DNA of 64,000 nucleotides from Fredinandcohnia onubensis (GTDB taxonomy: Bacteria; Bacillota; Bacilli; Bacillales; Bacillaceae_L), in contig NZ_JAPSKV010000001.1 in assembly GCF_031181385.1 (NCBI RefSeq), forward strand, positions 1 through 64,000, written 5' to 3'. The translations under genes and the position numbers were made by a program. The notes under the pieces are model-generated. The model did not search any database and was not told the DNA's origin. It was given only the letters and a program-made list of their open reading frames with translations. Below are positions 1 through 64,000 of this stretch, piece by piece (positions within the stretch are counted from its first letter, which is position 1; the number at the start of each line of letters is the position of its first letter).

Positions 1-2
1 AA

Positions 3-1127
3 TCAAAAGAGGCAGCGAAAAGTGGAAATGCCTTTCAACGTGCTATAAGAGCATTCGGTGACGTGTTCGTTCCAATCATCCCAGCATTAGTTGCAACGGG
101 TCTTTTCATGGGTGTCCGGGGCTTAGTGATGCAAGAGCAAATCCTTGCATGGTTTGGCTTAACTCCTGCTGATATCTCAGAAAACTTTATTTTATTTACA
201 CAAATCTTAACGGATACAGCCTTTATTTTCTTACCTGCCTTAGTAGCATGGTCAACCTTTCGCGTGTTTGGTGGAAACCCAACTATCGGGCTCATACTAG
301 GATTAATGTTAGTTAGTCCATCATTGCCAAACGCATGGGGGGTTGCAGGTGGTGAAGTAGAGCCATTGAAATTCTTCGGCTTTATCCCAGTGGTTGGTTA
401 TCAAGGTTCCGTAATTCCAGCATTTATTACAGGTATTGTTGGTGCAAAGCTTGAAAAATGGATTCGTAAACGTGTACCAGAAGCATTGGATTTAATTGTA
501 ACACCATTTTTAACATTACTAATCATGATTGCTTTAGCACTTTTTGCAATCGGACCAGTATTCCACACAGTTGAGAACTTGATTTTAGATGCAACAGTAG
601 CGGTACTTGAGTGGCCATTTGGATTAGCGGGTATTATCATTGGAGCCTTAAACCAAATCATCGTTATTACAGGTGTTCATCACGTCTTTAACTTATTAGA
701 AATACAGTTACTAGAAAAATTCGGTTTCAACCCTTACAACGCGATTGTTACTTGTGCGGTTGCGGCACAAGGTGGAGCGGCTTTAGCTGTAGGGTTAAAA
801 ACAAAATCAAAAAAATTAAAAGCTTTAGCACTACCATCATCATTATCGGCATTTTTAGGAATCACAGAACCAGCTATTTTCGGGGTTAACCTTCGTTATG
901 GAAAACCGTTTATTATGGGTATTATCGGTGGTGGAGTTGGTGGTTTCTTTGCCTCAATTTTTGGACTAAAAGCAACAGGGATGGCAATCACCGTAATTCC
1001 TGGAACACTCCTTTATCTAAATGGACAAATTTTGCTCTATATTCTCGTGAACGTAATCGCAATAGCGATAGCATTCATCCTAACTTGGATGTTCGGTTAT
1101 TCAGATAAAATGCAAGAAGGCAAGTAA
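3..1127 (+). CDS. Sucrose-type PTS permease, EIIC part (5' truncated by window)
   Basis: Membrane (IIC) part of a phosphotransferase-system permease that imports and phosphorylates a sugar, most likely sucrose. The frame is open from base 3 with no start, so the N-terminal IIB domain and first helices lie outside the window. About 374 residues are visible, with multiple hydrophobic helices and the IIC-type stretch GITEPAIFGVNLRYG, which resembles the glucose/sucrose IIC active-site loop. The gene is followed within 35 bp by sucrose-6-phosphate hydrolase and then fructokinase, which supports sucrose over trehalose or beta-glucosides. A hairpin spans the stop codon. Confidence 0.85.
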   Translation, partial: SKEAAKSGNAFQRAIRAFGDVFVPIIPALVATGLFMGVRGLVMQEQILAWFGLTPADISENFILFTQILTDTAFIFLPALVAWSTFRVFGGNPTIGLILGLMLVSPSLPNAWGVAGGEVEPLKFFGFIPVVGYQGSVIPAFITGIVGAKLEKWIRKRVPEALDLIVTPFLTLLIMIALALFAIGPVFHTVENLILDATVAVLEWPFGLAGIIIGALNQIIVITGVHHVFNLLEIQLLEKFGFNPYNAIVTCAVAAQGGAALAVGLKTKSKKLKALALPSSLSAFLGITEPAIFGVNLRYGKPFIMGIIGGGVGGFFASIFGLKATGMAITVIPGTLLYLNGQILLYILVNVIAIAIAFILTWMFGYSDKMQEGK

Positions 1128-1142
1128 TGACTTGCCTTCTTT
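1116..1142 (+). terminator. Intercistronic hairpin after the PTS gene
   Basis: Perfect 9-bp inverted repeat (GAAGGCAAG / CTTGCCTTC) around the PTS stop codon, followed by only three T. It is more likely an mRNA-stabilising or attenuating hairpin inside the sucrose operon than a full terminator. Confidence 0.5.
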
Positions 1143-1158
1143 ACGTAAGGAGTTCATC

Positions 1159-2598
1159 ATGAATCAGCATGAATTAATAGAAAAGGCAAATCAAGAAGTT
1201 GAGCGAAACAGAGAAATGGTAGAAAGTGATCCATATCGTTTGCGATTTCACTTAATGCCTCCGGTTGGTTTGTTAAATGATCCAAATGGGTTTATTCAAT
1301 TTAAGGGAGTTTACCACTTGTTTTATCAGTGGAACCCTTTTGAAACATCTCACGGTGCGAAGTTTTGGGGGCATTTTACCTCAAAGAATCTCATAAAGTG
1401 GGAGCATCAGCCAATTGCTCTAGCTCCAAGCGAATGGTACGAGAAAAATGGCTGTTATTCAGGAAGTGCCATTGAGCATGAAGGAAAAATGGTGTTATTT
1501 TATACAGGGAATGTGAAGGATGAAAATGGGGACCGTGAGACCTATCAATGTATGGCGGTTTCACAGGACGGGATTACGTTTGATAAAAAGGGTCCAGTCA
1601 TTCATCTCCCAGAAGGCTACACCGCCCATTTTCGTGACCCAAAGGTATGGAACAAGGATAATACGTGGTATATGGTGCTGGGAGCACAAGATTTAGACGA
1701 GCAAGGGAAGGTTGTTCTCTATTCCTCTCCAGACCTAAAGAATTGGGATTTACTCGGTCCAATAACGGGTTCGTTTATGAATCAACTGGGCCCGTTCGGT
1801 TATATGTGGGAATGCCCAGATTTGTTCGAGTTAGACGGGAAGGATGTCCTACTTGTCTCACCTCAAGGGCTTGAGCCAGAGGGAGACTTATATCATAATT
1901 TATTCCAAGCGGGTTATTTTGTTGGGGAGTTAGATTATAAAAAAGCTGGTTACCAGCATGGCTCTTTTACTGAATTAGATCGCGGCTTTGATTTCTATGC
2001 CCCGCAAACAACTGTTGATGAAAAAGGACGAAGAATCCTTTTTGCATGGATGGGAATTACAGATGATAATGAAAAATATCAACCGACCATTGAAAAAGGT
2101 TGGATCCATGCGATGACTCTTCCACGTGTTCTCACACGTAAAGGAGAAAAGGTTATTCAGCAGCCTGTGGAAGAGTTACAGCAGTTACGTAAACATGGAG
2201 TGTCCTATAATGGGGTTCAACTCACAACATCAAATGTTGCCCTTGAAGGGATAAAAGGTGAAGCGGTTGAACTCCTTCTTGATGAAATGATTTGCGAAGG
2301 GGACAACTTTGTAATCAATTTTCGAGGCGGAGCAAGTTTTGTATATTATCCGAAAGTAGGAAAAATGAGCCTACACCGCGAAAACTTTAAGGATGGAAGT
2401 ATCGAATCACGCCATTGTATGATTGATTCGGTTAAAAAACTACATGTGTTTATAGATACTTCTTCGATAGAGATTTTTGTGAATGATGGGGAAGAAGTGT
2501 TTACAGCAAGGTATTATTCCGATGTTGCGGATCAATCCATAACATTTTCAGCAGATGGGCTGGTACAGTTTGATTTGAAGAAATGGGATATAGGCTGA
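1159..2598 (+). CDS. scrB: Sucrose-6-phosphate hydrolase (GH32)
   Basis: Cytosolic GH32 enzyme that splits sucrose-6-phosphate, made by the PTS, into glucose-6-phosphate and fructose. All three catalytic blocks of the five-bladed propeller are visible: nucleophile Asp41 in LLNDPNGF, the stabilising Asp160 in FRDPKVW, and acid/base Glu218 in ECPDLF. A C-terminal beta-sandwich follows. The 479-residue length is normal for the family. The ATG at 1159 is chosen because AAGGAG lies 7 bases upstream; a GTG/TTG extension nine codons longer lacks a ribosome site. It sits between the PTS gene and fructokinase. Confidence 0.95.
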   Translation: MNQHELIEKANQEVERNREMVESDPYRLRFHLMPPVGLLNDPNGFIQFKGVYHLFYQWNPFETSHGAKFWGHFTSKNLIKWEHQPIALAPSEWYEKNGCYSGSAIEHEGKMVLFYTGNVKDENGDRETYQCMAVSQDGITFDKKGPVIHLPEGYTAHFRDPKVWNKDNTWYMVLGAQDLDEQGKVVLYSSPDLKNWDLLGPITGSFMNQLGPFGYMWECPDLFELDGKDVLLVSPQGLEPEGDLYHNLFQAGYFVGELDYKKAGYQHGSFTELDRGFDFYAPQTTVDEKGRRILFAWMGITDDNEKYQPTIEKGWIHAMTLPRVLTRKGEKVIQQPVEELQQLRKHGVSYNGVQLTTSNVALEGIKGEAVELLLDEMICEGDNFVINFRGGASFVYYPKVGKMSLHRENFKDGSIESRHCMIDSVKKLHVFIDTSSIEIFVNDGEEVFTARYYSDVADQSITFSADGLVQFDLKKWDIG

Positions 2599-2681
2599 GG
2601 TACATGCTACGCCAAAACGCTCAAACTTGTACTTTAGGCCCTAAAATAAGTAGTTTAAACTAAACGAAAGAAAGTGAAGCA

Positions 2682-3632
2682 ATGAAACAGGGTGTTATTT
2701 GTTTAGGTGAAGCATTAATTGATTTCATTCCACTTGACCAGGATAATATGCAGTTTCTCAAGAGTCCTGGAGGTGCGCCGGCGAATGTTGCGGTAGGTGC
2801 AGCAAGACTTGGTGCAAAGTCGTCCTTCATTGGGAAAGTTGGGGACGATGTCCTGGGCAATTTTTTAAAAGAGACATTAGAAAACTATAACGTCCAGTCT
2901 CAGGCAATGTATCTATCGAAAGAAGTGCGCACAGGACTAGTGTTTGTCACGCTTGGAGAAGACGGTGAGCGGGATTTTTCGTTTTATATTGAAAAAAGTG
3001 CAGACCGCTTTTTAACTCCTGAAGAGATTCCAGCAGCTCTTTTTGACGAGCATAATGTATTCCACTTTGGTTCAATTTCTCTCATTGATGACCCAGCGGA
3101 GTCGGCGACGAAGAGGGCACTCCAACTGGCGAAGGAAAAAGATTTAGTCGTTTCCTACGACCCAAACCTCAGGCCAATGCTATGGAAGGATTTAGATACA
3201 GCGAAACAGAAAATCACTTCTATGCTCAGTGAGGCGGATGTCGTGAAATTATCAGAGGTTGAGTTAGAGTTTATAACGGGCGAGACTGATATTGAACGTG
3301 GTGTTACAAAACTAGCACAATACAATATTCCACTTTTGTTCATCACACTTGGTAAGGATGGAGTGCATGCTTTCTTTAAGGGTGAGTCCATTTTTGTAGA
3401 AGCGAGAAAGGTAAACAGCGTGGATACAACAGGTGCAGGAGATGCATTTGTGTCGGGATTACTGTACCAGTTCAGCGAGAGGGATAAAAAGATAACGGAA
3501 TATACGCTAGACGAAATCAAGGAAATTGCTACGTTTGCTAGTGTATCTGGTGCACTTGCTGTCTCGCAAAAAGGAGCAATGACTGCATTGCCGACAATTG
3601 AGCAGGTACAAGCATATTTAGCTAAAAAATGA
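2682..3632 (+). CDS. scrK: Fructokinase, PfkB/ribokinase family
   Basis: ATP-dependent phosphorylation of the fructose released by sucrose-6-phosphate hydrolase. The 316-residue protein has both PfkB signatures: the N-terminal glycine-rich GGAPANVAVGAARLGA block (about residues 27-42) and the C-terminal DTTGAGDAFVSG block with the catalytic Asp and anion hole (about residues 248-259). It is third in the sucrose operon, 83 bp after scrB, with an AAGAAAGTGAAG ribosome site. Other sugar kinases of the family look similar; the context makes fructose the likely substrate. Confidence 0.9.
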   Translation: MKQGVICLGEALIDFIPLDQDNMQFLKSPGGAPANVAVGAARLGAKSSFIGKVGDDVLGNFLKETLENYNVQSQAMYLSKEVRTGLVFVTLGEDGERDFSFYIEKSADRFLTPEEIPAALFDEHNVFHFGSISLIDDPAESATKRALQLAKEKDLVVSYDPNLRPMLWKDLDTAKQKITSMLSEADVVKLSEVELEFITGETDIERGVTKLAQYNIPLLFITLGKDGVHAFFKGESIFVEARKVNSVDTTGAGDAFVSGLLYQFSERDKKITEYTLDEIKEIATFASVSGALAVSQKGAMTALPTIEQVQAYLAKK

Positions 3633-3633
3633 G

Positions 3634-3659
3634 GTGGGTCCATTCCGGATCCACTTTTT
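3634..3659 (+). terminator. Terminator of the sucrose operon
   Basis: GTGGGTCC-ATTCC-GGATCCAC hairpin followed by TTTTT, directly after the fructokinase stop codon. Confidence 0.85.
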
Positions 3660-3660
3660 A

Positions 3661-3776
3661 ATTGCGTTTTAATGGACGATAATTGCGTTTTAATTTTTGG
3701 ATATACGCTTTATTTTTGATAATTGTGGTATTAATCTCCGAATATGCGCTTTATTTTTGATAATTGCGTTATAGCA
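3661..3776. repeat. Phased ATTGCG array, copy D1 (family D)
   Basis: Six ATTGCG-like hexamers, several followed by TTTTAAT or preceded by GATA, begin at about 3661, 3682, 3702, 3722, 3743 and 3763, so the step is 20-21 bp. The array fills the space between two terminators and between convergent genes. Related arrays occur at 50494-50607 and 55159-55213. Confidence 0.75.
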
Positions 3777-3791
3777 GTCTTATACCTCAAT

Positions 3792-3828
3792 AAAAAGGTG
3801 GATCCCCCAACCCGGGAATCCACCTTTT
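3792..3828 (-). terminator. Terminator of the M20 dipeptidase gene (bidirectional)
   Basis: A 15-bp near-perfect inverted repeat (AAAAAGGTGGATCCC / GGGAATCCACCTTTT) lies just beyond the dipeptidase stop. It has A/T runs on both sides, so it can act in both directions. Confidence 0.8.
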
Positions 3829-3831
3829 CTC

Positions 3832-5205
3832 TTACAATGACTTTTCTAATTCAAACCAATATGTGCATAGCGTTTCCAGCCCTTTGTCAAAATTCTCGAG
3901 GTGAAAATGCTCGTTTGGTGCATGGAAGTTTTCCGTTGGAAGTCCAAAGCCCATCAACACGATTGGCGCGTGAAGGACCTCGTCCAGGGTGGCGATAATC
4001 GGTAATGATCCGCCACCGCGTGTGAATGAAGTTGGAACTTTATATACTTCTTCATACGCTCTGCTTGCTGCTTGAATCGCAGGATGGTCAAATGGTGTTA
4101 CATATGGCGCACCTTTGTCAAACAGCTGTAAGCTTACTTCAACGCCGACTGGTTTATTTTTTTCAATATGTTGCTTAAGCTGTTCGACGATCACTTCAGG
4201 ATCTTGGTTTGGCACGAGACGACATGTAATTTTTGCATGTGCCTCGGATGGGATAACCGTTTTGATGCCATCGCCATGGAAACCACCATAAATTCCGTTA
4301 ATATCAAGGGTTGGACGGACCCAAGTTCGCTCAAGATAGCTATAGCCTTTTTCCCCATAAAGAGCCGGTACGCCAAGCTCTTGACGTTGTTTTTCCTCAT
4401 CGAAATTTAAATCCTCATATGCTTGTTTTTCTTCATCTGTTAATGGAAGTACATCATCATAGAACCCTTCAACGGTTACCTTTCCGTCTTCATTATGGAA
4501 AGAGTCCAGTAATTGAACAAGCGCATTAATAGGATTATGCACACCGCCGCCATATAGTCCGGAATGTAGGTCGCTATTTGATCCTTTTATATCAATCTGA
4601 AGACCTGCTAAACCTCTAACACCATAGCAAATTGTTGGTTTACCGCGTTCGTTCATGCTTGTATCAGAGATTACGATGACATCTGCGGCAAGTAACTCTT
4701 TATTTTCCTCAACAAAGGCTGGAAGGTTCGGACTTCCTATTTCTTCTTCACCCTCAATACAGAATTTGAAATTAAGTGGCAAAGTGCCATCTGTTTTTAA
4801 GATTGTTTCCAATGCTTTAAGGTGCATGAAGGTTTGGCCTTTATCGTCACTTGCCCCTCGTGCAAAGATTTTATCGTCACGAATTTCTGGCTCGAACGGA
4901 GGGCTATCCCATAAGTGAAGCGGGTCAACTGGCTGAACATCATAGTGTCCGTAAATCAAAACAGTTGGCTTTCCTTCCGCATGAAGCCAGTCACCATATA
5001 CAACCGGATGTCCTTTAGTAGGGTGAATGCTTACATTGTCCATACCAATGTTTCGTAAGCTTTGAGCAACCCATTCTGCAGTCGCGTTTACATCTTCTTT
5101 GTGATCAGGCAGTGCACTGATGCTAGGGATTTTGAGCAAGTCAAAGAGTTCTTGTAGATGAGATTCTCTATTTTCAATTAAGTAGTTTTGGATATTTGGA
5201 TTCAC
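3832..5205 (-). CDS. M20 family metallopeptidase (CNDP-type dipeptidase)
   Basis: Zinc-dependent cytosolic exopeptidase of the M20 family, probably a dipeptidase. In 457 residues it shows the metal ligand His87 in YGHYDVQP with the flanking Asp89, the bridging Asp120 in RGASDDKGQ, and the catalytic Glu pair in IEGEEEIGSP (about residues 150-159). A lid/dimerisation insertion follows in the middle third. The start is GTG with AAGGAGG 7 bases upstream. It is monocistronic, convergent with the sucrose operon and divergent from urease. Its closest relatives are often annotated simply as dipeptidase; the substrate cannot be read from sequence. Confidence 0.88.
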   Translation of the reverse strand: MNPNIQNYLIENRESHLQELFDLLKIPSISALPDHKEDVNATAEWVAQSLRNIGMDNVSIHPTKGHPVVYGDWLHAEGKPTVLIYGHYDVQPVDPLHLWDSPPFEPEIRDDKIFARGASDDKGQTFMHLKALETILKTDGTLPLNFKFCIEGEEEIGSPNLPAFVEENKELLAADVIVISDTSMNERGKPTICYGVRGLAGLQIDIKGSNSDLHSGLYGGGVHNPINALVQLLDSFHNEDGKVTVEGFYDDVLPLTDEEKQAYEDLNFDEEKQRQELGVPALYGEKGYSYLERTWVRPTLDINGIYGGFHGDGIKTVIPSEAHAKITCRLVPNQDPEVIVEQLKQHIEKNKPVGVEVSLQLFDKGAPYVTPFDHPAIQAASRAYEEVYKVPTSFTRGGGSLPIIATLDEVLHAPIVLMGFGLPTENFHAPNEHFHLENFDKGLETLCTYWFELEKSL

Positions 5206-5776
5206 GTATATTCCTCCTTATTTAATACAATACATAATTCTGGATTTATTTAAAAAATCCTCTAAGATTTTATCTTGGTGAAACTATTACTATTATTGAA
5301 AAGTATTGAAAGGGGAGGGAGAAAAATTTTTTGTGAGTGACTTCACAAAATGCTTGTAGTTTTTTGTCGAATTATGCTATTATCTTCCTGTAGATAATTT
5401 CCTCAATTCTGCAAATTAATAATTCGTCCCTCCTTTAACCCCAAAATTTCAAAGAATAGATTCTATAGTTAAAGATTAAAATGCTTAGTTTGTAATTTTT
5501 TATTTCTGTAACATGTTTATAACTGTTAAAAATTCAAATCAATATGGTTTGTTTTTTTTATTACGCAAAAAGAGGTGAACAAAAAATGGAAGACTCATTC
5601 TTAACTCTATAATAGTGCTATGTAAATGAGTTTAATATTCTCTTTTAGAGTTTAAACTGCATTACAACGGGAAAAATGAGGGGAGGAAGTTTCTAACATT
5701 TTTCAAAAAGCAGACCCTAAATTCCTAAAAAGGGATTTTTTTAATGCACAAAAAATTAAATAGGGAGGTTTAAGTT
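5206..5776. other. Divergent dipeptidase/urease intergenic region
   Basis: 571 AT-rich bases without a substantial gene. Visible features are a perfect TGTGA-N6-TCACA palindrome (5332-5347), a TATAAT at 5608-5613 without a good -35, a possible 8-codon ORF with a ribosome site (5586-5612), and the strong ureA ribosome site AGGGAGG. I searched by eye for a TnrA/GlnR box (TGTNA-N7-TNACA) and found no convincing one. Confidence 0.6.
5332..5347. promoter_or_regulatory. Perfect Fnr/CRP-type palindrome
   Basis: TGTGA-GTGACT-TCACA matches exactly the TGTGA-N6-TCACA half-site arrangement used by Fnr of Bacillus and the wider Crp/Fnr family. A TATGCT-like -10 lies about 26 bp downstream on the + strand (5373-5378), which would put the box near -45 for a urease-directed transcript. 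Binding is inference. Confidence 0.4.
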
Positions 5777-6079
5777 ATGCATTTGTTACCTCGAGAAATT
5801 GACAAGCTCATGATAGTTGTAGCAGCAGACCTTGCGAAGCGCCGGAAGGAAAGAGGCTTAAAACTAAATTATCCGGAAGCTGTCGCATTGATTACATATG
5901 AAGTAATTGAAGGAGCAAGAGACGGAAAAACCGTTGCTGAACTGATGGAGTACGGAACTACGATTTTGTCGCGGGAAGATGTTATGGAGGGAATACCCGA
6001 AATGATTGACGATATACAGGTAGAAGTGACTTTTCCAGATGGAACGAAATTAGTCACAGTCCATAGTCCAATACGCTAA
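5777..6079 (+). CDS. ureA: Urease gamma subunit
   Basis: Smallest structural subunit of urease, which hydrolyses urea to ammonia and carbamate in the cytosol. The 100-residue length and the typical start [12 protein letters not shown], with the YPEAVALI and ELMEYG blocks, identify it. GGGAGG lies 8 bases before the ATG. It is first in a seven-gene operon with structural genes ureABC and accessory genes ureEFGD, all on one strand with short or overlapping junctions. Confidence 0.97.
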
Positions 6080-6102
6080 ACAATTCAAGGAGGGATTTCA
6101 TA

Positions 6103-6423
6103 ATGATACCTGGGCAATATGTTCTACAAGACGAGGAGATTATTTGTAACGAAGGAAGAGAGATTTACACCCTTTCTGTTACAAATACAGGTGACCGTCC
6201 AATTCAAGTAGGGTCACATTTTCATTTTTATGAAGTGAATGAAGCTCTTCTTTTTAATAGAGAGGATGCATATGGAAAACGATTAAATATCCCTGCTGGG
6301 GCAGCAGTTCGATTTGAACCCGGAGACGAAAAAGAGATTCAACTTATTTGTTTAGCTGGGGAACGAAGGGTATATGGCTTTAACAATAAAGTGGATGGAC
6401 CCTTAGAAGGTGGGTGTAAATAA
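6103..6423 (+). CDS. ureB: Urease beta subunit
   Basis: Second structural subunit of urease. The 106-residue protein has the conserved beta-subunit core: [21 protein letters not shown] near residues 25-45 and the [10 protein letters not shown] block near 68-77. It begins 23 bp after ureA with an AAGGAGG site, and its stop codon overlaps the ureC start by one base (TAATG), which suggests coupled translation of the beta and alpha chains. Confidence 0.97.
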
Positions 6424-8135
6424 TGAGTTTCAAAATGTCTAGAAAACAATACGCAGAAATGTTTGGGCCAACAACTGGGGATTCAATTCGTCTAGCAGAT
6501 ACAGATTTATTTATTCAAATTGAAAAGGATTATACCACGTATGGAGAAGAGGTTGTATTCGGGGGCGGTAAGGTAATCCGTGATGGAATGGGACAGCATC
6601 CGCTTGCTACCCGAGGAGAAGGTGTAGCGGATACGGTTATTACAAACGTAGTCATTCTTGATTACACTGGGATTGTAAAGGCAGACCTTGCCATTCGAGA
6701 CGGAAAAATCTATAAGATTGGAAAAAGTGGTAACCCGTTAGTGATGGATAATGTCGACATTATTATTGGTGCATCGACAGAAATTATTGCGGGAGAAGGG
6801 TTAATTGTCACAGCTGGTGCGATTGACACGCATGTTCATTTTATTAATCCAGAACAAGTCCAAGTTGCGCTTACATCAGGAACAACGACTTTAATAGGTG
6901 GTGGGACAGGACCTGTTGCAGGATCAAAGGCCACTACGGTCACGCCAGGTGAATGGAATATCCACCGTATGCTCCAAGCAGCAGAGGGCCTTCCAATTAA
7001 TGTCGGATTTACAGGTAAAGGACATGCGGCATCCAAGGAGCCTTTAGCGGAGCAAGTAAAAGCTGGAGTTATTGGGTTAAAGGTTCACGAAGATTGGGGT
7101 GCTACTGGTTCATCCCTCGACTATGCCTTAAGAGTAGCGGAAGACTATGATATTCAAGTTGCTCTTCACGCAGATACATTAAATGAAAGTGGCTTTATGG
7201 AACGCACAATGGCAGCGGTAAAAGACCGAGTTCTTCATATGTACCATACTGAGGGTGCAGGTGGGGGGCATGCACCTGACTTGATAAAATCAGCGGGGTA
7301 CTCAAATATTTTACCATCATCAACAAACCCGACACTCCCATACACAATTAATACTGTTGATGAACACTTAGATATGGTCATGGTATGTCACCACTTAAAT
7401 CCTTCCGTTCCTGAAGATATCGCCTTTGCGGATTCAAGAATTAGAAGGGAAACGATTGCGGCAGAGGATATTCTTCAAGATATGGGAGTTTTCAGTATGG
7501 TCAGCTCTGACTCCCAAGCGATGGGACGTGTAGGTGAGGTCATCCTACGTACATGGCAAGTGGCTGATAAAATGAAAAAGCAAAGAGGAACCATGCAGAA
7601 TGATAGTAAGTATGCAGATAATAACCGGGCAAAGCGTTATATCGCAAAATACACAATCAATCCTGCAATTACACATGGAATCTCCAAACATGTTGGCTCT
7701 ATTGAAGAGGGAAAAATGGCTGACCTTGTATTATGGTCCCCAAAGTTTTTTGGAGTAAAACCAGAGATGGTGATTAAAAACGGTCTAGTTGTTACTGGTT
7801 TAATGGGGGATGCGAATGCGTCCATACCAACCCCACAGCCGTACATTTATCGCCCGATGTACGCACAATACGGAAAAGCTTTATCGAAAAGCTCAGCCAC
7901 ATTTATTTCTCAGGCAGCTTACGATGAAGGAGTCCATGAAAAACTAGGATTAGAAAAAATAATTCTCCCAGTTGGTGGCATTCGCACGCTATCGAAAAAG
8001 GATATGAAATTAAATTCAGAAACACCAGAAATTACGGTTGATCCACAAACATATGAAGTGAAAGTAAATGGGGAACTGTTAACATGTGAACCGGTTGATG
8101 TGGTTCCTATGGGGCAGCGATATTTTCTATTTTGA
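6423..8135 (+). CDS. ureC: Urease alpha subunit (catalytic)
   Basis: Catalytic subunit holding the bi-nickel centre. All ligands are present at the same numbers as in the Sporosarcina pasteurii enzyme: His137 and His139 (HVHF), the carbamylated Lys220 (GLKVHEDWG), His222, His249 (LHADT), His275 and Asp363. The mobile-flap Cys322-His323 (MVCHHL) is also there. At 570 residues it is full length with nothing missing, so active urease is expected once nickel is inserted by the downstream accessory proteins. Confidence 0.98.
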
Positions 8136-8146
8136 GGTGAACATAG

Positions 8147-8602
8147 TTGATTATTGAAAAAGTGCTAACAAATATAGAAGAAATGGATCGCAGTGAAATT
8201 GAGAAGCGCCATATCGAAAAAGTATATTTAGAAAGCTCACATTTAGTAAAAAGAATCCAAAGAGTAAAAACCGATCATGGGAAAGAAATAGGGATTCGGT
8301 TGAAGGAAGCACGTGATCTAGAAGCAGGCGATGTGTTATACATGGATGATAAAAATATGATTGTCATTGACGTACTTTCGGACGACCTGCTTGTCATCAG
8401 TCCTCGGAATATAAAGGAAATGGGGACAATTGCTCATCAGCTGGGAAATCGTCACATCCCTGCTCAGTTTGAAGACGAAAATATGCTCGTTCAATATGAT
8501 TATTTAATAGAGGAATTGTTACAGCAGCTTGAAATTCCTTATAAACGGGAAGACAGAAAGGTAAAACAAGCGTTTAGGCATATAGGTCATAGCCATGGAT
8601 AA
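8147..8602 (+). CDS. ureE: Urease accessory protein UreE (nickel chaperone)
   Basis: Nickel-binding metallochaperone that delivers Ni to the UreFGD-apourease complex. 151 residues, starting with TTG at 8147 behind GAGGTG, 11 bp after ureC. The N-terminal UreE domain (about 1-75) and C-terminal metal-binding domain are recognisable, including the [22 protein letters not shown] block with the dimer-interface His. The C-terminal tail RHIGHSHG carries only three His, far from the long poly-His tail of some UreE proteins. The last 8 bases overlap ureF. Confidence 0.93.
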
Positions 8603-9281
8603 AAGTATCCTCTCTTTATTTCAACTATGTGACTCTAACCTACCGACTGGGGCATTTAGCCATTCTTTTGGATTAGAGACTTACATACAAGAGAATCTTG
8701 TAATTGATGAAAAAACCTTTTACAAATGGCTACAAGTATATGTAAACGAACAGCTCATCTATACAGATGGGCTTTCATGTCGTCTAGTTTTTGAGGCATT
8801 AAAAAATGAAGATATTCAACATATTTGGGAGCTTGATCAAAAGCTAACCGTTCAAAATTTGCCTCGTGAAACGAGAGAAGGAACACAAATGATTGGGGAT
8901 CGCATGCTTAAACTTGCGGATTTATTGTACGGAATGCCATCACTTACCCTGTATAGAGAACAGATTATGAATAAGGAGGCGTATGGCCACCCATCCATCG
9001 TTTTTACAATGGTTGCTTTCGGTCTCGGAATTACAAAAGATAATGCTATTCTGTATTATTTATATTCCACAGTTTCCAGTCTTGTTCAAAATGCCGTGCG
9101 TGCCATTCCTCTTGGTCAAACCGCTGGGCAGCGTATTATCCATAATTTTCAATCGGAATTAACGCAGGCGGTTGATAAGATTCTAGACTTACCGGAAGAG
9201 GATTTTGGAATTGTATCTCCTGGTCTCGAATTATCCCAAATGAAGCATGAACGAGTCAATATTCGTATTTTTATGTCTTAA
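8595..9281 (+). CDS. ureF: Urease accessory protein UreF
   Basis: All-helical accessory protein that bridges UreD and UreG during nickel insertion and acts as a fidelity checkpoint for UreG GTP hydrolysis. 228 residues with the family hallmarks [18 protein letters not shown] near the N-terminus and the C-terminal half ending [16 protein letters not shown]. It starts inside the end of ureE (8-bp overlap), which suggests translational coupling. Confidence 0.94.
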
Positions 9282-9307
9282 AAGAATAATAAAAAGGAGC
9301 GTTATAT

Positions 9308-9919
9308 ATGGAACCAGTTAAAATTGGAGTAGGAGGACCTGTAGGTGCAGGCAAAACAATGCTAGTAGAAAAACTAACCCGTCGTCTTGAAGGAGAAATA
9401 AAAATGGCGGTTGTCACTAATGACATTTATACGAAGGAGGACGCTAAGTTTCTTATCCAAAATGGTGTACTTCCAGAAGATAGAATTATAGGTGTAGAAA
9501 CAGGAGGTTGTCCGCATACCGCTATAAGAGAAGACGCATCAATGAATTTCGCTGCAATTGATGAACTAATAAGCCGTCATCCTGATCTCGAGCTAATTTT
9601 CGTTGAAAGTGGCGGAGACAATCTTGCAGCTACTTTTAGTCCAGAATTGGTTGACTTCTCAATTTATATCATCGATGTGGCGCAAGGGGAGAAGATTCCT
9701 CGTAAAGGTGGACAAGGTATGATTAAATCTGATTTGTTCATTATTAACAAGACGGATCTAGCTCCTCATGTAGGTGCTAGCTTAGAGGTAATGGCAAATG
9801 ATACGAGAGTTTTTCGAGGAGATAAACCATTTGTCTTTACAAATTTAAAAAATGAAGAAGGCCTCGATGAGGTTATTGACTGGATTAAGAAGCATGTATT
9901 ATTAAAAGGATTAGAGTAA
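9308..9919 (+). CDS. ureG: Urease accessory GTPase UreG
   Basis: SIMIBI-class GTPase that powers nickel delivery to urease. The P-loop GGPVGAGKT lies at residues 9-17. The CPH metal-binding motif ([11 protein letters not shown]) comes near residue 70, ESGGDNL near 100 and the NKTD base-recognition motif near 150. The 203-residue length is standard. It is preceded by an AAAAGGAG site 26 bp after ureF and followed one base later by ureD. Confidence 0.97.
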
Positions 9920-9920
9920 G

Positions 9921-10745
9921 ATGTCAGCTTGGACAGGTGAATTATCCTTAACTCTGGAAGATCGTAACGGTAAAACGGTAGCGAAGAGGGTTTATTTTCA
10001 GGGTGCCCTCAAGGTCATGAGGCCTGTGTATCATGATGATACAGGGAAGGTTTGTTACTACTTATTAAATCCAGGGGGCGGATATTTAGATGGTGACCGC
10101 TATAGGATGGAAATAGCAGTCGAAGAAGGAGCGAAAGTTACCCTAACGACTCAAGGAGCAACGAAAGTATATAAAACACCCAAAGATTATGTTTATCAGG
10201 AAACTGAGATTTCCCTTAAGAAAGGGAGTTATTTGGAATATCTTCCTGATCCCTTAATCGCTTATGAAAATGCTCATTATAAGCAAAAAAATGTGATTCA
10301 TATAGAACCAGGTGCAACATTTGTATATACAGATATTATAACGCCTGGGTGGTCTCCAAGCGGGGATAAATTCAGTTACAAAACAATTCAATTAATGAAT
10401 GAAATTTATTTAGATGGTAAGCTAGGGGTGTTTGATCATATTAAACTAACCCCCTCACAGCAAGCTTTAACGGACATTGGCTTTATGGAAGGTTATACCC
10501 ATTTAGGATCAATGATCGTAATTGGCAATCAAACTAGTAACCAACTTCTTGATGAGTTATATGAGATGATTAAAGGAAATGGTTCAGACTTTACCTTTGG
10601 ACTATCAAGACTTGCTATTCCGGGTTTTAGTATAAGGGTACTCGCTAACACGACTCAGCTCATTGAACGTATCTTTGCAAAATGCCATAGCGAAATTATG
10701 CAAAAATGGTTCGGAACTATGCCAAGTTCATTACGAAAGTATTAA
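9921..10745 (+). CDS. ureD: Urease accessory protein UreD (UreH)
   Basis: Scaffold accessory protein that binds apourease and recruits UreF and UreG. 274 residues of mostly beta structure, with the family blocks NPGGGYLDGDRY (about 51-62), LTTQGATKVYKTP (about 75-87) and the central EYLPDPLIAYENAHY. It is the last urease gene and begins one base after the ureG stop. No nickel transporter gene follows in this window, so Ni uptake must be encoded elsewhere. Confidence 0.94.
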   Translation: MSAWTGELSLTLEDRNGKTVAKRVYFQGALKVMRPVYHDDTGKVCYYLLNPGGGYLDGDRYRMEIAVEEGAKVTLTTQGATKVYKTPKDYVYQETEISLKKGSYLEYLPDPLIAYENAHYKQKNVIHIEPGATFVYTDIITPGWSPSGDKFSYKTIQLMNEIYLDGKLGVFDHIKLTPSQQALTDIGFMEGYTHLGSMIVIGNQTSNQLLDELYEMIKGNGSDFTFGLSRLAIPGFSIRVLANTTQLIERIFAKCHSEIMQKWFGTMPSSLRKY

Positions 10746-10841
10746 ATTTAGTTAAAAGAAGTCCCCCTCTCTTTGAAACTGAAGAATATTTATCATAAAC
10801 TTGGGATATTACTTTAATAGTTAATAATGAGGGGGATTCAA

Positions 10842-11318
10842 ATGTCCAAAGAGAACAATGAGGAACAACCTGTAATAGAAGACTTCGAGGTCGAACCACT
10901 TTTTGAGGATCATGTTCATCATCAAAGACATGCATTCACTTTTAACATTCAAGGTGATGAGTTCAAGGGTCACTTTTATGAGGATGAGATTCAATGGCTT
11001 CACCCGCATCCAAAACAAATGATTGGTGAGGAAAAGGTAGAAGCAATCGAAACTGCTATCTACGATTCGATGAAGGAACATGGAATTACTAGTGAGATTA
11101 AAGACTTTGAAATAACGCATGCGTTTGAGGATCGTACGTATGAACGTAAGCAATTCGTCCTTCAGGTACAAGGCGAGGAATTCAAAGGATTTGTACACGA
11201 GGGAGAAATTCAGTGGTTTCACCCACAACCGCAACAAAAGCTCGAAGAAAAGCAACTTGAGGCCATTGAGGCAGAGATTCATGATAAGGTAGTGGACCAA
11301 GAAGAAAATAGTAAATAA
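10842..11318 (+). CDS. Acidic protein with an internally duplicated domain, unknown function
   Basis: I do not recognise this 158-residue protein. It consists of two copies of a roughly 65-residue unit, about 17-80 and 86-150. Each runs DFE-x4-(A/L)FED, then a beta-rich (F/V)x(F/V)Q-G(D/E)EFKG core, then GEIQWFHPQPQ or DEIQWLHPHPK, then an acidic helix EEK-x2-EAIE. The protein is very acidic, rich in Glu, His and aromatic residues, with no signal peptide or membrane segment. The ATG at 10842 follows a GAGGGGG site. It lies 96 bp after ureD; a link to urease (for example metal binding by its His pairs) is speculation. Confidence 0.7.
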   Translation: MSKENNEEQPVIEDFEVEPLFEDHVHHQRHAFTFNIQGDEFKGHFYEDEIQWLHPHPKQMIGEEKVEAIETAIYDSMKEHGITSEIKDFEITHAFEDRTYERKQFVLQVQGEEFKGFVHEGEIQWFHPQPQQKLEEKQLEAIEAEIHDKVVDQEENSK

Positions 11319-11334
11319 ACTTTAATTTTTAGAT

Positions 11335-11359
11335 AAAGGCCAATGTAGGCCTTTTTTTA
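11335..11359 (+). terminator. Terminator after the duplicated-domain gene
   Basis: AAAGGCC-AATGT-AGGCCTTTTTTT hairpin with a T run, 17 bp past the stop codon. Confidence 0.85.
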
Positions 11360-11533
11360 TTTGCGCCAAAAAGGGGATTGAAATTTAATTTTATAAAATG
11401 GTACAAAAGTCTGAAGGTAAATTCCATAATCTTCAAGAAATAGAGAACATAGGTAAAATAGTAAGCTTTTTCTGATTGCGCGCTTAGGGAAATCTTGCTA
11501 GTTATAAAAACAAATGGGGAGTGGGGAACTATT

Positions 11534-13306
11534 ATGCTGATTAGAAAGGCCCGTAAGTTTTTGGTAGTTATGGTGATGATTGTTCTTGTAACAAGTCTTT
11601 TTTCACAGGTTGGACAAGCTTCAGCAACTGAAGAAGAAAGATCATGGGTAGAATACACAGAAAAAATTATGGCCAAGGATAAAGATAATGGAACCTTAGA
11701 ACTAGAACTTCAGGGTACCTTTAAGCTTGCGAAAAATTATGATGTTACTCTAAAAGGGGAAAATAAAGTATACCAAAAGTCACTTGCTGATGTAAGAGTT
11801 GGTGCGGAAAATGTAACCGTTCGAGTGAATCACAAAAATGAAATTACGAAAATTTTTATCGATGGACCGACTCAAATTGAAACAATGAGGGTTGGAATTA
11901 TGACATCAGGCTTCGCATCTGTAGACCACGATACAATTGTGTTAAGTTCTCAAGCGGGGCTAGAAATTGTGGATAAAGTGGCAGGTGAAACATTCATAAT
12001 TCCAGCAAATGAGAAAGTAACCTTCACAGCTTCTGAAAACGAAATTACATTAACAAATGCGACTGGAGAAGTTTTATATACAACTCCGAACAGACTTTAT
12101 GCTTTTACTGAAGAGGAAAGTAAAATTAAAGTTGAAAATATTACACGAGCAAGTGGAGACCCATCCTACCGTGGGTTCTTTGAAATAACGACATCACAAA
12201 CTGAAGACAAATTGAATTTAATCAATGAAGTTGATTTTGAGCAATACTTATATCAAGTGGTTCCGAGTGAAATGCCTGCCTACTTTGGCGTAAATGCACT
12301 AAAGGCACAGGCAGTAGCGGCTAGAACCTATGCGTTAGGCGACTACTTAAGTGACCGCTTTGCAAAAGATGGATTCTTTGTATTAGACAGTGTCATGAGT
12401 CAGGTATATAACAATACTCCTGAAAATGCTGCAACCACACAGGCTGTAAATGAAACAGCGGGAGTTATTATGTTAGGTGAAGATGGTAGTTTAGTAGATG
12501 CACGCTATTATTCAACCTCAGGGGGCTATGGTGCATCTAAACATCAGGTATGGGCCGAAGAGGATGGCACTTTCCCAAGTAAGGTTCTACCTTACCTAAT
12601 CGCTCAAAGTCATACATTTGATCCGAATGATCCTAGTAAAATGCTAGAAATTGACACACAAAGTGAAGAAGAAATTCTTGCATTCTATAAAACATTATCC
12701 CATACAGGATATGATGGAAATTCTCCATGGTTTAGATGGAAGACGAGTCTATCTAAGGAAGAGCTAGAGAATACAATCAACGCTAACATTGTGAGTAGAC
12801 AAGCAGCAGACCCTAAGTTTGTGTTAACTCAAAATGAAGCGGGAGAGTTTGTAAGCAAGCCGATTCCTGCAGAAGGTATTGGGGAATTTGTTGATATGTA
12901 CGTTGTGAAACGTGGTGATGGCGGGAACATCATGGAGCTTGTTATCGAGGGTACGACAGGGACGTACAAAATCATAAAAGAGTACAATATTCGTTTCACA
13001 ATTAGACCTTCTAATGCATTTACAAAAGGTGAAAATGTTGTGTTGCATCGTGCTGTTGCAGGAAGCACAGATTACACAGGCACACTTAATAACTACACAA
13101 TCCTTCCCTCAGCTTTCTTTGGGTTTGAGCCCAATAAAGAAAATGGCGTAACTTTTTATGGAGGCGGAAATGGGCATGGTGTTGGTATGAGCCAATACGG
13201 CGCATACTATCTTGGAACTACATTAGGATATGAGTTTGATAGAATCCTAACATCCTATTATCCAAACATGTCTCTGCAGGATAAATCTGTATTAACTCAA
13301 AAATAA
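11534..13306 (+). CDS. Secreted SpoIID/LytB domain protein
   Basis: Exported cell-wall protein of 590 residues. The N-terminus has a basic start, a hydrophobic core (about 9-27) and a signal-peptidase site after QAS-A31. The SpoIID/LytB domain (about 205-340 and on to the C-terminus) contains VVPSEMPAYFGVNALKAQAV with Glu246, equivalent to the Glu needed in SpoIID, and the C-terminal GNGHGVGMSQYGA block. SpoIID itself is a lytic transglycosylase and LytB enhances an amidase; which applies here is open. The ATG at 11534 is preferred because of GGGGAGTGGGG upstream; a TTG start 13 codons earlier has no site. It lies immediately upstream of the murein-recycling cluster. Confidence 0.85.
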   Translation: MLIRKARKFLVVMVMIVLVTSLFSQVGQASATEEERSWVEYTEKIMAKDKDNGTLELELQGTFKLAKNYDVTLKGENKVYQKSLADVRVGAENVTVRVNHKNEITKIFIDGPTQIETMRVGIMTSGFASVDHDTIVLSSQAGLEIVDKVAGETFIIPANEKVTFTASENEITLTNATGEVLYTTPNRLYAFTEEESKIKVENITRASGDPSYRGFFEITTSQTEDKLNLINEVDFEQYLYQVVPSEMPAYFGVNALKAQAVAARTYALGDYLSDRFAKDGFFVLDSVMSQVYNNTPENAATTQAVNETAGVIMLGEDGSLVDARYYSTSGGYGASKHQVWAEEDGTFPSKVLPYLIAQSHTFDPNDPSKMLEIDTQSEEEILAFYKTLSHTGYDGNSPWFRWKTSLSKEELENTINANIVSRQAADPKFVLTQNEAGEFVSKPIPAEGIGEFVDMYVVKRGDGGNIMELVIEGTTGTYKIIKEYNIRFTIRPSNAFTKGENVVLHRAVAGSTDYTGTLNNYTILPSAFFGFEPNKENGVTFYGGGNGHGVGMSQYGAYYLGTTLGYEFDRILTSYYPNMSLQDKSVLTQK

Positions 13307-13313
13307 AAAATGC

Positions 13314-13347
13314 AAAACTGCTGTCCTAAAATGGGCGGCAGTTTTTG
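13314..13347 (+). terminator. Terminator of the SpoIID-like gene
   Basis: AAAACTGCTGTCC / GGGCGGCAGTTTTT hairpin with a T run just after the stop codon. Confidence 0.85.
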
Positions 13348-13383
13348 TTATTAAAATTTTATTTTATAAAGATATAAAATATA

Positions 13384-13411
13384 TTGAAATTTAATTTCTT
13401 GCACGTATAAT
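13384..13411 (+). promoter_or_regulatory. Promoter with overlapping palindrome upstream of the recycling cluster
   Basis: TTGAAA (13384-13389), a 16-bp spacer and TATAAT (13406-13411) make a good sigma-A promoter for the kinase gene. The perfect 13-bp palindrome GAAATTTAATTTC (13386-13398) overlaps the -35 box, as expected for a repressor operator. MurR at the end of the cluster is the obvious candidate but this is not shown. Confidence 0.6.
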
Positions 13412-13449
13412 AAAAGTAACAACCAATTGAAAATTGGGGGAAATGAATC

Positions 13450-14424
13450 ATGTATGTTTTGGGTATTGATGGAGGCGGAACGAAAACAAAGGGGGTCATT
13501 GCCGATGCATTTGGGAATGTCTTTGCAGAGGCACTGGTTGGGGCAACTAATCAAAATGGGGCTGACCATCAAAGCATTGAAAAAGAGCTGGAGTCCTTGT
13601 TTACGTCCTTAAAAAGTCAACATAAAGAAGTATTTGAAAATCTTCATACGATCTTTGCTGGGATAGCAGGCGTCGACCGACCTGAGGCAAAGAAGGTTAT
13701 GGAGGGTATTCTAGTAAAACTCGCCCCATCACAGGCAAGGGTCATTATAGACAATGACGGGGTGAATGCTCTGTATTCCGGAACACTCGGGGCGCCGGGA
13801 ATTATCCAAATTTGCGGAACTGGCTCAATCACTTTTGGAGTGAACGATAAAGGTGAGCGAAAACGTGTTGGCGGTTGGGGGTATTTAATTGACGATGAAG
13901 GCAGTAGCTACGAACTAGGCAGGGAGGCATTACATTCCATTTTTATGTCCTACGACAATAGGGGTCCTAAGACGGTATTAACAGAAATGATCGTCCAGCA
14001 TTTTCACATTGCTGATCCTTCAGATTTAATTTCTGTTGTATATGGGGCTAAGCATCCACGCGAGATAATTGCGCCATTAAGTAAGTATGTTACAGAGGCT
14101 GCTGATCAGGATGATGAAGTGGCAAAGGAACTGATCCGTGAATCGGGAGCTAAAATTGCAAGTTCAATCCATCATTTGTATAATCAGCTTTTTCCATCAA
14201 ATGAAAAAGAAGTTCCAGTGGTGCTTGTAGGTGGCTTATTTACACGGAGTGATTTGTTTGTACCTATTATTGAAGGGCTTTTGAAACATATTCAACTCCC
14301 AATAACACTTGTCAAACCTCTTACTGAACCTGTAGGTGGTGCGGTGGCGGCAGCACTTTATCATGCGGGAGGCAAACCCGATACGAAATTTGTAGAAAAG
14401 ATAAATGAAACGATAGTACAATAG
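13450..14424 (+). CDS. BadF/BadG-type amino-sugar kinase (GlcNAc/MurNAc kinase)
   Basis: ASKHA-fold kinase of 324 residues that probably phosphorylates GlcNAc and/or MurNAc with ATP. The phosphate-1 motif GIDGGGTKTKG is at residues 5-15, the central IIDNDGVNALYSGTLG around 97-112, the phosphate-2 region QICGTGSITFG around 118-128 and the adenosine motif VVLVGGLFTRSDLF around 257-270. The ATG lies 9 bases after GGGGG. MurK of Clostridium, a GlcNAc/MurNAc kinase, belongs to the same superfamily. With murQ, nagZ, namZ and anmK downstream and no MurNAc PTS, MurNAc is the likely substrate. A plain GlcNAc kinase is the alternative. Confidence 0.82.
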   Translation: MYVLGIDGGGTKTKGVIADAFGNVFAEALVGATNQNGADHQSIEKELESLFTSLKSQHKEVFENLHTIFAGIAGVDRPEAKKVMEGILVKLAPSQARVIIDNDGVNALYSGTLGAPGIIQICGTGSITFGVNDKGERKRVGGWGYLIDDEGSSYELGREALHSIFMSYDNRGPKTVLTEMIVQHFHIADPSDLISVVYGAKHPREIIAPLSKYVTEAADQDDEVAKELIRESGAKIASSIHHLYNQLFPSNEKEVPVVLVGGLFTRSDLFVPIIEGLLKHIQLPITLVKPLTEPVGGAVAAALYHAGGKPDTKFVEKINETIVQ

Positions 14425-14524
14425 TTTGATATTTAACTTGAATTTTTATTTTAAAAATTTAAAATATTTGCTATAATGTGTTCAAATGGAATAAATAGTA
14501 TAGTTGACTGACGGGGGAACCGTA

Positions 14525-15195
14525 ATGAAATATATACAGTTGGATGAGCAATGGGAAACACAAATCGTCAATCTTTGGAATCGTGAGCTTGGTACAGATT
14601 TTCCGATGCGGAAAGAGCTTTTTAAACAAAATAGCATTCAAAATCCTCATATACTTCTGTCGGGTTCGTATCTTGCGATAAATGAGCAGAGTAAACTCAT
14701 TGGTTTTGTTGTCACGAAATGTATCCAAGATAAAAACGAAACACTTCTAAATCAAGATGTCGGGTGGATTCAAGTGTTGATTGTTGACTCAAAGTCTCGT
14801 GAAAATGGAATTGGAAGCGTTTTAGTAGAGATAGCTGAAAAATCTCTACAAAAACAAGGCTGTAAAACAATTTACCTTGGGTGTGACCCAGGACATTATT
14901 TTCCTGGCGTTCCACTCAGATATGAGAATATAAAAGACTGGTTTGAAAAAAGAGGTTACCAAGCTTTTGGGATTGTCTCGGACTTGAGCAGGTGGGCGGT
15001 GTTGGGCCACTTGGAATTGATAAGAATGAAAGAAAAAATGGGTATGGGCTAGCAATTGTAGAGGCAGGTATCTCTTTTCTAAGAGAAAGGCATATAGATA
15101 ACATCATTATTGATTGGACAGGATTACTAGACTTTTATAAAAAGATAGATTTCAAGGTTTGGAAACAATATCAGCAATATAGTAAACAGATTTAG
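14525..15195 (+). pseudogene. Broken double-GNAT acetyltransferase gene
   Basis: Remnant of a two-domain GNAT acetyltransferase. Frame 2 from ATG 14525 encodes the N-terminal GNAT domain up to FGIVSDLSRW (about 14990). The C-terminal end of the second domain (VGPLGIDKNERKNGYG and onward, ending FDFYKKIDFKVWKQY-like) continues only in frame 1 from about 14980 to 15195. Compared with the intact 318-residue paralogue at 25457-26413, whose equivalent block reads FGPFGVDPNQQGKG, roughly 90 residues of the second domain are missing at the junction. So this is an internal deletion plus frame change rather than a simple sequencing slip. A truncated N-terminal domain could still be made. Confidence 0.75.
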
Positions 15196-15239
15196 TCCTT
15201 TCTAATGAAAGAAAAAGAAACCAGATAGGTTGGAAAGGC

Positions 15240-16163
15240 GTGGCGAAATTGAAGGTTAATATTACATCATTAACAACAGAGCAACGAAATCAACGGTCCT
15301 TAAATATCGATCAGCTTACGACATCTCAAATTATTGGAATCATGAATGAGGAAGATGAAACTGTTTCAAAAGCTGTTCGCAAAGTTCTTCCTCAAATTGA
15401 TAAAGCAATTGAGGCAATTTATGCAACTTTAAAACAAAATGGAAGACTTTTTTATATAGGTGCTGGAACGAGTGGCAGACTAGGCGTTCTAGATGCAGCT
15501 GAATGTCCTCCTACATTTTGCACACCTCCGGAAATGGTTCAGGCCATTATGGCTGGTGGCGAATCAGCGATGTTTACAGCCGTTGAAGGTGCTGAGGATG
15601 ACCTCGATGGTGGTGCAAAGGATTTAGAAAAAAGAGGCTTTACGAAGAATGATATTTTAGTAGGCATTGCGGCAAGTGGCCGTACTCCTTATGTGATTGG
15701 TGCCTTAAAATATGCTCAAAATCTTGGAGCGATTACGGTTTCGTTAGCCTGCAACGAGAATGCAGAAATCAGTAAATATGCGCATCATAGCATTGAGGTA
15801 ATTGTGGGGCCTGAAATTTTATCAGGGTCAACTCGGTTAAAGTCGGCAACCGCTCAAAAAATGATTTTAAATATGTTGTCAACAACTGCGATGATTAAGC
15901 TCGGTAAAGTATATGGAAACTTAATGGTCGACCTTCATGCTAGCAATTTAAAGCTCATTGAGCGAGCGAGAAGAATTGTAATGGATGTGACAGGAATTAC
16001 GTATCAGGAAGCCGAAGTCATACTCAATCAAACGAATCAAAAAGTAAAACCAGCAATTGTGATGGCATTAGCAGGGGTCTCATTGGAAAAGGCAAATGAA
16101 GTAATTGATAGGGCCAATGGATTTACAAGAAAGGCGATTGAGTTTGCGAACGAAGGGAAGTGA
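15240..16163 (+). CDS. murQ: N-acetylmuramic acid 6-phosphate etherase
   Basis: Cytosolic SIS-domain lyase that removes D-lactate from MurNAc-6-phosphate to give GlcNAc-6-phosphate, the committing step of MurNAc recycling. 307 residues with the MurQ signature GAGTSGRLGVLDAAECPPTF (about 72-91), the SASGRTPYVIGAL-like phosphosugar loop (about 144-156) and the GSTRLKSATAQKM block (about 196-208). The GTG at 15240 is very close to GGAAAGG; a TTG at 15249 has better spacing and may be the true start. The enzyme needs a kinase product: the BadF-type kinase upstream or AnmK downstream. Confidence 0.95.
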   Translation: MAKLKVNITSLTTEQRNQRSLNIDQLTTSQIIGIMNEEDETVSKAVRKVLPQIDKAIEAIYATLKQNGRLFYIGAGTSGRLGVLDAAECPPTFCTPPEMVQAIMAGGESAMFTAVEGAEDDLDGGAKDLEKRGFTKNDILVGIAASGRTPYVIGALKYAQNLGAITVSLACNENAEISKYAHHSIEVIVGPEILSGSTRLKSATAQKMILNMLSTTAMIKLGKVYGNLMVDLHASNLKLIERARRIVMDVTGITYQEAEVILNQTNQKVKPAIVMALAGVSLEKANEVIDRANGFTRKAIEFANEGK

Positions 16164-16169
16164 CTTGAG

Positions 16170-17225
16170 ATGAGGGAGAAGGTATTAGCTTTCCTTCAGC
16201 AGGAAATTGACCAACAGCATATCCCAGGTGCTGTCATTCACATCTCATTTCAAAAGCAAACGATTCTCCAAGAGGCAATTGGAAATCGAGTTGTTTATCC
16301 GAAAAAGGAACCGATGAAGCTCACTACCATTTTCGATCTTGCTTCTTTGACAAAGGTGGTTGCTACCCTGCCCTCTATTTTATTACTTGTAGAGGCAGGG
16401 AAACTGCACCTTGATGATAAGGTTTCCTTTTTTCTACCAGAGTTTGCACTGCACAGAAAGTCCAATATTACACTTAAAGATTTACTCACACACTGTTCTG
16501 GTTTACCGGCACATCGGGAGTATTTTAAAGAGTCTTTAAATACAGGGCAGATCATTGAACGAATTTTTGACGAAAAATTAGTTGCGAATCTGGGTGAGAA
16601 AGTCATCTATAGTGACTTAGGTTTCATCCTTCTCTATAAGATTATTGAAAAAGTAACAGAAGAAGATTTTCAGAGCTTTGTACAAAGAGAGTTATTTGAA
16701 AAATTGGAGATGAGCGAAACTAGCTTTCTTCCTACCGATGAGCGAGAAAGATTTGCAGCAACTGAATACAGTGAAAAATTACAAGATTATAAGCATGGGA
16801 TAGTTCATGATGATAACACGGAAAGCATGGGTGGTGTAAGTGGTCATGCAGGTTTGTTTTCCACCATTTCTGATCTCGCAAACTATGCTTGCATGATTGA
16901 AAATAATGGGGTCTTTCGAGGGAAAAGAATTATATCAGAGCAGTCAATACACATCACAAAGCAAAATTACACCTCTTACAGAAATGAATATAGAGGGTTA
17001 GGCTGGATCTTGAAAAGCCCGGGATTCTCAAGCTGTGGTGACCTATTCTCAAGTTCCGCCTACGGTCACACTGGGTTTACAGGAACAAGTATATGGTTTG
17101 ATCCAGATGTTCAGTTACATGTCATTCTACTGACGAATCGTGTTCATTTTGGAAGGAAGGATCCGATTCTGAGGCTAAGGCCGAGGCTACATAATTTGAT
17201 TGCAGCACATTTTCCGAGGGGGTAA
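16170..17225 (+). CDS. Beta-lactamase-fold serine hydrolase, AmiE-like MurNAc-L-Ala amidase
   Basis: Penicillin-recognising serine hydrolase of 351 residues. Catalytic motifs are Ser59-x-x-Lys62 (ASLTK), Tyr147-Ser-Asp (IYSDLG) and a HTG box (GHTGFTG, near residue 300) in place of KTG. In the B. subtilis recycling cluster the gene at this position, amiE/ybbE, encodes a MurNAc-L-alanine amidase of the same fold; by context I infer the same role, stripping peptide from MurNAc. There is no signal peptide, so the protein should be cytosolic. It starts 6 bp after murQ, and the PIG-L-like gene follows 4 bp after its stop. Confidence 0.8.
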   Translation: MREKVLAFLQQEIDQQHIPGAVIHISFQKQTILQEAIGNRVVYPKKEPMKLTTIFDLASLTKVVATLPSILLLVEAGKLHLDDKVSFFLPEFALHRKSNITLKDLLTHCSGLPAHREYFKESLNTGQIIERIFDEKLVANLGEKVIYSDLGFILLYKIIEKVTEEDFQSFVQRELFEKLEMSETSFLPTDERERFAATEYSEKLQDYKHGIVHDDNTESMGGVSGHAGLFSTISDLANYACMIENNGVFRGKRIISEQSIHITKQNYTSYRNEYRGLGWILKSPGFSSCGDLFSSSAYGHTGFTGTSIWFDPDVQLHVILLTNRVHFGRKDPILRLRPRLHNLIAAHFPRG

Positions 17226-17229
17226 TGAG

Positions 17230-17946
17230 GTGTCTGAAAAAATCCATTTAATGATTGTTGGCGCTCACTGTGGAGACGGAGAAATTCAAGCGGGAGCCAT
17301 CGCCCATAAATATGCAAAAGCAGGACATGAGGTTACCTTTCTTCATCTAACAGCAGGAGAAAAAGGCACACCGCCCCATCTAAGCGTAGAGGAGTACCGC
17401 ATTCAAAAAATAAACGAAGCAGATAAAGCAGCTGAAATATTGGGTGCAAAAAGCATTACTCTTTCCTTTAAGGATGCGGAACTGAAAGAGGATGAAGAAA
17501 CAGTAACCGAGCTTGCCACGATTTTTAGAAGACTAAAACCAACGCTGGTTATTACCCATTGGGAAAAAAGTATGCATCCCGATCATGCCCTTTGTCCGCG
17601 ACTTGTTCAGTCGGCTTGGCTAAAGGCAGCATTGCCTGGCTTTGATTTAGATGGGCTTCCGCCTCACTCCCTTCGAAGAATGCTTCATAGTGAGAATTGG
17701 GAGGACATGGAGGGATATGTACCGGATATTTATGTAGATGTAACAGATGAATTTGACACGTATTTAGAGGCGTTATCACAATACTGGTTTATTATGAATT
17801 CTACTGATTTCAGGTATTACGACTATTATAAAGCGCTTGGAACAATGAGAGGATGCTTAAACCGTACAACGTACGCTCAAACTCTTAAGTTTCCGGTTGG
17901 CGCTAATGTTCGAAAAGGGTCAAGTATACCTGGCTTTGAATTATAG
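17230..17946 (+). CDS. PIG-L/LmbE-family deacetylase-like protein with altered motif
   Basis: 238-residue protein of the LmbE/PIG-L fold, whose members are usually zinc-dependent N-deacetylases of GlcNAc-type sugars (BshB, MshB). The first motif, normally AHPDDE, reads AHCGDGE (His13, Asp16, Glu18). The two zinc ligands remain, but the Asp that acts as general base in the family is Gly15. The second zinc motif HPDH is present at 116-119. GTG 17230 is chosen as start because GAGGGGG lies 7 bases upstream. By context it may act on GlcNAc or MurNAc derivatives; activity is uncertain given the changed motif. Confidence 0.75.
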   Translation: MSEKIHLMIVGAHCGDGEIQAGAIAHKYAKAGHEVTFLHLTAGEKGTPPHLSVEEYRIQKINEADKAAEILGAKSITLSFKDAELKEDEETVTELATIFRRLKPTLVITHWEKSMHPDHALCPRLVQSAWLKAALPGFDLDGLPPHSLRRMLHSENWEDMEGYVPDIYVDVTDEFDTYLEALSQYWFIMNSTDFRYYDYYKALGTMRGCLNRTTYAQTLKFPVGANVRKGSSIPGFEL

Positions 17947-17963
17947 ATGTGGAGGTGAGCCTT

Positions 17964-19559
17964 ATGAATCAAGCAGAACTAAGAAGAAAAATCGGCCAAC
18001 TAATGGTTGTGGGCTTTAAAGGAATAACAGCCTCCGAGGAAATTAAAGAGTTGATTCGCGAGCATCATGTCGGCGGAATTATTCTCTTTGGCCGAAATAT
18101 TGGCACACCAGAGGAAATTCTTTCGTTAACGACGGAGCTCCAACAAGTGGCAAAGGATGCTGGGCATGAGCACCCACTCTTAATCTGTATTGATCAAGAA
18201 AATGGGGTTGTTCGTAGACTAGGAGAAGGTACAACAATATTTCCTGGGGCCATGCTTTTAGGGGCAACAGGCAATCCAGACAACGCCTATGAGGTAGGTG
18301 TTGCGACAGGTAAAGAGCTCAAGGCGCTTGGGATCAACTGGAATCTAGCACCAGTAATGGATGTGAACAATAACCCTGAAAATCCAGTCATTGGCGTAAG
18401 GTCCTTTGGTGAGTCAGCCGATAAAGTTTCAGAGTTTGGAAGAATGGCAATGAAGGGGATGCAGGAAGCTGGCGTCATCACAACGTTAAAACATTTCCCA
18501 GGTCATGGAGATACAAATGTCGATTCCCATCTAGACCTACCTGTGATCTCACACAACATTGAACGTTTGGAACAAATTGAGTTAAAACCTTTTGTTGACA
18601 GCATAGCGGCTGGTGCGGATACGGTTATGTCGGCCCATGTCTATTTTCCAGCAATTGCAGACACCCCAGGAGTCCCTGCGACATTGTCGCGTAAAGTCAT
18701 CACAGGCCTCCTCCGAGAAAAGCTTGGCTTTGATGGAGTGGTAACAACAGATTGTATGGAAATGAATGCAATTGCCAATACCATTGGCACCGCAAAAGGT
18801 GGGGTAGAAGCGATAAAAGCAGGTGTTGACCTCATTATGGTTTCTCATCTTCACCATCTTCAAAAGGAAACGATTGATGCAATTGTAACTGCAGTGGAAT
18901 CTGGAGAAATCGATGAAGCCCAGATTGAAGCAGCGGTAGCAAGAGTAACGAGATTAAAAGTAAAGTATTGTAATTGGGATGAAATTGGCTCAGATGAGGT
19001 ACCGTCATTTGTTGGTGGAAAAGAGCATCAACAGCTTGCGCATGACATTTATAAGCAAGGAATAACAATTGTAAAAAACAATGGTATTTTGCCATTAAAG
19101 AATAAACGTGTGCTAGTAGTTTACTCAGAAAATAAATATACGATGCAGGTTGAGGATAGACGCTATTCCTCGATGTATCTTGGTGAAACAATCAAAGAGA
19201 TTGATGATACTGCGGAGATAGTGCAACTATCAAACCCGGCAACGGATGAAGAAATCCAAAGAGTGGCCGCAAAAGCTCAACAATTTGAAGCGATTATTGT
19301 GGGAACCTTGACTGTTCAAGAAGGTGACGCACAAACAAAGCTAGTGAAGGCATTGACAGATACGGGGGTACCGGTCATCGTCATTGCGACAAGAAGTCCG
19401 TATGATTTGGCATACTTACCAGAGATTCAAGCCTATCTTTGCACATATGAATTCCCTTACCCAGCATTGAATATGGCAGCTAAAGCTATTTATGGACGTG
19501 AACAGGTAACAGGGAAATTGCCGGTTACCATTCCTCAGGTAAGGGAGCGGTTGAAGTGA
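17964..19559 (+). CDS. nagZ: Beta-N-acetylglucosaminidase NagZ (GH3)
   Basis: GH3 enzyme that removes GlcNAc from GlcNAc-MurNAc fragments. The 531-residue protein has the NagZ loop KHFPGHGDTNVDSH (176-189) with the Asp187-His189 catalytic dyad that stands in for a classical acid/base, and the nucleophile Asp263 in TTDCMEM. A C-terminal domain of about 180 residues follows the barrel, as in B. subtilis NagZ. There is no signal sequence, in contrast to the secreted B. subtilis protein as I recall it, so action in the cytosol is expected. The ATG follows GGAGGTGAG; the gene overlaps anmK by 4 bases (GTGA). Confidence 0.93.
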   Translation: MNQAELRRKIGQLMVVGFKGITASEEIKELIREHHVGGIILFGRNIGTPEEILSLTTELQQVAKDAGHEHPLLICIDQENGVVRRLGEGTTIFPGAMLLGATGNPDNAYEVGVATGKELKALGINWNLAPVMDVNNNPENPVIGVRSFGESADKVSEFGRMAMKGMQEAGVITTLKHFPGHGDTNVDSHLDLPVISHNIERLEQIELKPFVDSIAAGADTVMSAHVYFPAIADTPGVPATLSRKVITGLLREKLGFDGVVTTDCMEMNAIANTIGTAKGGVEAIKAGVDLIMVSHLHHLQKETIDAIVTAVESGEIDEAQIEAAVARVTRLKVKYCNWDEIGSDEVPSFVGGKEHQQLAHDIYKQGITIVKNNGILPLKNKRVLVVYSENKYTMQVEDRRYSSMYLGETIKEIDDTAEIVQLSNPATDEEIQRVAAKAQQFEAIIVGTLTVQEGDAQTKLVKALTDTGVPVIVIATRSPYDLAYLPEIQAYLCTYEFPYPALNMAAKAIYGREQVTGKLPVTIPQVRERLK

Positions 19560-20719
19560 GTCAAAAGGTAATTCTGGGTTTAATGTCGGGTACATCTTTA
19601 GATGGTATTGACGCAGCTTTAGTTAATATTTCAGAAGATGAACATCAAAAGATCCAAGTGAAACTGATTCATTTTTCAACACTTTCTTATTCAGAAACCA
19701 TGCGTGCAAGAATCTTGGCATTATGTGACCCGAGTAAAGCTCGGCTTGAGGAGATCTCTTTAACCAATATGCTACTAGGTGAGTTGTTTGCAGAGGCAGC
19801 GAAAAAGGTTGTAACTGAAGCAGGGTTTGAGATGAAAGATGTGGACCTGATTAGCTCTCATGGTCAGACGATTTTTCATCAGCCTGAAGGGAAAAGGGTA
19901 GAAGACTATACAATTACTTCAACCTTGCAAATTGGGGATATTGCTGTGATTGCAGAAAGAACAGGTGTTATGACGGTTGGGGATTTCAGGACTCGTGATA
20001 TGGCGGTTGGCGGCCAAGGTGCGCCACTCGTTCCATATGTTGATGATCTATTATTTAGGGCAGATACGAGTGGTAGAATCCTTGCCAATATTGGTGGAAT
20101 TGCGAATATAACCGTTTTACCCCCTGCTGAGAGCCATAAACATGTGCTTGCGTTTGATACTGGCCCAGGAAATATGCTGATTGATGCCTTTACAATGTGG
20201 GCAACCAATGGAAAACAAACCTATGATAAAAATGGAGAAATAGCAGCAGCTGGTAAGGTAGATGATCAATGGCTTCAGGAGCTTTTAGATCACGACTATT
20301 ACCGCCTACCGGCACCCAAAAGTACAGGTCGAGAGTTATTTGGATTCGATTATGCAAAAGAACTTTGGAATACCAAAGCCGATTTAGGACCAGAGGATAA
20401 GATAGCTACTATTACTGAGCTGACAGCACGAACAATCGCTGAAGAGTGTAAGAGATTTATAGATTCGTATAAAATCCAAGAGATTTTTATAAGCGGTGGT
20501 GGTTGGTACAATCAAACACTACGAAAGAGGTTGCAAGCTAATCTGCCTCCGTCAATCAGATTAGGAAGTACAGATGAGCTGGGCATACAGGCTGATGCTA
20601 AGGAAGCCATTGTATTTGCATTACTAGGTTACCAATGCATCAACAAACGACCAAATAATCTTCCATCGGCAACAGGAGCAAGCGCCCCGGTTATTATGGG
20701 GAAAATTGCTCTAGTATAA
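19556..20719 (+). CDS. anmK: Anhydro-N-acetylmuramic acid kinase
   Basis: ATP-dependent enzyme that opens the 1,6-anhydro ring of anhydroMurNAc and phosphorylates it to MurNAc-6-phosphate, the MurQ substrate. 387 residues, full length, with GLMSGTSLDGIDAA (8-21), GDFRTRDMAVGGQGAPLVPY (about 142-161), the adenosine-site block FDTGPGNMLIDAF (about 199-211) and the C-terminal ISGGGWYNQ motif. The GTG start overlaps the nagZ stop. Its substrate arises only from lytic transglycosylases, so its presence implies such an activity; the SpoIID-like gene at 11534-13306 is a candidate source. Confidence 0.95.
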   Translation: MSQKVILGLMSGTSLDGIDAALVNISEDEHQKIQVKLIHFSTLSYSETMRARILALCDPSKARLEEISLTNMLLGELFAEAAKKVVTEAGFEMKDVDLISSHGQTIFHQPEGKRVEDYTITSTLQIGDIAVIAERTGVMTVGDFRTRDMAVGGQGAPLVPYVDDLLFRADTSGRILANIGGIANITVLPPAESHKHVLAFDTGPGNMLIDAFTMWATNGKQTYDKNGEIAAAGKVDDQWLQELLDHDYYRLPAPKSTGRELFGFDYAKELWNTKADLGPEDKIATITELTARTIAEECKRFIDSYKIQEIFISGGGWYNQTLRKRLQANLPPSIRLGSTDELGIQADAKEAIVFALLGYQCINKRPNNLPSATGASAPVIMGKIALV

Positions 20720-20840
20720 CTTTATTCAGCAGGCTGAATAAAGTTATAGCCTCCGGCGGATGCCACAGATTTTCAAAGGAAACTTTTCGCTAGGGCGAAA
20801 AAATCTGGGCACAAATACGCCAAGGCGCATTTGATTATTT
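20718..20840. repeat. Dispersed structured repeat, family C, copy 1
   Basis: It begins with ACTTTATTCAGC-AG-GCTGAATAAAGT, a perfect 12-bp inverted repeat just after the anmK stop. Then come GCCACAGATTTTC ... GAAAAAATCTGGGC and AATACGCCAAGGCGCATTTGA. An inner TTTTCGC-TAG-GGCGAAAA hairpin closes the structure. A second copy lies at 56077-56274. It separates anmK from the importer genes and could end or attenuate transcription. Confidence 0.75.
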
Positions 20841-20938
20841 AAAAAACTGAAGGGAGGCGAGGGCAAGAGCTACAAATATAGTGTTCTGTTGGTACTGGAA
20901 AAAACAATGATGAAAGATACGTAAGGGGGAAAAGTAGA

Positions 20939-22276
20939 ATGAAAAAATGGCTTAGTCTTTTTCTTATAAGTATTTTAGTAATTGGATTGTTAGCGGCATG
21001 TAGCAAGAAAGAGAACACAACAAAAGATGGCGGCGGAGATAGTGAAAAGGAATGGACAGGTACAATCACAGTATGGGATGGACCACGTTGGCCAGATGAT
21101 AAAGACAATAAATTCCACTGGATGGAAAGTAAAATTAAAGAATTCGAAGCAGCACATGAAGGGGTTAAAGTTGAACTAGTTCAAGTTCCATGGGCAGAGC
21201 TTCCTGATAAATTAGGCGTTTCAATCGCCGGACAATCTTGGCCTGATGTTGCACCAGTTGATATTAGTGGTAGTGCAGTAAGTATTGACCATATTGAACA
21301 AGGTGTAATTGAATCAGTTGATGAGTTATTTACAGAAGATGAACTTAAGGACTTTTATGAAAATGCACTAGATGCTTACACATTTGACGGGAAATTATAT
21401 GGAGTTCCAAACTCTCTAACTGTACACGCAATGCTTTTAAACTTAGATCTTTTTGAAGAGCGCGGAGTTGAGCCTCCAGCAAACGGTGAATGGACATGGG
21501 ATGAATTCTTTGCAGCAGCTGAAAAGCTAACTTTTGACCGTGATAACGATGGTAAAACAGATGTATACGGATTCTCAACATATATCCTTCCTGGTTACTA
21601 TGAGGCATGGCCGTTCTTCTATATCAATGGTGGAAGCCCATTAAATGAAGATATGTCAAAATTTACGTTCACAGAGCCAGAAGCAGTAGAAGCGATTCAA
21701 CAACTTGCAGATTTGAAATTAGAGCACAACGTAGCTCCTGAAACATTAGGTGGTCAGGACGTTGGTGGTACATTCCAAGCGTGGGCAAACGAAGAGCAAC
21801 GTACTGTTGCAATGCAGCCATGGGCTACATGGGCGATTAGCTCAGCTCAAACAAAATATCCAACAAACTTTGCAGTTGCAAACTACCCAACAGGTAAATC
21901 AGGTGAGCCTGTAACAATCGGTGGTGTAGGTGGTTGGACAATGTTCCACCAAGAAGAAGAAGGGAAAAAAGAAATGGTTGGCGAGTTTATTAAGTTCATC
22001 TCTTCAACAGATGAGCAATTTACGATGGCAACTGAGTATGGTATTTTCCCTGCACGTAAGAGCGCTGCAGACATGGACCCTTATAAGGACAATCCAGAAA
22101 TGAAGCGTGCACAAGAAATGTCTTCACAAGTAGTTATGCTTCCACGCCACCCTGAATGGAAGAAAATTGATGAAGCCATCCAAACAGAGCTTCAGTTAGT
22201 ATTCAATGGTGAAAAGACGGCAGAAGAAGCAATGAAAGCTGCTGAGAAGAAGGTAAATGAATTGTTAGGTGAGTAG
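20939..22276 (+). CDS. ABC sugar transporter, substrate-binding lipoprotein
   Basis: Cluster 1 (CUT1-type) extracellular solute-binding lipoprotein of 445 residues. Signal peptide with lipobox LLAAC (Cys at about 21), followed by a linker and an SBP fold (TITVWDGPRW, later MQPWATWAIS and MFHQEEEGKK). It is placed with two permeases inside a murein-recycling cluster, where B. subtilis has the MurNAc PTS murP. The substrate is therefore probably a peptidoglycan sugar such as GlcNAc-MurNAc or a small muropeptide (inference). A GGGGGAAAAG site precedes the ATG. Confidence 0.88.
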   Translation: MKKWLSLFLISILVIGLLAACSKKENTTKDGGGDSEKEWTGTITVWDGPRWPDDKDNKFHWMESKIKEFEAAHEGVKVELVQVPWAELPDKLGVSIAGQSWPDVAPVDISGSAVSIDHIEQGVIESVDELFTEDELKDFYENALDAYTFDGKLYGVPNSLTVHAMLLNLDLFEERGVEPPANGEWTWDEFFAAAEKLTFDRDNDGKTDVYGFSTYILPGYYEAWPFFYINGGSPLNEDMSKFTFTEPEAVEAIQQLADLKLEHNVAPETLGGQDVGGTFQAWANEEQRTVAMQPWATWAISSAQTKYPTNFAVANYPTGKSGEPVTIGGVGGWTMFHQEEEGKKEMVGEFIKFISSTDEQFTMATEYGIFPARKSAADMDPYKDNPEMKRAQEMSSQVVMLPRHPEWKKIDEAIQTELQLVFNGEKTAEEAMKAAEKKVNELLGE

Positions 22277-22290
22277 TAATAGGCATAAGG

Positions 22291-22316
22291 TGGGTAGCCC
22301 TTAAATGGGCTGCCTG
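22291..22316 (+). other. Intercistronic hairpin between binding protein and permease
   Basis: GGGTAGCCC-TTAAAT-GGGCTGCCT hairpin without a T run. This is the usual place for an mRNA 3'-stabilising structure that raises binding-protein levels over the permeases. Confidence 0.5.
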
Positions 22317-22345
22317 TTGCCAAATGAAAGATTGGGGGAATTGCG

Positions 22346-23266
22346 TTGAAACCCGTTCATCAAACTGCAAATGCAGTAGTACAGACAAAAAAACCAACTA
22401 TCTGGCTACAAATGAAAAAGAACTATTCCGCATATTTATTTTTACTTCCAAAACTTATCCTGTTTATTGCATTTATTGCGATCCCGGTTGTGTGGGCGTT
22501 TATCATCTCCTTCCAGGAATACAAAATTTTTGGGAGTGAATGGGCAGGTTTAGACAACTATATAAAAGTGTTTAAAAGTGCTGCCTTTTACGACGCTCTA
22601 GGAAATACATTCCTTTTTACGGTTGTAACGGTACCTTTTAACGTAATAAGTGCACTTATCATTGCTTCTCTCATCCATCCTCTTGGAAAACTATCTCAAA
22701 GCTTCTTCCGAGGAGCCTTTTATTTACCAACAGTTACATCAATGGTAATTGTTGCAATGGTTTGGCGCTGGATGTACAACTATGACTTTGGACTGTTTAA
22801 CTATGTGTTAGGGTGGTTTGGAATGGAACCACTTAACTGGTTGGGACAATCTTCATCCGCACTTTGGGCCTTGATCATCATGCAATGTTTAATTCCATTT
22901 GGAGTTGGAATCATTCTCTATCTTGCTTCAATGGGTTCAATTTCACATTCACTATATGAAGCGGCTACTATTGACGGGGCAAATAGTTTTCAAAAATGGT
23001 ATCGCATTACATTGCCATTATTAAAACCATCTACGTTATATTTAGTTTTACTAAGTACAATCGGTTCGTTTCAGGTATTTACACAAATTATTATGATGAC
23101 GGGCGGAGGACCAGGCACGGCTACAGAAACTCTTGTTCACTTAATCTATAAGACAGGCTTTAGAGATTTCGAGTTTGGCTTTGCAGCAGCACAATCCGTT
23201 GTTTTATTCTTTATCATTCTTTTATTTTCAATTATCCAATTCCGTTTACTTCGGTACGAAGACTAG
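22346..23266 (+). CDS. ABC sugar transporter permease 1 (MalF type)
   Basis: Inner-membrane permease of a CUT1-type sugar importer, 306 residues with six predicted helices. The cytoplasmic EAA loop, EAATIDGANSFQKWYRITLP (about 210-230), docks the ATPase. The start is TTG at 22346 behind GGGGGAA, which gives a 30-residue cytoplasmic N-terminus before the first helix. It pairs with the next gene. No ATPase gene lies in the cluster, so a shared MsmX-type ATPase is likely. Confidence 0.88.
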   Translation: MKPVHQTANAVVQTKKPTIWLQMKKNYSAYLFLLPKLILFIAFIAIPVVWAFIISFQEYKIFGSEWAGLDNYIKVFKSAAFYDALGNTFLFTVVTVPFNVISALIIASLIHPLGKLSQSFFRGAFYLPTVTSMVIVAMVWRWMYNYDFGLFNYVLGWFGMEPLNWLGQSSSALWALIIMQCLIPFGVGIILYLASMGSISHSLYEAATIDGANSFQKWYRITLPLLKPSTLYLVLLSTIGSFQVFTQIIMMTGGGPGTATETLVHLIYKTGFRDFEFGFAAAQSVVLFFIILLFSIIQFRLLRYED

Positions 23267-23278
23267 GAGGGAAGTATA

Positions 23279-24247
23279 ATGACATCAGGTATTCAAAAAG
23301 TAAACAAGCTTATTATTTATGTACTACTATCGGTTTTCGCCATTATTTCCCTTTTACCGTTGTATTGGGTGTTTAGTACCTCCTTGCAGCTCAGCAGCTA
23401 TCAAGATGAAGAACTAGAACGTCAAGTATCCTATGTTGATTCAAATCCTCCGAAAATGTACCCAGTAGGGATTACAGAGTACTTTGAGCATTGGGGGAAG
23501 GCTAGGGACGCAGAAAGCGCTGGTGATGCTGAAGCAGCAGCTTATCATCGTGATGTTATGGACTACATCATTGAAGATACGTTTTCAGGATTTACGACCT
23601 TGTTTAATAAAAATAACGTAGGCATTTGGTTTTTTAATAGTTTTTATATAGCAGTAGTGGTGACAATTGGGATACTCCTCTTTGACTCGATGGCCGGGTA
23701 TGTTCTCGCGAAAAAACGGTTCCCGGGACGAAATCTCATTTTCTGGTCGATTATTGCCACGATGATGATTCCCGGCCAAGTAACGTTAGTGCCTTTGTTT
23801 ATCATGGTTCGAAACTTTGGAATTATGGATACGCACTGGGCGCTTATATTCCCAGACTTAGCAATGGTATTTGGGGTATTTTTAATGAGGCAATTTATGC
23901 ACTCGATCCCGGATGAACTGATAGATGCAGCGAAAATTGATGGTGCAAGCGAATGGAAAACGTATTGGAAAATCATTCTGCCATTGGCGAAACCAGGTCT
24001 AGCAGCTCTAGGAATCTTTACATTTATGAACGTTTGGAATTCATTCCTGTGGCCAATTATCGTGTTAAACGATGCAAATCTATATACATTACCGGTAGGG
24101 TTAAAAACATTACAGGATGCAAACCTAGCGAGCTTCAAGCTTCTAATGAGTGGAGCAGCGATAGCATCGATCCCGATGATTATTGTATTCATGATGTTCC
24201 AACGCCACTTTGTAAAAGGATTAACCCTTGGCGGAGTAAAAGAATAA
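23279..24247 (+). CDS. ABC sugar transporter permease 2 (MalG type) with enlarged outer loop
   Basis: Second permease of the importer, 322 residues, with the EAA-type loop DAAKIDGASEWKTYWKIILP (about 218-237) and GLTLGGVKE at the end. The stretch between helix 1 (ends near 36) and helix 2 (starts near 118) is about 80 residues. That is well above the 35-40 typical of MalG-like proteins as I know them, and it is rich in Asp, Glu and Ala (ARDAESAGDAEAAAYHRD). It would lie outside the membrane and may contact the binding protein. The gene starts 12 bp after permease 1. Confidence 0.87.
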   Translation: MTSGIQKVNKLIIYVLLSVFAIISLLPLYWVFSTSLQLSSYQDEELERQVSYVDSNPPKMYPVGITEYFEHWGKARDAESAGDAEAAAYHRDVMDYIIEDTFSGFTTLFNKNNVGIWFFNSFYIAVVVTIGILLFDSMAGYVLAKKRFPGRNLIFWSIIATMMIPGQVTLVPLFIMVRNFGIMDTHWALIFPDLAMVFGVFLMRQFMHSIPDELIDAAKIDGASEWKTYWKIILPLAKPGLAALGIFTFMNVWNSFLWPIIVLNDANLYTLPVGLKTLQDANLASFKLLMSGAAIASIPMIIVFMMFQRHFVKGLTLGGVKE

Positions 24248-24255
24248 CGACTGAT

Positions 24256-24279
24256 GGAGAGAGCAATCTCTCTTTTTTT
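24256..24279 (+). terminator. Short hairpin with T run before namZ
   Basis: GAGAGA-GCAA-TCTCTC followed by seven T, 10 bp after the permease stop and 18 bp before the namZ ATG. The weak stem suggests partial attenuation rather than full termination. Confidence 0.5.
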
Positions 24280-24296
24280 GAGGGGAGGGGTAGAGA

Positions 24297-25448
24297 ATGG
24301 AGATAGGTCTTGACCGCTTTTTAACGGAATCTGTGGATTTATGTAAGGGTAAAAGAGTCGGAGTGGTTACCAATATGACAGGTGTTGACCAACGACTTAC
24401 ACCAACTATAGATTTGTTCCATGAACATCCAGATATTCATGTTACTGCATTATATGGACCTGAACATGGAATTAGAGGAAGTGCAAAGGAAGGGGAAAAG
24501 ATTGAGTTCTTTGTCGATCCTTATACCAATTTACCTGTGTATAGTCTTTACGGAGCAACGAAAAAGCCAACAAAAGAAATGCTTGAGAATGTGGATATGA
24601 TTTTCTTTGATCTTCAGGATATCGGGGCGAGGTACTATACATTTATTTATACAATGGCATATGTGATGGAAGCTTGTGCAGAGTTCGGGAAGGAATTCGT
24701 CGTTCTTGATCGGCCAAATCCAATCACAGGGACCGTAATGGAAGGGAATCTAGTGGATGAGGACGTTCGTTCCTTCGTGGGCCTCTATCCAATTCCAAAT
24801 CGTCACGGTATGACCGTCGGGGAAATTGCGCTCATGTATAAGCATGAATTCGGAATCGATTGTGAATTAACGGTCATTCCGATGGATGGCTGGAGTCGTG
24901 ATATGTTTTATGATGAAACCGGCCTGTTTTGGATTCCGCCATCGCCTAATACGACAGGAATGGATATGTGCACGTTATACCCTGGGATCTGCTTGGTTGA
25001 AGGAACGAATCTATCGGAGGGAAGAGGCACAACACGACCTTTTGAATACGTGGGGAGTCCCTATATTGAAGGATACCGGTTGGCTAAGTATTTTAATGAG
25101 AAAAAACTTCCAGGGGTGTTAGCCCGACCAATTTCCTTTGTTCCAACGTACCAAAAACATAAGGATCAGGTCTGTGAGGGTGTTCAGCTTCATGTAACCG
25201 ATCGATGGAAAATTCATTCGTTGAAATCAGGACTGACTTTGTTAGAAACAATAGCTGAAATGTACCCTCGTGATCTTGAGTTTCTTCAATTTGGTGAAAA
25301 GAAAACCTATATGTTTGACCTTTTAGCGGGGACAAAGGATCTTAAGAATTTAGTTCTGAATGGCGAGACTTATCGTTTTATAGAATTATGTGAAGCGGAA
25401 ACAGAAGCCTTTAAAAAGAAGAGAGAACCTTATCTACTTTACAATTAG
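24297..25448 (+). CDS. namZ: Exo-beta-N-acetylmuramidase NamZ (YbbC, DUF1343)
   Basis: 383-residue DUF1343 protein. B. subtilis NamZ/YbbC of this family releases MurNAc from the non-reducing end of peptidoglycan chains. Conserved blocks are visible: ALYGPEHGIRG (51-61, with the family Glu of GPEHG), DLQDIGARYYTFIYTM (about 103-118) and VLDRPNPI (about 137-144), then EGTNLSEGRGTTRPFE. The usual export signal is absent: the protein starts directly with the domain (MEIGLDRF), so a cytosolic enzyme acting on imported fragments is implied. A GAGGGGAGGGG site precedes the ATG. Confidence 0.9.
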   Translation: MEIGLDRFLTESVDLCKGKRVGVVTNMTGVDQRLTPTIDLFHEHPDIHVTALYGPEHGIRGSAKEGEKIEFFVDPYTNLPVYSLYGATKKPTKEMLENVDMIFFDLQDIGARYYTFIYTMAYVMEACAEFGKEFVVLDRPNPITGTVMEGNLVDEDVRSFVGLYPIPNRHGMTVGEIALMYKHEFGIDCELTVIPMDGWSRDMFYDETGLFWIPPSPNTTGMDMCTLYPGICLVEGTNLSEGRGTTRPFEYVGSPYIEGYRLAKYFNEKKLPGVLARPISFVPTYQKHKDQVCEGVQLHVTDRWKIHSLKSGLTLLETIAEMYPRDLEFLQFGEKKTYMFDLLAGTKDLKNLVLNGETYRFIELCEAETEAFKKKREPYLLYN

Positions 25449-25456
25449 GGAAGGGG

Positions 25457-26413
25457 ATGGACCGTTTGGTTTCATTTCGATATTATCAATCAGGCGATGA
25501 AGAAGGAATTGTTCGCCTCTGGAATGAGTGCTTGCTGAAGGATCCAATCACACAGCTTAGGTTTCGAAATCTCGTTCTTTTAGACGCAAACTTTGACCCA
25601 AAGGGATTGCGAGTTGCGGTTGACGGAGATCAAATAATCGGTTGTGTGTATGCGATACGAAGATTGCTACCAATGGCTTGCACAGACTTAGAGCTGGAAA
25701 ATGGCTGGATTCTTTTCTTTTTCGTTCATCCGGAGTTCTCGCGGTCTGGTGTCGGAGAAAAATTGATGAAAGATGGGGTGGAATTCCTAGCATCTGAAGG
25801 TCGGAAGAATGTTTTCTTTGCTTCGTATGCTCCGAATTATATTCTGCCTGGAATCGATGAAGAAGCATATCCAGAAGGCTATTCCTTTCTCCTCAAGCAA
25901 GGATTTGAAAAACAATATTCACCCGTCGCGATGGATCGAAGTTTAGTAGGCTTCACGCCATCCACTGATGTGCTTAAACTAAAGGCACAGCGGGAACAGG
26001 AAGGGTACACATTTTTAACCGCGGAAGATAAGGATTTATACGAAGTGATCCAATTTGCCAACAATGTATTTAATCCTGATTGGGGACGTGCGATTCGAGA
26101 AGGAATTCTACAAGGGCTACCACTCCACCGCATTTTAATCGCAAGAGATGGTGAAAATTTAGTGGGCTTTTGCATTTATGGCGGCTATGAAGCAATTCCG
26201 GATCGCTTCGGACCATTTGGGGTTGACCCCAACCAGCAAGGTAAGGGGTTAGGCAAGATTTTATTAAATGAGTGTTTGAAAAATATGCGTGCAGAAGGAT
26301 TGCATGGTGCATGGTTTCTCTGGACGGGAGAGAAAAGTTCAGCGGGACATCTCTATAAGAAAACAGGATTTGAGATCACACGAAAGTTTCATGTTATGAA
26401 AAAAACGTTATAA
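25457..26413 (+). CDS. Two-domain GNAT acetyltransferase
   Basis: 318-residue protein with two GNAT folds: about 1-155 (motif A region PEFSRSGVGEKLM) and about 170-318 (PNQQGKGLGKILLNECL, acetyl-CoA pyrophosphate loop). The acceptor is unknown; amino-sugar or muropeptide N-acetylation would fit the recycling cluster but is inference. It begins 9 bp after namZ. The broken gene at 14525-15195 is a paralogue of the same architecture, so this cluster once held two copies. Confidence 0.82.
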   Translation: MDRLVSFRYYQSGDEEGIVRLWNECLLKDPITQLRFRNLVLLDANFDPKGLRVAVDGDQIIGCVYAIRRLLPMACTDLELENGWILFFFVHPEFSRSGVGEKLMKDGVEFLASEGRKNVFFASYAPNYILPGIDEEAYPEGYSFLLKQGFEKQYSPVAMDRSLVGFTPSTDVLKLKAQREQEGYTFLTAEDKDLYEVIQFANNVFNPDWGRAIREGILQGLPLHRILIARDGENLVGFCIYGGYEAIPDRFGPFGVDPNQQGKGLGKILLNECLKNMRAEGLHGAWFLWTGEKSSAGHLYKKTGFEITRKFHVMKKTL

Positions 26414-26448
26414 TAAAAAGTAGATTTTAATAAAGAGAGTTGATGACA

Positions 26449-27312
26449 ATGTCCTTTATGACCGGAGGACTCGTTATGCTTCAAGAAATGCATGATAACC
26501 TCCCACCGTCTGAAAAGAAAATTGCTTTATATATATTAGAAAATCCACAAGAGACGATTACACTAACGGCCAGTGAGCTTGGTAAAAGAAGTACAACAAG
26601 CAGTGCGGCGGTTATTCGGCTATGTAAATCACTTAATTTAAAAGGGTTTCAGGATTTAAAGCTTCGTATCGCAGGAGACCTGCAAAAGAAGAAAGCAACT
26701 GGATTCCGCGACATTGAGCCAAATGAATCGACTTTGTCTATTATTGAAAAAATGACAGACAATAGTGTTCAAACCTTACGGGAAACAGCTGAATTGCTAA
26801 ACAATGAAGAGCTTGAAAGAGCGGTAGAAGTCTTAAAAAATGCCGGGACTATACACTTTTTTGGTGTGGGCGCATCAAGCATCATCGCTCAGGATGCTCA
26901 GCAGAAATTTTTAAGAATTAATAAAAAAGCAACGGCATTTCCGGATTTACATATGGCGGCAACCTTGGTTGCGAATGCTGATGAAAATGATGTTGTTGTT
27001 GGGATTTCGTTTTCGGGGGCAACGTTTGAAGTTGCCAAAATCCTTGAGCTCGCGAATAAAAAAGGAGCCCATACGATTAGCTTAACGAAATATGGCTCAT
27101 CGATTGTGACAGAGCAGGCAGGCATTCGCCTTTATACCTCCGCTACCAGAGAGCCGACTTTCCGAAGCGGTGCAACTTCATCAAGAATCGCCCAGCTTCA
27201 CGTGATGGACATTCTTTTTATGAGTGTCGCCTCACAGGCATACGACCAAACCGTCCAACACCTTGATGAAACAAGAGAAATGATAAATATCTTGCACGAC
27301 CCAATAAAATGA
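26449..27312 (+). CDS. murR: RpiR/MurR-family transcriptional regulator
   Basis: Regulator with an N-terminal RpiR helix-turn-helix (about 1-77; ASELGKRSTTSSAAVIRLCK is the HTH core) and a C-terminal SIS phosphosugar-binding domain (about 125-260; VVGISFSGATFEVAKIL). The N-terminus MTGGLVMLQEMHDNLPPSEK resembles B. subtilis MurR/YbbH as I recall it, which responds to MurNAc-6-phosphate. ATG 26449 is 9 bases after AAGAGAG; an internal ATG at 26476 also has a GGAGG site. It is the last gene of the cluster and probably controls it. Confidence 0.85.
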   Translation: MSFMTGGLVMLQEMHDNLPPSEKKIALYILENPQETITLTASELGKRSTTSSAAVIRLCKSLNLKGFQDLKLRIAGDLQKKKATGFRDIEPNESTLSIIEKMTDNSVQTLRETAELLNNEELERAVEVLKNAGTIHFFGVGASSIIAQDAQQKFLRINKKATAFPDLHMAATLVANADENDVVVGISFSGATFEVAKILELANKKGAHTISLTKYGSSIVTEQAGIRLYTSATREPTFRSGATSSRIAQLHVMDILFMSVASQAYDQTVQHLDETREMINILHDPIK

Positions 27313-27335
27313 GACCAGAGATGGTCTCTTTTTTA
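27311..27335 (+). terminator. Terminator of the recycling cluster
   Basis: GAGACC-AGAGAT-GGTCTC followed by TTTTTTATT right after murR. Confidence 0.85.
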
Positions 27336-27407
27336 TTGTAGTGGGGGAGACGCTGTTCACCGCTAATGTGGACAGTTTCTTGAAAAAATCTAAAATGGCT
27401 GTGCATT

Positions 27408-27605
27408 AGAGGGCCTGGAGTGTAGTCAACTACCTAGTAATTTCCAGTTGATGATGCTCCAGAGGGCTTGGAGTACAATCAACTACCTATAAATTACCAG
27501 TTGGTGATACTCCAGAAGGCCTGGGGTACAAACAACTCCCTAGAACTTACCAATTGGCAATGCTCCAGCTGGCTTGAGAGATACTTAATCTCCTAGAAAA
27601 AGTCA
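27408..27605. repeat. 53-bp tandem hairpin array (about 3.7 units)
   Basis: Units at 27408-27460, 27461-27513 and 27514-27566, plus a decayed fourth to about 27605. Each begins AGAGGGCCTGGAG and ends AGTTGATGATGCTCC or a variant. Within each unit CTGGAG/TGGAGTA pairs with the trailing CTCCAG/TACTCCA, and TCAACT pairs with AGTTGA, so every unit is its own hairpin. It lies between the murR terminator and kbl. No ORF of credible quality crosses it. Confidence 0.85.
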
Positions 27606-28120
27606 AATGGTTCCTTTATAAAAGATTTTTACTATCTGTTTTTCCTTTTTTATACAAAAGGTATGCCATAACTTGCGCATAAGCCGATGGTTTTTGAAAA
27701 AATTTCAAAAAGCCCTGACTTATCAGACTCTTATGCTATGGCTATTCCCTGAATTACCCAAAAGTCCCCTCATATCCTTCTTTTATAACATACTATTCTC
27801 CTAAATATATCCAATAGTCCGGTCATATCCCTCGTTTGTGCTCTTGGTTTTACCATAATTACCCAAAAACAGCTTAAAACAGATATCAGTTCCTCCAAAA
27901 CTCAAAACCATACCGATAAAATCTCACTCTTTGTATCACAAATCCAAAACTGACAAATAATATAATAATAATAAGAAAGAGTGTCCACTGGGTATAAACA
28001 TTTGATGAATAATATGGTAAAGTAGGAAGTGTAAATGTTGATATAAAAGGATTTATAAAAACCTAAATGTATTCCCTGGAAATACACTTGTGTTTTGTAA
28101 ACATACAAAGGAGGATTCTA
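27606..28120. other. Intergenic region upstream of kbl with long inverted repeat
   Basis: No gene seen. Between 27665 and 27742 GCCATA + GCATAAG on the left pairs with CTTATGC + TATGGC on the right, with a 6-base bulge. An inner GGTTTTTGAAA-AAA-TTTCAAAAAGCC hairpin nests inside. The rest (27750-28110) is AT-rich and holds the kbl leader; I see no clear T-box or other known riboswitch. Confidence 0.6.
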
Positions 28121-29308
28121 ATGTCGAAGGTGTTGGACTCATTTTTGCATGAAAATCTGGAGGACTTAAAGACGAAAGGTCTTTACAATGTAATCGACCC
28201 TCTACAAGGTGCAAACGGACCTATTATTAAAATCAATGGAAAAGAGCTTATAAACTTATCTTCTAACAACTACTTAGGATTAGCGACTGATGAGCGTCTA
28301 AAAGAGGTTGCTAAGGAAGCAATTGATACGTACGGAGTTGGGGCAGGTGCGGTTCGAACCATCAACGGGACACTTGACCTTCATATAAAACTAGAAGAAA
28401 AGCTTGCTGAGTTTAAACATACAGAGGCAGCGATTTCTTATCAATCTGGCTTTAACTGTAATATGGCAGCCATTTCAGCTGTTATGGATAAAAACGATGC
28501 GATTCTATCCGATGAGCTAAATCATGCTTCCATTATTGATGGATGCCGTCTTTCAAAGGCGAAGATTATTCGTGTCAACCACTCTGACATGGATGATTTA
28601 CGAAAAAAGGCAAAAGAAGCAACTGAATCTGGTTTATATAACAAAGTCATGGTCATCACAGACGGAGTTTTCTCTATGGATGGTGACATTGCGAAACTAC
28701 CTGAAATCGTACAAATTGCAGAGGAATTTGATCTCATTACATATGTAGATGATGCACACGGTTCAGGTGTATTAGGAAAAGGTGCTGGTACGGTTAAGCA
28801 CTTTGGTCTTTCCGATAAAGTAGATTTCCAAATTGGAACTCTTTCAAAAGCGATTGGCGTTGTTGGTGGTTATGTAGCGGGTAAGAAGGCGTTAATTGAC
28901 TGGCTAAAAGTTCGAAGCAGACCATTCCTATTTTCAACTGCTGTGACGCCAGCGGATGTTACTGCTGCTACAAAAGCAATCGAAATTCTAATGAGCAGCA
29001 CAGAACTCCACGACAAGCTATGGGATAATGCCAACTACTTTAAGCAACAGTTAAAAGAGCGTGGCTTTGATATTGGCCACAGTGAAACTCCAATAACACC
29101 CGTGATTGTTGGGGAAGAAGTAAAAACACAAGAGTTCAGTAAGAGATTGATTGAAGAAGGCGTCTATGCAAAATCCATCGTATTCCCAACTGTACCAAAA
29201 GGAACAGGAAGGGTCCGAAATATGCCAACAGCCGCACATACAAAAGATATGCTAGACCAAGCAGTTGCGATTTATGAAAAAGTAGGCAAGGAAATGAACA
29301 TTATCTAA
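28121..29308 (+). CDS. kbl: Glycine C-acetyltransferase (2-amino-3-ketobutyrate CoA ligase)
   Basis: PLP-dependent alpha-oxoamine synthase that converts 2-amino-3-oxobutyrate and CoA to glycine and acetyl-CoA, the second step of threonine catabolism. 395 residues; the Schiff-base lysine is Lys243 in [12 protein letters not shown], the PLP Asp is in YVDDAHGSG (about 208-216), and SSNNYLGL marks the N-terminal substrate region. ATG 28121 is used because AAGGAGG precedes it; an 18-codon upstream extension has no site. tdh follows 35 bp later. Confidence 0.95.
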
Positions 29309-29343
29309 AAGCTGATCAGACGATCATCTTGGGGGAATGAATA

Positions 29344-30303
29344 ATGGAGAAAATTATAATTACCGGAGCCCTGGGCCAAATCGGTTCAGAGCTTGTCACT
29401 AAACTGCGTAAGGTTTATGGTGCTCAAAATGTTGTTGCAACAGATATTCGAAAAACGGATTGCGAGGTTGTTCACTCAGGTCCGTTTGAGATTTTAGATG
29501 TAACAGACGGAAAAGCAATGTACGATATTACGAAAAAATACGATGCAGACACATTGATTCATTTGGCAGCATTACTATCCGCAACTGCAGAGGCAAAGCC
29601 ACTTTTAGCTTGGAACTTAAATATGGGTGGGCTTGTCAATGCATTAGAGGTTGCTCGTGAATTGCGTTGTCAGTTTTTCACACCAAGCTCAATTGGGGCT
29701 TTTGGTCCGTCCACACCAAAGGATGGAACCCCACAGGACACCATTCAGCGCCCTACGACAATGTATGGTGTGAACAAGGTTTCTGGAGAATTACTTTGTG
29801 ATTATTACAATCATAAATTTGGTGTTGATACAAGAGGACTACGCTTTCCGGGGCTTATTTCGTACGTGACACCACCTGGTGGCGGTACAACAGATTATGC
29901 TGTTGAAATTTATTATGAAGCTCTTAAAAATAAAAGTTATACATCATATATTGATAAAGGTACGTTTATGGATATGATGTATATGCCAGATGCGCTTCAA
30001 GCCATTGTAGACTTAATGGAGGCAGAGGAGTGCAAGTTAAAACACCGAAATGCTTTCAATGTTACCGCAATGAGCTTTGCGCCTGAAGAAATTGCAGCAG
30101 TTATCAAAAAGCATATTCCAGCGTTTGCGATGAATTATGAGGTTGACCCTGTCCGCCAAGCGATCGCTGAAAGCTGGCCAAATTCAATTGATGCAACTGC
30201 AGCAAAAGAAGAATGGGGCTTTAAAGCACAATATGATCTCGAATCAATGACGAAAGATATGTTAGAAAAATTGAGTGTCAAGCTAGTGAAAAATGCAGGA
30301 TAA
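29344..30303 (+). CDS. tdh: L-threonine 3-dehydrogenase, extended-SDR type
   Basis: NAD-dependent oxidation of L-threonine to 2-amino-3-oxobutyrate. 319 residues with Rossmann motif [10 protein letters not shown] (8-17) and active-site Tyr-x3-Lys ([10 protein letters not shown], near 140). The family is the epimerase-like threonine dehydrogenase, unrelated to the zinc MDR-type Tdh that I recall beside kbl in B. subtilis. It directly follows kbl, so the two form a threonine-to-glycine operon. Confidence 0.9.
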
Positions 30304-30310
30304 ATAAAGA

Positions 30311-30347
30311 GGAGTATGAATCTTAGAGGATTCATACTCCTTTTTTA
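30311..30347 (+). terminator. Terminator of the kbl-tdh operon
   Basis: Twelve-base arms GGAGTATGAATC / GGATTCATACTCC with loop TTAGA and TTTTTTAT tail. Confidence 0.9.
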
Positions 30348-30392
30348 TCCATCTTAACAGACATTCCTGTTAATTCTGATTTTGTACGTTCA

Positions 30393-30587
30393 TTAGACGC
30401 CCATTTTTCTGCGAGTATTACTAGGTTTTTTTGTTTGCTGGCTTTTCATTTTTTTTGTTGAAAGGTCGCCATTCATTTTTCCTTGTGTATTAGAAGACTG
30501 GGCCTTTTTGTTTTCAAGCTGTTGCTTCATAGCCTCTTGCAGGCTAATCTTCTTTTTGGGTGCTTCGCGTTGATTGTTCTCGGTCAT
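30393..30587 (-). CDS. Small basic hydrophilic protein, unknown
   Basis: 64 residues, very rich in Lys, Gln, Ser, Thr and Asn (EAMKQQLENKKAQSS, TKKMKSQQTKKPSNTRR), with no hydrophobic segment. Composition resembles small spore or nucleic-acid-binding proteins but I do not recognise a family. Start supported by AAGGAGG 8 bases upstream on the reverse strand. Confidence 0.65.
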   Translation of the reverse strand: MTENNQREAPKKKISLQEAMKQQLENKKAQSSNTQGKMNGDLSTKKMKSQQTKKPSNTRRKMGV

Positions 30588-30696
30588 AGAAAATTCCTCC
30601 TTAATGGATACGATAGTCAGTCTAGTATAATCTATTTTGATTCAAATGGGAAAGGTCCATGATAGTGATAACGATAATAGGATAGCTTAAAAGTAG

Positions 30697-30721
30697 AAAA
30701 ACCACTAAACAGTGGTTTTTT
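30697..30721 (-). terminator. Terminator of the 48-residue protein gene
   Basis: AAAAACCACT-AAAC-AGTGGTTTTTT; the hairpin touches the stop codon of the reverse-strand gene at 30720-30866. Confidence 0.75.
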
Positions 30722-30866
30722 AGTCCCGCATTGCTCCTGCTTCTCTAGAGGTCATGGCACCTTGACCTTGGCTTACATCCTTAGCAATTTCCTGTTTCAC
30801 TTTTTGTGGGTCTGTTCCTGCGACATCTGTTTGCATTGTATTCTGTTTAGGTTGTTTTTGTGGCAT
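30720..30866 (-). CDS. Small SASP-like protein, 48 residues
   Basis: Reverse-strand ORF beginning MPQKQPKQNTMQTDVAGTDP and ending TSREAGAMRD, 48 residues, with a GGAGGAAT site before the ATG and its own terminator overlapping the stop. Gln/Lys-rich and free of Cys and Trp, like small acid-soluble spore proteins; no family is firmly recognised. Too short for routine ORF calling. Confidence 0.65.
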   Translation of the reverse strand: MPQKQPKQNTMQTDVAGTDPQKVKQEIAKDVSQGQGAMTSREAGAMRD

Positions 30867-30949
30867 AGTGATTCCTCCTGCATTTTTATTCTACAACCAT
30901 AGTATTAGCAAGACGCCTCGTTACATCCCGACTTTCATTATTAAGACAT

Positions 30950-30975
30950 AAAAAAGAGCATTGAAATCAATGCCC
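30950..30975 (-). terminator. Terminator of the LysE-family gene
   Basis: On the reverse strand GGCATTGATTTCAATGC is followed by TCTTTTTTAT, just after the stop codon. Confidence 0.8.
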
Positions 30976-30983
30976 CCTCACTC

Positions 30984-31619
30984 CTAATTGACTGCTTTTG
31001 TTTGTAATAATTTAATCCCCATCGCAATAAAAACGATACCCGTCAATCTATTTAGAACAACTGAAGCCTTAGAATTGTTTCTTAGCCTAGTAGTTGCCAT
31101 TGAGGAAAAATAAGCAGTGATTAAACACCAAATTCCACCTGTCAAGGTAAAGGTAAGTCCTAATAGGATAAACGGTATTGGGGTTGAAACACCGCTATTG
31201 GTTTGAATGAATTGCGGAAGAAAAGCTAGGAAAAACAAAGCTACCTTAGGGTTAGTAACGTTAGTGACTAGTCCTTGTAAGAAAATCTTTTTATTGCTTT
31301 GCTTTTTTAAAGATTGTTGTTCCTTAACTGTGTTCTTGGCAATTAACATCTTAATACCTAAATATGCTAAATAAATAGCACCTACGATTTTGATTAAATT
31401 AAATAAAAAAGCAGATTGCGTTAAAATTACAGATAGTCCAAATGCAGCTAGTAAAGTATGAACAACGATTCCTGCTGAAATACCGAGAGCTGAATATATT
31501 CCTGCCAATCGGCCTTGAGATATACTTCGACTCACAATATACATTGTATCTGTACCTGGAGTTAAATTAAGCAATATTGCTGAAACTAAAAAGACCTCGA
31601 AGTGAACAACCCCAAGCAT
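30984..31619 (-). CDS. LysE/RhtB-family amino-acid exporter
   Basis: Membrane exporter of 211 residues with six predicted helices. The N-terminal family block is recognisable: LLNLTPGTDTMYIVSRSISQ (about 17-36), followed by GIYSALGISAGIVVHTLLAAFG. Members export lysine, threonine, homoserine or related compounds; the substrate cannot be set from sequence. The nearby threonine-degradation operon makes threonine a possibility (weak inference). ATG with GGGGGAG upstream on the reverse strand. Confidence 0.85.
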   Translation of the reverse strand: MLGVVHFEVFLVSAILLNLTPGTDTMYIVSRSISQGRLAGIYSALGISAGIVVHTLLAAFGLSVILTQSAFLFNLIKIVGAIYLAYLGIKMLIAKNTVKEQQSLKKQSNKKIFLQGLVTNVTNPKVALFFLAFLPQFIQTNSGVSTPIPFILLGLTFTLTGGIWCLITAYFSSMATTRLRNNSKASVVLNRLTGIVFIAMGIKLLQTKAVN

Positions 31620-31774
31620 GTGATAGTCTCCCCCTTATTTTTCTATTTTTAGTTTATTTGGATAAAATATTATTTTCTTATTATGTTTTAAGAACTTAAA
31701 AAAAGCTAGGGAAAAAAATCTCTTGCGTAATATTAGTCGTTTTAACGAATTCATGAAAACGCTAAACTTTTTTG

Positions 31775-31803
31775 TTGTAATTATTTTTTGCCCGTGCTAA
31801 TAT
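31775..31803 (+). promoter_or_regulatory. Sigma-A promoter of the alpha-glucoside importer
   Basis: TTGTAA (31775-31780), 17-bp spacer, TAATAT (31798-31803). The cre-like TGAAAACGCTAAAC (31754-31767) lies just upstream. Confidence 0.6.
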
Positions 31804-31821
31804 AAATCTTGTAAAAGGAAT

Positions 31822-31848
31822 GCAACCGTTTGCGCAACAAATTGCGCA
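31822..31848. promoter_or_regulatory. LacI/MalR-type operator, with overlapping palindrome
   Basis: GCAACCGTTTGC (31822-31833) fits GCAANCGNTTGC exactly, the form of MalR-like operators. It overlaps a second palindrome TGCGCAA-CAAA-TTGCGCA (31831-31848). Position about 20 bp after the -10 suits repression. A one-mismatch copy, GCAATCGGTTTC, lies at 31967-31978. The LacI-family gene at 35358 is the likely regulator. Confidence 0.6.
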
Positions 31849-31904
31849 TAGCAGTGAAATAAAAGAAAACAGTAATATCAATGGTATATATTTTTTAAGC
31901 ACAA

Positions 31905-31918
31905 TGAAAGCGTTTAAT
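31905..31918. promoter_or_regulatory. cre-like catabolite box
   Basis: TGAAAGCGTTTAAT matches the CcpA consensus TGWAANCGNTNWCA except for one core position near the end. Downstream of the promoter, it would act as a roadblock. Confidence 0.45.
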
Positions 31919-32032
31919 TAACGGAATGGAAATATGAATAATTTCTACAAAAAAGTCCAAATTTATGCAATCGGTTTCCTAAACCTGTGCAACGGTTCCT
32001 TCCTTTCAAAAATGTTAACTGGGGGTTTTATC

Positions 32033-33337
32033 ATGAAAGCAAAGAAACTTTTTCCTGCAGTAATGGCACTCTTACTCCTCTTAAGTGTCGTTCTTGTAGG
32101 ATGTTCTTCGGATGGAGAAAGCTCAAGTGGAAATAAAGGCGATTCAAAAACAACAACAGTAGATATCTTCCAATTTAAAGTGGAATTTAAGGATCAATTT
32201 GAAGCTGTTGCAAAGCAATATGAAGAGTCACACGATGGTGTTAAAATCAACATCACAACTGTTGGCGGCGGAGAAGATTACGGTGCAGCACTTCGTTCAA
32301 AATTTGCTTCAGGTGAAGAGCCAACAATTTATAACATTGGTGGACCTCAAGATGTTGCAGACTGGGTAGATAGCTTAGCAGACCTTTCTGATACAGCAGC
32401 AGCAGGTGCTGCATTAGAAGGAACTCTTGAAGGAGTTACACAAGATGAAAAAGTGTTAGGACTACCTTTCAACCAAGAAGGATATGGCTTAATTTACAAT
32501 ACAGCAGTATTTGAAAAAGCCGGAATCAATCCAGATGAAATTACAACTTTCGCAGCTTTAGAAGCAGCGGTAAAAACATTAGATAGCAAGAAGGACGAGT
32601 TAGGTTTAGATGCTGTGTTTGCTCTACCAGGTAAAGAAAAATGGGTAACGGGCTTACACTTATCAAATGCTTTCTTATCCCCTGAATTTGAAGGGAATGT
32701 ATTAGGAACATTCGATTCTGCAACTGTAGATTTTAAATATGGTGATGCATTTAAGAAGGTTCTAGATTTACAAAATGAGTATTCAGTTCAACCAACTGTA
32801 AGTTTAGACTATGCAATGCAAGTAGAAGAGTTATTCTCTACTGGCCGAGTGGCAATGATTCAACAAGGTAACTGGGTATATGGTTCAATTGCAGGTATCG
32901 ATGAAGAGCTTGCAAATAACGGAGTAAGCATTTTACCAATTCCTGTTGAAGGCTATAAAGAAGATTCAATCCCAGTTGGAATTCCAATGTACTGGGCAGT
33001 TAATAGCAATAAAGATGAGGCAGAAGTAAAAGCTGCAAAAGACTTCTTAGACTGGTTATACACTTCTGAAGAAGGAAAAACAGCCGTACTAGAAGACTTT
33101 AAATTTATCCCTGCATATGAAGGATTTGACGCTTCAAAAGTTTCTGATCCACTAGGGAAATCAGTGTATGAGTACGCAACAGAAGGTAAAACAATTCCTT
33201 GGGTATTCATGGGCTACCCAACCGGTTGGGGCGAGCAACAGCTTGGTGTTAATATTCAAAAATACATCAGCGATGAAATGAGCTGGGAAGACCTTGTGAA
33301 GGAATCTCAAAAGGCTTGGGAAGACTCAAGAAAATAA
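32033..33337 (+). CDS. ABC transporter, alpha-glucoside-binding lipoprotein
   Basis: Solute-binding lipoprotein of a CUT1 importer, 434 residues. Signal peptide with lipobox LVGC (Cys about 24) and a Ser-rich linker, then the SBP fold (SKFASGEEPTIYNIGGPQD; later NWVYGSIAG). The ATG at 32033 has GGGGGT upstream; the frame extends 33 codons further up, but that stretch overlaps operator sequences and lacks a ribosome site. With two permeases, a LacI regulator and two alpha-glucosidases it should bind isomaltose, maltose or related oligosaccharides (inference). Confidence 0.88.
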   Translation: MKAKKLFPAVMALLLLLSVVLVGCSSDGESSSGNKGDSKTTTVDIFQFKVEFKDQFEAVAKQYEESHDGVKINITTVGGGEDYGAALRSKFASGEEPTIYNIGGPQDVADWVDSLADLSDTAAAGAALEGTLEGVTQDEKVLGLPFNQEGYGLIYNTAVFEKAGINPDEITTFAALEAAVKTLDSKKDELGLDAVFALPGKEKWVTGLHLSNAFLSPEFEGNVLGTFDSATVDFKYGDAFKKVLDLQNEYSVQPTVSLDYAMQVEELFSTGRVAMIQQGNWVYGSIAGIDEELANNGVSILPIPVEGYKEDSIPVGIPMYWAVNSNKDEAEVKAAKDFLDWLYTSEEGKTAVLEDFKFIPAYEGFDASKVSDPLGKSVYEYATEGKTIPWVFMGYPTGWGEQQLGVNIQKYISDEMSWEDLVKESQKAWEDSRK

Positions 33338-33355
33338 TCGATAGACCTAACAATA

Positions 33356-33392
33356 GAAAACAAGGCAGCGTATGGTTGCTTTGTTTTCTCCT
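33356..33392 (+). terminator. Attenuator between binding protein and permeases
   Basis: GAAAACAAGGCAGC-GTATG-GTTGCTTTGTTTTC hairpin followed by TCCTTTT. It likely lowers permease expression relative to the binding protein. Confidence 0.7.
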
Positions 33393-33467
33393 TTTATACA
33401 AATTGAACGGGAGCCTGTGCTCCCCCTAATAAGATTGAAATGTTTTTCCGATTTGGAGGAATTTACT

Positions 33468-34328
33468 ATGAGAAACCGGAATCTATGGTATTGGTTATTT
33501 TTAGCCCCAACGCTTGTAGCACTTGGAGTTGTTATAATCGTGCCATTAATTTTTGGAACCTATTACTCGTTTACAGACTGGAACGGAATTAAGATCACCG
33601 AGTTTGTTGGACTTGCGAACTATCAAAAGCTACTTGAGGATAAAGAATTCATGGATTCACTATGGTTTACTGTGAAATTCTCAGTCGTGTCGATTTTCCT
33701 TATTAACTTTTTTGGACTTTCATTGGCATTACTTGTTACGCAAAAGCTTAAAACAAACAATATTTTACGTACAATCTTTTTCATGCCGAACTTAATTGGA
33801 GGACTCATTCTCGGGTTCATTTGGCAATTTATTTTCATGAAGGTATTTGCGAGTATTGGAGATTTAACTGGGATTGCAGCTTTTAAAGGCTGGTTATCGA
33901 CAGATACAACTGGTTTTTGGGCATTGGTTATTCTCATGAGTTGGCAAATGGCTGGATATATCATGATTATCTATATTTCGTATCTGGAAAGTGTTCCGCA
34001 GGAGTTATTAGAAGCGGCGGAAATTGACGGAGCAAGCAGCTTCCAACGTTTTAAAAATGTGACATTCCCACTTGTCGCACCGGCATTTACAGTAAGTTTG
34101 TTTTTGACGCTATCTAATACGTTTAAGCTATATGACCAAAACCTAAGTTTAACAGGTGGCGGCCCTTATAATTCTACACAAATGGTAGCTATGGAAATTT
34201 TCAAAACCGCATTCTCAGAAAACAATTATGCCTATGGACAGGCAAAAGCGATTATTTTCTTCCTAATCGTGGCGGCTATATCCTTAACACAGGTGTACAT
34301 CAATAAGAAACGGGAGGTCGAGATGTAA
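33468..34328 (+). CDS. ABC transporter permease 1 (alpha-glucoside, MalF type)
   Basis: 286-residue inner-membrane permease with six helices and the EAA loop EAAEIDGASSFQRFKNVTFP (about 182-201). It begins MRNRNLWYW at ATG 33468 behind TTGGAGGAA; the open frame upstream (32 codons) lies in the attenuator region and is not translated. It lacks the large N-terminal extension of MdxF-type maltodextrin permeases, which fits a small-oligosaccharide system. The stop overlaps the next start by one base. Confidence 0.88.
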   Translation: MRNRNLWYWLFLAPTLVALGVVIIVPLIFGTYYSFTDWNGIKITEFVGLANYQKLLEDKEFMDSLWFTVKFSVVSIFLINFFGLSLALLVTQKLKTNNILRTIFFMPNLIGGLILGFIWQFIFMKVFASIGDLTGIAAFKGWLSTDTTGFWALVILMSWQMAGYIMIIYISYLESVPQELLEAAEIDGASSFQRFKNVTFPLVAPAFTVSLFLTLSNTFKLYDQNLSLTGGGPYNSTQMVAMEIFKTAFSENNYAYGQAKAIIFFLIVAAISLTQVYINKKREVEM

Positions 34329-35149
34329 TGAAAAGTAAAAAAAGAAAATTATATTTGCTTGAAATTCTAGGCATTGTTCTTGGCCTAATTTGGCTCTCCC
34401 CTTTCTATTTGATGGTCGTCAACTCATTTAAAACAAAACGTGAAATTTTCACAGATACTCTAAAACTTCCGGATGTTTTTACATTTGATAACTATGTTCA
34501 AGCATTTGAAGAGCTCGATTTTATCCGCACTTTCTTTAACTCTGTCCTAATTACGGTCTTAGGTGTTGCGGTGATTATTCTATTTTCATCGATGGCAGCA
34601 TACGCATTAAATCGTCGCAAAGGAAAAGTGAGTGGTCTCGTTTTCTTCCTTTTTATCGCAGCTATGCTGATTCCGTTCCAATCAGTCATGATTCCATTAG
34701 TATCACTGTTTGGTAAAATGGAACTATTAAACCGTTTTGGAATCGTTTTTATGTATCTTGGCTTTGGTAGTAGTTTATCGATTTTCTTATATCACGGATC
34801 CCTACAAGGAATCTCAAAATCATTAGATGAAGCAGCCACCATTGATGGTGCAAATAGATGGCAAATTTTCTGGCACATCATTTTCCCGATGTTGAAGCCA
34901 ATTTCAGTAACAGTAGCAATTTTGAATATTATTTGGATTTGGAATGACTATCTATTACCATCTCTAGTCATTAACCAAGAAGGAATGCATACGATTCCAT
35001 TGAAGATGTTCTTCTTCTTTGGTCAATATACGAAACAATGGCATTTAGCTCTAGCAGGATTAACGCTTGCGATCATTCCAGTGATACTTGTGTACTTTTT
35101 CATGCAAAAACACATTATCAAAGGAATTGCAGAGGGCTCAGTAAAATAA
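34328..35149 (+). CDS. ABC transporter permease 2 (alpha-glucoside, MalG type)
   Basis: 273-residue partner permease with the EAA loop EAATIDGANRWQIFWHIIFP (about 170-190) and C-terminal HIIKGIAEGSVK. It starts within TAATG of the upstream permease, so the two are translationally coupled. No ATP-binding subunit is encoded nearby; such systems in Bacilli often use the shared ATPase MsmX. Confidence 0.88.
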   Translation: MKSKKRKLYLLEILGIVLGLIWLSPFYLMVVNSFKTKREIFTDTLKLPDVFTFDNYVQAFEELDFIRTFFNSVLITVLGVAVIILFSSMAAYALNRRKGKVSGLVFFLFIAAMLIPFQSVMIPLVSLFGKMELLNRFGIVFMYLGFGSSLSIFLYHGSLQGISKSLDEAATIDGANRWQIFWHIIFPMLKPISVTVAILNIIWIWNDYLLPSLVINQEGMHTIPLKMFFFFGQYTKQWHLALAGLTLAIIPVILVYFFMQKHIIKGIAEGSVK

Positions 35150-35220
35150 ACATTGAGAACGAAGGGTTGAATTGATTCCTTTTATATAAAATCAAGAAAA
35201 AATATCACTAACTTTTTGAT

Positions 35221-35340
35221 GTCTAGCTCCAGGCGCCATCGGCTCGAGGTCACAAGCCAATCGCTTCTGAAGGCAAAGAACGCCTTCTGTCAGCGCTTTT
35301 CTTGTGCTTGTCGCCGATAAACGGGCACCTTGCGCTTTTC
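35221..35340. repeat. Dispersed structured repeat, family A, copy 1
   Basis: 120-bp element starting GTCTAGCTCCAGGCGCC and ending CACCTTGCGCTTTTC. Nested pairing: CATCGGC with GCCGATAA, CACAAG with CTTGTG, TCGCTT with CAGCGC, and the apical GAAGGC-AAAGAAC-GCCTTC. Two more copies occur at 46020-46140 and 58864-58983. It occupies the whole gap between the permease and the LacI gene and brings the LacI frame an untranslated-looking upstream extension. Confidence 0.85.
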
Positions 35341-35357
35341 TAATATGGAGGGTATGT

Positions 35358-36377
35358 ATGGCTATTACAATTAAAGATGTTGCAAAAGAGGCAAATGTCT
35401 CGCCTTCCACTGTCTCAAGGGTCATAGCAAATAACCCTCGAATTAGTGAAGAAACGAAAAAACGAGTAAGAGAAGCGATGGATAAACTTGGGTATCACCC
35501 AAATTTTACAGCACGAAGCTTAGCGGTGAATAGCACAGCAACTATTGGGGTTGTGATGCCATTTTCTGCATCCCATGTGCTTCAAGATCCGTTTTTCCCG
35601 GAAGTGATTAGAGGGATCAGCGTACAAGCACGTGAACATAAGTATGGATTGTACCTCTCGACAGCTGGAACAGAGGACGAAATCTACGAAGAAGTTGTCG
35701 GGATGGTTCAAGGGCGCCGTGTAGATGGCTTGATTCTCCTCTATTCTCGGACAGATGATCGTATCATCAAATATTTACAAAAGATCGACTTTCCTTTTAC
35801 CGTGATTGGACGCCCTGTGATAGGCGCAGAACGAGTCACGTATGTCGACAATGACAATATCTACATTACGAAGGTCGTAACGGATTATTTGATCGGGTTA
35901 GGTCATACGAATATTGCTTTTGTCGGTTATGATGGCGACTTTGTGTTTATGCTTGACCGCCTTGAGGGATACAAACAAGCGCTAGGTGAAGCTGGAATCT
36001 CTTTTAATGAGGATTATATCGTTCAAAAAAGTACGTTGAATAAAGGGAAAGAAGCTATTATATCGTTTCTAAGTTCGGTTGAAACACCTACAGCATTAGT
36101 TTGTACAGATGACTTTATCGCAATCGAACTGATGAGTCATTTTGAAGAATTGAATATTCGAGTCCCAGAGGACGTTTCCATTGCAAGCTTCAACAACGTA
36201 CTACTTGCTGAATATTCAAAGCCTCCCCTCACCTCAGTGGATATTGACATTTTTCAGTTGGGGGTTGAAGGTGCAAGTTGTTTGATTGAGAAAATAAAAA
36301 ATCCGGATGTCCTACCAAAGCGGATCACGATACCGGCAAAACTAATAGAACGGAAGTCGTGCATACGGATTAAGTAA
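35358..36377 (+). CDS. LacI-family regulator (MalR-like)
   Basis: 339-residue repressor with an N-terminal LacI helix-turn-helix (about 3-27: ITIKDVAKEANVSPSTVSRVI) and a periplasmic-binding-protein-like effector domain (about 60-330). ATG 35358 is chosen because GGAGGG precedes it and the HTH begins immediately; the 18-codon extension upstream is encoded by repeat A. It lies between the alpha-glucoside importer and the two GH13 genes, and matching operators are seen before the importer. Confidence 0.9.
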   Translation: MAITIKDVAKEANVSPSTVSRVIANNPRISEETKKRVREAMDKLGYHPNFTARSLAVNSTATIGVVMPFSASHVLQDPFFPEVIRGISVQAREHKYGLYLSTAGTEDEIYEEVVGMVQGRRVDGLILLYSRTDDRIIKYLQKIDFPFTVIGRPVIGAERVTYVDNDNIYITKVVTDYLIGLGHTNIAFVGYDGDFVFMLDRLEGYKQALGEAGISFNEDYIVQKSTLNKGKEAIISFLSSVETPTALVCTDDFIAIELMSHFEELNIRVPEDVSIASFNNVLLAEYSKPPLTSVDIDIFQLGVEGASCLIEKIKNPDVLPKRITIPAKLIERKSCIRIK

Positions 36378-36391
36378 AAATAAAGGTTTAA

Positions 36392-36617
36392 AAAGGAGGA
36401 TAAAAAGGACCGAGGAGTTCAAGGCGGTGCAGCTTTGAGTAGCGGAACGAGGCAACTGCTAGAGTTAACATCCTTGCAGCCTTGCGCTGAGGAATTGACT
36501 TCCTGAAATGACTAGCAGACGCAAGCGCATAACCTAGTTATCGCTCTGTTATCGGTGCAGTGTTTGCAGAAATTCGATGTGTCATTTTTACCGGACTTTT
36601 TTAAACAACCTCTAGAA
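36392..36617. repeat. Dispersed repeat, family B, copy 1 (long form)
   Basis: It begins AAAGGAGGATAAAAAGGACC, GTTCAAGGCGG-GCAGCTTTGAGT, and ends AGAAATTCGATGTGTCATTTT ... ACCTCTAGAAAG. The ends match the copy at 62164-62314; the middle of this copy is about 75 bp longer and unrelated. It ends just before the GH13 gene. Function unknown. Confidence 0.75.
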
Positions 36618-36633
36618 AGTGAGTTTATGGGAA

Positions 36634-38319
36634 ATGGAAAACAAAACATGGTGGAAAGAAAGTGTTGTGTACCAAATTTACCCAAGAAGCTTTAAGGATA
36701 CAAATGGCGACGGAATTGGGGATCTTAAGGGGATCACGGAAAAGCTTGATTATCTAAAAGACCTTGGTGTTGACGTGATTTGGCTCTCCCCTGTATATGA
36801 ATCCCCTAATGATGATAATGGCTATGATATCAGCAACTACCGTGAGATCATGGATGAGTTTGGCACGATGGCCGATTGGGAAGAGCTACTTTCGCAAATG
36901 CATAATCGCGGAATGAAACTAATGATGGATTTGGTCGTTAATCATTCTTCAGATGAGCATAAGTGGTTCCAAGAGTCCAGAAAATCAAAGGATAACCCAT
37001 ACCGTGACTACTATATTTGGCGCCCTACTAAAGACGGAAAGGAACCGAATAATTGGGAGTCCTTCTTTAGTGGTTCAGCGTGGCAATTTGATGAGCAAAC
37101 AGGTGAATACTATTTACATTTGTTTAGTAAAAAGCAGCCTGATCTCAATTGGGAAAATCCGAAAGTTCGCGAGGAAGTCTATGACCTTATGACTTTTTGG
37201 CTTGAAAAAGGAATAGATGGTTTCCGAATGGATGTCATCAATTTAATTTCAAAAGTTCCAGGTTTACCAGATGGTGAGCCACAGGAAGGAAAAACATATG
37301 CTTCAGGTGCACCATATTATATGAATGGACCTCGAATCCATGAATTTTTACAGGAAATGAACCAACAGGTGTTATCGAAATACGACATTATGACCGTTGG
37401 CGAAATGCCGGGTGTTGATACGGAAGAAGCGCAAAAATATACAGGTGCGGACCGCAATGAGCTAAACATGGTCTTCCAATTTGAACATATGGATTTAGAT
37501 TCAGGTCCAACAGGAAAATGGCATTTACGCCAGTTGAATTTACTAGATTTGAAGCAAACTTTTACAAAATGGCAAAAAGGTCTTGAAGGCTCTGGCTGGA
37601 ACAGTTTGTATTTAAATAATCATGATCAGCCAAGAATGGTGTCCAGATTCGGTGATGACGGTGAGTATTGGCTAGAGTCAGCAAAGATGCTTGGAACGTT
37701 TTTGCATATGTTGCAAGGAACTCCATATATATATCAAGGTGAAGAACTTGGGATGACCAATGTTCAGTTTGATTCCATTGAGGATTATAAGGACATCGAA
37801 ACCCTAAATATGTATAAGGAAAAAGTTGATGCTGGTGTGGCTCCAGAGCAAATTATGCAGTCGATTTATGCAAAAGGAAGAGACAATGCGCGTACCCCTA
37901 TGCAATGGGACGACAGCGAGAATGCAGGTTTTACTACAGGAACTCCGTGGATTTCGTTGAATCCGAATTATCGGGACATTAACGCAGCTAAACAAGTGGA
38001 CGATCCAAATTCTGTTTTTCATTATTATAGAAAATTGATTGAGTTGCGAAAGCAGCATGAGATTATTGTGTATGGCGATTATGACCTGCTGTTGCCGGGG
38101 CATCCAACGATTTACGCGTATACTAGAATATTAGCTGATGAGAAGTTACTGGTTGTACTGAATTTTTCAAGCGAACATACATTATTCGAGTTGCCAGAAG
38201 AGTGTAGTTACAAAACACTGGAACTATTGATTAGCAATTATGATGTCGATCAAAATGAATCGATTGAAAAAATAGAATTAAAGCCATATGAGGCAAGAGT
38301 GTATCGGTTAACGATTTGA
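36634..38319 (+). CDS. malL: Oligo-1,6-glucosidase-type alpha-glucosidase (GH13)
   Basis: Cytosolic GH13 enzyme, 561 residues, that releases glucose from the non-reducing end of short alpha-glucosides. The (beta/alpha)8 barrel has nucleophile Asp200 (GFRMDV), acid/base Glu256 (VGEMPG) and the third acid in NNHDQPR (about 331). The residue after the nucleophile is Val201, which in this subfamily goes with alpha-1,6 (isomaltose) specificity. MENKTWWKE at 36634 is the natural start; GTG 36619 is possible. No strong Shine-Dalgarno is visible, an oddity next to repeat B. Confidence 0.9.
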   Translation: MENKTWWKESVVYQIYPRSFKDTNGDGIGDLKGITEKLDYLKDLGVDVIWLSPVYESPNDDNGYDISNYREIMDEFGTMADWEELLSQMHNRGMKLMMDLVVNHSSDEHKWFQESRKSKDNPYRDYYIWRPTKDGKEPNNWESFFSGSAWQFDEQTGEYYLHLFSKKQPDLNWENPKVREEVYDLMTFWLEKGIDGFRMDVINLISKVPGLPDGEPQEGKTYASGAPYYMNGPRIHEFLQEMNQQVLSKYDIMTVGEMPGVDTEEAQKYTGADRNELNMVFQFEHMDLDSGPTGKWHLRQLNLLDLKQTFTKWQKGLEGSGWNSLYLNNHDQPRMVSRFGDDGEYWLESAKMLGTFLHMLQGTPYIYQGEELGMTNVQFDSIEDYKDIETLNMYKEKVDAGVAPEQIMQSIYAKGRDNARTPMQWDDSENAGFTTGTPWISLNPNYRDINAAKQVDDPNSVFHYYRKLIELRKQHEIIVYGDYDLLLPGHPTIYAYTRILADEKLLVVLNFSSEHTLFELPEECSYKTLELLISNYDVDQNESIEKIELKPYEARVYRLTI

Positions 38320-38367
38320 AGGTGGACCTAAGTACCATCTGTAGAAATAGGAAGAGAGGATACAAAA

Positions 38368-40029
38368 ATGAAGCAAGCATGGTGGAAGGAAGCAGTTGCC
38401 TATCAGATCTATCCAAGAAGCTTTATGGATTCAAATGGTGATGGTATCGGTGATCTACAGGGGATTATTTCTAAATTAGATTATGTAAAAGATCTAGGTA
38501 TCGATGTAATTTGGATATGTCCTGTTTACAAATCACCCAATGATGATAATGGCTATGATATTAGCGATTATCAAGACATCATGGCTGACTTTGGAACGAT
38601 GGCTGATTTTGATGAACTTTTGAAGGAAACCCACAAGCGTGGCATGAAACTCATTATCGACTTGGTTATTAACCATACAAGTGATGAACACCCATGGTTT
38701 ATCGAATCTCGTTCTTCAAAGGATAACCCAAAACGGGATTGGTATATTTGGCATGATGGAAAAGCTGGAAAAGAGCCAAATAACTGGGAAAGTATTTTTG
38801 GTGGGCCAGCATGGCAATTTGATGAGGCGACTGGTCAATATTACATGCACATATTCTCAACAAAACAGCCTGACCTTAATTGGGAGAACAAAGAGGTTCG
38901 CACAGAATTATATTCCATGATTAATTGGTGGCTTGATAAAGGAATTGACGGTTTCCGGGTAGATGCGATTAGTCATATAAAAAAAGTTCCGGGTTTCCCT
39001 GATCTGCCAAATCCAAATGGTCTAAAATATGTTTCTTCTTTTGACGGTCATATGAATCGTCCTGGGATTCAAGAGTTTTTACAAGAATTAAAGAAAGAAA
39101 CCTTTGCCAAATACGACATTATGACCGTTGGTGAAGCTAATGGTGTAAGTGTGGAAGATGCGGAGGAATGGGTTGGCGAGGATCAAGGAAAATTCAATAT
39201 GGTGTTCCAGTTCGAACATCTTGGGCTATGGGATGAAGAGAAACAAGAACTCGATGTGATTGGCCTCAAACATGTCCTTACGAGATGGCAAAAAGGACTA
39301 GAAAATATGGGCTGGAATGCGTTGTTTATCGAGAACCATGACCAAACACGTGTCGTATCTAATTGGGGAAATGATAAGGGCTATTGGAAAGAAAGTGCAA
39401 CAGCGCTAGGTGCCATGTACTTTTTCATGCAAGGAACTCCTTTTATTTACCAGGGGCAAGAAATTGGAATGACAAATGTTCAATTTCAATCCATCGAAGA
39501 ATATGATGATGTGGCAACTAAAAACCTGTATCATGAAAAGCTTTCTGAAGGTATCCCGCATGAGGAGATTATGGAGATCATCTGGGCGACAAGCCGGGAT
39601 AACTCACGAACTCCAATGCAATGGTCGAGTGCAGAAAATGCTGGATTTACAGCAGGAGAACCGTGGATGGGTGTAAATCCAAATTTCATGGAAATCAATG
39701 TTGAAAAACAGCAGGCTGATGGAGATTCTGTGCTGCATTTTTATAAAAAAATGATTGCCTTGAAAAAGGCAAATAAAGTATTCACGTATGGTGTGTATGA
39801 CTTACTGCTCGCAGAAGACCCGCAACTATATGTGTACACACGCACGCTAGGCGAAGAGAAAGTGGTTGTTGTAACGAATCTATCTCGAGAAAATGCCGTT
39901 TGTCGTGTGCCTGAAGGTGAGTTTAGGCATGATAGGCTGATGTTAGCTAATTATCAAGTTGAGGCTCATGAGGCTTCGGATACAATTGAATTAAGGCCGT
40001 ATGAGGCACGAATATATCGGTTAGTGTAA
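38368..40029 (+). CDS. Alpha-glucosidase (GH13), alpha-1,4-type paralogue
   Basis: 553-residue paralogue of the preceding gene, 48 bp downstream with a GAGAGGAT site. Catalytic Asp199 (GFRVDA), Glu256 (VGEANG) and Asp of ENHDQTR are present. The residue after the nucleophile is Ala200 instead of Val, the state associated with alpha-1,4 (maltose-type) specificity in this subfamily. The pair would together cover alpha-1,6 and alpha-1,4 linkages of imported oligosaccharides; specificity is inference. Confidence 0.9.
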   Translation: MKQAWWKEAVAYQIYPRSFMDSNGDGIGDLQGIISKLDYVKDLGIDVIWICPVYKSPNDDNGYDISDYQDIMADFGTMADFDELLKETHKRGMKLIIDLVINHTSDEHPWFIESRSSKDNPKRDWYIWHDGKAGKEPNNWESIFGGPAWQFDEATGQYYMHIFSTKQPDLNWENKEVRTELYSMINWWLDKGIDGFRVDAISHIKKVPGFPDLPNPNGLKYVSSFDGHMNRPGIQEFLQELKKETFAKYDIMTVGEANGVSVEDAEEWVGEDQGKFNMVFQFEHLGLWDEEKQELDVIGLKHVLTRWQKGLENMGWNALFIENHDQTRVVSNWGNDKGYWKESATALGAMYFFMQGTPFIYQGQEIGMTNVQFQSIEEYDDVATKNLYHEKLSEGIPHEEIMEIIWATSRDNSRTPMQWSSAENAGFTAGEPWMGVNPNFMEINVEKQQADGDSVLHFYKKMIALKKANKVFTYGVYDLLLAEDPQLYVYTRTLGEEKVVVVTNLSRENAVCRVPEGEFRHDRLMLANYQVEAHEASDTIELRPYEARIYRLV

Positions 40030-40038
40030 TTATTGAAG

Positions 40039-40072
40039 ACCCCTATGCTCTCCAATGGCATAGGGGTTTTGG
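40039..40072. terminator. Terminator after the alpha-glucosidase genes
   Basis: ACCCCTATGC-TCTCCAATG-GCATAGGGGTTTTGG hairpin between convergent genes. Confidence 0.75.
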
Positions 40073-40073
40073 G

Positions 40074-40217
40074 TTATTTATGATCTTGCTCTCCAACTTC
40101 ATTACCAGTTGTGTATTCATAGCTCGCCTCATAGCCAGATTCTCTTGCTTTCGGCCCCTTGGCAACTTTGTATTGGCTATGATTTGATTGACCAACACGG
40201 TTTTTCTTTTTATCCAT
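40074..40217 (-). CDS. Small hydrophilic protein, 47 residues
   Basis: Reverse-strand ORF beginning MDKKKNRVGQSNHSQYKVAK and ending TTGNEVGEQDHK, with GGGGTG before its ATG, placed just downstream of an alpha/beta SASP gene on the same strand. Highly charged with no hydrophobic segment, as expected of a minor spore protein; family not recognised. The overlapping longer frame is not credible. Confidence 0.6.
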   Translation of the reverse strand: MDKKKNRVGQSNHSQYKVAKGPKARESGYEASYEYTTGNEVGEQDHK

Positions 40218-40229
40218 ACGAACACCCCT

Positions 40230-40508
40230 TTACCCGCGTTTATTCAAGTTTTCTTGTGCCATGCGAATCATTTCTTTCACCATATTGCCGCCGATGTTGC
40301 CACCGACTTTGCCTGCTTGCTTGGACGTAAGGTTTCCGTTGTAGTCTTCTTTTAATGGAATCCCTAATTCCTTTGCGACTTCATATTTTACGCTGTCAGG
40401 ATTAGATGGATCTGTTTGATAGCCTTGTTTTCGCATTACATTTGCTTTGAGTTGGTCAAGCCCTTCTCTTGCTTCCGGAATGAGGGGGCGACGTTTTCTA
40501 CGAGCCAT
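40230..40508 (-). CDS. Alpha/beta-type small acid-soluble spore protein
   Basis: DNA-coating spore protein of 92 residues. The GPR protease-site region YEVAKELGIPL (about 47-57) and the second block AGKVGGNIGGNMVKEMIRMAQ (about 68-88) are diagnostic. The basic N-terminus MARRKRRPLIPEAREGLDQ is longer than in classical SspA/SspB. ATG 40508 has AAAGGAGTG upstream on the reverse strand. Expected to be expressed in the forespore. Confidence 0.92.
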   Translation of the reverse strand: MARRKRRPLIPEAREGLDQLKANVMRKQGYQTDPSNPDSVKYEVAKELGIPLKEDYNGNLTSKQAGKVGGNIGGNMVKEMIRMAQENLNKRG

Positions 40509-40767
40509 TGGAGACACTCCTTTCATTATGCGATTTTTTATAGCATTCCCTAGTATAAAATCTAGAATTTCGGTAAAACTTGGTAGTAACAACAAATTTT
40601 AAAGAATTTCATATAATTTTGGTTTGAAACGCTTGTTTTTTGGCTAATCTAGTGATGTAATAGCTTATACCACCAGTTTAATAGGATGAATTTAGCCTAA
40701 AATCTTGCGAACCTATGAAAAAAGTGGTAAAAAGAATATGTGCTTATTTGGAGAGGAGAATTTTATT

Positions 40768-41046
40768 ATGAACAAAACAGAACTAATCAGTGCAGTTGCA
40801 GAAAGTGCAGAACTATCTAAAAAAGATGCAACAAAAGCTGTTGACGCAGTATTTGAAGCAGTTCAAAATGCATTAAGTAACGGAGATAAAGTACAATTAA
40901 TCGGATTCGGTAACTTCGAAGTTCGTGAGCGTGCTGCTCGTAAAGGCCGTAACCCACAAACTGGTGAAGAAATCGAAATCGCAGCTAGCAAAGTACCTGC
41001 TTTCAAACCAGGTAAAGCTCTTAAAGACGCAGTTGCTGGTAAGTAA
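40768..41046 (+). CDS. hup: HU-family DNA-binding protein
   Basis: Histone-like nucleoid protein, 92 residues, dimeric DNA binder. Nearly every consensus block of Bacillus HU is present: [41 protein letters not shown] (the DNA-embracing arm) and [18 protein letters not shown] 40768 follows GGAGAGGAG; 21 upstream codons are not supported. As the usual hbs locus is elsewhere in relatives, this could be the main HU or a second copy. Confidence 0.95.
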
Positions 41047-41070
41047 TATTACATAATCCCTGCGTAAATG

Positions 41071-41099
41071 CCCCTCAGAGACGATCTGAGGGGTTTTTT
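41071..41099 (+). terminator. Terminator of the HU gene
   Basis: CCCCTCAGA-GACGA-TCTGAGGGG followed by six T. Confidence 0.9.
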
Positions 41100-41237
41100 C
41101 ATACTCTTAGACTAAATGTGTGCAACCGGTTGTAAAAGCCTTTGTGCGGATTGCTAGATTGTCAAAATGTGAGTTTGACGCACCCCTATTGCTCGTGGGA
41201 AAATAGGAGTATCGATTTTACAAAAGGTAGTGAAGGG

Positions 41238-41450
41238 ATGCAAAAACGAGTTAACTGCTTAAAATGCAAGCACTTTTATACGACATGGGAACCGAAATTT
41301 CCTCGTGGCTGTCGCGCCTTCAATTTTAAGACGCAGGCAATGCCCTCTATAACGGTTTTTAGATCATCTGGGGTACATTGTATGAAGTATGAGGAAAAGC
41401 ATACAAAGCAACCGCAAACACCTTTCTACAACGTAGATATTCGGGCATAG
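41238..41450 (+). CDS. Small Cys-containing protein, possible zinc ribbon
   Basis: 70 residues. Cys pair in VNCLKCKHFYTTW (6-18), then PKFPRGCRAFNFKT and a fourth Cys in GVHCMKYEEK. The four Cys could bind zinc. ATG 41238 follows AGTGAAGGG. Proteins like this are sometimes annotated as uracil-DNA glycosylase by proximity to ung, but no glycosylase motif is present. It lies directly before the ywdI homologue. Confidence 0.75.
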   Translation: MQKRVNCLKCKHFYTTWEPKFPRGCRAFNFKTQAMPSITVFRSSGVHCMKYEEKHTKQPQTPFYNVDIRA

Positions 41451-41463
41451 AGGAGTGAACTTT

Positions 41464-41754
41464 GTGAATATATCTTTGAATAAGATTTTAGATAAAATGC
41501 AGCAGGAATTGGTGACGGCAAAAAGTGAAGAGAGTGAACAAAAGGTAAGAGAGCGTTTGATGGCCATTCGAACCTTATGCGACCTTGTGTTGGATGAAGC
41601 TCCAACTGAAGGAAAGCGGGTTGAAGCAGTGCCTGTGCAACCAATGCGACAGGTTGTCCAGTCCATTCCGACGATGCCGCAAACAACGACGATCCAAAAC
41701 ACAACGAAATTAGAAGAAGACGATGCTAATGGAGATTCCCTGTTTGATTTCTAA
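41464..41754 (+). CDS. ywdI: YwdI family protein (DUF5327)
   Basis: 96-residue protein of unknown function with an N-terminal helical region (MNISLNKILDKMQQELVTAK and RERLMAIRTLCDLVLDE) and a disordered Pro/Gln/Thr-rich linker ending GDSLFDF. GTG 41464 is chosen for its 8-base spacing from GAGGAG; GTG 41455 overlaps that site. Matches the gene order ywdI-ywdK-gerQ-cwlJ that I recall from B. subtilis, here split by the pxp genes. Confidence 0.7.
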   Translation: MNISLNKILDKMQQELVTAKSEESEQKVRERLMAIRTLCDLVLDEAPTEGKRVEAVPVQPMRQVVQSIPTMPQTTTIQNTTKLEEDDANGDSLFDF

Positions 41755-41773
41755 ACAGAGAGTCTCTTTTTTT
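41755..41773 (+). terminator. Weak terminator of ywdI
   Basis: AGAGAGTCTCT palindrome followed by seven T. Confidence 0.5.
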
Positions 41774-41790
41774 ATCTGATTATGTGGGTT

Positions 41791-41868
41791 TGTCCGAAAA
41801 AATGAGAGTTATGTCCGATATCTGGCCGGGAATGTCCGATATATTGAAATTTGTGTCCGATATCTAAA
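41791..41868. repeat. Phased TGTCCGATAT array (family F)
   Basis: TGTCCGA occurs at 41791, 41812, 41833 and 41854: four copies at an exact 21-bp step, three extended to TGTCCGATAT. It sits between the convergent terminators of ywdI and pxpC. Confidence 0.85.
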
Positions 41869-41878
41869 TAATGGGCAA

Positions 41879-41919
41879 AAAAGAACCCCCAAAGGTGCGT
41901 CATCCTTGGAGGTTCTGGA
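41879..41919 (-). terminator. Terminator of the pxp operon
   Basis: On the reverse strand AGAACCTCCAAGG ... CCTTTGGGGGTTCT is followed by TTTTTT. Confidence 0.8.
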
Positions 41920-42826
41920 GAAAGTTCTCTCTTTTTTTATAAAGTTTATGGGCAGTTTCAATGCTGCAGCGCTCAAATCGGATCGTTCCACCAGGCGGTA
42001 GCTGGGCGATTTTATAAATATCGACGGCTATGATCGTTGCGATTCGAGGATAGCCCCCTGTTGTTTGCCTGTCTGCTAAAAGGATGATTGGCTCACCACT
42101 ACTTGGAACTTGAATACCGCCAAGAGGGATCGCGTCAGATGCAATTTCGGCTCTATCTTTATGCTGCAAAGGTTTTGTCCCCTTTACTCTAAACCCCATC
42201 CGGTCCCCTTGAAGCGCCTGAAAGGTGTCGCTAAAAAATTGTTTGATGGCACTCTCTGTAAAATAATCCTGATGTGGACCTAGAATTGCGCGAACGATTA
42301 CCTCTTTATCAAACGTTGGTATAAGGTGGAGCGAGAGACCTGTATTTTTTCGAAGGGTATGAACAGAACCGTAAATAATATCGCCATCATTGATCTCTGT
42401 TCCAAGCTTTGCCTTTGCGTAATAGGATTTACTTCCAAGGACTTTCTGAGCCTCAAATCCACCAGCCACTGCTAAGTATGCGCGAGTTCCCGATACTGGT
42501 TTCCCAAACTTAATAATATCCCCTTTTGTCACGACAAAAGACTTCCACAATGGGGCTTTGTTTCCGTTCACGTTCATGCTTAAGTCTGCCCCGCAAACGG
42601 CAAGTGTAATTGAATCTGCTTCCACCCGTAATGTCGGGCCAAGCATGGTGATTTCAAGTACGGCCTCTCCTCTTGGGTTACCGACAAGAATATTCGCAAG
42701 CTGGCTTGAATAAGTATCCATTGCTCCACTTGTAACGACTCCAAATTGTTGGTAGCCATAGCGGCCTTGGTCCTGAAATGTGGTTAAGAGCCCTTTTTTA
42801 AGGATAGTTAATAGTGGTTGTCCCAT
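41900..42826 (-). CDS. pxpC: 5-oxoprolinase subunit C (biotin-dependent carboxyltransferase family)
   Basis: 308-residue subunit of the ATP-dependent 5-oxoprolinase PxpABC, which converts 5-oxoproline to glutamate. Family blocks GLLTTFQDQGRYGYQQFGV (about 11-29), SGAMD, and ILLADRQTTGGYPRIATII near the C-terminus. ATG 42826 has AATTAGGTG upstream on the reverse strand. Last gene of pxpB-pxpA-pxpC, 4 bp after pxpA. Formerly grouped with KipA antagonists and urea amidolyase fragments. Confidence 0.92.
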   Translation of the reverse strand: MGQPLLTILKKGLLTTFQDQGRYGYQQFGVVTSGAMDTYSSQLANILVGNPRGEAVLEITMLGPTLRVEADSITLAVCGADLSMNVNGNKAPLWKSFVVTKGDIIKFGKPVSGTRAYLAVAGGFEAQKVLGSKSYYAKAKLGTEINDGDIIYGSVHTLRKNTGLSLHLIPTFDKEVIVRAILGPHQDYFTESAIKQFFSDTFQALQGDRMGFRVKGTKPLQHKDRAEIASDAIPLGGIQVPSSGEPIILLADRQTTGGYPRIATIIAVDIYKIAQLPPGGTIRFERCSIETAHKLYKKRENFLQNLQG

Positions 42827-42830
42827 ATGA

Positions 42831-43589
42831 TCACCTAATTGCCTTAATTGTAATGCCTTCATTGGTTAGTGCATGCCGTAATTCTTGTACAAATTGAAGA
42901 GCATGGTCATTGTCGCCATGAACGCAGATGGAGTCGGCTTTAATTGGGATGATTTCGCCAGTTGTCGTCTGAACGGTTTTTTCTTTCACCATTTGCAGGA
43001 CTTGTTTGATTGCAACATTGCTATCATGAATGACTGCGTCCCCCTGCGTCCTTGGTGTTAATGTTCCGTCAGGTTGATAGGTTCGGTCAGCGAACACTTC
43101 GGAAACCGTATGTAAGCCGTATTTTTCCCCAGCTTCAATTAATTTGCTACTAGCAAGACCATAGAGTGAAAGAGTTGAATCAAATATGCGGACAGCTTTA
43201 GCAATTGCCTCTGCAAGGTTAGTGTCGACGGCCGCCATATTATAAAGAGCACCATGTGGTTTTACGTGAGAGAGTTTCACTTCATGTGCCTTACAAAATG
43301 CAGCGAGAGCACCGATTTGATAGAGAACGAGATCATAGACGTCTTTTGGTGAAACGGCCATGGCTCTCCTGCCGAATCCGACAAGGTCCTGAAAGCCTGG
43401 GTGGGCACCGATTGCGACGCCATACTTTTTCGCCGTTTGTACGGTTTGGTTGATTACATGCGGGTCGCCTGCGTGAAACCCACAAGCGACGTTTGCGCTT
43501 GAAATTAAGGAGAGGACCTCTTCGTCTTTCCCGATTTTATAGGTACCAAAGCTCTCGCCTAAGTCACAATTTAGATCAATCATTTTCAA
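42831..43589 (-). CDS. pxpA: 5-oxoprolinase subunit A (LamB/YcsF family)
   Basis: 252-residue subunit with the YcsF hallmark MIDLNCDLGESFG at the N-terminus and the blocks NVACGFHAGDP (about 33-43) and GVAIGAHPGFQDLVGFGRR (about 56-74). Works with PxpB and PxpC on 5-oxoproline. TTG at 43589 has the better spacing from AGAGGTG; ATG two codons later is possible. It overlaps the end of pxpB by 14 bases. Confidence 0.93.
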   Translation of the reverse strand: MKMIDLNCDLGESFGTYKIGKDEEVLSLISSANVACGFHAGDPHVINQTVQTAKKYGVAIGAHPGFQDLVGFGRRAMAVSPKDVYDLVLYQIGALAAFCKAHEVKLSHVKPHGALYNMAAVDTNLAEAIAKAVRIFDSTLSLYGLASSKLIEAGEKYGLHTVSEVFADRTYQPDGTLTPRTQGDAVIHDSNVAIKQVLQMVKEKTVQTTTGEIIPIKADSICVHGDNDHALQFVQELRHALTNEGITIKAIR

Positions 43590-44298
43590 TTTTTTTCACC
43601 TCTACCTTGTATTGGTTATCTTTTACTAGATTTTCAATTTCCTGATATTCCTCGGCTGATATGGAGGTGAAGCGGAGGTAGTCCCCTGCTTTTAGTAAAA
43701 ACGGATTCTGCCTTTCCGGGTCAAATAAAGGTACTGGCGTTCGTCCGATGAGATTCCATCCTCCTGGTGATTCAAGTGGATACACCCCAGTTTGGTCACC
43801 ACCGATGCCGACTGCCCCTTTTGGAACTCTTAACCGGGGATTTGCAAGACGTGGTGTGCTAAGCGTAGCTGGAAGCCCTTTTAAATACGGGAAGCCCGGT
43901 AAAAAGCCAATCATATAAACGAGATAATCGACGCTGCTATGGATGGAAGTCACATCTTCAGTTGAGAGCCCGTGCCTGCGAGCAACAATCTCGATATCCT
44001 CGCCATCGTAACAAGTTGGAATCACAATAATTTCTTTTAAAGAGGTGCTTAGTTCTGTGGAATGCGCCTCGCAAATCTCAGAAACCTGCGCAAAAAGACT
44101 ATTATAGGTAGTGAGAATCGGATTATAGTAAGCTGTAATCGATTGAAGGGCTGGAACGAGTTCAATAACCCCTAATATATTCTTTTTTTCAATTTGTTTC
44201 GTAGTTTGCTGGATTTGACGCTGCAAGCTGTCTGAAGCCGGCTTCTTGTATAGAATCTGCAAGGCCATGTCTCCAACAGGCATAATCTCGTAGTTCAT
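43576..44298 (-). CDS. pxpB: 5-oxoprolinase subunit B (KipI/allophanate hydrolase subunit 1 family)
   Basis: 240-residue first gene of the pxpBAC operon. The family core is visible: VYMIGFLPGFPYLKGLP (about 125-141), PRLRVPKGAVGIGGDQTGVYP (about 155-175) and SPGGWNLIGRTP. Together with PxpA and PxpC it clears 5-oxoproline, a spontaneous product of glutamine. In B. subtilis the family also includes KipI, an inhibitor of sporulation kinase A, so a regulatory role cannot be excluded. Confidence 0.92.
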   Translation of the reverse strand: MNYEIMPVGDMALQILYKKPASDSLQRQIQQTTKQIEKKNILGVIELVPALQSITAYYNPILTTYNSLFAQVSEICEAHSTELSTSLKEIIVIPTCYDGEDIEIVARRHGLSTEDVTSIHSSVDYLVYMIGFLPGFPYLKGLPATLSTPRLANPRLRVPKGAVGIGGDQTGVYPLESPGGWNLIGRTPVPLFDPERQNPFLLKAGDYLRFTSISAEEYQEIENLVKDNQYKVEVKKIEND

Positions 44299-44394
44299 GT
44301 TAAAACTCCTTTGTGGTCTTGAGTCCTACTCCTATCTTATAATGAATATGATAGAATAAAAATACGAATTTCAAAAAAAGGATGGAGAACGAAA

Positions 44395-44766
44395 ATGAAA
44401 TTGTTCTTAATATTGGGAGCGATTAATGCATTTTTAGCAGTTGCGCTTGGTGCATTTGGTGCCCATGGTTTAGAAGGGAAAATCACCGAAAAATACTTGA
44501 AAACATGGAATACAGCCGTTCAATATCAAATGTTTCATGCAATCGGATTGTTTATTGTTGCCTTTTTAGCAGACAAGTTTTCACAAGTTAGTTTAATTAC
44601 AACAGCCGGTTGGAGTTTGCTTGTGGGGATTATTTTATTTTCTGGAAGCTTGTACGTTTTAAGTGTGACTGGAATTAAAATCCTTGGTGCCATCACACCA
44701 CTTGGTGGAGTTGCCTTTTTACTAGGCTGGGTATTATTAATGGTGGCTGCTGCAAAACATATGTAA
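44395..44766 (+). CDS. ywdK: DUF423 membrane protein
   Basis: 123-residue integral membrane protein with four predicted helices and the DUF423 start FLILGAINAFLAVALGAFGAHG (about 3-24), in which the GAFGAHGL block is the family signature. Function unknown. It corresponds by position to ywdK of B. subtilis, next to gerQ and cwlJ. Confidence 0.88.
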   Translation: MKLFLILGAINAFLAVALGAFGAHGLEGKITEKYLKTWNTAVQYQMFHAIGLFIVAFLADKFSQVSLITTAGWSLLVGIILFSGSLYVLSVTGIKILGAITPLGGVAFLLGWVLLMVAAAKHM

Positions 44767-44795
44767 AAAGAAGAGCTTAATGTGTCGCAAATGTA

Positions 44796-44829
44796 AAAAG
44801 GAGTGTCCGTGGACACTCCTTGCTTTTTT
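44796..44829. terminator. Bidirectional terminator between ywdK and gerQ
   Basis: GGAGTGTCC-GT-GGACACTCC, with TTGCTTTTTT on one side and an A-rich flank on the other. Confidence 0.8.
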
Positions 44830-45316
44830 AGCGTGGTGGATAATTGACTAGACCAGCATTAGCCCCGAATGGATATTCGTACTCTAATTCTTCGTCAAAT
44901 GTAACATATTGTAAGTAAACCATTAATAATAGGTAACGCATACCTGTTTGCGGGTCGCTTAAAATGATGTGATCACGGCCTGCAGCTTCTATAACACCTT
45001 TGAAAACTTTTTGTTGGTTCGAGTTATCAAAGCCCATATAGACAGTTGCTAGCTTTCCTTTGTTCAAGCGAAGAATGTTTTCAATATACGACTCTTCGAT
45101 AGGAAGCATACCTGGTATATTTTGCGCAATTCCACCCGTTGGAGCGAAAGTTGGCGTTTGTGGTGCTTGAAAGCCTCCTTGTTGTGGCTGTTGATATGGA
45201 TATCCTCCATACGCGAATTGGTTTGGATCCATGTAGCCTCCATACTGGCCCATGCTTTGTGGATTATACCCATAAGCAGCATACGGATTTTGCATTGATT
45301 GATTATCTTTACTCAA
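44828..45316 (-). CDS. gerQ: Spore coat protein GerQ
   Basis: 162-residue spore coat protein needed for CwlJ localisation and Ca-dipicolinate germination. The N-terminal half is low complexity, rich in Gln, Tyr, Gly and Pro (GYNPQSMGQYGGYMDPNQ). The conserved C-terminal part begins near SYIENILRLNKGKLATVYM and includes AGRDHIILSDPQTGMRYLL. In relatives GerQ is crosslinked through Lys residues by transglutaminase. It follows cwlJ on the same strand, the known operon. Confidence 0.93.
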   Translation of the reverse strand: MSKDNQSMQNPYAAYGYNPQSMGQYGGYMDPNQFAYGGYPYQQPQQGGFQAPQTPTFAPTGGIAQNIPGMLPIEESYIENILRLNKGKLATVYMGFDNSNQQKVFKGVIEAAGRDHIILSDPQTGMRYLLLMVYLQYVTFDEELEYEYPFGANAGLVNYPPR

Positions 45317-45371
45317 TGTAAGCCCTCCTCAGATTGTTAAGTTTTTCTCTTTTTAAATAAAGGCAAATGCC

Positions 45372-45794
45372 TTAGAAAACGTCTGGACAATCCTCCTGTG
45401 TTGGTTGGTAGAAGCAGTGTGCTTTAAACCTTCCTACGTTCCACTGGTTAAACCATTGTGCCGGACAGTTTCCAGATGGCTCAAAAAACCACAAAGAAAA
45501 CCTGGCAGGGTGAAATCTTTCCCCCTTTAATACCCTTCGTGCAAGTGCAATCTCAGTCGGTCGAGCGGCCTGGTAGAAATAGCCCTTTTGGGTTGCTTCA
45601 AAGCCACCAGGACTTTGAAAGACCATTTTTCGAATGGTGTTAATATCTTTAAAATCCAGACAACGTGATCTTGCGCGGTTTACCCCAACATTACCTACTA
45701 ATAGCATGCCTTGTTTGCCTTCGCCTTCAGCCTCAGCGCGTAACAGCCTTGCTAACAGCTTTACATCCGCCTCCGTGTGCGCAACTACTGCCAT
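45372..45794 (-). CDS. cwlJ: Spore cortex-lytic enzyme CwlJ
   Basis: 140-residue Hydrolase_2 domain enzyme that degrades cortex peptidoglycan during germination. The catalytic Glu is in LLRAEAEGEGKQGM (Glu21), followed by GNVGVNRARS and the Gln-rich FQSPGGFEATQ. It has no N-terminal secretion signal, as usual for CwlJ, which is placed in the coat by GerQ. First gene of the cwlJ-gerQ pair; GAGGTG precedes the ATG on the reverse strand. Confidence 0.94.
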   Translation of the reverse strand: MAVVAHTEADVKLLARLLRAEAEGEGKQGMLLVGNVGVNRARSRCLDFKDINTIRKMVFQSPGGFEATQKGYFYQAARPTEIALARRVLKGERFHPARFSLWFFEPSGNCPAQWFNQWNVGRFKAHCFYQPTQEDCPDVF

Positions 45795-45990
45795 CTTTTC
45801 ACCTCACTTACAAAAGAAGACAAGGATAATGAAAAAGCCTCTTTACTAACTTATTGTTTCGGTGAAAGATGGGTTCCTACTTTTTGATTATTTTTTGGGA
45901 TTTTGACTAGAACTTTTTGGTGGGTTGTTTAGTGGATTCATCATTGCATTGTATGAGCGAGGAAAAAGGATTATGAATATGGATAAAAAA

Positions 45991-46017
45991 AAGAGAGGAA
46001 GCCCCTCTCTTTTTTTA
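45991..46017 (+). terminator. Orphan terminator-like hairpin
   Basis: AAGAGAGG-AAGC-CCCTCTCT followed by TTTTTTT on the + strand, but no + strand gene precedes it in 45795-45990. It could end antisense or read-through transcripts, or serve repeat A2 that follows. Confidence 0.5.
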
Positions 46018-46019
46018 TT

Positions 46020-46140
46020 GTCTAGTGCCATGCGCCATCGGCTCGAGGTCATAAGAAAAACGCTTCGGAAGGTAAAGTGCACCTTCTGTCAGCGCTTTTC
46101 TTATGCTTGTCGCCGATAGGCGGGCGCATGTCACTTTTCT
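46020..46140. repeat. Dispersed structured repeat, family A, copy 2
   Basis: GTCTAGTGCCATGCGCCATCG through GCATGTCACTTTTCTT. Pairs: CATAAG with CTTATG, AACGCTT with CAGCGCT, apical GAAGGT-AAAGTGC-ACCTTC. Compared with copy 1 both arms changed together (C-G to T-A, G-C to A-T). It abuts the hemQ stop codon and, with the hairpin before it, fills the 345-bp gap after cwlJ. Confidence 0.85.
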
Positions 46141-46892
46141 TAGTTAATGTGTAGGAATTGTGGTACTTTTTCTTCAGTTAAAATGTTTCCAACGAAGAAT
46201 GCTCCGAATTCGCCGTATCGAGCACTTACTTCGTCAAAGCGCATTTCATAGACAAGTTTCTTGAATTGAAGCACATCATCTGAGAATAGGGTTACGCCCC
46301 ATTCGTAATCATCAAAGCCAACAGAGCCTGTGATGATTTGTTTTACGATTCCTGCATATTGGCGGCCAATCATACCATGGCTACGCATAAGCTCTTTGCG
46401 TTCTTCCATTGAAAGCATGTACCAGTTGTCATTGCCTTCACGGCGCTTGTCCATTGGGTAGAAGCAAACATATTTGTTCTTCGGTAAGGTTGGGTATAAA
46501 CGTCCGCGTACGTAAGGATTTTGGTATGGATCCTCATTGCTTTCGCCTGCTATATAGTTACTTAATTCAACAACAGACACATAAGAATATGTAGGAATTG
46601 TGTATTCAGCAAGCTTCGTTTTATTGAATTCATTTTCGATTTCATTTAATTCTTCCATTGTTGGGCGTAGAATCATCATCATGAAATCAGCTTTTTGGCC
46701 GACAACTGTATATAATGCATGGCTTCCTTGGTTCTCTGCCTGAGTTTTATTCCACTTCTCTACTAAACCAAGAAATTCATGAATTGCTGCTTGTCGCTCG
46801 TCACTAGAAAGAGTTTTCCAAGACGTCCAATCGATTGAACGAAAATCATGAAGGCAATACCAGCCATCAAGCGTTTGTGCTGCTTCAGCCAT
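46140..46892 (-). CDS. hemQ: Coproheme decarboxylase HemQ
   Basis: Last enzyme of the coproporphyrin-dependent haem pathway of Gram-positives, oxidatively decarboxylating coproheme to haem b. 250 residues of the chlorite-dismutase fold. The catalytic Tyr145 ([10 protein letters not shown]) and proximal His172 ([10 protein letters not shown]) sit at the numbers known from Geobacillus HemQ. ATG 46892 follows AAGGAGTG; three upstream codons are not needed. Divergent from pta, as I recall for ywfI in B. subtilis. Confidence 0.95.
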
Positions 46893-47097
46893 TACAATCA
46901 CTCCTTATTTTTCACATGGTTATGTATTCAACACTACTATATCACAGTTTCCCCTATAGCAAAGTGATTAAACCTTAGGAGATTTTGTGAACAAAAGTGA
47001 GAGTGAGTAATTTGTCAGGTTGTTGGGAAAATTGAAGATAGTGTCATAATACTGTCACATGATTTTTAAGGCTTTTTGGTTTTCAATTTGTGAAAAA

Positions 47098-47133
47098 AGC
47101 CGTATCCTAATGGTTGGCAGTTTTGGTACGGCT
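47098..47133 (+). other. Hairpin in the pta leader
   Basis: AGCCGTA ... TACGGCT, 7-bp arms with a 22-base loop, within the 296-bp hemQ-pta gap and about 55 bp before the pta start. Could be a leader structure; no known riboswitch fits. Confidence 0.3.
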
Positions 47134-47188
47134 AACAAAAGCCTAACTTACATAAAACGCATTTATTAACGTGCTAGGAGGAATAAGA

Positions 47189-48160
47189 GTGAGCGATTTA
47201 TTTACTCAATTACAACAAAAGGTATCTGGGAAGGATATGAAGATTGTTTTTCCAGAAGGATTAGATGAGCGTATTTTAACAGCAGTAAGCCGTTTGGCAA
47301 GTGAAAAGGTACTTGTGCCAATCGTAGTTGGTGAAAAAGCAGCGGTTGAAAGCAAAGCTAGCGAGCTAGGTGTTTCACTAGATGGCGTGGAAATCTATGA
47401 TGCTGATTCATACCCAGAGTTCGATCAGCTTGTGGCTTCATTTGTTGAACGACGTAAGGGCAAAGCAACCGAGGAGGACGCACGTAAGATCCTTAAGGAT
47501 GAAAACTACTTCGGAACTATGCTCGTGTATACCGGTAAAGCACATGGGCTTGTAAGTGGTGCAGCACATTCGACTGCAGACACAGTTCGCCCTGCCCTTC
47601 AAATCATTAAAACCAAGCAAGGTGTGAAAAAGACTTCTGGTGTGTTTATCATGGTTCGTGACGATGAGAAGTATGTTTTCGCCGATTGTGCGATTAATAT
47701 TGCACCAGATAGTCAGGATTTAGCGGAGATTGCAATCGAGAGTGCCAATACAGCTGATATGTTTGATATTGAACCAAGAGTAGCGATGTTAAGCTTCTCA
47801 ACAAAAGGTTCTGCAAAGTCACCTGAAACTGAAAAGGTAGTCGAAGCTGTTAAAATTGCAAAGGAAATGAATCCTGCCCTGGTATTGGACGGAGAATTCC
47901 AATTTGATGCTGCATTTGTTCCGTCTGTTGCAAAGAAAAAAGCACCGGATTCGATAATAAAGGGTGACGCAAATGTATTTGTGTTCCCGAGTCTTGAAGC
48001 GGGTAATATCGGGTATAAAATTGCACAGCGACTAGGAAACTTTGAAGCGGTTGGTCCAATTTTACAAGGCTTAAATCAGCCAGTAAACGACCTTTCACGC
48101 GGATGTAACTCAGAGGATGTTTATAAACTTGCTTTAATCACAGCAGCGCAAGCATTGTAA
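47189..48160 (+). CDS. pta: Phosphate acetyltransferase
   Basis: Cytosolic enzyme that interconverts acetyl-CoA and acetyl phosphate in overflow metabolism. 323 residues, the short single-domain Pta type. Blocks KIVFPEGLDERIL (about 18-30), GLVSGAAHSTADTVRPALQI (about 126-145), and VFVFPSLEAGNIGYKIAQRLG near 265-285. GTG 47189 has AGGAGG 8 bases upstream; the frame opens 6 codons earlier but across the ribosome site itself. Confidence 0.95.
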   Translation: MSDLFTQLQQKVSGKDMKIVFPEGLDERILTAVSRLASEKVLVPIVVGEKAAVESKASELGVSLDGVEIYDADSYPEFDQLVASFVERRKGKATEEDARKILKDENYFGTMLVYTGKAHGLVSGAAHSTADTVRPALQIIKTKQGVKKTSGVFIMVRDDEKYVFADCAINIAPDSQDLAEIAIESANTADMFDIEPRVAMLSFSTKGSAKSPETEKVVEAVKIAKEMNPALVLDGEFQFDAAFVPSVAKKKAPDSIIKGDANVFVFPSLEAGNIGYKIAQRLGNFEAVGPILQGLNQPVNDLSRGCNSEDVYKLALITAAQAL

Positions 48161-48166
48161 GAATGA

Positions 48167-48200
48167 AAATGGCCATGTCTTTAGGACATGGCCATTTTTT
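48167..48200 (+). terminator. Terminator of pta
   Basis: AAATGGCCATGTC-TTTAG-GACATGGCCATTTTTT. Confidence 0.9.
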
Positions 48201-48217
48201 ATAGGTGTATTTTTGCT

Positions 48218-48312
48218 AGTGGCAGTAAATTAAGATTAGTGGCAGTAATTTCAAAATAGTGGCAGTTAATAAAAGGTTAACGGCAGTATTTTTGAAACAG
48301 TGGCAGTAAATC
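48218..48312. repeat. Phased AGTGGCAGTAA array (family E)
   Basis: GGCAGT cores begin at 48221, 48241, 48261, 48282 and 48302, so the steps are 20, 20, 21 and 20 bp. Three of the five are in full AGTGGCAGTAA context. It lies directly after the pta terminator and before the convergent MarR gene. Confidence 0.85.
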
Positions 48313-48340
48313 GTCAGCCGTGCACCCTATTGTCCAAATT

Positions 48341-48769
48341 TTAAATTTGCCAATCCATTTTTAGCACTTTTTTTAGTAGATCTACTTGTTCGTGCCCGAT
48401 TTTTTCTATAATTTGCTTTTCAATCGTTGCTTTTAGGTTCTCATTTTTCACATAGCATTCTTCACCAAGGGATGTTAATTCGATTCGTTTTTCCTTTTTA
48501 TTGTTTTCACCATCCATTACGTTGACTAGCCCTTTTGCTTTTAAGTTTTTTATAAATTTATGAGTAGCTTGCCTAGTTATATCGACATTTTTAGAAACAT
48601 TCGCAATCGTTGTTTGTCTTTTATAGATACGCGACATGATATACCATTCTGAATTTGAAATCGCGATGTCGCTAGTCTCGTTCCATAGTTTTTCTGCAAT
48701 CCCTCGAAGTTGACCATGCCTTTCACTTAAGAGGTCGATCAAATCTAAATGTTGAAGTACAGGGTCCAT
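48341..48769 (-). CDS. MarR-family transcriptional regulator
   Basis: 142-residue winged-helix regulator with the MarR HTH (about 52-80: TTIANVSKNVDITRQATHKFIKNLKAKGL) and the wing NNKKEKRIELTSLG. ATG 48769 is preferred for its GGGAGTGG site; the 24-codon upstream frame runs through operator sequences. It is divergent from a CarD-like gene. Three 17-bp palindromes lie in the shared promoter region, so autoregulation and control of the neighbour are likely. Confidence 0.88.
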   Translation of the reverse strand: MDPVLQHLDLIDLLSERHGQLRGIAEKLWNETSDIAISNSEWYIMSRIYKRQTTIANVSKNVDITRQATHKFIKNLKAKGLVNVMDGENNKKEKRIELTSLGEECYVKNENLKATIEKQIIEKIGHEQVDLLKKVLKMDWQI

Positions 48770-48823
48770 AAATTCCACTCCCGATTTTATAATCGCCATT
48801 ACTATACAAAATTTAATAGGTTC

Positions 48824-48926
48824 TGTCAACCAAGTTGACAAATTTAGACTTGAGGTTTATTTTGTCAACCAAGTTGATATTTTTTGAATTATGGTGTATG
48901 ATTAGATAAAGTCAACTAAGTTGACA
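48824..48926. promoter_or_regulatory. Three palindromic operators between the MarR and CarD-like genes
   Basis: TGTCAACCAAGTTGACA at 48824-48840, TGTCAACCAAGTTGATA at 48863-48879 and AGTCAACTAAGTTGACA at 48910-48926. All are GTCAAC-N3-GTTGA(C/T) palindromes typical in size for MarR dimers. Centre-to-centre distances are 39 and 47 bp. The last lies 25 bp before the CarD-like ATG. Confidence 0.85.
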
Positions 48927-48950
48927 ATCCATTGGATAGGAGCATGATAC

Positions 48951-49490
48951 ATGTTTAACATAGGTGATCTAGTGATTTATTCGAACATGGGTATTTGCCA
49001 AATAGATGATATATGTGAAAAAACATATGGTGGTATGACTCGGACTTATTATATAATGCACCCAATTGAAGATAACTCTTTGATAATCCAAAACCCAGTG
49101 GATAATGACCGAATTTTAATGCAAGGAATTATTGATAAAAGTGAATCAGAGGAAATTCTAGAATCCTTTAAGCTACCTGGAATTCAGTGGATCGATAACA
49201 GTTCAGAACGTCAAAAGGCTTATTCTGGAATAGCTTCATCTGGAAATAGAGAAGAAACATCAAAAGTACTTAATACATTGCTGTGTAAAAAGCATGAATT
49301 TGAAATGAACGATAAAAAATTGTCGGAACATGACCGTCGACTCCTTCTTTATATACAAAAAATATTATTTAAAGAATTGGCCATTACGTTAGATACAACG
49401 GTTGAGGCCGTAACGAAAAAAATCAATCAAATGATTGCCTTTAAAATGAATAAAACCTCTCGACATGAGGTAGCTAAATACGTAAATTAA
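48951..49490 (+). CDS. CarD/CdnL/TRCF-type RNA-polymerase-interacting regulator
   Basis: 179-residue protein with an N-terminal CarD/TRCF RNAP-interaction domain of about 60 residues (MFNIGDLVIYSNMGICQIDDI, ILMQGIIDKSESEEIL) and a helical C-terminal part. The C-terminal HDRRLLLYIQKILFKELAITL resembles CdnL helices. Such proteins bind the RNAP beta subunit and stabilise or alter open complexes. Set divergently from a MarR repressor with operators between, it looks like a regulated rather than housekeeping CarD. Confidence 0.8.
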   Translation: MFNIGDLVIYSNMGICQIDDICEKTYGGMTRTYYIMHPIEDNSLIIQNPVDNDRILMQGIIDKSESEEILESFKLPGIQWIDNSSERQKAYSGIASSGNREETSKVLNTLLCKKHEFEMNDKKLSEHDRRLLLYIQKILFKELAITLDTTVEAVTKKINQMIAFKMNKTSRHEVAKYVN

Positions 49491-49512
49491 GGGTAAAATA
49501 GGACGGTATAGG

Positions 49513-49535
49513 AACCAGGCATAGCCTGGTTTTTT
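49513..49535 (+). terminator. Terminator of the CarD-like gene
   Basis: AACCAGGC-ATA-GCCTGGTT with TTTTGG tail. Confidence 0.85.
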
Positions 49536-49594
49536 GGGGTTTATTTCTTTAATGGACCTCATCGTTATTCTAGTATTTTTTAGGAGTATGCCTT

Positions 49595-50422
49595 ATGACC
49601 GAAAGTCTTTTATATCAGCCAAGTTGGCGGATTATTGATCAATCTAGTCTAGGCTATCAATTTGATGCACTACAATCGTTTGCGATAGATGACACTCTTT
49701 GTGCATTTGTGGGTAAAGGAGAATCTCCAGCTACAGCACGGACGTGGGTTCATCATCAAACCATCGTTCTTGGTATACAGGATACTAAATTGCCTTTTTT
49801 GGATGAAGGGGTTAAGTTCCTTGAATCATTGGGCTACCGCGCGATTGTAAGGAATTCAGGTGGACTAGCAGTGGTATTGGATGAGGGAGTGTTGAACATT
49901 TCACTCATTTTTCCTGAGACTGAAAAAGGGATTGATATCAACCGCGGCTATGATACAATGCTTGAACTCATTCGAAAAATGCTTGAGGGCTATGAAGTCG
50001 ATATCGTTGCACGAGAAATCGTCGGTTCGTATTGCCCGGGAAGCTATGATTTAAGTATAGATGGGAAAAAATTTGCGGGTATTTCTCAGCGCCGCTTACG
50101 TAATGGAGTAGCAGTACAAATTTATTTAGGTGTGACGGGAAGCGGGTCAGAACGAGCAGACATCATTCGTCGATTTTATGATATAGGCCTGCAAGGTGCG
50201 GAGACAAAATTTGTTTACCCAGATGTAAAGCCAGAAACAATGGCTTCTTTGGCGGAATTAGTTGACCCAAACCTTACTGTCCAAACCGTCATGCTGTTGC
50301 TGCTTCAAACACTAAAAAAAGAAAGTGAGCACATTTTCGCATCACAACTAACAGGGGAAGAAATGCCGTTATTTGAGCAAAATTATGTGCGTGTGCTTGA
50401 TCGGAACGAAAAAGCATTATAG
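49595..50422 (+). CDS. lipL: Octanoyl-[GcvH]:protein N-octanoyltransferase LipL
   Basis: Amidotransferase of the Bacillus lipoate pathway that moves octanoyl from GcvH to E2 subunits. 275 residues of the biotin/lipoate ligase fold, with the acyl-accepting Cys147 in [19 protein letters not shown], the block that separates LipL/LipM from lipoate ligases. The [16 protein letters not shown] region (about 86-101) is also typical. Corresponds to ywfL, near pta in B. subtilis. AGGAG before the ATG. Confidence 0.93.
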
Positions 50423-50435
50423 TACCAGGGGTAGT

Positions 50436-50466
50436 ACCAGGAAGACGGTTCTCCTGGTCCTTTTTT
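50436..50466 (+). terminator. Terminator of lipL
   Basis: ACCAGGA ... TCCTGGT hairpin followed by CCTTTTTT. Confidence 0.8.
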
Positions 50467-50493
50467 GTCGAAAAGTGAGGTTGTGCGCGTTCA

Positions 50494-50607
50494 ATTGCGT
50501 TTTAAACTTGATAATTGCGCGATAGCTGCCCAGAATTGCGTGTTAAATTCGATAATTGCGTGAGAACCGACTACAATTGCGTGCTATATATTATTATTGT
50601 GTTTTAC
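50494..50607. repeat. Phased ATTGCG array, copy D2 (family D)
   Basis: ATTGCG (last unit ATTGTG) begins at 50494, 50514, 50535, 50555, 50576 and 50596: steps 20, 21, 20, 21 and 20. Alternate units share GTTTTAAACTTGATA-like spacers with copies D1 and D3. It follows the lipL terminator. Confidence 0.85.
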
Positions 50608-50665
50608 CTTCATTTTTTCGTCAAAAAATATTTCCACTATTAAAATATTTTTTATTATAAAAATA

Positions 50666-50694
50666 TTGAATTTTGTTTTTGGGCGTGATATGAT
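50666..50694 (+). promoter_or_regulatory. Sigma-A promoter of the SAM-riboswitch transcript
   Basis: TTGAAT (50666-50671), exactly 17 bp, TATGAT (50689-50694), about 40 bp before the riboswitch. Confidence 0.75.
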
Positions 50695-50734
50695 TCTCGT
50701 CAAGTAAACTAATTGAATATGATTGCTGTATTTT

Positions 50735-50890
50735 CTCTTATCAAGAGTAGGCTGAGGGATTTGGCCCTATGACGCCCAGCAACCGACCGTAATACCATTG
50801 TGAGATGGGGCGAGTTTTTTTCGCCGGGTATAACCCGTAAGGCACGGTGCTAATTCCAACAGAAGGATTTTTCTTTCTGGTAGATAAGAG
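50735..50890 (+). ncRNA. SAM-I riboswitch (S-box) aptamer
   Basis: P1 is a perfect 8-bp stem, CTCTTATC (50735-50742) with GATAAGAG (50883-50890). Inside are the S-box signatures AAGAGTAGGCTGAGGGAT, TGGCCCTATGA, CAGCAACCGACC, and ACGGTGCTAATTCC before the closing AGA ... TCTGGTAGATAAGAG. SAM binding should stabilise P1 and favour the terminator downstream, so the importer is expressed when SAM is low. Confidence 0.95.
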
Positions 50891-50914
50891 GTGCGAAGAC
50901 TTTTGTATGCTTCA

Positions 50915-50949
50915 AGCCTCTTTCTAATGAGAAAGAGGCTTTTATTTTT
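50915..50949 (+). terminator. Riboswitch-controlled terminator
   Basis: AGCCTCTTTCT-AATG-AGAAAGAGGCT followed by TTTATTTTT, 25 bp after the aptamer. Its left arm is complementary to AAGAGG at the aptamer 3' end, which allows an antiterminator. Confidence 0.92.
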
Positions 50950-51049
50950 GTTAAAAAAGGCCTCATAAAAACAGGAGAGTGATGGCTTTTAAACGGTAAA
51001 AGTAGATTTAAAAAATAGAATTACAAACACAAAAAAGGGGAGAAAAACA

Positions 51050-52126
51050 ATGAAATTAACAAAACTAGTATTCACAGCGTTACTAATTATTGCAGTATTG
51101 GTTGGTTGTCAGCCAAAGGTAGCAGAGGAAACGACAAAAACAGATAGCACAGAAGTGAAAAATTCTGATCATCCATTAGCAAACAAAAAAATCGCTTTAA
51201 TTATGCAACAAAACTTAGGAACTTTTTCTGCTCAATATATTGAAGGCGTTGAAGAGCAAGTGAAAAAATTCGCGGGTGAAACAACTGTTTTTACATCTGA
51301 GGGAGACCTAGCAAAAATGGCGTCAAATGTTGATGCAGCGGTAAACCAAGGCTTTGATGCGATTTTAATTGACCATGGAACAAAGGAAGCCCTACAAAGC
51401 TCGATTCAAAAAGCAGTGGAAAAAGGTATTCCAGTCGTAGTGTTTGATGCGGAAGTAGAAGTTGATGGAGTTACGGTTCTTGAACAAGGCGATCAGCAAA
51501 TGGCGCAAATGACACTTGAGAAATTAGCGGAAGATGCCGGCGGTGAAGCAAATATCGTAAAAATTTGGGTAGCTGGCTTTGCTCCAATGGAAAGACGTCA
51601 AATCGCTTATCAAGAGTTTCTTGACAACAATACTGGTATAAAGGAAATCGCAACTTTTGGTGCAGCGACTGCAAACACTGCGCTTGATACACAAGCACAG
51701 ATGGAAGCTCTTTTAAAGCAATATCCTGAAGAAGGTCAAATTACAGCTGTTTGGGCAGCGTGGGATGAATTTGCCAAAGGTGCTGTTCGCGCAATTGAAC
51801 AAGCAGGCCGTACAGATATCAAAGTGTATGGAATTGACATGAGTGATGAAGATTTACAAATGATTCAAGCGGAAAACAGTCCATGGGTTGCATCTGCAGC
51901 GGTTGATCCAAAAGATATCGGACGTATTCAAGTTCGTTTTGCCTACCAAAAACTAAATGGTGATGAAACACCAGAACGAGTAAAACTAGAGCCAGTCTTC
52001 GTAACAAAGGATGCACTACCTGAAGAAAAAATTACAACTGCAGAGCTTGACCAATACATTGAAGGCTGGGGTAAAAGCGAACAAGGTTACACAGATGAGT
52101 TGAAAAAGCTTGAAGCTGGAGAGTAA
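51050..52126 (+). CDS. Ribose-type ABC importer, sugar-binding lipoprotein
   Basis: 358-residue periplasmic-binding-protein-like lipoprotein (Peripla_BP_4/RbsB class). Lipobox LVGC (Cys20), then the fold of a ribose/AI-2 type binder: NKKIALIMQQNLGTFSAQYI, VDAAVNQGFDAILIDHGTK, and GIDMSDEDLQMI in the second lobe. GGGGAG precedes the ATG. It is the first gene under the SAM riboswitch, so the ligand is probably linked to methionine/SAM metabolism; methylthioribose is my best guess (inference). Confidence 0.88.
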   Translation: MKLTKLVFTALLIIAVLVGCQPKVAEETTKTDSTEVKNSDHPLANKKIALIMQQNLGTFSAQYIEGVEEQVKKFAGETTVFTSEGDLAKMASNVDAAVNQGFDAILIDHGTKEALQSSIQKAVEKGIPVVVFDAEVEVDGVTVLEQGDQQMAQMTLEKLAEDAGGEANIVKIWVAGFAPMERRQIAYQEFLDNNTGIKEIATFGAATANTALDTQAQMEALLKQYPEEGQITAVWAAWDEFAKGAVRAIEQAGRTDIKVYGIDMSDEDLQMIQAENSPWVASAAVDPKDIGRIQVRFAYQKLNGDETPERVKLEPVFVTKDALPEEKITTAELDQYIEGWGKSEQGYTDELKKLEAGE

Positions 52127-52129
52127 AAA

Positions 52130-52153
52130 AGAGGGCCTCCTAAGGTCCTCTGT
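52130..52153 (+). other. Intercistronic hairpin after the binding-protein gene
   Basis: AGAGGGCC-TCCTA-AGGTCCTCT without a T run; probably protects the 3' end of the binding-protein message. Confidence 0.45.
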
Positions 52154-52169
52154 AAAGGAGGATAAGTAG

Positions 52170-53702
52170 ATGCCTTTACTCGAAATGAAGGAAATTACAA
52201 AAAGTTTTGGTAATGTGACTGCACTCGAGAATGCTTCTTTTGAGTTGCAAAGGGGCGAGGTTCACGCGTTGCTGGGGGCCAATGGTGCTGGAAAAAGCAC
52301 GCTGATGAAAATTCTATCAGGTGCATATGAGCTAGATACAGGGGTGATTACCCTTGAAGATAAAACAATTGATATTCGTTCTCCGAAGGATGCAAAATCA
52401 ACTGGCATTCACATTGTCTATCAAGAGGTCGACACGGCGATTGTACCGCAGTTAACCGTTGCTGAAAATATTTTACTCGATACCTTTTCAACTGAAAAAA
52501 GCTTGTTCATCAATAAAAGAAAGCTTCGTGAAAAAGCAGCCTCGATTCTAAAGCTCTTGAATGTCACGGATATACCCATGACAAAACAGGCATTAGAATT
52601 ATCGCTTGCCGAAAAGCAGTTGGTGTTGATTGCAAGAGCCCTCGCACATGAAGCGAAGGTTATCATTTTTGACGAGCCAACTGCACCATTATCGATTGAG
52701 GAAACAAAGTACCTTTTCGATATTGTAAAAACTCTGAAGGAAAAAGGAGTCGGTTGCGTTTTTATCTCGCACCGATTACCTGAAGTGTTTGAAATCTGTG
52801 ACAGGTTAACGATTATGCGTGATGGCAGGACGATTACCACTTTTTCAACAAAAGAGGTGACTCCGAAAACGGTTGTTGAAACGATGCTTGGAAGTACCTA
52901 TACAGAACAATCTTCGAAACGAAAAGCCGCGAAGGGAGATCTTCTTTTAGAGGTAAACGGGCTTGATGATGGAGAAAAGCTTACCGATGTTTCGTTTACG
53001 GTTTCTGAAGGAGAAATCGTTGGGGTTGTTGGGTTAGTTGGCGCCGGAAAAACGGAGCTTGCGAAAACATTGTTTGGGCTTCGTCCATACGAACAGGGTG
53101 ATGTGATTGTTAAGGGAAAATCTCATCATTTTACCCATTCACAACAAGCAATTGAGGCGGGTTTTGCGCTTATTTCAGAGGAGCGCCGTAAGGAAGGATT
53201 GTTTATTCATGAGTCCATCTCTACGAATCTATCCTTTGCTAATTTGAAAAAATTCTCACCGTTTTTAGTTATGAATCGGAAGGCTGAAAAAAGCTATGCA
53301 AGCTCCATCATCGAATTGCTAGGGATAAAAACAAACGATACGGAAACTCTGGCTGAACATTTAAGTGGAGGAAACCAACAAAAGGTTGCGATAGGAAAAT
53401 GGGTTTCTCGGAATGCGGGCCTCTATTTGTTTGATGAGCCGACAAAAGGGGTTGATGTCGGTGCGAAGCAGGATATTTTCAAGCTTATTTATTCCCTCGC
53501 CGATGAGGGGAAAGGGATTCTTTATTTTTCTTCTGAAATAGACGAGATTATAAGAATTTCAGACCGGATTCTTGTTATGTATGACGGAGAAATCGTAAAG
53601 GAACTTTCAGGAGAAGAGGCAACACAGGATCAAATCCTTTTGTATGCTAGTGGTGGAAAGGATGACGTACATGAAAGGGAATATCATCAGCTTCCTGTTT
53701 AA
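52170..53702 (+). CDS. Ribose-type ABC importer, tandem ATPase (RbsA class)
   Basis: 510-residue protein with two ABC domains. N-domain: Walker A GANGAGKST (about 36-44), signature LSLAEKQ (about 145), Walker B VIIFDEPT. C-domain: Walker A GLVGAGKTE (about 289), signature LSGGNQQKVAIGKW (about 399), Walker B LYLFDEPTKG. The signature of the first domain is LSLAE rather than LSGGQ, and the second Walker A ends KTE, both typical for RbsA/MglA. AAAGGAGG precedes the ATG. The 3' end overlaps the permease gene by 32 bases. Confidence 0.92.
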   Translation: MPLLEMKEITKSFGNVTALENASFELQRGEVHALLGANGAGKSTLMKILSGAYELDTGVITLEDKTIDIRSPKDAKSTGIHIVYQEVDTAIVPQLTVAENILLDTFSTEKSLFINKRKLREKAASILKLLNVTDIPMTKQALELSLAEKQLVLIARALAHEAKVIIFDEPTAPLSIEETKYLFDIVKTLKEKGVGCVFISHRLPEVFEICDRLTIMRDGRTITTFSTKEVTPKTVVETMLGSTYTEQSSKRKAAKGDLLLEVNGLDDGEKLTDVSFTVSEGEIVGVVGLVGAGKTELAKTLFGLRPYEQGDVIVKGKSHHFTHSQQAIEAGFALISEERRKEGLFIHESISTNLSFANLKKFSPFLVMNRKAEKSYASSIIELLGIKTNDTETLAEHLSGGNQQKVAIGKWVSRNAGLYLFDEPTKGVDVGAKQDIFKLIYSLADEGKGILYFSSEIDEIIRISDRILVMYDGEIVKELSGEEATQDQILLYASGGKDDVHEREYHQLPV

Positions 53703-54693
53703 ATACGGGGCAATCTTATTAATGGGCTTTATCTTAATCTATTTTAGTACTGTGAACAGTGCATTTTTTTCATATGGAAATCTATCAGATATCTTACGAT
53801 CCATCTCAATTGTGACCCTTCTTGCGCTAGGGGTTACGTTTACGCTTGTTGTTGACGGATTTGACTTATCAGTAGGGTCAACGATGTCGTTGTCGGTTGT
53901 AATCACGGCATCCTTGATGGTGTGGTATGAGTTACCGCTATGGGTGGTACTGCTTTTACCGTTATTAGTTGGGGTTGCGGTTGGTCTTGTAAATACGTTT
54001 TTAATTGTAAAAATAGGGATACCGGATCTACTCGCAACTCTCGGAATGATGTATATCGTAGCAGGTCTTCACCGGACCTATACGGAAGGTTATTCAATCT
54101 ACAACCAGATGCCATTGACTAGTGGCGGGACTGCCCCTGGTGAGTTCAGCCAAGCCTTTTTATGGATTGGGCAAGGAGAGATGCTGGGATTACCAGTTCC
54201 AGTCTGGATTATGCTTGTTTTCGTGCTTCTTGCTTATGTGATTCTTAACCATACGAGATGGGGCCGAATTTTATATATGACAGGCGGAAATGCAGAGGCT
54301 GCTAGATTGTCAGGTATCAATACAAACAAGGTTAAGTTGATTGCTTATACCGTTTCTGGTGTGTTTGCGTCAATGGCTGGGATTTTGTTTACAGCGCGTG
54401 TCGGTTCGGGACAAATTGATGCTGGTGCTTCGTTATTAATGGAGTCTGTTGCTGCGGTGTTTGTTGGATTTTCCGTGCTTGGTGCCGGAAAACCAAATGC
54501 GCTTGGAACGTTTTTTGGAGCAGCACTTATTGGAGTTCTTTTAAATGGGCTAACCATGCTAAATCTACCATACTATGCATTTGAAATTGTAAAAGGTGGG
54601 GTGCTGGTCTTGGCACTTGCTGTTACCTACATCGGCGTAAAATATCGACCAAAAGTCATTCGAAAAAGGAGAGAGCAAAAACATGCCGCTTAA
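53671..54693 (+). CDS. Ribose-type ABC importer, permease (RbsC class)
   Basis: 340-residue membrane permease of the BPD_transp_2 family with about ten helices. Family blocks: ALGVTFTLVVDGFDLSVGST (about 54-73), TGGNAEAARLSGINTNKVKL (about 207-226) and VFVGFSVLGAGKPNALGTFFGA (about 266-287). ATG 53671 is chosen inside the ATPase 3' end behind AAAGGATG; a start three codons earlier is possible. It overlaps the VOC gene by 11 bases, so all four genes form one transcript. Confidence 0.9.
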   Translation: MKGNIISFLFKYGAILLMGFILIYFSTVNSAFFSYGNLSDILRSISIVTLLALGVTFTLVVDGFDLSVGSTMSLSVVITASLMVWYELPLWVVLLLPLLVGVAVGLVNTFLIVKIGIPDLLATLGMMYIVAGLHRTYTEGYSIYNQMPLTSGGTAPGEFSQAFLWIGQGEMLGLPVPVWIMLVFVLLAYVILNHTRWGRILYMTGGNAEAARLSGINTNKVKLIAYTVSGVFASMAGILFTARVGSGQIDAGASLLMESVAAVFVGFSVLGAGKPNALGTFFGAALIGVLLNGLTMLNLPYYAFEIVKGGVLVLALAVTYIGVKYRPKVIRKRREQKHAA

Positions 54694-55066
54694 AAAACTA
54701 GAACATGTTGGAATCCAAGTAAAGGATTTAGACACAACCATTGAGTTTTATACAAGAGTATTGGGATTAGAGTTGCTAGAAAAACAGGACCATGTTGACC
54801 CAAATTTGAAGCTAGCATTCCTTGGCTTTAGTGATTCCGACGAAACGGTTATTGAGCTCATTTCAGGTTATAATCCAAACCTTCCAACAGAAGGAAAGGT
54901 TCACCATATCGCATTTACCGTTGAGAATATTGAAGAAGAAATTGAGAGAGTCAAAGAGCACGGTGTTACGTTTGTGGATGAAAACATTACGACGCTTCCA
55001 AGCGGGGCTAAATACGTTTTCTTCACCGGCCCTGACGGGGAATGGATTGAATTGTTTCAAAAATAA
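54683..55066 (+). CDS. VOC (glyoxalase I-like) protein
   Basis: 127-residue vicinal-oxygen-chelate protein with two beta-alpha-beta-beta-beta modules. Candidate metal ligands lie at the canonical places: His8 (EHVGIQV), Glu near 55 (TVIELIS), His near 72 (KVHHIAF) and Glu near 122 (GEWIELF). The reaction is not predictable from sequence: glyoxalase, dioxygenase or epimerase. As the last gene of a SAM-controlled sugar-import operon it may handle a breakdown product of the imported compound (inference). AAAGGAGAG before the ATG. Confidence 0.82.
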   Translation: MPLKKLEHVGIQVKDLDTTIEFYTRVLGLELLEKQDHVDPNLKLAFLGFSDSDETVIELISGYNPNLPTEGKVHHIAFTVENIEEEIERVKEHGVTFVDENITTLPSGAKYVFFTGPDGEWIELFQK

Positions 55067-55082
55067 TAGAGAGTTATTTGCG

Positions 55083-55110
55083 ACCAGAGGGGGATTCCTC
55101 TGGTTTTTTT
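55083..55110 (+). terminator. Terminator of the SAM-controlled operon
   Basis: ACCAGAGG-GGGATT-CCTCTGGT followed by seven T. Confidence 0.88.
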
Positions 55111-55158
55111 ATGGGAAAAGGATTTTCACGCGGGTATGATTGGTTCTAGGTAAAGGGG

Positions 55159-55213
55159 ATTGCGTTTTAAATTTGATAATTGCACACTAATCGGGGGAAT
55201 TGCGCTATACGCA
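55159..55213. repeat. Phased ATTGCG array, copy D3 (family D, short)
   Basis: ATTGCG/ATTGCA/ATTGCG at 55159, 55179 and 55199 (steps 20 and 20), the first followed by TTTTAAATTTGATA as in D1 and D2. It lies after a terminator, between convergent genes. Confidence 0.75.
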
Positions 55214-55282
55214 CTTTTCATTACTCTGTTTAAGATCGAGGATAAACAGATAGTATTTCGAAAATAGAATCAAGCATAAGAC

Positions 55283-55319
55283 AAGGCTTAGAGACGATTA
55301 AATCTCTAAGCCTTTTATA
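55283..55319. terminator. Terminator-like hairpin between VOC and rsfA
   Basis: AAGGCTTAGAGA-CGATTAAA-TCTCTAAGCCTT with TTATAAAA tail; 12-bp perfect arms. It may serve rsfA or read-through from either side. Confidence 0.65.
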
Positions 55320-55354
55320 AAACCTGTTTTTTAAGCGAATAATTTAATGCGGAC

Positions 55355-56047
55355 TTATTCCGCCATTTTCTCCAAATTTCCGTTGCGGTCCATTTTGAAG
55401 GATGTGGCTGGACGTTCTTCGTCTTCGAATAAGACTAGTTTTCTTGCACGGTTCATAATCTTCATTAATGTTTCGTAGTCTTCTTGAATATTGGCTGAGC
55501 TTTGCTCCAACTGGGCAATTTTCTTTTCAAGCTCTTCATTTTTACGAAGTATCTCATTCTTTTCTTTTTTCAATCTCTCATTCTCGGATTTCAGTGCTTC
55601 AATCCCGAGACTTGTGTTGCCCATAGATTGAAGATAAGAAATTACGGAATCAATCGTCAATTGTGGCCTAGAAGTCGAATACTGCGGTACTCGTGTTTCC
55701 TGACGAATACTTGTAGATTCAGATGGAAATAGTGGTAACTCGTCCGCAAATTCTTCTAGACTTGGAGTTGGTGGTGTATACAAAAGTTGCTTTTTCACAG
55801 GTTGGTTTTTACCGAGTGCACGCTGGCGTTGTTTGCGGTGTTTTTTCGCAAGCTGTAAATCCTTCTCGAAGCTATGGCGAACAACCGCGTTCCAACGGAA
55901 ACCACATGCAGCCGAAGTACGGTTTAATTTGTCGCCAACCTCTTCAAATGCATTTAACTGTGTACTACCTTCTCTTACGTGTTTTAGAACAGTTTCAGCT
56001 AATAATAGATCATTTTCTTCTGTCCAAGCATCTTGTCTTTCTTTCAT
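55355..56047 (-). CDS. rsfA: RsfA-family prespore-specific regulator
   Basis: 230-residue transcription factor with an N-terminal Myb/SANT-like domain (about 1-58: [19 protein letters not shown] ... [13 protein letters not shown]), a Pro-rich linker, and a C-terminal coiled coil (about 150-200: [20 protein letters not shown]). RsfA of B. subtilis (ywfN) fine-tunes sigma-F genes in the forespore. Its place near lipL/pta matches the B. subtilis order as I recall it. Confidence 0.9.
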
Positions 56048-56076
56048 ATTTATTCATCTCCCAATATAAATGTTTT

Positions 56077-56274
56077 AACTTTATTCAGCTTTAGTCCTCT
56101 ACTAATATAGTGGTAGATGAGTGCAGTGAGAGTATAAACTTTTGTTTGTTCAAACTATGGCTGAATAAAGTTGAAGCCTTCGGCGTATGCCACAGATTTT
56201 CATAGGTGTTTTTTCGCGCAAGCACGAAAAAATCTGGGCGCAAATACGCCAAGGCGTATTTGATATATTTCCGT
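56077..56274. repeat. Dispersed structured repeat, family C, copy 2
   Basis: Outer arms AACTTTATTCAGC (56077-56089) and GCTGAATAAAGTT (56160-56172) are perfect complements but 70 bp apart here, against 2 bp in copy 1. The core 56160-56274 has GCCACAGATTTTC ... GAAAAAATCTGGGC, inner TTTTTTCG/CGAAAAAA, and AATACGCCAAGGCGTATTTGA. It lies in the 490-bp gap between rsfA and the DUF1450 gene. The rest of that gap (56275-56520) is AT-rich with no feature I can support. Confidence 0.75.
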
Positions 56275-56537
56275 TAGGTTATTACTTATATTGGTCAATA
56301 GATTCGAACTTTATACCCTATTTGTAAAAGGATAGTAGACTTATTTATTTATATTTAAATATCGTAACGACGCGTACTTGTGGAGAATTTTTGAAAATTA
56401 ACACGTTCCCTTGCAATGATTATGTTGAAAGGGTTAAAATACCATGTAGTGTTTTAAAGAAAATCGTCATGCTAAGCAATGATTGATCAAATAGATGAAC
56501 GACTAGGAATTTACAAAATGAAGGGATTGTACGTAAT

Positions 56538-56765
56538 ATGGCAAACGAATTTCGCATCTGTGATGATTGCCAAGCAACCAATATTAAAACCTTAGTGCCA
56601 CGCTTAAAGGAAGTAGATGGTGAGGCAACAATCGATATCCGCTGCCAATCATACTGTGGCCCTGGTAGAAAAAAATCATTCGCATTCGTTAACAACCGTC
56701 CGGTATCAGCTCCAACAGAAGACGAGTTGATTGAAAAAGTCATGAAGAAACTGAAAATGGACTAA
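56538..56765 (+). CDS. DUF1450 (YuzB-like) protein
   Basis: 75-residue protein of unknown function. Cys pattern RICDDCQAT (7-15) and [22 protein letters not shown] (about 35-56) matches the DUF1450 thioredoxin-like/Cys-motif family. The typical C-terminus [13 protein letters not shown] follows. ATG preceded by AAGGG. Confidence 0.8.
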
Positions 56766-56768
56766 AAT

Positions 56769-56803
56769 CGCCTTTCTCTTCTAAGAGAAAAGGTGTTTTT
56801 TTA
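56769..56803 (+). terminator. Terminator of the DUF1450 gene
   Basis: CGCCTTTCTCTT-CT-AAGAGAAAAGGTG followed by eight T. Confidence 0.85.
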
Positions 56804-56974
56804 TGTTTTCATGCAGGGATTCCCAAAATGCAACTAGAATTTCTAAAACATGTCGAAAAATTTTCCAACCATTGATATGACTTGGTTAAAGGCGATTTAT
56901 GGAGAATTTTAGGTTTTTTTGTCAGTGATAAAAATATATAATAATAGCATGCCAGTATGGAAGAGGTTGAATAC

Positions 56975-58273
56975 ATGACAAATTCCAATGGGAAATTAAG
57001 TGAAGAAAAGGTGTTTAAGGACCCTGTACATAGGTATGTTCATGTTCAGGATAAAGTGATTTGGGAACTCGTTGCAACATCGGAGTTTCAAAGATTGCGT
57101 CGCATCCGCCAATTAGGGACAACCTATTTTACCTTCCACGGTGCGGAACATAGCCGTTTTAACCATTCATTAGGTGTATATGAAATTGTTCGGAGAATTA
57201 TCGATGATGTATTTCGTGAACGCCCCTTGTTAAATGACGAGGAGCGCTTATTATGCTTATGTGCAGCGCTACTTCACGATCTGGGTCACGGGCCATTCTC
57301 ACATTCATTTGAAAAAGTATTTCATTATGATCATGAAGAATTTACACAAGCAATCATTGTTGGAGACACAGAAGTAAATCACGTACTGAAACAGGTCGGG
57401 CATGATTTTCCGAAAAAGGTCGCTGAAGTGATTGCAAAAACATATAAAAATAAATTAGTCGTGAGTCTCATCTCCAGTCAAATTGATGCTGACCGTATGG
57501 ATTATTTATTGCGAGATGCCTATTATACGGGTGTTAGCTACGGAAATTTTGACATGGAGCGGATTTTGCGCGTCATGAGACCGCAGGAAGACCAAGTTGT
57601 TTTTAAAAGCAGTGGGATGCATGCGGTTGAAGATTACATTATGAGCCGATATCAAATGTATTGGCAAGTGTATTTCCATCCAGTTACACGAAGCGCAGAG
57701 GTCATTTTAACAAAAATCCTCCATCGTGCAAAACATTTGTACAAGGAACACTACGAATTTAAAACAGCCCCTGTCCATTTGATATCCATTTTTGAAGAAA
57801 AATTGACATTAGATGATTATGTAAAACTAGATGAAGCTATTTTTACTTTCTATTTTCAGGTATGGCAGGACGAGGATGACGAGATTTTAAGTGACCTATG
57901 CCGTCGTTTTCTCAATCGCAATCTGTTTAAATATGCAGAGTTTGACCCTAGTGCACAAATGATGAAGATGATGGAGCTAAGAACTCTTTTTGAGGAAGCA
58001 GGGATTGATCCAAATTATTATTTAGTAGTCGATTCATCATCAGATTTGCCGTATGATTTTTACCGGCCGGGTGAGGAAGAGGAAAGACTTCCAATCAATT
58101 TGTTAATGCCAAATGGCGAGATTCGCGAATTATCAAGGCAGTCCGAAATTGTGGATGCCATTTCTGGAAAGAGGCGAACAGATCACAAGCTATATTTTCC
58201 ACAAGACATGATTGAAAAATTACCAGATGACTATACAGTAAAACAGAAAATAAAAGATGTTTTAGATATATAA
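56975..58273 (+). CDS. ywfO: HD-domain phosphohydrolase YwfO
   Basis: 432-residue HD superfamily metal-dependent phosphohydrolase, relative of dGTPase/SAMHD1-type enzymes. Metal ligands: His in GAEHSRFNHSLGVYEI (about 56-71), the HD pair in ALLHDLGHGPFSHSFE (about 97-112), and a later Asp in SSQIDADRMDYLLRDA (about 167-182). A C-terminal region of about 170 residues is of unknown role. ATG 56975 is used because AAGAGG lies 9 bases upstream; ATG 56957 lacks a site. Confidence 0.9.
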   Translation: MTNSNGKLSEEKVFKDPVHRYVHVQDKVIWELVATSEFQRLRRIRQLGTTYFTFHGAEHSRFNHSLGVYEIVRRIIDDVFRERPLLNDEERLLCLCAALLHDLGHGPFSHSFEKVFHYDHEEFTQAIIVGDTEVNHVLKQVGHDFPKKVAEVIAKTYKNKLVVSLISSQIDADRMDYLLRDAYYTGVSYGNFDMERILRVMRPQEDQVVFKSSGMHAVEDYIMSRYQMYWQVYFHPVTRSAEVILTKILHRAKHLYKEHYEFKTAPVHLISIFEEKLTLDDYVKLDEAIFTFYFQVWQDEDDEILSDLCRRFLNRNLFKYAEFDPSAQMMKMMELRTLFEEAGIDPNYYLVVDSSSDLPYDFYRPGEEEERLPINLLMPNGEIRELSRQSEIVDAISGKRRTDHKLYFPQDMIEKLPDDYTVKQKIKDVLDI

Positions 58274-58314
58274 AAGGTATTCTGGCCAATTTCGGATGAG
58301 GAGATGAAGGGGTT

Positions 58315-58821
58315 TTGTTAACAGAACATGCAAAGGTAATGAAGGCATTCGCTGCTGCAGGGGAAATCACGGGTCGAAAAAAGCTTCAAAAAATGATTTA
58401 TATCGCGAAAAAAATTGATTATCCATTTTACGAAAAGTACAACTTCCATTTTTACGGACCATATTCAGAGGAGCTCACATTACGTGTAGAGGAGCTCTGT
58501 AATCTTGGATTTTTAGATGAGGTCAAAGAGAAAAAAGGTGGCTACTATCAGTATCGCTACGGATTGACTGAAAAAGGCGAGCAGTTTTTGGGACATTACC
58601 AATTGGACATGCCTCCACTTGATGACTGTATGCAAGCCTTAAATGAACAAAGTGCGCGCTTTTTAGAGCTAGTGTCTACTGTTTTATACTTTGAGGGACT
58701 TGAAAAGGAAGAAGTCAAAGAGAAGGTATTTACGTTAAAAGCGAAGCAACGTTATACAGACGAAGAAGTCGAAGAAGCTTATCAATATATTGAATCTCTT
58801 CGCAATCTTGTAAAACATTAA
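58315..58821 (+). CDS. ywgA: YwgA family protein
   Basis: 168-residue protein of unknown function with winged-helix-like features: GRKKLQKMIYIAKKIDYPF (about 20-38), NFHFYGPYSEELTLRVEEL (about 43-61) and YGLTEKGEQFL (about 81-91). This resembles the Panacea/GepA-like HTH fold. The start is TTG 58315 behind AAGGGG. It follows ywfO by 41 bp and is probably co-transcribed. Confidence 0.82.
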   Translation: MLTEHAKVMKAFAAAGEITGRKKLQKMIYIAKKIDYPFYEKYNFHFYGPYSEELTLRVEELCNLGFLDEVKEKKGGYYQYRYGLTEKGEQFLGHYQLDMPPLDDCMQALNEQSARFLELVSTVLYFEGLEKEEVKEKVFTLKAKQRYTDEEVEEAYQYIESLRNLVKH

Positions 58822-58827
58822 TAGAAA

Positions 58828-58859
58828 ACTCGGCAGGTAAAGCCCGCCGAGTTTTTTTG
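58828..58859 (+). terminator. Terminator of ywfO-ywgA
   Basis: AACTCGGCAGG-TAAAG-CCCGCCGAGTTTTTTT hairpin. Confidence 0.85.
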
Positions 58860-58863
58860 TATA

Positions 58864-58983
58864 GTCCAGTTCCAGCGCCTAGCCCCTCGAGGTCATAAGC
58901 CAATCCGTCAAGAAGGATAAAAAGCATCCTTCTCGCCGGCTTTTCTTATGCTTGTCGGGGCTGAGCAAGGCGCTTGCACATTC
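58864..58983. repeat. Dispersed structured repeat, family A, copy 3
   Basis: GTCCAGTTCCAGCGCCTAGC through AAGGCGCTTGCACATTC. Pairs: AGCCCC with GGGGCT, CATAAG with CTTATG, apical GAAGGAT-AAAAAGC-ATCCTTC. The outer stem differs from copies 1 and 2 (CATCGGC/GCCGATA there) but both arms changed together. It fills the space between convergent ywgA and the purine permease. Confidence 0.85.
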
Positions 58984-58987
58984 TGTA

Positions 58988-60289
58988 TCAGTGAGGTAAA
59001 AAAGCAAGTTGGTAGAAAAACAATACTGCAAATAGATAAACTAGTGGGTGCACTTCTCTCCATTTTCCCATGACCACTTTCATAAGTGGGTAGGAAATAA
59101 AGCCTAACGCAATCCCTGTTGCAATGCTCGATGTGAGTGGCATGCTTAGAATAATTAAGAATGCCGGAAAGGCTTCATCAATCTCATTCCATTTGATATG
59201 TGCAATGCTTCCCATCATGAGTGACCCAACAATAATTAAGGTTGGTGCTGTAATCGCAGCAATCCCAGAAACGGCACTCACCAATGGTCCAAAGAAGGCA
59301 GCTACAATAAATAAGATTGATACTGTTACTGTAGTGAGACCTGTTCGACCACCTGCAGCTACCCCAGTTGACGATTCAATATAAGCACTTGTTGGACTTG
59401 TTCCAAACATGGCTCCAACCGTTGTACCAACCGAGTCCGCAAGAAGGGCTTGTCTAGCACGCGGCATGACATTTCCTTTCATTAGCCCTGCCTGTTCAGC
59501 AACTCCAATCATCGTACCTGTCGTATCAAAGATTGTAACGAGTAGAAATGAAAAGACAACAGCATACAGTCCATACTGAATGACATCGCCAATTGCAGCA
59601 AATGGGTTTGCGATAATTAAACCTTCAGGTAGAGAGGGTGCATTAACGAATCCTTCTTTAAACTCAAGTTGTCCCGTAAAGTAAGCAATAAGAGCTGTGA
59701 TAATCATTCCGAAAAATAAAGCTCCGTTTACTTTACGTGCCATCAAAATAAGGGTAATGGCTAATCCAGCCAGTGCTAAAAGAACTGATGGTGAGTGTAA
59801 ATCACCTAATGTTACTAAATTTGTTGGGTGTGCCGTAATAATCCCTGTAAGACGAAGACCAATAAAGGCAATAAATAAACCAATTCCTGCTGTGATCCCG
59901 TGCTTTAAGTTTGGTGGAATCGCCTCAATTAATTTTTCACGAAACGGGGTTAATGACAAAATCACAAAAATAATACCAGCCACAAATACGGCGGCAAATG
60001 CTGTTTGATACGTGATGTTTTCATTTGCTCCTACAACTGAATAAGCAAAGAATGCATTTAATCCCATTCCAGGAGCTATCGCAATTGGATAATTTGCAAA
60101 GAGTGCCATCCATAGTGTACCAACAACCGTTGCGATAATTGTGGCTAAAAATACTTGCTCAAAGGGAACGCCTGCATCTGATAAAATAACAGGATTCACG
60201 ACGACCACATATACCATTGTTAAAAAGGTCGTAATCCCGGCTAAAACTTCTTTTTTAACCGTTGTATTCAACTCTGATAATTTAAACAT
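58988..60289 (-). CDS. NCS2 purine permease (AzgA/PbuG-PbuO type)
   Basis: 433-residue membrane transporter for hypoxanthine, guanine or adenine. Typical AzgA-like blocks: EVLAGITTFLTMVYVVVVNP (about 13-32), NYPIAIAPGMGLNAFFAY (about 62-79), FDTTGTMIGVAEQAGLM (about 257-273), and FGTSPTSAYIESSTGVAAGGRTGL. ATG 60289 has GGAGGT upstream on the reverse strand; six extra codons are not needed. No purine riboswitch is visible in the leader, unlike B. subtilis pbuG. Confidence 0.9.
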   Translation of the reverse strand: MFKLSELNTTVKKEVLAGITTFLTMVYVVVVNPVILSDAGVPFEQVFLATIIATVVGTLWMALFANYPIAIAPGMGLNAFFAYSVVGANENITYQTAFAAVFVAGIIFVILSLTPFREKLIEAIPPNLKHGITAGIGLFIAFIGLRLTGIITAHPTNLVTLGDLHSPSVLLALAGLAITLILMARKVNGALFFGMIITALIAYFTGQLEFKEGFVNAPSLPEGLIIANPFAAIGDVIQYGLYAVVFSFLLVTIFDTTGTMIGVAEQAGLMKGNVMPRARQALLADSVGTTVGAMFGTSPTSAYIESSTGVAAGGRTGLTTVTVSILFIVAAFFGPLVSAVSGIAAITAPTLIIVGSLMMGSIAHIKWNEIDEAFPAFLIILSMPLTSSIATGIALGFISYPLMKVVMGKWREVHPLVYLFAVLFFYQLAFLPH

Positions 60290-60335
60290 AATAATATGTA
60301 CCTCCAAAAGACGAACGATTTAAAAATCCTTTTCT

Positions 60336-60364
60336 ATAATATTCGTTTTACAGTTGGACTGCAA
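60336..60364 (-). promoter_or_regulatory. Sigma-A promoter of the purine permease
   Basis: On the reverse strand TTGCAG, exactly 17 bp, TATTAT, about 47 bp before the start codon. Confidence 0.75.
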
Positions 60365-60535
60365 GAGAAAATTATCTTAGGTTAGTTTTCCCAGAACAAC
60401 CATCTGTTGAGGTGGGAAATCATGGATTTTAATTAGGCGTACATAGTAACGGATTTTGCACTGCAAACAATAGCGATCTTGGGGTAAAATTAAGGTAGGC
60501 TTACTAAAGGGACGAGTTATAAGGAGGAATTCAAC

Positions 60536-61096
60536 ATGGCAAAAAAGGAATTGTCACTAGAACAAGTTGAAGAATTGCTCAACACTCTGAAAGAGCGATT
60601 TGAGAAAAACATGAACCGACATAGCGATCTTGAATGGGCAAAGGTTCAAGTAAAGCTGGAAGCTAATCCTAGTAAACTGTGGCCACTTCATCAGATGGAA
60701 GCAACTGACGGTGAACCAGACGTTGTAGGATATGATAAGGAAAAGGATGAGTATATCTTTTTTGACTGTTCAGCGGAAAGCCCAAAAGGCCGTAGAAGTG
60801 TTTGTTATGACCGTGAAGCGCTGGAAGCTAGAAAAAAACATAAACCTGAAAATAGCGCTATGGATATGGCAACGGAAATGGGCATTGAACTATTAACGGA
60901 AGAACAATATCGCGCATTGCAGGAACTTGGCAATTTTGATTTGAAGACGTCAAGTTGGGTACAGACGCCTGCTGCTATTAGAAAACTCGGTGGGGCTATC
61001 TTTTGTGACCGTCGTTATGATACTGTTTTTATGTACCACAATGGTGCAGACTCCTACTATGGTGCTAGGGGTTTCCGTGGCTCACTAAGGGTTTAA
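60536..61096 (+). CDS. DUF4256 family protein
   Basis: 186-residue protein of unknown function with the conserved blocks LWPLHQMEATDGEPDVVGYD (about 48-67), YIFFDCSAESPKGRRSVCYD (about 74-93), SSWVQTPAAIRKLGGAIFCDRRY (about 142-164) and the C-terminal YYGARGFRG. No enzymatic motif is recognised. AAGGAGGAA before the ATG. Confidence 0.85.
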   Translation: MAKKELSLEQVEELLNTLKERFEKNMNRHSDLEWAKVQVKLEANPSKLWPLHQMEATDGEPDVVGYDKEKDEYIFFDCSAESPKGRRSVCYDREALEARKKHKPENSAMDMATEMGIELLTEEQYRALQELGNFDLKTSSWVQTPAAIRKLGGAIFCDRRYDTVFMYHNGADSYYGARGFRGSLRV

Positions 61097-61114
61097 TCTT
61101 ACAACGCAAAATAG

Positions 61115-61145
61115 AAACCCGTGGCTTATTCACCACGGGTTTTTA
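61115..61145. terminator. Bidirectional terminator
   Basis: AAACCCGTGG-CTTATTCA-CCACGGGTTTTT between the DUF4256 gene and the convergent tautomerase gene. Confidence 0.85.
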
Positions 61146-61151
61146 AATACT

Positions 61152-61340
61152 CTATTCTTGATCGCTTAAACGTTTGCCGCCTACCGCATAATGATTTTTT
61201 GTCATTTCCTCAATGAAAACAACGATTTTATCATCTGGAGCTCCTGTTGTTTCAGATACCGCTGCTGTTACTTTTTCAACGAGCGCCTTTTTTTGTTCTT
61301 CAGTGCGTCCTTCTAGCATTTTTACTGTTACGTATGGCAC
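61152..61340 (-). CDS. ywhB: 4-oxalocrotonate tautomerase family protein
   Basis: 62-residue tautomerase subunit. Starting at GTG 61340, Met removal leaves the catalytic Pro1 (PYVTVKMLEGRTEEQKKALV). The longer frame, five codons upstream, would bury the proline, so the short start is right. GGAGAG lies 9 bases upstream on the reverse strand. Followed by the ywhC and ywhD homologues, as I recall in B. subtilis. Confidence 0.9.
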   Translation of the reverse strand: MPYVTVKMLEGRTEEQKKALVEKVTAAVSETTGAPDDKIVVFIEEMTKNHYAVGGKRLSDQE

Positions 61341-61427
61341 AATGAATCTCTCCAATCATTCTTTTATAACATCATAAGAGTATTGTATACTGAAAATAAC
61401 AACTTTTCTATAAAAAGGAGAAATTTG

Positions 61428-62108
61428 GTGGAACAATTAAGTGGTTTTTTAGCATTTGATTTATCTTTGATTCCATATGTGGTGATCACATTACTGGTGG
61501 CCTTTACGGTGCATGAGTTTGCTCATGCGTATGTTGCATACAAGTTTGGTGATGACACAGCGAAGCGGCAGGGGAGATTGACGTTAAACCCGATGGCTCA
61601 TTTAGATCCTTTTGGTACGATTCTAATTTTCCTAGCAGGGTTTGGGTGGGCACGTCCTGTACCTGTCAATCGATTTCATTTTAAACGGCCAAGGCTTGCT
61701 GGGATTCTTGTTTCCGTTGCTGGACCACTGAGTAACCTGCTTGTAGCGGCACTCGCTTTACTCATCTACATCGTCTTTATTCGTGTTGGTGTATTTACAG
61801 CGATTCCAGAAGCATTTGGAGAGGGTTTTGAAACGTTCTTTAACCTATTTGTACGGTTGAACATTGTGCTGTTTATTTTTAACTTATTACCGTTTCCTCC
61901 GCTTGATGGATATCGCATTATTGAAGACCTTGTGCCGGCTAGCATTCGCCCAAAATTGACGCAGTATGAGGGCCTCGGCATTGTACTATTTTTAGTTTTA
62001 GTCATTACACCAGTCGGGGACCGGTTTTTATACCCGTTACTCCATAACGGGGTCTATGCCATTACAGATTTACTGGTCATGATTTTTAGGCCAATTCTTC
62101 AATTATAA
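61428..62108 (+). CDS. ywhC: Site-2-protease family zinc metalloprotease (YwhC)
   Basis: 226-residue intramembrane metalloprotease. Zinc-binding HEFAH at 29-33 (VHEFAHAYVAYKFG) and the third ligand in NLLPFPPLDGYRII (about 160-173) lie in separate helices. Substrate unknown; it belongs to the short soluble-domain-free group. GTG 61428 follows AAAAGGAG; the frame upstream (15 codons) is not supported. Confidence 0.9.
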   Translation: MEQLSGFLAFDLSLIPYVVITLLVAFTVHEFAHAYVAYKFGDDTAKRQGRLTLNPMAHLDPFGTILIFLAGFGWARPVPVNRFHFKRPRLAGILVSVAGPLSNLLVAALALLIYIVFIRVGVFTAIPEAFGEGFETFFNLFVRLNIVLFIFNLLPFPPLDGYRIIEDLVPASIRPKLTQYEGLGIVLFLVLVITPVGDRFLYPLLHNGVYAITDLLVMIFRPILQL

Positions 62109-62163
62109 AATCAGACACTCGTATGGTAAAATAGTTGGTAATGAATAGAAAAATTTGAGTTCT

Positions 62164-62314
62164 AAAGGAGGGTGAAAAGGACCAAGAATTTCAAGGCGGC
62201 GCAGCTTTGAGTACCGGAGCGTATGCAGTTAATACGTGAGGAACGGAGAAGCAAGCCAACACAGAAATTCGATGCGTCATTTTCGGCCGACTTTTAGAAC
62301 ATCCTCTAGAAAGG
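62164..62314. repeat. Dispersed repeat, family B, copy 2 (short form)
   Basis: AAAGGAGGGTGAAAAGGACC, TTCAAGGCGG-GCAGCTTTGAGT at the left and AGAAATTCGATGCGTCATTTT ... CATCCTCTAGAAAG at the right, matching the ends of 36392-36617. It fills most of the ywhC-ywhD gap and ends 16 bp before the ywhD start. Confidence 0.75.
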
Positions 62315-62329
62315 AAAGGTGGATGTACG

Positions 62330-62839
62330 GTGGATCAAAACAAGAAAAAAGTAGCCTTTAATATCATTAAAAATGATCCAACTGATGGGCATAAAGGATA
62401 TGGAATTGGGGCGCTTAGCCTCGAAAATATCTCACCCGTATTTGTTGATATAGACGCTGAAGATGTATTCGTTGATGTCGGTGCGATGCATGCACGAAGT
62501 GTGGTTGAAAAAGGGATAAAATTTCTGCCGAATAAAGAGGATGTCCCTAATGGGAAGCCATATTGGCTTGTGTGGGTAACGATTGATCGTAGGGAAGAGG
62601 GTCCATATTATGCGGGAGTGACAGCTTGTGAAATGACCGTTGACCGCTCGATTCGTCGTGGCTATAAATCCTTGCCAGAGCACGTGAATAAAATGGATAA
62701 ATCATTGAAGCGCCATATCATGGTCGATTTTATGGACGACAAATCAAAGAAGCTATTAGCAGATTTCTTAATTAACCACAATAAAGAGATTTGGGATAAC
62801 TCAAGTGATGAGTTAAAAGAGGGATTGAAGGTTGATTAA
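62330..62839 (+). CDS. ywhD: YwhD family protein
   Basis: 169-residue protein of unknown function, recognised by FNIIKNDPTDGHKGYGIGALSLENISPVFVD-type start and the VDVGAMHARSVVEKGIKFL block (about 47-65). Start GTG 62330 behind AAGGAAAGGTGG. Position between ywhC and a class A PBP matches B. subtilis order as I recall it. Confidence 0.88.
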   Translation: MDQNKKKVAFNIIKNDPTDGHKGYGIGALSLENISPVFVDIDAEDVFVDVGAMHARSVVEKGIKFLPNKEDVPNGKPYWLVWVTIDRREEGPYYAGVTACEMTVDRSIRRGYKSLPEHVNKMDKSLKRHIMVDFMDDKSKKLLADFLINHNKEIWDNSSDELKEGLKVD

Positions 62840-62949
62840 GGTTCTTCTGATTGTGACATTTTAGTGAACAAACGGACTAAAGCTTGAGCTTTTTTAATAA
62901 AATAAAGTACACTAAATTTACAATGTACACACATTGAAACTAGGACATA

Positions 62950-62992
62950 GAAACCCCCAGGACCTTTTGCAGCCTGGGGGTTTCTTTTTTAT
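62950..62992. terminator. Bidirectional terminator between ywhD and the PBP
   Basis: AAACCCCCAGG-ACCTTTTGCAG-CCTGGGGGTTT with TCTTTTTT tail. Confidence 0.9.
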
Positions 62993-63034
62993 ATACTTTT
63001 CTAGCATCCTGGAGCATGACTATCATACATTCAT

Positions 63035-64000
63035 TTAAAACCAATCAATGATTCGCTTAAAGAAGCCTTTGTCTTCTTTTTCTTTGTCCTTCTTTGGATT
63101 CTCTTTCTTTACGTCCTCGGTATTTTTCGAACAGTATTCAGTTGGTTCCGTTCCTGCTTTATAGTAAGTAAGCCTTGAAACAGGGCAATCCTTTGTCGGA
63201 AGCAACCCTGTTTCTGGATTTACATACACTCCAACAACCCCTTCAGTCGGTTTAAATGGTGTTGGTGCAATGTCCTGATGCGCTTCTTCCATGAACCCTG
63301 CCCAAATATTCTTTGCATACTGTTTTTCTGCAACGATCGTCATTGGTTCATTATTGTCATAGCCGGTCCAAATACCAGCGACGAGCTGCGGCGAGTATCC
63401 AATCATCCAGTTATCGGTGTCAGTCGAGCCAGATTTTGCAGCGTAAAACCTGGTCAGCTTATCGCTAATGGTAGAGCCTGTTACGGCCGTATAATCATTT
63501 AATTTTTCATCAAACATGCCTGTCATTAGCTGTGTTGTCACAAAGGCGAGATCTTCATCAAGCACTTGTTTTGGCTTTGGGGTATTTTCATAAATGACTT
63601 CACCCTTATAATTTTCAACTCTAGTAATAAAAACAGGCTTATGACGGGTTCCACCATTATTAATGGTTGCGTAGGCGTTGACCATTTCGATTACACTCAC
63701 GCCCGAAGTTCCTAATGCGAGAGAAGGAACATCCTTAAGTTTACTTGTGATTCCTAGCTTTTTCGCAGTGTCGATTAGTTCCCCGTCATCAAGAAAGAGA
63801 TGGGTTTTTACAGCGTACACATTATCGGATAGGGCAATTGCTTGCGCTAACGTAATCGAGTCGTTCGCATAATAATTTTTATAATTTCGTGGTGTGTATG
63901 TTGAGCGATTATCGTCATATGAGAATGTCGTCAGTTCACTTCGAATTTGGGTCGATGGAGTGTAGCCTTTTTCAAGGGCTGCATAGTATAAAAATGGCTT
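63035..64000 (-). CDS. Class A penicillin-binding protein, C-terminal part (truncated by window)
   Basis: Transpeptidase end of a bifunctional murein synthase. The frame is open from base 64000 (KPFLYYAALEKGYTPST) to the stop at 63035, 321 residues visible. The SxxK active-site Ser is lost: the first visible Lys is probably the Lys of SxxK. SDN of ALSDNVYAVK (SxN motif) and KSGS of AAKSGSTDTDNW (KTG-type motif) are present. A charged tail KEKEDKGFFKRIIDWF ends the protein. The position next to ywhD suggests pbpG/ywhE. Confidence 0.92.
   Translation of the reverse strand, partial: KPFLYYAALEKGYTPSTQIRSELTTFSYDDNRSTYTPRNYKNYYANDSITLAQAIALSDNVYAVKTHLFLDDGELIDTAKKLGITSKLKDVPSLALGTSGVSVIEMVNAYATINNGGTRHKPVFITRVENYKGEVIYENTPKPKQVLDEDLAFVTTQLMTGMFDEKLNDYTAVTGSTISDKLTRFYAAKSGSTDTDNWMIGYSPQLVAGIWTGYDNNEPMTIVAEKQYAKNIWAGFMEEAHQDIAPTPFKPTEGVVGVYVNPETGLLPTKDCPVSRLTYYKAGTEPTEYCSKNTEDVKKENPKKDKEKEDKGFFKRIIDWF

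Follow-up and report, generated by a model that had tools for sequence, protein, structure and literature searches.

A predicted SAM-repressed 5-methylthioribose importer in Fredinandcohnia onubensis and a conserved P3 arm in its SAM-I riboswitch

Importers for 5-methylthioribose (MTR) have been proposed before. An S-box-controlled MTR ABC transporter was predicted in Bacillus cereus, according to a passage of PMC3228920, and the relevant parts of that paper and of PMC4239095, on gammaproteobacterial mtrACB and mtnXYZ, likewise combine a sugar-type ABC importer with methionine-regulon control and MTR salvage genes. For Bacillus subtilis, a section of PMC5743806 describes the uptake of MTR via MtrA (formerly YfnA) as experimentally authenticated; the substrate is the one proposed here, but the paper gives MtrA as a different influx protein. 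E. coli lacks the pathway and excretes MTR, as a passage of PMC3228920 reports. For many Bacilli living in soil, an MTR importer would close methionine salvage at its outer end and could let cells draw on MTR that their neighbours release.

The window analysed here is 64,000 nucleotides of F. onubensis DNA (GCF_031181385.1, NZ_JAPSKV010000001.1, positions 1-64,000), and its locus at 50666-55066 (Table 1) is very probably a SAM-repressed importer for MTR under the control of a SAM-I switch. Since an S-box MTR operon had already been predicted (PMC3228920, in the passage cited above), the importer function is of a known sort, and the original prediction overstated its novelty in holding that no such import operon is well characterised in Bacillus. 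Compared to the B. cereus and gammaproteobacterial transporters, the Fredinandcohnia importer lies apart from the mtn cluster and is accompanied by a VOC gene and a SAM-I aptamer with an arm in P3.

Table 1. Features of the importer locus, in window coordinates
Feature	Position	Strand	Basis
Promoter-like TTGAAT-17 nt-TATGAT, TG before -10	50666..50694	+	consensus scan
SAM-I (S-box) aptamer, extended P3	50735..50890	+	RF00162, 75.9 bits
P1 5' strand, partner 50883-50890	50735..50742	+	RF00162 alignment, fold
P3 with conserved four-way-junction arm	50779..50850	+	model R2, 84.4 bits; pair counts
Arm junction strand GUAAUA, conserved	50789..50794	+	
Arm 5-bp hairpin, GNRA-type loop (CCAUU-GUGA-GAUGG)	50795..50808	+	
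Arm hairpin b, loop variable	50809..50825	+	
Arm hairpin c, absent from some relatives	50826..50836	+	
Antiterminator strand AAGAGG, overlapping P1 3' strand; partner CCUCUU 50917-50922	50886..50891	+	fold
Intrinsic terminator: 12 pairs, 4-nt loop, T-rich tail after	50914..50941	+	terminator scan, fold
Importer substrate-binding lipoprotein, 358 aa	51050..52126	+	Peripla_BP_4, 142 bits
Importer ATPase, 510 aa, two ABC domains	52170..53702	+	two ABC_tran stretches
Importer permease, start about 53662 (not fixed; frame open from 53644)	53662..54693	+	BPD_transp_2, 147 bits
VOC (glyoxalase-I-like) protein, 127 aa; start overlaps permease end	54683..55066	+	Glyoxalase PF00903, 87.3 bits

The predicted canonical SAM-I aptamer with its P1 and terminator is indeed found upstream of the importer. 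The RF00162 match covers model positions 1-108 (E 5.1e-16; gathering score 44.4), P1 consists of 8 standard pairs, and P2 aligns to the model in its conserved core letters. The aptamer is 156 nt long, more than the 108 model positions, because P3 holds a structured insert. A promoter had also been claimed, and the sequence is present; the consensus scan is weak evidence alone, as it yields 7 promoter-like sites where shuffles would give 1.6. The corresponding scan for terminators, also weak alone, found 1 site against 0.6 expected; what counts for the terminator is that the site lies directly 3' of the aptamer and overlaps the antiterminator.

Terminator and antiterminator are mutually exclusive in the predicted folds, and both states draw on the 3' strand of P1. 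The fold with P1 and terminator has an energy of -75.8 kcal/mol versus -68.4 kcal/mol when the antiterminator is forced, and the antiterminator forms when the folded transcript stops at the left arm of the terminator. The leader resembles the RF00162 SAM-I class in its whole-model match and terminator-type control, and differs from it by the conserved four-way-junction arm in P3. From this arrangement we infer a response to SAM. At low SAM, the P1 3' strand would capture the terminator's left arm by pairing and allow read-through into the importer genes; with SAM bound, P1 would be held and the terminator would form.

The proteins downstream match the RbsBAC-class (ribose-type) transporter that had been expected. 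A single operon encodes a Peripla_BP_4 protein, an ATPase with two ABC domains, and a BPD_transp_2 permease, an architecture known as RbsABC/CUT2-type. A structure model of the lipoprotein (pLDDT 88.5) gave 5ulb and 4ry8 as its best folds. The latter, the 5-methylthioribose transporter solute binding protein TLET_1677, shares 37% identity with the lipoprotein at a TM-score of 0.91 by target; 5ulb, from Yersinia and titled a sugar ABC transporter with no ligand in the title, is a marginally better match. At the sequence level, 4RY8 scored 220 bits versus at most 95 bits for any ribose-named chain. The Thermotoga lettingae protein has the same fold and is the closest ligand-named sequence; it comes from a phylum other than that of Fredinandcohnia. 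No paper on structure 4RY8 was found in searches of open-licence papers.

A plain importer of ribose or another sugar, with the SAM-I switch incidental, is very improbable. Ribose-type families do score for all three parts, but every curated cut-off is missed (RbsB 70.5 of 337 bits, RbsA 470.7 of 745, ribose permease 211.6 of 398), and together with the ranking by fold and sequence, in which 4RY8 stands far above the ribose-named chains, this led to the rejection of a ribose importer. The repetition of mtnKA-importer operons and of SAM-I control across genera and the co-occurrence of the importer with mtnK also argue against a plain sugar as cargo, whereas the 36 of 80 relatives without a SAM-I match would fit it.

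Genes for MTR salvage were found in the same genome. The presence of mtnK and mtnA, which had been put forward as a check, was confirmed above curated NCBIfam cut-offs, as was that of mtnW, mtnX, and mtnB; a frame for mtnD passed Pfam ARD at 109 bits, and mtnE and mtnU, beside other mtn genes, were named by position and general family. SAM-I switches also control mtnK (L013) and mtnW (L011) here. In 24 of 80 named relatives, the importer lies directly 3' of mtnK-mtnA under one switch, the SAM-I aptamer before each mtnK, and in a further 20 a SAM-I aptamer lies directly 5' of the importer. These operons, the kinship with 4RY8, and the mtn pathway strongly support the predicted sulfur-linked pentose, and MTR specifically; we infer both this ligand and inward transport. 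MTR taken in would be phosphorylated by MtnK and converted to methionine via the mtn pathway, whose genes lie elsewhere in this genome.

A different sulfur or deoxy pentose, such as 5-deoxyribose, S-ribosylhomocysteine, or a mixture in which MTR is one ligand among several, is a less likely cargo. Promiscuity occurs among substrate-binding proteins of this kind, and 5-deoxyribose is a reported substrate of MtnK/MtnA-like enzymes in some bacteria. MTR is favoured over these compounds, as it is the sole ligand to appear in the names of the two nearest solved structures and the genes linked to the importer are those of the MTR pathway.

The importer family is not always wired to SAM-I or mtn genes, because 36 of the 80 named loci have neither within 8 kb of the importer, as far as the contig reaches. 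Of these, 35 are titled Paenibacillus and one is an uncultured Paenibacillaceae. No SAM-I aptamer was found before Paenibacillus importers at E 0.001 with model R1, nor in the 6 loci scanned with Rfam; mtnK was present in all 17 tested genomes with such loci. In the order sample, mtnK was counted in 143 of 144 importer genomes versus 78 of 252 others (total taken as 396, searched 393). The set of 144 includes a distant clade with 32-43% identity and perhaps another substrate, and this co-occurrence test ignores kinship. In the remaining importer genome, G395, mtnK and mtnA adjoin the importer, which brings the count to 144/144. Within the GTDB family, a cut-off of E 1e-60 finds no importer in 7 of 17 genomes; of the 10 genomes with a match, 4 fall in the distant clade.

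The last gene of the operon encodes a member of the VOC superfamily. The PF00903 domain is present, and H8, E58, H75, and E123, presumably the H/E/H/E metal positions of the VOC/glyoxalase superfamily, are invariant in 9 aligned sequences; the TIGR00068 cut-off for glyoxalase I is missed (75.5 of 120 bits). This protein had been expected to take part in handling the substrate. A role as pathway enzyme was dropped on two grounds. Linkage of a close copy to the importer is seen in 3 of 80 named loci, each from Fredinandcohnia or Bacillus sp. REN16 (diverged VOC proteins beside other importers fall outside this count), and 20 VOC loci yielded no SAM-I aptamer, although three of these represent the operon of this genus on sequence that stops short of the aptamer. 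Near-identical copies adjoin the importer in this genus only, and of the six 75-80% relatives, the two whose surroundings were inspected lie among unrelated genes.

The P3 insert comprises 48 nt that the Rfam model leaves unaligned. The original prediction does not mention it. The aptamer is a member of a SAM-I subclass with a conserved P3 arm, in common with the mtnK leader of its own genome; an alignment of the two aptamers that includes the arm shows 81% identity across 161 columns. The arm is apparently a new element of SAM-I riboswitches: searches for known RNA families inside it returned a partial SAM match alone, and no description was found in searches of open-licence papers on S-box leaders or the arm. 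A model (R2) was built from 23 sequences, one of which is the window's own aptamer scored in Table 1. The arm occurs in 140 of 396 order-sample genomes and in 43 of 398 class-sample genomes, where it spans 24 of 146 genera. The arm is a covarying conserved subdomain with a strong bias to a single pathway, in a riboswitch class that ranks among the most thoroughly studied.

The conservation and covariation of this arm are results of computation, as are the aptamer, terminator, gene families, pathway genes and operon linkage described above. Both sides change in 15 of 23 pairs, and cells with such changes number 261 versus 65.5 in shuffles, with 0 of 500 shuffles as high, a control that related sequences may exceed without structure. 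The GNRA hairpin shows changes on both sides at 5 of 5 pairs, and all 87 distinct rows of an alignment fitted to the model keep it paired (100%); an alignment-free pattern finds every pair intact at 107 of 127 places. The unpaired GUAAU of the junction strand is near-invariant in an otherwise variable P3 helix. A functionless insertion, tolerated and kept by descent, would be in line with the caveat on shuffles, with an engineered P3 extension that was tolerated in a crystal structure (a passage of PMC5393176), and with the general acceptance of variable insertions by riboswitches (part of PMC2258182). The hairpin, the junction strand, and the spread over genera make this improbable.

We favour the arm as a tertiary module that may tune folding or SAM sensitivity. 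It would offer a concrete explanation, open to testing, if the response of some mtnK leaders to SAM differs from that of other S-box leaders. For the B. subtilis mtnKA leader, a section of PMC8882085 describes only a weak response to methionine starvation, which would bear on the arm if that leader carries one. The arm could instead belong to a composite switch in which SAM is the OFF signal and a second ligand (MTR, MTR-1-phosphate, or MTA) modulates, and such an arm would have spread in Bacilli via the leaders of mtnK, mtnW, and the importer. The near-invariant unpaired bases (GUAAU and the GNRA-type loop) within a variable helix are consistent with this reading, as is the strong bias to MTR genes: of 128 arm places examined out of 195 reported, 123 lie ahead of either genes for MTR salvage or a short frame resembling mtnA. 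However, a tertiary contact would equally need a GNRA hairpin of fixed length, and the other 5 leaders precede metE, which means that the link of the arm to MTR is not a strict one; a second ligand is unlikely.

P1 closes with a C-G end pair in 132 of 140 aptamers that bear the arm versus 23 of 67 others, five of the latter being arm-bearing and mis-sorted by the pattern. This bias is a hint of docking by the GNRA loop. P1 as the receptor of that loop was set aside, since descent predicts the same C-G bias and the comparison group is mis-sorted. Among the 20 named loci with SAM-I directly 5' of the importer, 15 carry short aptamers only, and the arm is therefore dispensable for importer control.

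The operon is real. Behind the aptamer lie genes for a substrate-binding lipoprotein, an ATPase with two ABC domains, a sugar-type permease and a VOC protein, the last of which starts within the end of the permease gene. The nearest named records come from two Fredinandcohnia onubensis strains, with an importer protein that is 99% identical. The leader matches the SAM-I model RF00162 over its full length in an Rfam scan (75.9 bits against a gathering threshold of 44.4), and the perfect P1 helix, promoter-like site and terminator of the original prediction were all recovered, the terminator with 12 pairs. The consensus scans prove little by themselves, with 7 promoter-like sites found where 1.6 were expected and 1 terminator-like site where 0.6 was. 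The fold with P1 and terminator is predicted at -75.8 kcal/mol, compared with -68.4 kcal/mol when the antiterminator is forced, and the antiterminator forms in a folded transcript ending at the left arm of the terminator. These predictions support a leader that would act as a SAM-off switch.

Features of the window discussed in the text
Feature	Position	Strand
RF02514 match	6576-6866	-
Frame containing the RF02514 match	6423-8135	
Repeat copies, upstream flank	50492-50599	
Promoter-like site	50666	
SAM-I aptamer (RF00162)	50735-50890	+
P3 including the arm	50779-50850	
Terminator	50914-50941	
Lipoprotein gene	51050-52126	+
ATPase gene	52170-53702	+
Permease gene	about 53662-54693	+
VOC gene	54683-55066	+
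Repeat copies, downstream flank	55159-55204	

By sequence, the best solved relatives of the lipoprotein are 5ulb (224 bits) and 4ry8 (220 bits), followed by a match of 95 bits; a structural model of the protein (pLDDT 88.5) again retrieved these two first. The entry 4ry8 is titled a 5-methylthioribose (MTR) transporter solute binding protein, and 5ulb a sugar ABC transporter only. None of the three importer parts reaches the curated cut-off for ribose or for any other listed sugar. In the source genome, mtnK and mtnA of the MTR salvage pathway, sought as a check on the ligand, both exceed their curated cut-offs, as do mtnW, mtnX and mtnB. The mtnD frame passes Pfam ARD (109 bits) and has no NCBIfam match, and the frames at the mtnE and mtnU positions match general transaminase and amidohydrolase models only.

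A scan of GTDB genomes gave at least 561 confirmed relatives. Among the best 80 of these, the importer lies directly 3' of mtnK-mtnA in 24 loci, all with a SAM-I aptamer before mtnK, and has a SAM-I aptamer immediately upstream in 20. The 36 loci with neither arrangement are 35 titled Paenibacillus and one uncultured Paenibacillaceae; mtnK was found elsewhere in the genome in all 17 tested. At E 1e-50, 144 of the 396 genomes sampled from the host's order carry the importer, among them a distant clade with 32-43% identity; mtnK is present in 221 of 393. The mtnK list contains 143 of the 144 importer genomes (Fisher p ~1e-48, with the total taken as 396 and kinship uncorrected); in the last, G395, mtnK and mtnA adjoin the importer in the fetched stretch, which makes 144 of 144 after inspection. 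A further 78 order genomes carry mtnK but lack the importer, which is what an accessory role of the importer in salvage would predict. The proposal of a sulfur-linked pentose such as methylthioribose is strongly supported by the likeness to 4ry8, the mtn genes of the source genome and the linkage and co-occurrence with mtnK. The transporter is very probably an MTR importer, a further member of an already known operon type.

Several systems for MTR uptake are named in passages of earlier work. An S-box MTR importer was already predicted in Bacillus cereus, and the gammaproteobacterial MTR importer was named mtrACB (PMC3228920); the name mtnXYZ is also used (PMC4239095). A study of a B. cereus strain draws on annotated 5-methylthioribose transporter genes (PMC9502454), and MtrA (formerly YfnA) was assigned to MTR influx in B. 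subtilis (PMC5743806). Two side observations concern the importer relatives: three Aneurinibacillus loci (L109, L111, L124) have a tandem pair of SAM-I aptamers directly 5' of the importer, and 11 genomes belonging to a single GTDB family (f44; genera g47, g108 and g133) have importer-protein matches with one in-frame stop.

The VOC protein had been expected to take part in handling MTR, which the survey leaves unsupported. A close copy stands beside the importer in only 3 of the best 80 loci, all from Fredinandcohnia or Bacillus sp. REN16. Relatives 75-80% identical occur at six places in other genera, and the two whose surroundings were read lie among unrelated genes. Twenty VOC loci yielded no SAM-I aptamer; three of these are the operon of the genus itself, truncated ahead of its aptamer. 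The protein scores under the curated cut-off for glyoxalase I, and residues H8, E58, H75 and E123 are invariant in 9 aligned sequences. The simplest reading is a glyoxalase-like gene captured recently.

At 156 nt, the window aptamer is lengthened by an insert in P3, left unaligned by the Rfam model. The source genome (4.26 Mb, 39 contigs) holds 14 SAM-I aptamers, including two upstream of mtnK and mtnW; an arm search of the loci holding all 14 found the insert only in the window's aptamer and that of mtnK, in agreement with the order-wide scan. In relatives the insert folds into three hairpins on P3. The first has 5 bp and a GNRA-type loop and is preceded by GUAAUA, the second has a variable loop, and the third is absent from some relatives. 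Both sides changed in 8 of 23 pairs among 23 sequences picked for clean alignment. Among 87 distinct, model-aligned rows, 15 of 23 pairs did so (261 cells versus 65.5 in shuffles), in an alignment fitted to the structure, which favours covariation, and with shuffles that ignore kinship. Slid controls, which keep kinship, gave at most 29 cells against the 261 observed. A strict pattern applied without alignment fitted 107 of 127 distinct places, with none of the five GNRA-hairpin pairs broken, and the other 20 deviate slightly in the junction, the loop or the stem. The SAM-I aptamer with this arm appears to be a new form within a known riboswitch class.

An arm-only model matched 140 of 396 order genomes and 43 of 398 class genomes, 20 of the latter being order genomes already counted. 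The order and class matches sum to 195 places, of which 128 were examined, a non-random choice that took in the best matches, numerous second copies and a range of weaker matches. The first recognised downstream gene in these 128 was mtnK (98), mtnW (13), the importer (8), metE (5) or a short mtnA-like frame (4). The arm is widespread in the genomes searched, with a strong bias to MTR salvage. It tracks mtnK and not the importer: taking length to stand for the arm, 24 of 24 aptamers that precede mtnKA-importer operons are long (149-157 nt), compared with only 5 of the 20 where a SAM-I aptamer immediately precedes the importer. Outside the genus, the window aptamer is closest to mtnK leaders (up to 87%; 81% over 161 columns for the source genome's own), which fits descent from an mtnK leader in a stretch too short for a tree. 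It perhaps arrived together with the operon.

The metE cases come from five genomes of one genus (L176, L183, L191, L195, L222), and the first 400 residues of one frame matched TIGR01371 at 455 bits; the arm has thus been adopted beyond MTR salvage as well. The short mtnA-like frames, of ~135-160 aa, resemble the N-terminal part of MtnA (L225, L253, L255, L331) and belong to four genomes in two genera, one of them (G024) without an mtnK match. Two are only weakly MtnA-like (65-69 bits by tblastn; 19 bits against the curated model for one). In one of the 98 mtnK leaders, that of genome G027, a group II intron supported by three Rfam matches lies between the SAM-I terminator and mtnK (L171, 768-1324, minus strand).

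A fixed-length hairpin with a GNRA loop and a near-invariant flanking strand is the expected look of a docking module. The arm might make the aptamer more stable, make its folding slower or faster, or accommodate a second ligand. At the outer end of P1, 132 of 140 arm-bearing aptamers have a C-G pair versus 23 of 67 others, a set into which the sorting pattern let five arm-bearing aptamers slip (alignments A3, A9 and A10); this bias could be a receptor constraint or mere descent. The B. subtilis mtnK leader undergoes NusG-dependent pausing before aptamer completion, according to a passage of PMC12288461, and timing is therefore a reasonable place to look for the role of the arm. An engineered P3 extension was tolerated in a crystal structure, as described in part of PMC5393176. 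In the text available from a riboswitch-structure survey, which calls insertions nonconserved and variable, a conserved SAM-I P3 arm receives no mention (PMC2258182), and the same holds for the available text of PMC3764141.

Diverged copies of a 20/41-nt AATTGCG... repeat lie on both operon flanks, and the 18-mer TTTAAANTTGATAATTGC has exact matches there and nowhere else in the genome. One of three importer-less genomes of the genus (G012) has a similar array at the corresponding spot, after the lipoyl-transferase-like gene; the other two have none there. The operon site may be a variable insertion locus. Elsewhere in the window, a match to RF02514 (5' ureB sRNA; 60.6 bits) lies antisense within a frame that we take from its sequence to be urease alpha-type, and probably reflects conservation of that gene itself.
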